Positions 1 to 16,209 of a stretch of DNA of 16,209 nucleotides are shown here, piece by piece. The DNA is from Limnoraphis robusta CS-951 (lineage in GTDB: Bacteria; Cyanobacteriota; Cyanobacteriia; Cyanobacteriales; Microcoleaceae). The translations under genes were made by a program, and so were the position numbers. The notes beneath the pieces are model-generated. The model was given only the letters and a program-made list of their open reading frames with translations. It was not told the DNA's origin and did not search any database. Where the stretch lies: contig NZ_LATL02000346.1 of the NCBI RefSeq assembly GCF_000972705.2, positions 1-16,209 of the forward strand. The letters are read 5' to 3'. The first letter of the stretch is position 1, and each line of letters opens with the position of its first letter.

Positions 1-262
1 TTGTTGCTGAGAACACATAGATTTTCGCGGAACCCGCCCCTACAAAATAACGATGAGGGCGGGTTTATTAATCTTGTTGCTGAGAACACATAGATTTTCG
101 CGGAACCCGCCCCTACAAAATAACGATGAGGGCGGGTTTATTAATGTTGTTGCTGAGAACACATAGATTTTCGCGGAACCCGCCCCTACAAAATAACGAT
201 GAGGGCGGGTTTATTAATCTTGTTGCTGAGAACACATAGATTTTCGCGGAACCCGCCCCTAC
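1..262. repeat. tandem array of a 73-bp GC-palindrome repeat (3.6 copies)
   Basis: Three full copies (1-73, 74-146, 147-219) and a 43-bp partial copy (220-262) follow each other without spacers. The full copies seem identical except at their last base (C, G, C). Each unit carries an inverted repeat AACCCGCCC / GGGCGGGTT (31-39 and 57-65 in copy 1) that can form a 9-bp stem. The window begins exactly at a unit boundary, so the array probably continues to the left. The partial copy overlaps the stop codon of argG (259-261). GC-rich palindromes of the form TAGGGGCGGGTT are, as I recall, common between genes in filamentous cyanobacteria. No coding function is seen. The paired arms could protect or end the argG transcript, but no T-run follows them. 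Confidence 0.9.
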
Positions 263-1461
263 TGTCTCAGCTTCTCTGACCAAACTCGTGTCGGTAATCC
301 CCAAACGTAGATAAACCCTTCAGCCGCTTTGTGATCGAAGGCATCTTCAGCGCCATAGGTTGCCAAATCCATGCTATAGAGAGAGTTAGCGGATTGACGC
401 CCAGCCATGATCGCATTGCCTTTAAACAGTTTGACCCGGACTACGCCTGTCACCCGTTCTTGAGTCTGCTGAACAAACGCATCGAGCGCCCCTTTCAACG
501 GACTAAACCACAAGCCGTTATAAACCAGTTGGCTGTAGGTTTCTTCAATTCCCCGCTTGTAGCGCGTCACATCAGAAGTCAAGGTTAGACTTTCGAGATC
601 CCGATGAGCATGAATTAACACCGTCATCGCCGGACATTCATAAATCTCGCGAGACTTAATCCCGACTAAACGGTTTTCAATCATGTCGATGCGCCCAATG
701 CCATGATTACCTGACATTTGGTTAAGCTTGGTAATCAAAGCCACTCCATCGAGAAATTCTCCGTTTAAACTCACGGGAATCCCTTTCTCAAAGCCTATTT
801 CTACATATTCCGGCTCGTTGGGCGTGTCTTCAATGGCTTTGGTGAGACGGAAGACATCATTCGGGGGTTCAACCCAGGGATCTTCGAGAGGCCCTGCTTC
901 AATTGCCATCCCCAACAAATTGCGGTCTAAACTATAGGGAGAGGACTTTTTCACCGGAGACTGAATTCCGTATTTTTCGCCATAAGCAATGGTTTCTTCC
1001 CGACTCATCCCCCATTCTCTAGCGGGCGCGAGGATTTTCAGTTTGGGGTTGAGCGCCATGATGGAAACATCAAACCGCACCTGATCGTTTCCTTTTCCCG
1101 TACAACCGTGAGCGATCGCATCGGCTCCGTATTTTTCGGCGGCTTCGACTAAAATTTGAGCAATCAGAGGGCGAGCCAGAGCGGTTGAGAGGGGATAACG
1201 ATTTTCATAAAAGGCATTGGCTTGAATGGCGGGAAAGGCGAATTCGTTAACAAATCTCTCCCGCACATCAATCACGAGAGACTCCTCGGCACCCGAATCA
1301 AGCGCTTTTTGCTTAATCGGTTCGAGTTCATCTCCCTGTCCTAAGTCGGCGGCGAGTGTGATCACTCCTTCTACCCCAAACTCATTTTTTAAATAGGGGA
1401 TACAAACGGAGGTATCGACTCCACCGGAATAGGCTAATACAGCTTTCGTAGCGCGACCCAT
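259..1461 (-). CDS. argG: argininosuccinate synthase
   Basis: Cytosolic enzyme of arginine synthesis: it joins citrulline and aspartate with ATP to give argininosuccinate, AMP and pyrophosphate. The 400-aa product has the usual family length. The ATP-pyrophosphatase P-loop SGGVDTS is at residues 12-18; further family blocks are [14 protein letters not shown] and [20 protein letters not shown]. The frame is open up to a GTG at 1503, but the ATG at 1459-1461 gives the conserved MGRATK start and has AGGAG 11 bases upstream, so it is preferred. It is the last minus-strand gene and lies 144 bp after ubiA, so it may have its own promoter, although I found no convincing one. Its TAG stop sits inside the last copy of the 73-bp repeat. 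The link to the glycan-like genes upstream is probably only positional. Identification is firm. Confidence 0.97.
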
Positions 1462-1524
1462 GAGCTTCTTTTCTCCTAAACAAGTGAGACTTTTATTATT
1501 CACCCATTTTTTTTGAGGGGTTGT

Positions 1525-1554
1525 CAGAGATGATGCAGATTTTTTAATCTCTGC
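1525..1554 (-). other. overlapping alternative stem-loops in the ubiA-argG spacer
   Basis: In the 144-bp spacer before argG, CAGAGAT (1525-1531) can pair with ATCTCTG (1547-1553), a 7-bp stem. A competing stem pairs GCAGA (1535-1539) with TCTGC (1550-1554). The two cannot form together. On the minus strand no T-run follows, so this is not a clear rho-independent terminator of ubiA. It could be a leader structure of argG or a chance palindrome. Confidence 0.3.
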
Positions 1555-1605
1555 TTTGTTGAGACAGGGATCAAACGTTAAGCTGTTGCGATCAGATCTT
1601 TCGGT

Positions 1606-2667
1606 TCAGACAAACAAATGAATGTCAAAATATACAATCGCCAGATAAGCAACTAACCAAACCAGCAAGCTGATTTTAATGGCTTGATCTTGCAGCACAA
1701 TCTGATCGGGTTCTTCTCCAATTGCCAGAACTGTTACCATCCATTTATAGTGCATCACGGCATAATAAACAATCGGCACTGTGATCACCAGCGAGGGATT
1801 TTTATCAGATGCGATGGTAAATAAAGCATAGCACATAATGGTCATAGTCGCCGTGCTGTTGAGTAAAGAATCTAAAAAAGGCAGGGTATATTGTGCTAAT
1901 ACTGGACGTTGTTTATTGGCTTTGCCGCGTTGATAAAAAAGCTTGAGATAATGTCGATTAATCAGGGGAGTTTGATGAGGTTCTAATTGTGGTTCTGAAT
2001 CCGATTGTAACTCAGAATTTAGGGTCTGATTGAGAAGGGATAAAAGTTCGGATCGGCGTTTGGCAAATCCTAAAAATAGAGTCAGAAAAAAGGTACAAAG
2101 GGTAATCCAAGCGGTGGGAATATCTCCTAACGCATAAATTCCCGCTAACAGTCGCAAAACAAAACCAAAGGCGATGCAGCTTACATCAAATAAAGGGACA
2201 TTTTTGAGATGGAGAGAATAGAAGATATTATTCACTGCATACAGCAACATACAGGTTAAAGTTGCTAATCCTAAATGGAAGGCACCTACTAAAGAAAATG
2301 TTGCTAAAAATAGCCCGATAAAAAGAGCGGTTTTAATGTTTATTTTCCCGCTAGCAATTGGACGAAATCGTTTTTTAGGATGGCGGCGATCGCATTCCAC
2401 ATCTTGAATATCATTAAAGATATAAACTGCCGAAGCCATTGCTGAAAATAGAATAACCGTTAAACTACTTAAAGCAATAGACTGGGGTTCTAATAATCGT
2501 TCCCCAAAAATAACACCCGCTAGACAGAAAAAGTTTTTCGTCCATTGATGGGGGCGCATTAATTTAATAATCTCTAGACTCCAACGACTCTCCACCGAAG
2601 AATCAAAATCTGAGATGTCGTTAGGGTTTGGGGATAAAGAGATTTTTTCTTGGTAAGTTTCTTTCAT
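1606..2667 (-). CDS. UbiA-family prenyltransferase, decaprenyl-phosphate phosphoribosyltransferase type
   Basis: Predicted membrane enzyme that transfers 5-phosphoribose from PRPP to a polyprenyl phosphate, by similarity to mycobacterial UbiA (Rv3806c). After a ~30-residue soluble N-terminus come RPHQWTKN (38-45) and the metal/diphosphate-binding acidic motif NDxxDxxxD (85-93), followed by RRHPKKRFRPIASG (94-107), which is typical of this subfamily rather than of quinone- or chlorophyll-type UbiA enzymes. Further family features are YSLHLKNVPLFD (150-161) and FAKRRSEL (201-208). About eight membrane helices are likely. A Q/E/S-rich stretch (about 212-230) lies in a cytosolic loop. The ATG has GAGGA 7 bases upstream. 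It follows the SMR-like gene by 62 bp with a possible promoter between. Neighbouring oxidoreductases, flippase-like and GT-C-like genes suggest lipid-linked pentose synthesis. The family call is strong; the exact acceptor lipid is inferred. Confidence 0.88.
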   Translation of the reverse strand: MKETYQEKISLSPNPNDISDFDSSVESRWSLEIIKLMRPHQWTKNFFCLAGVIFGERLLEPQSIALSSLTVILFSAMASAVYIFNDIQDVECDRRHPKKRFRPIASGKINIKTALFIGLFLATFSLVGAFHLGLATLTCMLLYAVNNIFYSLHLKNVPLFDVSCIAFGFVLRLLAGIYALGDIPTAWITLCTFFLTLFLGFAKRRSELLSLLNQTLNSELQSDSEPQLEPHQTPLINRHYLKLFYQRGKANKQRPVLAQYTLPFLDSLLNSTATMTIMCYALFTIASDKNPSLVITVPIVYYAVMHYKWMVTVLAIGEEPDQIVLQDQAIKISLLVWLVAYLAIVYFDIHLFV

Positions 2668-2688
2668 AATTTAGTCCTCACGCACACC

Positions 2689-2717
2689 ACTATAATTCCG
2701 TTAAGGGACAATCAAAA
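2689..2717 (-). promoter_or_regulatory. possible promoter for the ubiA-type gene
   Basis: On the minus strand a -10-like TATAGT (2694-2689) lies 17 bases after a weak -35-like TTTTGA (2717-2712); TTGATT with 15-base spacing is an alternative. It falls in the 62-bp gap before the ubiA-type gene, upstream of its ribosome-binding site. The match is modest, and transcription may simply read through from upstream. Confidence 0.28.
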
Positions 2718-2729
2718 TCCCGGCATTTC

Positions 2730-3080
2730 TTAACGTGACATGATTATAATCCCTGCGAGGATCATTCCTAAGCCTATCCATTGATTAATCTCCAGTTGTT
2801 CCCCGAAGAACCAACCCCCCCCTAAAGCAATTAAGCTAAACCCAATTGCAGCAAAAACGGGATAGGCGACGGAAACAGGTAATTTTTCTAAGGCTTTAGC
2901 AAATAAAATCACGTTAATTCCATAAACACACAATCCAGCCAAAAACCAGGGAGAAAGCAGTAAACCGATCAAACTGGGATCTGTTGCAACTAAACGGGAT
3001 TTTTTTAAGAGTAAACTACCGATAGAGTTGTTAATCGCGGCGATTAAAACAAAACCCCAACCACTGATATTTAAGTTCAT
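2730..3080 (-). CDS. small four-helix SMR/EamA-type membrane protein, ArnE-like
   Basis: 116 residues, almost entirely hydrophobic, with four predicted membrane helices (about 5-25, 40-60, 70-90, 97-115). The pattern includes a basic LLKKSR after helix 1, AYPVFAAIGF in helix 3, GEQLEINQWIG between helices 3 and 4, and a last helix ending in IIIMSR. This is the layout of small multidrug resistance proteins and of the ArnE/ArnF subunits that flip undecaprenyl-phosphate-aminoarabinose. The glutamate of helix 1 that SMR drug pumps use for proton coupling is not visible (helix 1 reads GWGFVLIAAINNSIG), which argues against a drug pump. It lies 19 bp after the GT-C-like gene and 62 bp before the ubiA-type gene, with GAGG 7 bases before its ATG. 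A role in flipping a lipid-linked sugar is an inference from this context. Confidence 0.75.
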   Translation of the reverse strand: MNLNISGWGFVLIAAINNSIGSLLLKKSRLVATDPSLIGLLLSPWFLAGLCVYGINVILFAKALEKLPVSVAYPVFAAIGFSLIALGGGWFFGEQLEINQWIGLGMILAGIIIMSR

Positions 3081-3099
3081 CTGATTGCCTCGTTTTTCA

Positions 3100-4725
3100 T
3101 TAAGTTAGCACTCTTTTTAATTTTTGGTTTGTGTAGTAAAATATTCGATGTAAACGAATGGTATCCTTGATTTTTATCGTATAAGAACGGTAAGTCTCAA
3201 AGTCTATACTGGAGAGTTCAAATCCATCGGTTTCTAGTTTCTTTTCTAACAGTGCTGGAACGTTGATAAAATAACTATCAGGGTTGAGGATTGTCACCCG
3301 ATATTCATGGGAAGTGATACTGCTTACTTCTACTTCATCGGTTGGATTTAAGATATTTTGGAATGATGCAATGATCAACCAATCTACTTTTACGAAAGGA
3401 CAAAATAGTTGAATAGCCGGATAGAAACCATTTCGATAAATATAGGCACTTTTAAAATTATCAGGTAAGTTCATAATAAAGATTCCCTGGTTTTCTTTTA
3501 AAGATTTTAGACTTTCAATCGTTTGTTGAGAGACTTGACTAGCAATTTTCCAGTTTTGGTTAGAAAGGTAAGTCAGATTGAGAGATAAAATGGAAAAACA
3601 AGTGATCAGTATCATTAAAATAAGCGGACGTTGAATTAACAAAAACCCTATTACTACAGCTATTAAAATCGACAAAATAGCAGAAGAAAAGTATAAAAAT
3701 CGTTCAGATTGTGTATCTTGCATCGAGACACCAATATTAATAAAAGGAAGTAGAGACAATAAAAATAAACTCAATAAAAAAAGAGTGAAGCTGGCGATAT
3801 TTTTCTCTAAAAAACCTTGTTTGTAGGATTTTTTAATAAATAGTATGATTGCCGTCAGGAAAAAAATAAATAAAATTTGCCAGAGTAGTGGACGAGAGAG
3901 AGGGAGGGGAGGAATAATCACTCTTAAACTAGAATAAAATCCCTGAAAAATGACAAACCTGTTAAAATCAAGATGAACATCGCCACCATATCCACCTAAT
4001 AATTTACCAAGACCTAAGTATCTGAGAGGAAAATAAATTAGCCAAGCGGTACTATAGACAATGGGAAGATAGAAAACTTGGTAAACTGATTTGAGTTTAG
4101 TTTGAGAAGTGAAAAATTGGTAAAGTTCATAAAGAAAAATATAACCGGGAAAAATTAAAGCTGACTCTTTAGAAAACAGTCCTCCTAAAAACAGAAGGTA
4201 TGAAATGCTGAGATGAAAAAGTTTGTAAGATTGTTTATAGAGTAGATAAAAACAAAAAGCAGCTAAAACAAAAAAAGTAACAACGATATCGGCACGGGCT
4301 GAAATCCAAGAAACCGCCTCGACATGACTATGTAAGACTAAAAAAATGAAACCAGCAATTACAGAAATAAGTCTAATTTTTTTCTGAGGAAGCTGAGTTT
4401 TATTTAACAGTAAAATTGACAGAATATAGACGAGAAAAGAACAAACAGCATGAAAGATAACATTCGTTAAATGATAACCCAAGGGGTTTAAATGCCAAAT
4501 TACATAATCAATGAATAATGTAATCGAAATAATCGGTCTAAAAAAGATTTCGGGTGAAGTTGTCCAAACTCCAAAGATGCCGTTTTGCTGAATATTATAA
4601 ATTCGATCAAAGTCATCAGACAAGAAAAATGTATTCAACGTTTGACTGTAGATTAATACACTCAGAATGATGAAGCTAGTTAGGAGACTAAAATCGAAGG
4701 AATATTTTTTGAAAAATTTTAACAT
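3100..4725 (-). CDS. polytopic GT-C glycosyltransferase-like protein (PMT/ArnT/TMTC-like)
   Basis: 541 residues with about ten or more membrane helices and a soluble tail of about 130 residues. The first extracytoplasmic loop carries SDDFD (36-40), the place where GT-C enzymes keep their catalytic aspartate. It is followed by FRPIIS (62-67) and PLGYHLTNVIFH (81-92). Further on are HSHVEAVSWISARAD (132-146) and SKESAL (185-190). These blocks match the order seen in PMT_2/TMTC-type transferases, which use polyprenyl-phosphate sugars as donors on the outer side of the membrane. It starts 12 bp after the SDR gene and ends 19 bp before the ArnE-like gene, so the three are very likely co-transcribed. 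The Shine-Dalgarno is weak (TAAG close to the ATG). Gene and fold are well supported; donor and acceptor are unknown. Base composition is clearly more AT-rich than argG or thiO. Confidence 0.8.
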   Translation of the reverse strand: MLKFFKKYSFDFSLLTSFIILSVLIYSQTLNTFFLSDDFDRIYNIQQNGIFGVWTTSPEIFFRPIISITLFIDYVIWHLNPLGYHLTNVIFHAVCSFLVYILSILLLNKTQLPQKKIRLISVIAGFIFLVLHSHVEAVSWISARADIVVTFFVLAAFCFYLLYKQSYKLFHLSISYLLFLGGLFSKESALIFPGYIFLYELYQFFTSQTKLKSVYQVFYLPIVYSTAWLIYFPLRYLGLGKLLGGYGGDVHLDFNRFVIFQGFYSSLRVIIPPLPLSRPLLWQILFIFFLTAIILFIKKSYKQGFLEKNIASFTLFLLSLFLLSLLPFINIGVSMQDTQSERFLYFSSAILSILIAVVIGFLLIQRPLILMILITCFSILSLNLTYLSNQNWKIASQVSQQTIESLKSLKENQGIFIMNLPDNFKSAYIYRNGFYPAIQLFCPFVKVDWLIIASFQNILNPTDEVEVSSITSHEYRVTILNPDSYFINVPALLEKKLETDGFELSSIDFETYRSYTIKIKDTIRLHRIFYYTNQKLKRVLT

Positions 4726-4737
4726 CGCTTATGGTAT

Positions 4738-5763
4738 TTAAGAAAACTTTTTGAGAACCCAAAGTAGCTTTTCTTTAACAGGACGTCGATGAGCAGAACC
4801 TGCTTTTTCTGCCAGTAATTTATCATAATTTTTCTGAAACCAATCATAACTTTCCTGGAACATTTCATCATTAGAATATTTGGGTTTCCAGCCGAGTTGT
4901 AACAAAGGATTAACATCAAAATAAAACTCTTTATGATAGGTTAAGTAATGCCAAGGTGCAAGGGGACTCAAACCGACTAAATCTAAAAGTCTTAAGGTGT
5001 TAATGGTTAATCCTGTTGGTAGACTTTTAACTTGAGATTTAGTTCCCGCGTAACTAATTAAATGTTCTAAACCTTCTCGTAGGGTTCCAAAGCGATCGGT
5101 TCCGACATTATAAATTCCGGGTTTACCTAAATCAAGGGCTAATAAATAAGCATCCATTAAATCTAAGGCGTGAACAAATTGAAATTTAATATTACCATCG
5201 CCTATCACATACACATTTCGTCCTTCTTGAATCCACTCAAATAAAATCTGAAAAATGCCGAGTCTTCCTTCTCCTAAAATAGTCCGGGGACGAATGACAA
5301 TTAAAGGTAAATTTCCTTGTTCACAAACCTCTCGAACAGCAATTTCTCCTGCTAGTTTAGCTCGACCATAAATTTCCACCGCTTTAGTCGGGGTGTCGTT
5401 ATTAATTGGACATTTTGCATCCCCAAATAAAGCACTAGAACTCATGTGAATAAAGCTCTGAACGTCGGCTTTTACGGCTTCTTCTGCGGCGATTTTACTG
5501 CCTTCTACGTTCACTTCCCAAAACTTTTGACCGGATTTTGTTAGGGGAACTAACGCGACGTTATGATGAACAATATCAACCCCTTTCATCGCCGCAGCGA
5601 CACCTTGGCGATTACAGATATCACAGTCAATAAATTTGATATCTTTGGGGCGGGTTGGATCTTCCCAAATATCGAGGATGCTGACGTCTTCTCCCCGTTC
5701 ATATAAGCGTCGAGCAATTAAATTCCCTAAAAATCCTGAGCCGCCTGTAACGAGATGTTTCAT
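4738..5763 (-). CDS. NAD-dependent epimerase/dehydratase (extended SDR) 2
   Basis: Cytosolic extended short-chain dehydrogenase, 341 residues. The N-terminal Rossmann fold shows VTGGSGFLG (5-13). The active site is MSSS (107-110) with YGRAK (132-136), the YxxxK pair. It also has RPRTILG and a substrate-binding C-terminal half. Such enzymes act on nucleotide sugars or on hydroxysteroid-like substrates; the sequence does not decide which. The frame is open up to a TTG at 5799, but the ATG at 5761-5763 begins directly at the Rossmann strand (MKHLVTGG) and has GAGGAG upstream, so it is chosen. It lies 107 bp after the DUF218-like gene, with a possible promoter in the gap, and 12 bp before the GT-C-like gene. 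A DprE2-like role (reducing a 2-keto lipid-linked pentose) is possible from context only. Confidence 0.9.
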   Translation of the reverse strand: MKHLVTGGSGFLGNLIARRLYERGEDVSILDIWEDPTRPKDIKFIDCDICNRQGVAAAMKGVDIVHHNVALVPLTKSGQKFWEVNVEGSKIAAEEAVKADVQSFIHMSSSALFGDAKCPINNDTPTKAVEIYGRAKLAGEIAVREVCEQGNLPLIVIRPRTILGEGRLGIFQILFEWIQEGRNVYVIGDGNIKFQFVHALDLMDAYLLALDLGKPGIYNVGTDRFGTLREGLEHLISYAGTKSQVKSLPTGLTINTLRLLDLVGLSPLAPWHYLTYHKEFYFDVNPLLQLGWKPKYSNDEMFQESYDWFQKNYDKLLAEKAGSAHRRPVKEKLLWVLKKFS

Positions 5764-5801
5764 TGACTTTTGTTCACTCCTCACACCATTGATCTGCAAA
5801 A

Positions 5802-5830
5802 ACGATACATGAATCCTGTTAATTTGTAAA
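5802..5830 (-). promoter_or_regulatory. possible internal promoter before SDR 2
   Basis: On the minus strand TTTACA (5830-5825) and TATCGT (5807-5802) are 17 bases apart. The implied start near 5795 gives a ~32-base leader containing the GAGGAG ribosome-binding site of the ATG at 5763. This supports that ATG over the TTG at 5799. It would let the distal genes (SDR 2, GT-C-like, ArnE-like) be expressed separately from the GMC-led group. Confidence 0.38.
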
Positions 5831-5862
5831 GGATTTCAAAGGTCACTCACACAATGAACAGA

Positions 5863-5882
5863 AACTTGATTCATTTCAAGTT
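5863..5882 (-). terminator. stem-loop across the stop codon of the DUF218-like gene
   Basis: AACTTGA (5863-5869) and TCAAGTT (5876-5882) form a perfect 7-bp stem with a 6-base loop; the TGA stop of the gene (5871-5873) is in the loop. There is no long T-run after it on the minus strand, so at best it weakens or processes the transcript. It marks the only large gap (107 bp) within the upper part of the cluster. Confidence 0.28.
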
Positions 5883-6455
5883 ATTTTGATGTAATCTTAG
5901 ACGGTTCACTTTCCATACAAGCCATCGACTGAAATCATAACACAATGCGATGATCTCATAAATCGTTTGAACAACGGGATAGTTATAAAACCAGAGACGG
6001 GAAACCATTTTTCGCTGTACCTTTTGGGGGCGACATTTGATGACTTGTTTGACTTTAAATTCACACAATTCAAACATTGCTTTACTTCTTAAATGATGAG
6101 GAGCGTTGCAATATAAAATTACCTCTTCTAGTGGCCATAATTTTTCCTGTTCTAGCCATTTTCGCAGAAGTCTAGCGTTATCAAAGGTATCAAGATAGGG
6201 ACGATCACGAACTTTTATCGGGTATTTTACGTTAAGTTCTGGTCGCTTATTATGAATATATTGAGCTGCATATTCTTCCTCGGAAAATGCACAACCAAAA
6301 GCGTTTCCGGGTGAGATAAATACAGGTTCAGTTGACGGAACATCTTGAATAATTCGCTGAAGAACCGCTTCAAAATAATCCGATAAAAAATGGGTTTTTT
6401 CTGGTGTATTATCCTCGGAAACTAAGCCTTCTGTTATCACAATATGAGCAGTCAT
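5871..6455 (-). CDS. DUF218/YdcF-like protein (divergent)
   Basis: 194-residue protein of unknown role. Two blocks resemble the DUF218 (YdcF/SanA/ElyC) fold: DTFDNARLL (89-97), where the family has a T-x-E-N-A motif, and NAPHHLRSKAMF (117-128), like the family's H-x-x-R-A block after a hydrophobic strand (EVILYC). The usual glutamate of the first motif is D here. The N-terminus has no signal peptide. The C-terminal third has aromatic, basic and hydrophobic stretches (about 150-185) that could sit on the membrane. Its ATG overlaps the TAA of SDR 1 by one base (TAATG), with GGAGG upstream, so translation is likely coupled. In Escherichia coli, ElyC affects undecaprenyl-phosphate-dependent envelope synthesis, which would fit a lipid-linked sugar locus; this is an analogy, not evidence of function. 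Confidence 0.7.
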   Translation of the reverse strand: MTAHIVITEGLVSEDNTPEKTHFLSDYFEAVLQRIIQDVPSTEPVFISPGNAFGCAFSEEEYAAQYIHNKRPELNVKYPIKVRDRPYLDTFDNARLLRKWLEQEKLWPLEEVILYCNAPHHLRSKAMFELCEFKVKQVIKCRPQKVQRKMVSRLWFYNYPVVQTIYEIIALCYDFSRWLVWKVNRLRLHQNNLK

Positions 6456-7522
6456 TATCCATCTATTCCTCCATAATTTTCAAACACCCATTTTAAACTG
6501 CGTCGCATTCCTTCTTCTAAGGAAATTTTAGGATCATAGTCGAGTTCTCGTCTGGCTTTTGCAATGGAACAAGCGATGGTTTTATTCATCTCAGATAAAA
6601 CGTGTATTTTCTGCTGATAGAGTCCTAAAGATTGGATAAAACTATCAACACCCAGAGCAATTTCACTGGCAATTCCTGGAAGTTTTAACCGCTTATGTTT
6701 GCACGTTTGATTAAATTCAGACTCTAACAATTTTTCAACCGTATTGATAATTTCATTCATCGTGTAAGGACGTTCATCGGCGATCCAGTAGGTTTCTCCG
6801 TTGGCTTTTTCGGTGATAGCTGCTAATAGTAAACCCTGACACAAGTTATCAACGTAAGCCATTGATCGCAGGTTATTTCCATCTCCAACAATCGGCCCTT
6901 TTCCCTCTCGAATCATCTGAAAAAATAGTGTTTGTCTGGGCGGTTGGTTAGGGCCATAAAACCAGGGTGGACGAACAACAACCGTTTCTATTTTTCCCGC
7001 TTTATAATATTCTTTTATGGCTAATTCCATTAACATTTTAGAACGCCCATAGTTCATATAAGGGTTGTAGGGCGATTTTTCATCAAATAAATGATCGGGA
7101 TGAGGGTTACAACCACAGGGCGAATTAGAGGAAACAATAACGGCTCGTTTGACACCTGCTTTTATGGCAGAATTCAGTAAATTTTTGGTTCCTTCTACAT
7201 TAATTTGATAAAATTCTGGGATTTTTTGGGGGTGAATAATTCCTGCGGTGTGAAATAAGATAGCATTGTTTGCACCTTCACAAAAGCGATCACAATCTTG
7301 AGGATTTTGTAAATCTCCTGTTATTACTTCGATTTTTTCTGAAATTTTTTGCAAAATTGTTGCATCTTGATTGGGTAATATTAAACAGCGAATTTTTAGA
7401 TTTTCTGCGGGTTGAGTTAAGGATTCACAATCTGTTAATCCTTGGGCTAGGGCTTTAACTAAACTGGTTCCCAACCAACCTAACGCTCCGGTTACTAACA
7501 CTAAATGAGTTGATAATTCCAT
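6455..7522 (-). CDS. NAD-dependent epimerase/dehydratase (extended SDR) 1
   Basis: 355-residue extended SDR, cytosolic. Cofactor-binding TGALGWLG is at 11-18, the serine block IVSSNS at 129-134, and the catalytic YGRSK at 158-162. RPPWFYGPNQPP and GDGNNLRSMAYVDN follow, typical of sugar-nucleotide epimerase/dehydratase and 3-beta-hydroxysteroid dehydrogenase-like enzymes. The frame extends upstream to 7615, but that would overlap the GMC gene by 85 bp and add 31 residues unlike the family. The ATG at 7520-7522, 8 bp after the GMC stop, starts next to the Rossmann strand and is preferred. Only a weak AGGA lies upstream, so it may depend on coupling with the GMC gene. The pairing with an FAD oxidoreductase suggests successive oxidation and reduction of one substrate (inference). 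Confidence 0.92.
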   Translation of the reverse strand: MELSTHLVLVTGALGWLGTSLVKALAQGLTDCESLTQPAENLKIRCLILPNQDATILQKISEKIEVITGDLQNPQDCDRFCEGANNAILFHTAGIIHPQKIPEFYQINVEGTKNLLNSAIKAGVKRAVIVSSNSPCGCNPHPDHLFDEKSPYNPYMNYGRSKMLMELAIKEYYKAGKIETVVVRPPWFYGPNQPPRQTLFFQMIREGKGPIVGDGNNLRSMAYVDNLCQGLLLAAITEKANGETYWIADERPYTMNEIINTVEKLLESEFNQTCKHKRLKLPGIASEIALGVDSFIQSLGLYQQKIHVLSEMNKTIACSIAKARRELDYDPKISLEEGMRRSLKWVFENYGGIDG

Positions 7523-7530
7523 GATTGCTT

Positions 7531-9015
7531 TTAAAGTTTTCCTAAAAATTTTAGAGCATTTCGACGTGCGATCGCCATAATTGAACCTTGAGGATTTACA
7601 CCGGGGGCGGTGCAAAGTAGACTCGCATCAGAAATATATAAGTTATTAAAACCATGCACTTTTCCGAAAGAATTTGCTGCACATTTTTCTAGATTTTCTC
7701 CCATTGGGCAGGATGACATGACATGAACAGTCATTAAATTAGTTTGAGATTTGGGTAAGATTTCAGGAATTTGTTTGAGATCATCAGGCTGAGTTAATCG
7801 AGGGAAATTTGAAATACTAGGATACAATATTTTGGCTCCCGCTTCAAACAAAAGTTGAGATAATTTTTGCAGTCCTTCTGATAAATCTTTCAAATCCTGT
7901 TGAGTCAGGCGATAGCGAACCAGTGGATCACGAAATCCGGGAATATTGCGAACAGAACCTCTTCCTGAACCTGTTATCATGGCGTAATAAATTGCCATTT
8001 GTTGCCAATTTTGCTCTACTTCCTGTCTATATTGCGGGTGATCTGTCATCCCCACAGCGAGATAAGGAGGCGAACTAATGGAACAGCCAAAACTCAATTT
8101 AGGCGCAAATTCTTTGACTTGATGAACCGGAACTCCCATGTCTTTTGAATTAACAATTTCATTAAATTGAGCAATCACTTTAACAGTCGGGTGCATTTGT
8201 AGATTATTCCCAATATTATGGGTGATTCCACTGCGTCTTAATAAATCAGGAGTTTGAATGGCTCCACAACAAATAAATAGAGTTTCTGCTTGAATTTCTA
8301 CAGCTTCTTTTTGTTGATCATTCAGAAAATAATCTCCTTTCAATAGCCAGTATTTTCCTTGCTGACGAATCAGGTTAATTCGAGTATTCGTTAACAGTTG
8401 ACAACCTGCATTTAACGCTCTAGGAATGAAGGTTTCAGTCATTGACTGTCTGGTTCCTTTTGGCGTTGCAGAAAGATCAGTTTGTTCTTGATACCGAAAC
8501 CAGCGAGGAATTTCTAAAGATTGCCAACCCAAACTGATAGCACCCTGATGAAGTTTAAGAGAAGCCAGGGGCGGTTTTCCGGGCAATTTACAGACGGTAA
8601 CAGCTTGTTCACAGGCTTCAAAATGAGGGATTAAATCGGCTTCTGTGAGGGCTTCAACTGCAAATTCTCTTTGCCATTCTTCTAATATTTCCGGTGGTGT
8701 TCGGTGATAAAGTCCGCTATTAATTTCGCTTCCACCTCCCACACATCGCCCTTCTACATATTGAATTTTAGGCTTGCCAAAAGCTGCGGTTAAACCCCCA
8801 TTTCGGTACTTTTGTTCGAGTTCTGTTTGGGAAAAAGGCGGACAAGATTTCAAGGGTAAATAGGAACCTTCTTCTATTAATAAAACATCTCGCCCTGCTT
8901 CCGCTAATAAACAAGCAGTAATTGCCCCTCCTGGCCCTGAACCGATGACTGCAATTTCACAAGTTAGAGGGGATTTTGGATGAATTATTCTGTTGTTTGG
9001 TGTGGATTTAGACAT
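7531..9015 (-). CDS. GMC-family FAD-dependent oxidoreductase
   Basis: 494-residue flavoprotein that should oxidise an alcohol group. The FAD-binding Rossmann motif GSGPGG is at 25-30, followed by LLIEEG (45-50). The family block FGKPKIQYVEGRCVGGGSEINSG follows, and the C-terminal signature runs from SSCPMG to GVNPQGS. H431 (in VHVMSSCPMG) and N474 (in GVNP) are 43 residues apart, the spacing of the catalytic His/His pair of glucose oxidase; the His/Asn combination is as in cholesterol oxidase. There is no signal peptide or twin-arginine motif, so it acts in the cytosol or at the inner membrane face. It follows a small membrane protein by 22 bp and precedes SDR 1 by 8 bp. The substrate is not known: a lipid-linked sugar, a sterol or hopanoid-like lipid, or a long-chain alcohol are options. 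Confidence 0.93.
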   Translation of the reverse strand: MSKSTPNNRIIHPKSPLTCEIAVIGSGPGGAITACLLAEAGRDVLLIEEGSYLPLKSCPPFSQTELEQKYRNGGLTAAFGKPKIQYVEGRCVGGGSEINSGLYHRTPPEILEEWQREFAVEALTEADLIPHFEACEQAVTVCKLPGKPPLASLKLHQGAISLGWQSLEIPRWFRYQEQTDLSATPKGTRQSMTETFIPRALNAGCQLLTNTRINLIRQQGKYWLLKGDYFLNDQQKEAVEIQAETLFICCGAIQTPDLLRRSGITHNIGNNLQMHPTVKVIAQFNEIVNSKDMGVPVHQVKEFAPKLSFGCSISSPPYLAVGMTDHPQYRQEVEQNWQQMAIYYAMITGSGRGSVRNIPGFRDPLVRYRLTQQDLKDLSEGLQKLSQLLFEAGAKILYPSISNFPRLTQPDDLKQIPEILPKSQTNLMTVHVMSSCPMGENLEKCAANSFGKVHGFNNLYISDASLLCTAPGVNPQGSIMAIARRNALKFLGKL

Positions 9016-9037
9016 TGATTTATTTTTTCCTTATTCT

Positions 9038-9469
9038 CTACTCTAGAGTATTAATTTGATAGGATTGCCAGCATAATACAACCAAGCTTTCATAAAAACG
9101 CATTAAATCTCTACAAATGCTAAGGCGTGCATTTTTCCAAGCTGAAATTTGTTGTAAACGTAAGGTGTGAGGTTGACGATGAAAGGGAGAACCCATGATA
9201 ATAATACCCCAAAAGTTAAAAAAAAGTGTTAGAAATATAATAGGAAATCGCAGATAGTCAGGCATTCGACTATGTTGTTGCAAAACAAAGCGAACCACAT
9301 CATTATGGGGAAAATTCAGGGGAGAGAGACTTGATTGACAACAGTGTTGGATGATAGAGTAACACAGTGCAGAAGCCGTATTTGTGAAAAGCTGATTGAT
9401 CATTATTTCAATAACAAGCAAATTTTTGAGGATTTGGTGTTGTTCGAGTCTTGACAGTTCAACAGGCAT
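9038..9469 (-). CDS. small protein with one membrane segment, probable GMC partner
   Basis: 143 residues, not recognised with certainty. One hydrophobic segment (about 75-93, rich in I, L, F) is followed by SPFHRQP, ISAWKNARLSICRDLMRFYESL and a short tail. I recall a block of the type FHRLP...W..S.L...RD..RF..SL in small proteins encoded next to GMC oxidoreductases, so a membrane-anchoring or electron-transfer partner is a reasonable guess. The spacing to the GMC gene is 22 bp. The start is uncertain: ATG at 9469 has no Shine-Dalgarno and lies within the predicted promoter region; the next ATG is residue 23 (9403). The N-terminal 22 residues may therefore be untranslated. Confidence 0.65.
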   Translation of the reverse strand: MPVELSRLEQHQILKNLLVIEIMINQLFTNTASALCYSIIQHCCQSSLSPLNFPHNDVVRFVLQQHSRMPDYLRFPIIFLTLFFNFWGIIIMGSPFHRQPHTLRLQQISAWKNARLSICRDLMRFYESLVVLCWQSYQINTLE

Positions 9470-9479
9470 AGTATATCAT
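9451..9479 (+). promoter_or_regulatory. predicted sigma-70-type promoter for the first paralogue
   Basis: Consensus -35 TTGACA (9451-9456), a 17-base spacer and -10 TATCAT (9474-9479). The start would be near 9486, giving a ~28-base leader before the ATG at 9514. The -35 lies inside the coding frame of the minus-strand 9038-9469 gene. This is the best promoter match in the window. Confidence 0.55.
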
Positions 9480-9499
9480 TCTAACTTTAAAAATATCAA
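9470..9499 (-). promoter_or_regulatory. predicted promoter for the minus-strand cluster
   Basis: On the minus strand TTGATA (9499-9494) and TATACT (9475-9470) are 18 bases apart. The predicted transcription start is about 9463, inside the first codons of the 9038-9469 reading frame. If this promoter is used, translation of that gene must begin further downstream, or another start site is used. The -10 overlaps the -10 of the plus-strand promoter by two bases. Confidence 0.5.
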
Positions 9500-9513
9500 G
9501 AATCAAATCTTAA

Positions 9514-11355
9514 ATGAAGTTGCTAGAAACTCAGCTTGAAAAAGAAAAAAATCCTTCTATTTTTTACGGATTTCTCTGGTTTTTATATTTATTGCCGATT
9601 TTGGCTACTTTTGGCTTTATTAAAATATTGGGAGTCGATGTACCCATTTGGGCTGATCAATGGGCTTTAGTTGATTTATTTGAGGCGATCGCAGAGGTTA
9701 ATTTACCCTCCGTGTTTGGCGAACTTTGGGAGTTAAATAATAATCATCGCATGATTTTTCCCAAGCTAATCTTTGCTGCAACAGCTTTTTTATCAAACTG
9801 GAATATTATCTATGAGTTGTACTGGAGTTTTGCTTTAGCTACGCTTTCATTTTTTATTTTATACAAGCTTGCAGAATTAACAACTCAAACCACAAGTATA
9901 TTTTTATTTCATACCATTAATTTGATCACCTGTTTGTTAATGTTCTCTTGGGTTCAATATACGAACTGGTTATGGGGATTTCAAATCGCTCTATATTTAA
10001 TCAATTTCTGCGTTATTCTCGCTAGTTTTATTTTAGCTTATCCGCCTTTAAACCCCCAGACTAAGCTAAAGCTTGCTGGAATTCTTTGTATAATTGCTAG
10101 TTTTTCTTCAGCACAAGGTTTAGTTTCATGGTTAGCATTAATTCCCTCTATTCTAACAGTATCAGCAACTTCTCCAGGTCAAAGAATTAAACGATTTATT
10201 TTCTGGTTGATGTTGTTTTGTGTTTCCAGTTTTGCTTATTCAATTCAATATAGTTCAGTACCGATCACTGAATATTATGAAACCGTCAATTATGATTCAA
10301 TTTGGCATAAATTAAGAGTTTACATTCACTTTTTTTTAAATGTTGTAGCCGCACCTTTAACGGAAAATTCAGCAGTTTCTGTGATTTTTGGATTGATTAT
10401 CATCTCCTGTTTTATATTTCTTATCTTGCGTTTTTGGGTACAACGTCCATCTATTTTAAATCCTTTTAGAGTCGTTTTTTTCTCCGAGTCCGCTCCTTGG
10501 TTATCTATCGGTTTATTTTCTATTTTGTGCAGTATATTGATGACAATTGGCCGAGCAGATTTAGGTGCAGACTATGGGTTAACAACGTCGAGATATACAA
10601 CCCATTCGATTTTATTACTCATTGCTATTCTGCATTTATTCAATTTACATTTATCTTTAAAAGAACAAAACTCAACTTCACCGACTTTGCTTAATAAAAT
10701 TTTAGCTTTTAGCTTTTCATTGGGGCTGATTACCAGTTTTATTTGGATGCGTTCATCTCAAAGTTTAACCACAGCAAAAACCCAATTTTATCAACCGAGT
10801 AACATTTCTCATACCTGCTTATATTTAATTAATTATCTAGACTTGGAAAACTCACAATTCTTTGAAAACTCTCCCGCAAACTGTTTTGTTTCAATGGTTC
10901 CGACAACAGTTGGACTCTCACAACAAGTTGAACGTCTCAAAAAAATTAACTTCAGAAACTTTGCAGAAGATATTCCCTTTGTTGAAGAACCTAGTCAACT
11001 TCATGGTTTTATTAGTTCTCCTTGGACAACAGAAAAAACTCTGACTATACCGATAGGTGGAAGCGTTAGAATAGATGGCTGGGCTGTTCTCCCTAATCAA
11101 CCTAAACAACCTCAACTTGTCTTTCTATCAACAAACGATAATCAATCTTTTTTTGCTAATGCTTATATTAACTTAGGCAGTCCAGATGTCGTTCAATTTC
11201 TCAACTCTGAAACCTACAAAAATTCTCGATGGGATCTCACATTTTCTAGCGAAAATTTAACATCGGGAGACAATATCATTAAAGCTTGGGTTTACGATCC
11301 CAAAGACAGACAATTTGTAAAATTAGCTGGAGAAATACAGATTTATATTCAGTAG
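9514..11355 (+). CDS. large membrane protein, GT-C-like, paralogue 1
   Basis: 613 residues; about ten membrane helices up to about residue 410, then a soluble, probably extracytoplasmic region. The first loop has ADQW (47-50) and NNNHRMIFPK (75-84). Later blocks are WVQYTNWLWGFQ, IASFSSAQGL and SRYTTHS after GRADLGADYG. An acidic residue in the first outer loop followed by a basic His-Arg block is what many GT-C glycosyltransferases show, so a role in moving a lipid-linked sugar is suspected but not shown. Residues 517-613 form a beta-rich module with DGWAVLP, SPDVVQFL and IKAWVYD, a type appended to several bacterial membrane glycosyltransferases as I recall. It shares all these blocks with the gene at 11976-13769. 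No clear ribosome-binding site; the ATG follows the predicted promoter at 9451-9479. Confidence 0.85.
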   Translation: MKLLETQLEKEKNPSIFYGFLWFLYLLPILATFGFIKILGVDVPIWADQWALVDLFEAIAEVNLPSVFGELWELNNNHRMIFPKLIFAATAFLSNWNIIYELYWSFALATLSFFILYKLAELTTQTTSIFLFHTINLITCLLMFSWVQYTNWLWGFQIALYLINFCVILASFILAYPPLNPQTKLKLAGILCIIASFSSAQGLVSWLALIPSILTVSATSPGQRIKRFIFWLMLFCVSSFAYSIQYSSVPITEYYETVNYDSIWHKLRVYIHFFLNVVAAPLTENSAVSVIFGLIIISCFIFLILRFWVQRPSILNPFRVVFFSESAPWLSIGLFSILCSILMTIGRADLGADYGLTTSRYTTHSILLLIAILHLFNLHLSLKEQNSTSPTLLNKILAFSFSLGLITSFIWMRSSQSLTTAKTQFYQPSNISHTCLYLINYLDLENSQFFENSPANCFVSMVPTTVGLSQQVERLKKINFRNFAEDIPFVEEPSQLHGFISSPWTTEKTLTIPIGGSVRIDGWAVLPNQPKQPQLVFLSTNDNQSFFANAYINLGSPDVVQFLNSETYKNSRWDLTFSSENLTSGDNIIKAWVYDPKDRQFVKLAGEIQIYIQ

Positions 11356-11392
11356 ACTTCAATCCTTAAAAAATTGATATTTCAATCCGAGA

Positions 11393-11851
11393 TTATCGGC
11401 TAAAATTAATCGAAAAAATCTGATTTTTTACTGTTCCAGCAACAAAAATTGAATAAATCAATGATTTATCTGAACTATATTGAATGTTGGCTACTCCACT
11501 CGCATCTGAGATATCTGACTCTGTTAGATTAACTCTAATACCGTAGGGATCTCTGCGGATCAATTGACCTTTAAAACGGGCTAATTGTTGATCATTATTC
11601 CGAAAAATAAGTTCTGTTTCTCCATTTTCATTGACTTTAACAGAAACAGAGGTTATTGTGCCGCGAAAACGATTGTTTAAAGAATAGACACCCGTTCCTT
11701 CTTGAGATACACTTAATTCGGCTGTATTGTCGAGATTTTGTACAATGCTGAAATCACTTTTATAAGTGGGTTTGGCGATCGCTAAATTCTCCTCAACGAC
11801 TATCCAACTTCCACAGGCTATAATCATCATTAGTTGTATTAAACCTTTCAC
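11393..11851 (-). CDS. small secreted beta-rich protein of unknown function
   Basis: 152 residues starting with GTG. An N-terminal hydrophobic stretch (about 3-19) and AIA-K near residues 24-27 look like a signal peptide with a plausible cleavage site. The mature part is rich in V, T, S, N and alternates polar and hydrophobic residues, as in a beta-sandwich or barrel. No cysteines are seen after the leader, and no family is recognised. AAGGAG lies 7 bases before the GTG, one of the best ribosome-binding sites here, so the gene is probably real. It lies on the opposite strand between the two large paralogues, ending 37 bp after the first one's stop (convergent). Location should be periplasm or cell surface. 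Confidence 0.75.
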   Translation of the reverse strand: MKGLIQLMMIIACGSWIVVEENLAIAKPTYKSDFSIVQNLDNTAELSVSQEGTGVYSLNNRFRGTITSVSVKVNENGETELIFRNNDQQLARFKGQLIRRDPYGIRVNLTESDISDASGVANIQYSSDKSLIYSIFVAGTVKNQIFSINFSR

Positions 11852-11858
11852 CTAAAAA

Positions 11859-11864
11859 CTCCTT
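11859..11864 (-). promoter_or_regulatory. ribosome-binding site that fixes a GTG start
   Basis: On the minus strand AAGGAG (11864-11859) is 7 bases before GTG at 11851. It supports GTG as start codon of the small secreted protein, which also puts the predicted signal peptide at the very N-terminus. Confidence 0.75.
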
Positions 11865-11975
11865 TTGTTGATTAATCCCCAGTCTTGACTCAATTCTATT
11901 ATCTCTCAACTTGAGAAAAACAGTATCTAGATTTGCGTCTTTTATCCTGACTCTGTTCACCCATTGTTCCTGGCG

Positions 11976-13769
11976 ATGACTCAAAAAAAGCCCGCTATCT
12001 TCTCGCGTCGTTCCTTAACTTTATTGAGTTTATATCTTATTCCTATTTTGGGAGTTTGTGGATTTGTCAGCTTCTTTAGTGTCAATGTCCCCCGATTCGA
12101 TCAATGGATACTTCCCTATTGGTTTGAGAAATTTTCCACAGGTGATCTCACCCTAAAAAATTTATTCGCTCAACACAACAGTCATCGCCTATTTTTCCCT
12201 AAACTGATTTTTATTTGCTTATCTTTTTCTTCCAACTGGAATATTACATGGGAACTTTATTTTAACATAATTTTAGCAATATCAACCTTTTTAGCATTGT
12301 ATTTTTTGACTAAAAAAACTGCTCAATCTACTCAAAATAGCCTCCATTTAGCGAATTTATCAAGCAGCATTTTACTCTTTTCTTGGGTTCAACATGAAAA
12401 CTGGCTGTGGGGATTTCAAATTGCGATTTTTTTAATTAATCTTTGTGTGATTCTCTCCTGTCTAGTCTTATCAACTCAATCCTTTCAACCTCAAACCCGA
12501 TTAACAATTGCAGCTTTTTTATGCGGTATTGCTAGCTTTTCATCAGCCCAAGGACTCTTATCTTGGTTAGGAATGATTCCGACTGTTTGGACGGTAGAAG
12601 GAAGCTACAAACAGAAAAAACAGAGATTGTTAGTTTGGATCTTTCTATTTATCTTTTCTAGTCTCATCTACTCCATTAACTATCGACAAGAAACCGATAC
12701 TGTTCCGACTGTCTCTGACAATAAACTTTTCGCAACCATTCACTTCTTTCTCAATCTCATTGCTGTCCCTTTTCTCGATTCCTATGACTGGAATTGGTTA
12801 CTAGGAGGAATCATAATATTAATTTTTTTAAGCTTAATATATTCGGCTATTATCTCTGACCATAAACTGGATTTAAACCCAAACTTATCCCCTTGGATTT
12901 CTATCAGTTTATTTTCCTTATTGTGTAGTCTTTTAATCGCTGTCGGTCGCTCGGGGTTAGGGGCTGATTATGCCATTTTAGCCTCTCGATATACAACTCA
13001 TACGATTTTACTTCCCATTGCTATTATTCAACTCAGTCAACGAATATTTTTAAATAATTCAAATCACTCTATAATTATTTCCCGGGATAATAAATTTTTT
13101 ATATTTGGATTTTTAACAGGAATATTGATCGGTTTAAATTTAGTTTCATCCGCTAATTATGCTTTTTATGTTCAATCTCGTTTACCCTTGATCCAAGGCG
13201 GAAAAACTTGTTTTCATCTGATTAACTATTTAGAACAATCAGCTTTTTTGAAAACGAATCCTCAAAGTTGCTTACTTCATCTCCATTCAGCCTCTTGGGT
13301 ACAAGTCATCTGGGATTCTGCGGAACACTTGAAACGCTTAAAATTTAGAGAATTCGCTCAAAATGTCGCTTTCATTTCTTATCCCAAACAAAATTATGGT
13401 GAAATGACCTCTCCTTTAGATTCCGATCAAATTTTAAGTTCATCAACAGCAAAATCTGTTAAACTAGAAGGATGGATTCAGCAATCGCCAACTTCTAAAC
13501 CTTCTAATCTTATTCTATTTTCCCTCGCCCAAAAGCAATCTTTTTTCGCAAACGCCTACGCCCTAGAATCAACTTCCCAACCCTTAAACTCAAACCCATC
13601 TTCATCTGAACACCGCCTCAAATGGGAAGTCGAACTATCAGCCGATGTTCTCCCCTTTGGAAATAGCATTATTCACGCCTGGATCTATGATCCGATAGAC
13701 AATCAATTCCTAAAACTCAAAAATAAAGTCAGTATAACCCGATTAGATTTTACACCTTCAGAGCAATAG
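11976..13769 (+). CDS. large membrane protein, GT-C-like, paralogue 2
   Basis: 597 residues, clearly related to the product of 9514-11355 over the full length. Shared blocks: FDQW (41-44) versus ADQW, HNSHRLFFPKLIF versus NNHRMIFPKLIF, SNWNI, WVQHENWLWGFQIA, IASFSSAQGLLSWL, GRSGLGADYA, SRYTTHT, and C-terminal GWIQQ, QSFFANAY and IHAWIYDP. About ten membrane helices precede a soluble tail; the beta-rich module is about 494-590. It lacks the SPDV block that paralogue 1 has in this module. A TTG at 11964 is in frame, but the ATG at 11976 is preferred; neither has a clear ribosome-binding site. The same sugar-transfer hypothesis applies. No membership of a named family can be asserted from sequence alone. 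Confidence 0.85.
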   Translation: MTQKKPAIFSRRSLTLLSLYLIPILGVCGFVSFFSVNVPRFDQWILPYWFEKFSTGDLTLKNLFAQHNSHRLFFPKLIFICLSFSSNWNITWELYFNIILAISTFLALYFLTKKTAQSTQNSLHLANLSSSILLFSWVQHENWLWGFQIAIFLINLCVILSCLVLSTQSFQPQTRLTIAAFLCGIASFSSAQGLLSWLGMIPTVWTVEGSYKQKKQRLLVWIFLFIFSSLIYSINYRQETDTVPTVSDNKLFATIHFFLNLIAVPFLDSYDWNWLLGGIIILIFLSLIYSAIISDHKLDLNPNLSPWISISLFSLLCSLLIAVGRSGLGADYAILASRYTTHTILLPIAIIQLSQRIFLNNSNHSIIISRDNKFFIFGFLTGILIGLNLVSSANYAFYVQSRLPLIQGGKTCFHLINYLEQSAFLKTNPQSCLLHLHSASWVQVIWDSAEHLKRLKFREFAQNVAFISYPKQNYGEMTSPLDSDQILSSSTAKSVKLEGWIQQSPTSKPSNLILFSLAQKQSFFANAYALESTSQPLNSNPSSSEHRLKWEVELSADVLPFGNSIIHAWIYDPIDNQFLKLKNKVSITRLDFTPSEQ

Positions 13770-13851
13770 TCAGCTTAGAAACGATCCCAAAATAAAGATA
13801 AAATTCTTGCAAGCCGTTGAATTTTAATCCGAGAGAATGACTCATTTTTTT

Positions 13852-13882
13852 TTGAACAAAATCGTCATTAATTTGGTATTCT
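13852..13882 (+). promoter_or_regulatory. possible promoter for thiO
   Basis: An extended -10 TGGTATTCT (13874-13882) lies 19 bases after a -35-like TTGAAC (13852-13857), in the 144-bp gap upstream of thiO. The predicted start near 13889 leaves a ~25-base leader. The long spacer weakens the call; the TG extension helps it. No terminator for the preceding gene was found in the same gap. Confidence 0.38.
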
Positions 13883-13913
13883 AGTAAATAGAATAGCCGA
13901 ACTCGGAATCACA

Positions 13914-15023
13914 ATGAATGCTTCTGATGACATCATTATTATTGGCGGTGGATTAATCGGGTTGTCCCTAGCAGTCGAACTCAAACTGCGAGGCGCCCAT
14001 GTCACAGTCCTCAGTCGCAACTTCCAGGAAGCAGCAGGTCATGTCGCCGCAGGAATGTTAGCACCCCAAGCCGAAGTCATTCCACCAGGGCCAATGTTAG
14101 AGTTAGGCTTACGCAGTCGCGCCTTGTACCGGGAGTGGATAAGCAAACTTGAAGAAATCACAGGTCTAGATACAGGTTACTGGCGCTGTGGAATTCTCGC
14201 TCCCGTTTACGAAATTCCCGATCACACAGAACTCTATCAACCTCCTAATTCTCCGGCAATTTGGCTCGATCAACAAGCCATTCACAAACATCAACCCGGT
14301 TTAGGCGTAGAAGTCGTGGGCGGTTGGTGGTTTCCCCAAGATGCTCAAGTCGATAACCGTCGTTATTTAGTCAAAGCCTTACAAACCGCTAGCCAACAGT
14401 TAGGCGTTCAAATCCTCGAAGGGGTAGAAGTTGAAGCGATCGCCCGCAACTCAAAAACCGTAGAAGCCCTTCAAACCAATCAGGGCGCCATCACAGGTTC
14501 ACACTACATCTTAACAGCCGGATCCTGGTCAGGACAACTGCTTCCGCAAGTTCCCGTTTATCCGCGAAAAGGACAAATGCTGTCGCTGAAAGTCCCAGAA
14601 TCTTTCGAGTCGCTTCCCCTCAAACAAGTCTTATTTGGAACCGAAATTTACATCGTTCCTCGTCGAGATGGTTTAATCGTGATTGGCGCAACCCTCGAAG
14701 ATGTCGGTTTTAGCGTCGGTTTAACCCCAGACGGTGTTCAAACGCTACTGGCGGGCGCTATCCGTATCTACCCCGTTTTACGTGATTTTCCCATACAAGA
14801 ATTTTGGTGGGGCTTTCGACCAACCACTCCAGATTTACTCCCCATTTTAGGAACCAGCCCTTTTGACAACTTAACCCTCGCAGTTGGTCATTACCGCAAC
14901 GGTATTTTACTCGCTCCCATTACCGCTAAACTTATTGCTGAGTCCGTCCTAGACCAAAAATCCGATCCTTTATTAGAATACTTTGCTTGGGAACGGTTTT
15001 CTCCCGCCCCACTTCAACGTTAA
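13914..15023 (+). CDS. thiO: glycine oxidase (thiamine thiazole synthesis)
   Basis: FAD enzyme, 369 residues, that oxidises glycine to iminoglycine, the precursor of the thiazole ring of thiamine. The N-terminus carries GGGLIG (11-16) of the DAO-type Rossmann fold; then AAGHVAAGMLAPQAE, a block typical of ThiO. The C-terminal part has WWGFRPTTPDLLPILG and GHYRNGILLAPITA, both characteristic. The length fits a stand-alone enzyme. In several cyanobacteria ThiO is fused to thiazole synthase ThiG; here the frame stops at 15021-15023 and no ThiG follows, so the fused form is absent at this locus. It probably has its own promoter and is not linked to the glycan-like genes. The ATG has no strong ribosome-binding site, but the Rossmann strand begins directly after it. 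Confidence 0.94.
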   Translation: MNASDDIIIIGGGLIGLSLAVELKLRGAHVTVLSRNFQEAAGHVAAGMLAPQAEVIPPGPMLELGLRSRALYREWISKLEEITGLDTGYWRCGILAPVYEIPDHTELYQPPNSPAIWLDQQAIHKHQPGLGVEVVGGWWFPQDAQVDNRRYLVKALQTASQQLGVQILEGVEVEAIARNSKTVEALQTNQGAITGSHYILTAGSWSGQLLPQVPVYPRKGQMLSLKVPESFESLPLKQVLFGTEIYIVPRRDGLIVIGATLEDVGFSVGLTPDGVQTLLAGAIRIYPVLRDFPIQEFWWGFRPTTPDLLPILGTSPFDNLTLAVGHYRNGILLAPITAKLIAESVLDQKSDPLLEYFAWERFSPAPLQR

Positions 15024-15081
15024 AATCGGGAACTCTAACACTGCTGCTCGGGTCTTTCTGTCCTGACTTTCTTGAGGTTAG

Positions 15082-15714
15082 ATGAATTTCGATCTCAAAA
15101 CAAAACAATTCGTGAACCCTCAAGCCTATCCCTACCCCATTAAAACGAAATATGGTTTCTGGTTGAAGTGGGTGTTTGTCAGCATTATCGGTTTTTTCGT
15201 CAGTTTACTTTGGGTCGAAATTGGTGAACGCCCCGATATGGGAATATTAGCCGGAGCAGTGGGAGGAACAGTTATCGGTTTCGCTCAATGGTGTGTTCTC
15301 AGACAATACATCTATCAACCTTGGCAATGGATTTTTGCCAGTATCATCGGTTGGACAGTATTAGGATACTCCCATATTGGAGCAATTGCTTGGGTTGCTC
15401 CCCGAACTTTAGACCTATTGCAGCGTATTTCTTATGGTGCCATAGACGGTAGCCAGGTGGGAATTTGCATCGGATTTTTGCAATGGTTAGCCCTGAGAAT
15501 ACAAGTTCCTCGCGCTTGGAAATGGCTGTGGGTGAGTCCGCTTTGTTGGACAGTCGGGTTGTCTGTCGGTTGGGCGTTTGGCGGTGTGATGCGTCAAACA
15601 ACTGAGCTTTTTTTAGCAGATGTCCTCGGTTTAACACTCACCTGGACGATTGTCGCTGGAATGACGGGAATTGCGCTAGTGCGGTTACTATGGATTAGCG
15701 ATGATTATTGGTAA
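15082..15714 (+). CDS. membrane protein of unknown function with internal repeat
   Basis: 210 residues with about five or six membrane helices. Two halves repeat the same pattern: GGTVIGFAQWCVLRQ...WQWIFASIIGWTVLG and GSQVGICIGFLQWLALR...WKWLWVSPLCWTVG, that is a G-rich helix ending in QW-x-x-LR, then a W-x-W segment and a GW/CW helix. Similar W-rich proteins are, as I recall, common and uncharacterised in cyanobacteria. The ATG at 15082 has GAGG 4 bases upstream. It starts 58 bp after thiO in the same direction and could be co-transcribed with it, without implying a role in thiamine synthesis. Confidence 0.85.
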   Translation: MNFDLKTKQFVNPQAYPYPIKTKYGFWLKWVFVSIIGFFVSLLWVEIGERPDMGILAGAVGGTVIGFAQWCVLRQYIYQPWQWIFASIIGWTVLGYSHIGAIAWVAPRTLDLLQRISYGAIDGSQVGICIGFLQWLALRIQVPRAWKWLWVSPLCWTVGLSVGWAFGGVMRQTTELFLADVLGLTLTWTIVAGMTGIALVRLLWISDDYW

Positions 15715-15727
15715 CAAACCGTTAGAG

Positions 15728-15745
15728 CAATGTTGTGCTACATTG
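15728..15745 (+). terminator. weak stem-loop after the 210-aa gene
   Basis: CAATGT (15728-15733) pairs perfectly with ACATTG (15740-15745) around a 6-base loop, 14 bp after the stop codon. It is AT-rich and not followed by a T-run, so it is only a possible terminator or 3' end stabiliser. Confidence 0.25.
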
Positions 15746-15863
15746 ATACTATCCGCAAAACTTTGAAGGTACATAGATAGCTAGATGGCATTTAAACCAA
15801 GTTACCAAAAATTGCCGCACACGCCTCTGCCTTTTAGGTATGGGGATATAAGGCTCTTTCTAA

Positions 15864-15872
15864 TGCTATAAT
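15864..15872 (+). promoter_or_regulatory. extended -10 promoter inside the IS-type element
   Basis: TGCTATAAT, a TG-n extension with a perfect TATAAT, lies just inside the left-end palindrome. No good -35 is seen, which extended -10 promoters can do without. A start near 15879 would produce an RNA running through all the hairpins towards the right end. Confidence 0.5.
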
Positions 15873-15878
15873 AACTCT

Positions 15879-16209
15879 ACTGGCAGGGTATTCAACCAGT
15901 TGAAAAACCCAGCATCTAATCGATGCAATGAACCTTGAAAACTTAAGGTATGGGGTTCTTGCCAGGAATGCTTTGGCAAGATCAAACCTTAAAGCACCAA
16001 GTACAGAGAATCAAGCATTTTTTTCTCAAGTACGGTAGGGCATACCGAAACTATCTCTGAAATGAGATGAACGACTGGGGAGACTCACCCCTCTGGAGTA
16101 GGTTAGGAAACTAGCTTGCTGTAAGGGTTGTCAATGAATCAGTAATCCAAAGCCGTGAGGCTTGGAGAATCCCCTTTCTTTAGAAATGGGGAGTATGTCA
16201 AGCAAAATA
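15879..16209 (+). ncRNA. omega-RNA-like structured RNA (predicted)
   Basis: A run of hairpins covers the region: TTCAA/TTGAA inside GGGT/ACCC (15886-15910), GCATC/GATGC (15912-15926), TCTTGCCA/TGGCAAGA (15957-15981, perfect 8 bp), GAGAA/TTCTC enclosed by GTAC/GTAC (16001-16033), CGGTA/TACCG (16033-16047), ATCTC/GAGAT (16053-16068), GGGG/CCCC (16077-16091), CCAA-GCC/GGC-TTGG with a GTGA tetraloop (16147-16165) and the right-end hairpin (16171-16191). TnpB elements make an omega RNA from the 3' part of tnpB and the right end, with the guide taken from the sequence directly beyond the element. The last part fits that plan; the upstream hairpins (15886-15981) are extra and unexplained. The true start and end are not known; the RNA probably continues past the window. 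Confidence 0.42.
16067..16183 (+). pseudogene. TnpB C-terminal tail remnant with an in-frame stop
   Basis: Read from 16067, the frame gives MNDWGDSPLWSRLGN, a TAG at 16112-16114, then LAVRVVNESVIQSREAWRIP and FL, and a TAG at 16181-16183 in the loop of the right-end hairpin. WSRLGN and VVNES-like tails ending in the right-end hairpin are typical of cyanobacterial TnpB proteins as I know them. The catalytic RuvC and zinc-finger parts are missing upstream (a TGA is in frame at 16058-16060), so no nuclease can be made from here. Confidence 0.42.

Follow-up and report, generated by a model that had tools for sequence, protein, structure and literature searches.

Two kinds of described system come closest to the locus analysed here: the mycobacterial arabinan route through DPPRS, DprE1 and DprE2, whose DprE1/DprE2 step is a target of antitubercular drugs, and the pentofuranose systems of Citrobacter youngae O1 and O2. 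The latter combine a PRPP-using UbiA and a GT-C enzyme with a protein that may act as flippase and, optionally, epimerases; they have a fused HAD phosphatase, a MATE flippase and a single GalE-like SDR (Xylf), and other Gram-negative three-component systems use DprE1/E2 (Araf) (Kelly et al. 2024, PMC11127046). The term "cyanobact" has no occurrence in the main text of that paper. The cassette described below, from a window of 16,209 nucleotides (the whole stretch of DNA analysed) of Limnoraphis robusta CS-951, shares the common parts but carries an SMR protein, a GMC oxidoreductase with p143 and two SDRs, and no recognised phosphatase in the window. Like the mycobacterial route, it includes a UbiA with active-site homology, together with a small membrane protein and a GT-C enzyme, the last resembling the Aft/Emb enzymes in fold only, whereas non-homologous GMC and extended SDR proteins stand in the places of DprE1 and DprE2.

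As the first-pass annotation stated, the named genes form one closely spaced minus-strand cluster. It is a run of eight tightly packed genes, in transcription order p143-GMC-SDR2-DUF218-SDR1-GT-C-SMR-UbiA, followed by argG (TIGR00032, 571 bits). The intergenic gaps from p143 through UbiA are 22, 8, -1, 107, 12, 19 and 62 bases, computed with the likely starts chosen for p143 (9403), SDR2 (7522) and SDR1 (5763). Overlooked earlier were p143 and two large plus-strand membrane proteins (9514-11355 and 11964-13769). The features are:

1606..2667, minus strand: UbiA-family polyprenyl-phosphate phosphoribosyltransferase (PPPRS/DPPRS-like), by profile, PDB match and contact residues
2730..3080, minus strand: SMR-type small membrane protein (PF00893), candidate flippase
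3100..4725, minus strand: GT-C fold membrane glycosyltransferase by structure model, candidate user of a lipid-linked pentose
4738..5763, minus strand: SDR1, extended SDR dehydrogenase/epimerase (PF01370); likely ATG at 5763, listed ORF to 5799
5871..6455, minus strand: DUF218-like protein (PF02698, below cut-off), optional member
6455..7522, minus strand: SDR2, extended SDR dehydrogenase/epimerase (PF01370); likely ATG at 7522, listed ORF to 7615
7531..9015, minus strand: GMC-family FAD oxidoreductase (PF00732 and PF05199)
9038..9403, minus strand: p143, small conserved helical GMC partner by adjacency; likely start 9403, listed ORF to 9469
9514..11355, plus strand: large membrane protein divergent from the cassette, GT-C-like by topology only, candidate second transferase
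11964..13769, plus strand: paralogue sharing 40% identity with the 9514-11355 protein, with no Pfam match

The UbiA-family enzyme

The UbiA motifs reported earlier, NDIQDVECD and HPKKRFRPIASG, are both present. The protein matches Pfam UbiA (PF01040) with 82.6 bits, NF008977 with 229 bits (narrowly under the curated cut-off of 234), NF008978 with 195.4 bits (cut-off 207) and NF008976 with 136.9 bits (cut-off 474). Once PRK08238 (161 bits) and the DPPRS models are set aside, the best-scoring family reaches 66 bits, against 229 as DPPRS. Among DPPRS-type UbiAs used for comparison, the DprE-associated protein of locus L087 scored 229.8 bits, much like that of the window, and the protein of L095 reached 255 with NF008978. 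The solved mycobacterial enzyme (PDB 8j8j) was matched with an E-value of 3.9e-32. Ten of the 12 mapped PRPP and decaprenyl-phosphate contact residues of Rv3806c, as named in PMC10994848, are identical (R22, K28, Y70, N73, D77, K87, R90, Y138, K143 and K191), two are changed (Q135 to N, Y157 to F), and K208 lies outside the mapped set. Judged by profile score and contact residues, the enzyme is of the polyprenyl-phosphate phosphoribosyltransferase kind, as had been claimed.

The protein did not group with quinone or carotenoid prenyltransferases, and it scored at most 37 bits with the listed heme, EboC, quinone and chlorophyll models. It shares with EboC of the cyanobacterial ebo cluster its place within a conserved cluster, but reached only 33.1 bits with the EboC model NF035940 (cut-off 250), whereas a Lyngbya relative has its own EboC (388 bits) and, as further separate genes, heme and 4-hydroxybenzoate UbiAs, each scoring with its own family.

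Proteins encoded alongside UbiA

The FAD oxidoreductase had been likened to DprE1. An FAD enzyme is indeed encoded, yet it belongs to the GMC family (PF00732, 114.9 bits; PF05199, 65.9 bits; both above cut-off) and not to the FAD_binding_4/ALO type, so that equivalence with DprE1 does not hold at family level. The GMC motif GSGPGG is kept in all 12 rows compared, as are the His of TVHVxSSCPMG and the Asn of GVNPQG; we take these two residues to be the His/Asn pair of the family. Across the proteins of 15 cassette genomes the DprE1 model NF053785 gave no more than 88.6 bits (cut-off 500), in a match confined to the FAD domain, with partial matches of 81-89 bits in two Oscillatoria genomes (G004, G017).

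Both SDRs have PF01370 as best Pfam family (SDR1, 134.6 bits; SDR2, 105.4 bits). All 11 full-length rows compared for SDR1 retain its TGGSG and YG[RK][AG]K-type motifs, and all 10 compared for SDR2 retain TGxxGWLG and YG[RK]SK. The DprE2 model NF053786 is absent from the complete list of 23 NCBIfam families for SDR2 and from the best 25 of 35 for SDR1, which in NCBIfam scores highest with HpnA, a hopanoid-associated family (92 bits against a cut-off of 368), and also scores with 3Beta_HSD. With L087 as positive control, NF053786 gave 188 bits and NF053785 415 bits, itself below the NF053785 cut-off of 500. The DprE1/DprE2 assignment of the first-pass annotation therefore fails at family level, and arabinose-specific wording is premature. 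Both SDRs are of the extended type; DprE2 is a classical SDR. We propose the GMC enzyme as an analogue, not a homologue, of DprE1; its putative substrate and those of the SDRs are assigned from gene position only.

p143 is encoded directly upstream of GMC in 14 of 15 loci. It contains the hydrophobic stretch FPIIFLTLFFNFWGIIIMG, its model (pLDDT 91.0) has five helices, and neither Pfam nor, at E up to 0.001, the PDB gave a match or a recognised fold. Perhaps p143 holds the GMC enzyme close to the membrane.

The small membrane protein proved to be of the SMR family, as proposed (PF00893, 49.7 bits; in NCBIfam it scores highest with ArnE, at 38.7 bits against a cut-off of 92); 13 of the 17 related loci have it close to UbiA, and it is absent from the other four. 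For the putative GT-C transferase, Pfam gave no match, but a confident predicted model resembles the structures of lipid-phosphate-sugar transferases, among them ArnT, AftA, AftB and AftD, which supports the GT-C fold expected of it. This protein was recognised in two of the 17 related loci, in one of them partially; the GT-C varies among species, which would be expected if acceptors vary. The 9514-11355 protein, which has nine hydrophobic segments and, like the 11964-13769 protein, no Pfam match, is represented by homologues within or next to the cassette in L001, L007, L011, L013 and L078.

No HAD or PAP2 match, and hence no 5-phosphatase (PRP), was found among the ten window proteins scanned with Pfam, in line with the earlier remark that no PAP2 phosphatase is visible. 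The DUF218-like protein, suggested as a substitute, matches PF02698 with 22.5 bits (cut-off 27.6) and is present in five of 17 related loci and also in L078 and L088. Its candidacy is weakened by this distribution and by a HAD phosphatase whose gene comes after UbiA in L009 and, in the cassette of L014, after SDR2. The HAD phosphatase of these two relatives is the better precedent, and DUF218 has no role in the pathway proposed below. Since the L009 protein is matched in just three of 15 cassette genomes, in one of them at only 30-34% identity and off the cassette contig, 5-phosphate removal is left with no general candidate.

Distribution of the cassette

Beyond the cyanobacteria, the cassette was also found in Verrucomicrobiota and Myxococcota, and a fragment of it in Planctomycetota, giving four phyla in all. 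The neighbourhood is thus conserved across species and phyla, so that the refuting case named earlier, no conserved neighbourhood in related genomes, does not apply, and recurrence of the same set argues against a chance cluster. Among the 17 related loci, GMC and p143 are present in 11 and the SDRs in 12-13. The UbiA-SMR and p143-GMC blocks lie on separate contigs in L010/L078, L008/L097 and L088/L135; the L009 genome keeps UbiA and SMR, and no GMC was seen in it.

Of 386 genomes searched, 46 bear UbiA. DprE1 and DprE2 lie within ~5 kb of it in 11 of these and the GMC type occurs in four; within the stretches read, none of the 46 has DprE1 and DprE2 together with the GMC set near UbiA. The 11 DprE loci share with the window a PRPP-type UbiA (~30-46% identical, by stretch aligned) and nearby epimerase genes; they differ in having, in the stretches read, no window-type GMC, p143 or extended-SDR pair, and five of them have a HAD match. 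A close GMC is found in exactly those four of the 386 genomes that hold a close UbiA, a match among related genomes and not four independent events; in two of the four (G001, G176) the genes are on different contigs.

Proposed pathway and alternatives

Our best reading is that the cassette is a three-component pentofuranose system whose epimerisation module has been exchanged, and in which p143, GMC, SDR2, SDR1, UbiA and usually SMR are the donor module. A PPPRS, a candidate flippase and a GT-C protein, assigned by homology and fold only, are encoded together. We put at roughly 0.6 the probability that the cassette both produces and consumes a pentofuranose linked to polyprenyl phosphate, with epimerisation by oxidase and SDR in analogy to DprE1/DprE2. 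UbiA would act on PRPP and polyprenyl phosphate, and a phosphatase, for which the window genes offer no established candidate, would take off the 5-phosphate. GMC would then turn one ring hydroxyl of the lipid-bound ribose into a ketone, as DprE1 does, and SDR1 and/or SDR2 would, like DprE2, reduce it to give an altered sugar configuration. The SMR protein may flip the lipid-sugar outward, and GT-C enzymes, whose fold the model supports, would move the pentose onto a surface glycan or protein. This pathway is favoured by the DPPRS character of UbiA, the recurrence of the cassette, GMC/UbiA co-occurrence, the DprE1 and DprE2 homologues near UbiA in 11 genomes that show no GMC set in the stretches read, the low NF053785 scores in the cassette genomes, the intact active-site motifs of GMC, SDR1 and SDR2, the GT-C model and the HAD genes of L009 and L014. 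Counting against it are the UbiA score just below the NF008977 cut-off, the four loci lacking SMR, the L009 genome in which no GMC was seen, the recognition of the window's GT-C in two of 17 loci, the limited spread of the L009 HAD protein, the relatedness of the four co-occurring genomes and the partial DprE1-model matches in two Oscillatoria genomes.

In the strict form of the earlier reading, the product is polyprenyl-phosphoryl-D-arabinofuranose, GMC is the C2 oxidase and one SDR the 2-keto reductase. Since 11 of the 46 UbiA-bearing genomes have DprE1/DprE2 homologues near UbiA, the GMC-SDR pair could be a non-homologous replacement catalysing the same reaction. We regard this as possible though unlikely, given that no DprE1 or DprE2 match was obtained while the controls were positive, that there are two SDRs instead of one, and that C2 is not fixed as the oxidised carbon.

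GMC, p143 and the SDRs might also serve a separate pathway, such as alcohol, sterol or hopanoid oxidation, as mere neighbours of UbiA-SMR. The GMC and SDR families accept many alcohols, and the HpnA and 3Beta_HSD scores of SDR1 and the blocks split between contigs would fit. Linkage repeated in several phyla and the matched presence of GMC and UbiA over 386 genomes, even with unlinked blocks, make it doubtful.

There is a small chance that a single extended SDR epimerises C3 to give xylofuranose, like ORF13 of C. youngae O2, with GMC, p143 and the other SDR acting further on or elsewhere. ORF13 is a GalE-like SDR with TGXXGXXG and YXXXK motifs (PMC11127046), to which SDR1 and SDR2, likened to it by description, correspond in family (PF01370) and motif type; GMC and p143, nearly as frequent as the SDRs (11 versus 12-13 of 17 loci), would then go unexplained. 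A long shot is that GMC and p143 form a new membrane-docked lipid-sugar oxidase, with the two extended SDRs inverting two centres of polyprenyl-phosphoryl-ribofuranose to a lyxofuranose donor, or with oxidation of the C5 primary alcohol leading to a C4-inverted pentose. That UbiA is simply a prenyltransferase of the quinone, heme, chlorophyll or carotenoid type is hardly credible: superfamily membership (PF01040) and a quick tree in which one outgroup paralogue (EboC), with a very long branch, attaches basally to the cassette group are outweighed by the low scores with those models, the retained PRPP contacts and the separate UbiA genes of the Lyngbya relative.

Under the preferred pentofuranose reading, the product of this conserved cassette, found in filamentous cyanobacteria and a few other bacterial phyla, is probably a five-carbon sugar carried on a lipid, as in tuberculosis bacteria, but made with an oxidase and reductases unrelated to the mycobacterial ones, so that chemistry and sugar could both be new. 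If so, redox epimerisation of a lipid-linked pentose would have arisen on at least two separate occasions, and a donor pathway of which we found no description would exist in Planktothrix, Arthrospira, Lyngbya and Oscillatoria. The cassette would offer a short gene list for a surface sugar of bloom-forming and cultivated cyanobacteria, and p143-GMC would be a marker for locating the pathway in other genomes.

Gene cluster layout and conservation

Between 9469 and 1606 the minus strand carries eight co-directional, closely spaced genes, with argG after them. The gaps between them, computed with likely start codons, are 22, 8, -1, 107, 12, 19 and 62 bases, and purine runs resembling Shine-Dalgarno sequences, as judged by eye, precede several starts. 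Apart from the GT-C-like protein TRANSFERASES, which lies between SMR and SDR1, the features are:

259-1503, argG, housekeeping gene of the flanking region
1606..2667 (-), UbiA, PF01040
2730..3080 (-), SMR, PF00893
4738..5763 (-), SDR1, extended SDR, PF01370
5871..6455 (-), DUF218-like, DUF218 match below threshold
6455..7522 (-), SDR2, extended SDR, PF01370
7531..9015 (-), GMC oxidoreductase, PF00732/PF05199
9038..9403 (-), p143, small protein
9514-11355 (+) and 11964-13769 (+), pair of large membrane proteins, paralogues with 40% identity
13914-15023, thiO, housekeeping gene of the flanking region

A Pfam scan gave no match for the GT-C-like protein, p143 or the two large membrane proteins. 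The same holds for a small minus-strand protein with a hydrophobic N-terminus at 11393-11851, whose C-terminal end is matched in L078 (L-numbers denote loci in other genomes).

The cassette is a real, conserved gene set. Among 26 related UbiA loci, 17 (L001-L017) encode a UbiA at least 45% identical to that of the window. In tblastn searches of these 17, several of which are short contigs, SDR1 and SMR were each found in 13, SDR2 in 12, GMC together with p143 in 11, DUF218 in five and the window's GT-C in two, one of them partial; at genome level, a close GMC (at least 53% identity) was present in 13, and none was found in the genomes of L006, L009, L012 and L016. Outside cyanobacteria the cassette occurs in Verrucomicrobiota (L014) and Myxococcota (L017), and the planctomycetal locus L016 holds SDR2-UbiA only, at a contig edge. 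The neighbourhood noted by the first-pass annotation recurs in further species, some of them in other phyla. In three genomes the UbiA-SMR and GMC sides lie on separate contigs (L010/L078, L008/L097, L088/L135). thiO also adjoins the cassette in the Planktothrix-type loci L002-L005.

The GT-C slot is variable. For the window protein (541 residues) the predicted fold is that of a GT-C enzyme. The closest named relative of this protein is from Limnoraphis sp. WC205 (94%), and homologues among the matches listed include TPR-bearing proteins as well as proteins called protein O-mannosyl-transferase by a source. A TPR protein of L016 contains an additional 26% stretch matching it, and L015 carries a PMT_2-type GT-C between SDR2 and SDR1. 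The paralogous membrane proteins belong to a family that is linked to the cassette, lying inside or beside it in L001, L007, L011, L013 and L078 (long tblastn matches to 9514-11355 in four of the 17, L001, L007, L011 and L013), but that has no detectable homology to the GT-C protein; their topology suggests that they may be GT-C-like.

A phosphoribosyltransferase-type UbiA

The window UbiA scored 229 bits with the model NF008977 (cut-off 234) for DPPRS, the polyprenyl-phosphate phosphoribosyltransferase, and 161 bits with PRK08238, the best further family reaching 66 bits; DPPRS chains 8j8j and 8j8k were its sole strong PDB relatives. Of the residues contacting PRPP or decaprenyl-phosphate that are named in PMC10994848, 10 of the 12 mappable ones are identical (the other two have N in place of Q135 and F in place of Y157; no position could be assigned to K208), and these letters are kept across L001-L017 except in L017, which has R at K87 and Y at Y157. 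The heme, EboC and 4-hydroxybenzoate UbiAs are separate genes in the genome of a Lyngbya relative. Together, these observations uphold the phosphoribosyltransferase assignment and argue against a quinone or carotenoid prenyltransferase, a question on which the UbiA tree is weak.

In Citrobacter the corresponding enzyme carries a fused HAD-type phosphatase domain (PMC11127046). Matches to a HAD protein (TIGR01490) were found in 3 of 15 cassette genomes; it comes after UbiA in L009 and, in the L014 cassette, after SDR2. At L014:4410-8801, the verrucomicrobial cassette is succeeded by the HAD phosphatase, a xylose-isomerase-like TIM barrel and an Acyl_transf_3/SGNH protein.

GMC and SDR proteins at a proposed epimerisation step

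The first-pass annotation had matched the FAD oxidoreductase and the SDRs by function with mycobacterial DprE1 and DprE2, a reading that does not hold at the level of protein family. The oxidoreductase belongs to the GMC family and had no match to the DprE1 model NF053785 at E up to 0.01; at the same threshold SDR2 had none to the DprE2 model NF053786, which was also not among the best 25 of 35 matches for SDR1. The control locus L087 gave 415 bits for DprE1 and 188 bits for DprE2, both below the curated cut-offs and far above any window protein. Across the 15 cassette genomes, no NF053785 match exceeded the cut-off (best 88.6 bits, FAD domain only), and PF04030, a weak sensor since the DprE1-like protein of L019 gets just 19.3 bits, was lacking in 14. 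The partial, FAD-domain matches in L136 (89 bits; genome of L013) and L137 (81 bits; genome of L011) exceed those in the remaining cassette genomes.

From position and chemistry, we infer that GMC and the SDRs replace DprE1/DprE2: the flavoenzyme would oxidise an alcohol, and the SDRs could reduce a ketone. Motifs were intact in all rows considered (GMC 12/12, SDR1 11/11, SDR2 10/10), after exclusion of rows of at most 250 residues (SDR1 of L001, L006 and L014; SDR2 of L001, L003 and L007) and of an SDR2 cross-match in L012.

p143 lies directly upstream of GMC in 14 of 15 loci (the window, L001-L005, L007, L011, L013-L015, L017, L078 and L135), the exception being L097, where none was detected next to GMC; in L135 p143 remains with GMC though the rest of the cassette is elsewhere. 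Its confident, all-helical model (pLDDT 91.0; 24-sequence alignment, to which a set of 47 hits contributed 18) had no clear PDB match. Of the 24 aligned sequences, 21 have a best 19-residue segment with a mean Kyte-Doolittle value of 1.5 or more, so it is a reasonable idea that p143 may dock the flavoenzyme at the membrane.

Putative donor systems across the phylum

In 386 genomes from the phylum of the Lyngbya relative, UbiA (E up to 1e-25) was found in 46 and GMC (E up to 1e-60; best few candidates scored in larger genomes) in five. Four of the five GMCs (76-87% identity) occur in exactly the four genomes with a close UbiA (68-86% identity), a coincidence with a chance of about 1e-9 if genomes were independent and of less weight in truth because the four are related. 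The remaining GMC is a 30% relative, and its genome has no UbiA match within the 1e-25 limit.

The context of all 46 UbiA genes was examined. DprE1 and DprE2 homologues lie within about 5 kb in 11 genomes (L085, L086, L087, L089, L096, L116, L117, L118, L124, L126 and L127), five of which also have a HAD match; these loci represent a canonical arabinofuranose-type donor system. The GMC-type context occurs in four, and in the stretches examined the two sets were never found together (0/46) and 31 had neither. One of the 31, L095:6950-11883, encodes consecutively UbiA, a HAD-like protein, SMR, an unknown 440-residue protein and a GT87 enzyme, and looks like a ribose-only three-component system. 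Counting the DprE, GMC and L095 types, one donor logic therefore seems to be realised in at least three arrangements in the phylum. UbiA-SMR pairs about 1-2 kb apart also occur in L084, L090-L093, L120, L121 and L123, and the L126 UbiA is part of an open reading frame some 650 residues long, possibly fused to a further domain.

The cassette is best read as a donor module for a lipid-linked pentose, which has the first step in common with the mycobacterial and Citrobacter systems but differs from both in the epimerisation step; its interest centres on which sugar is made.
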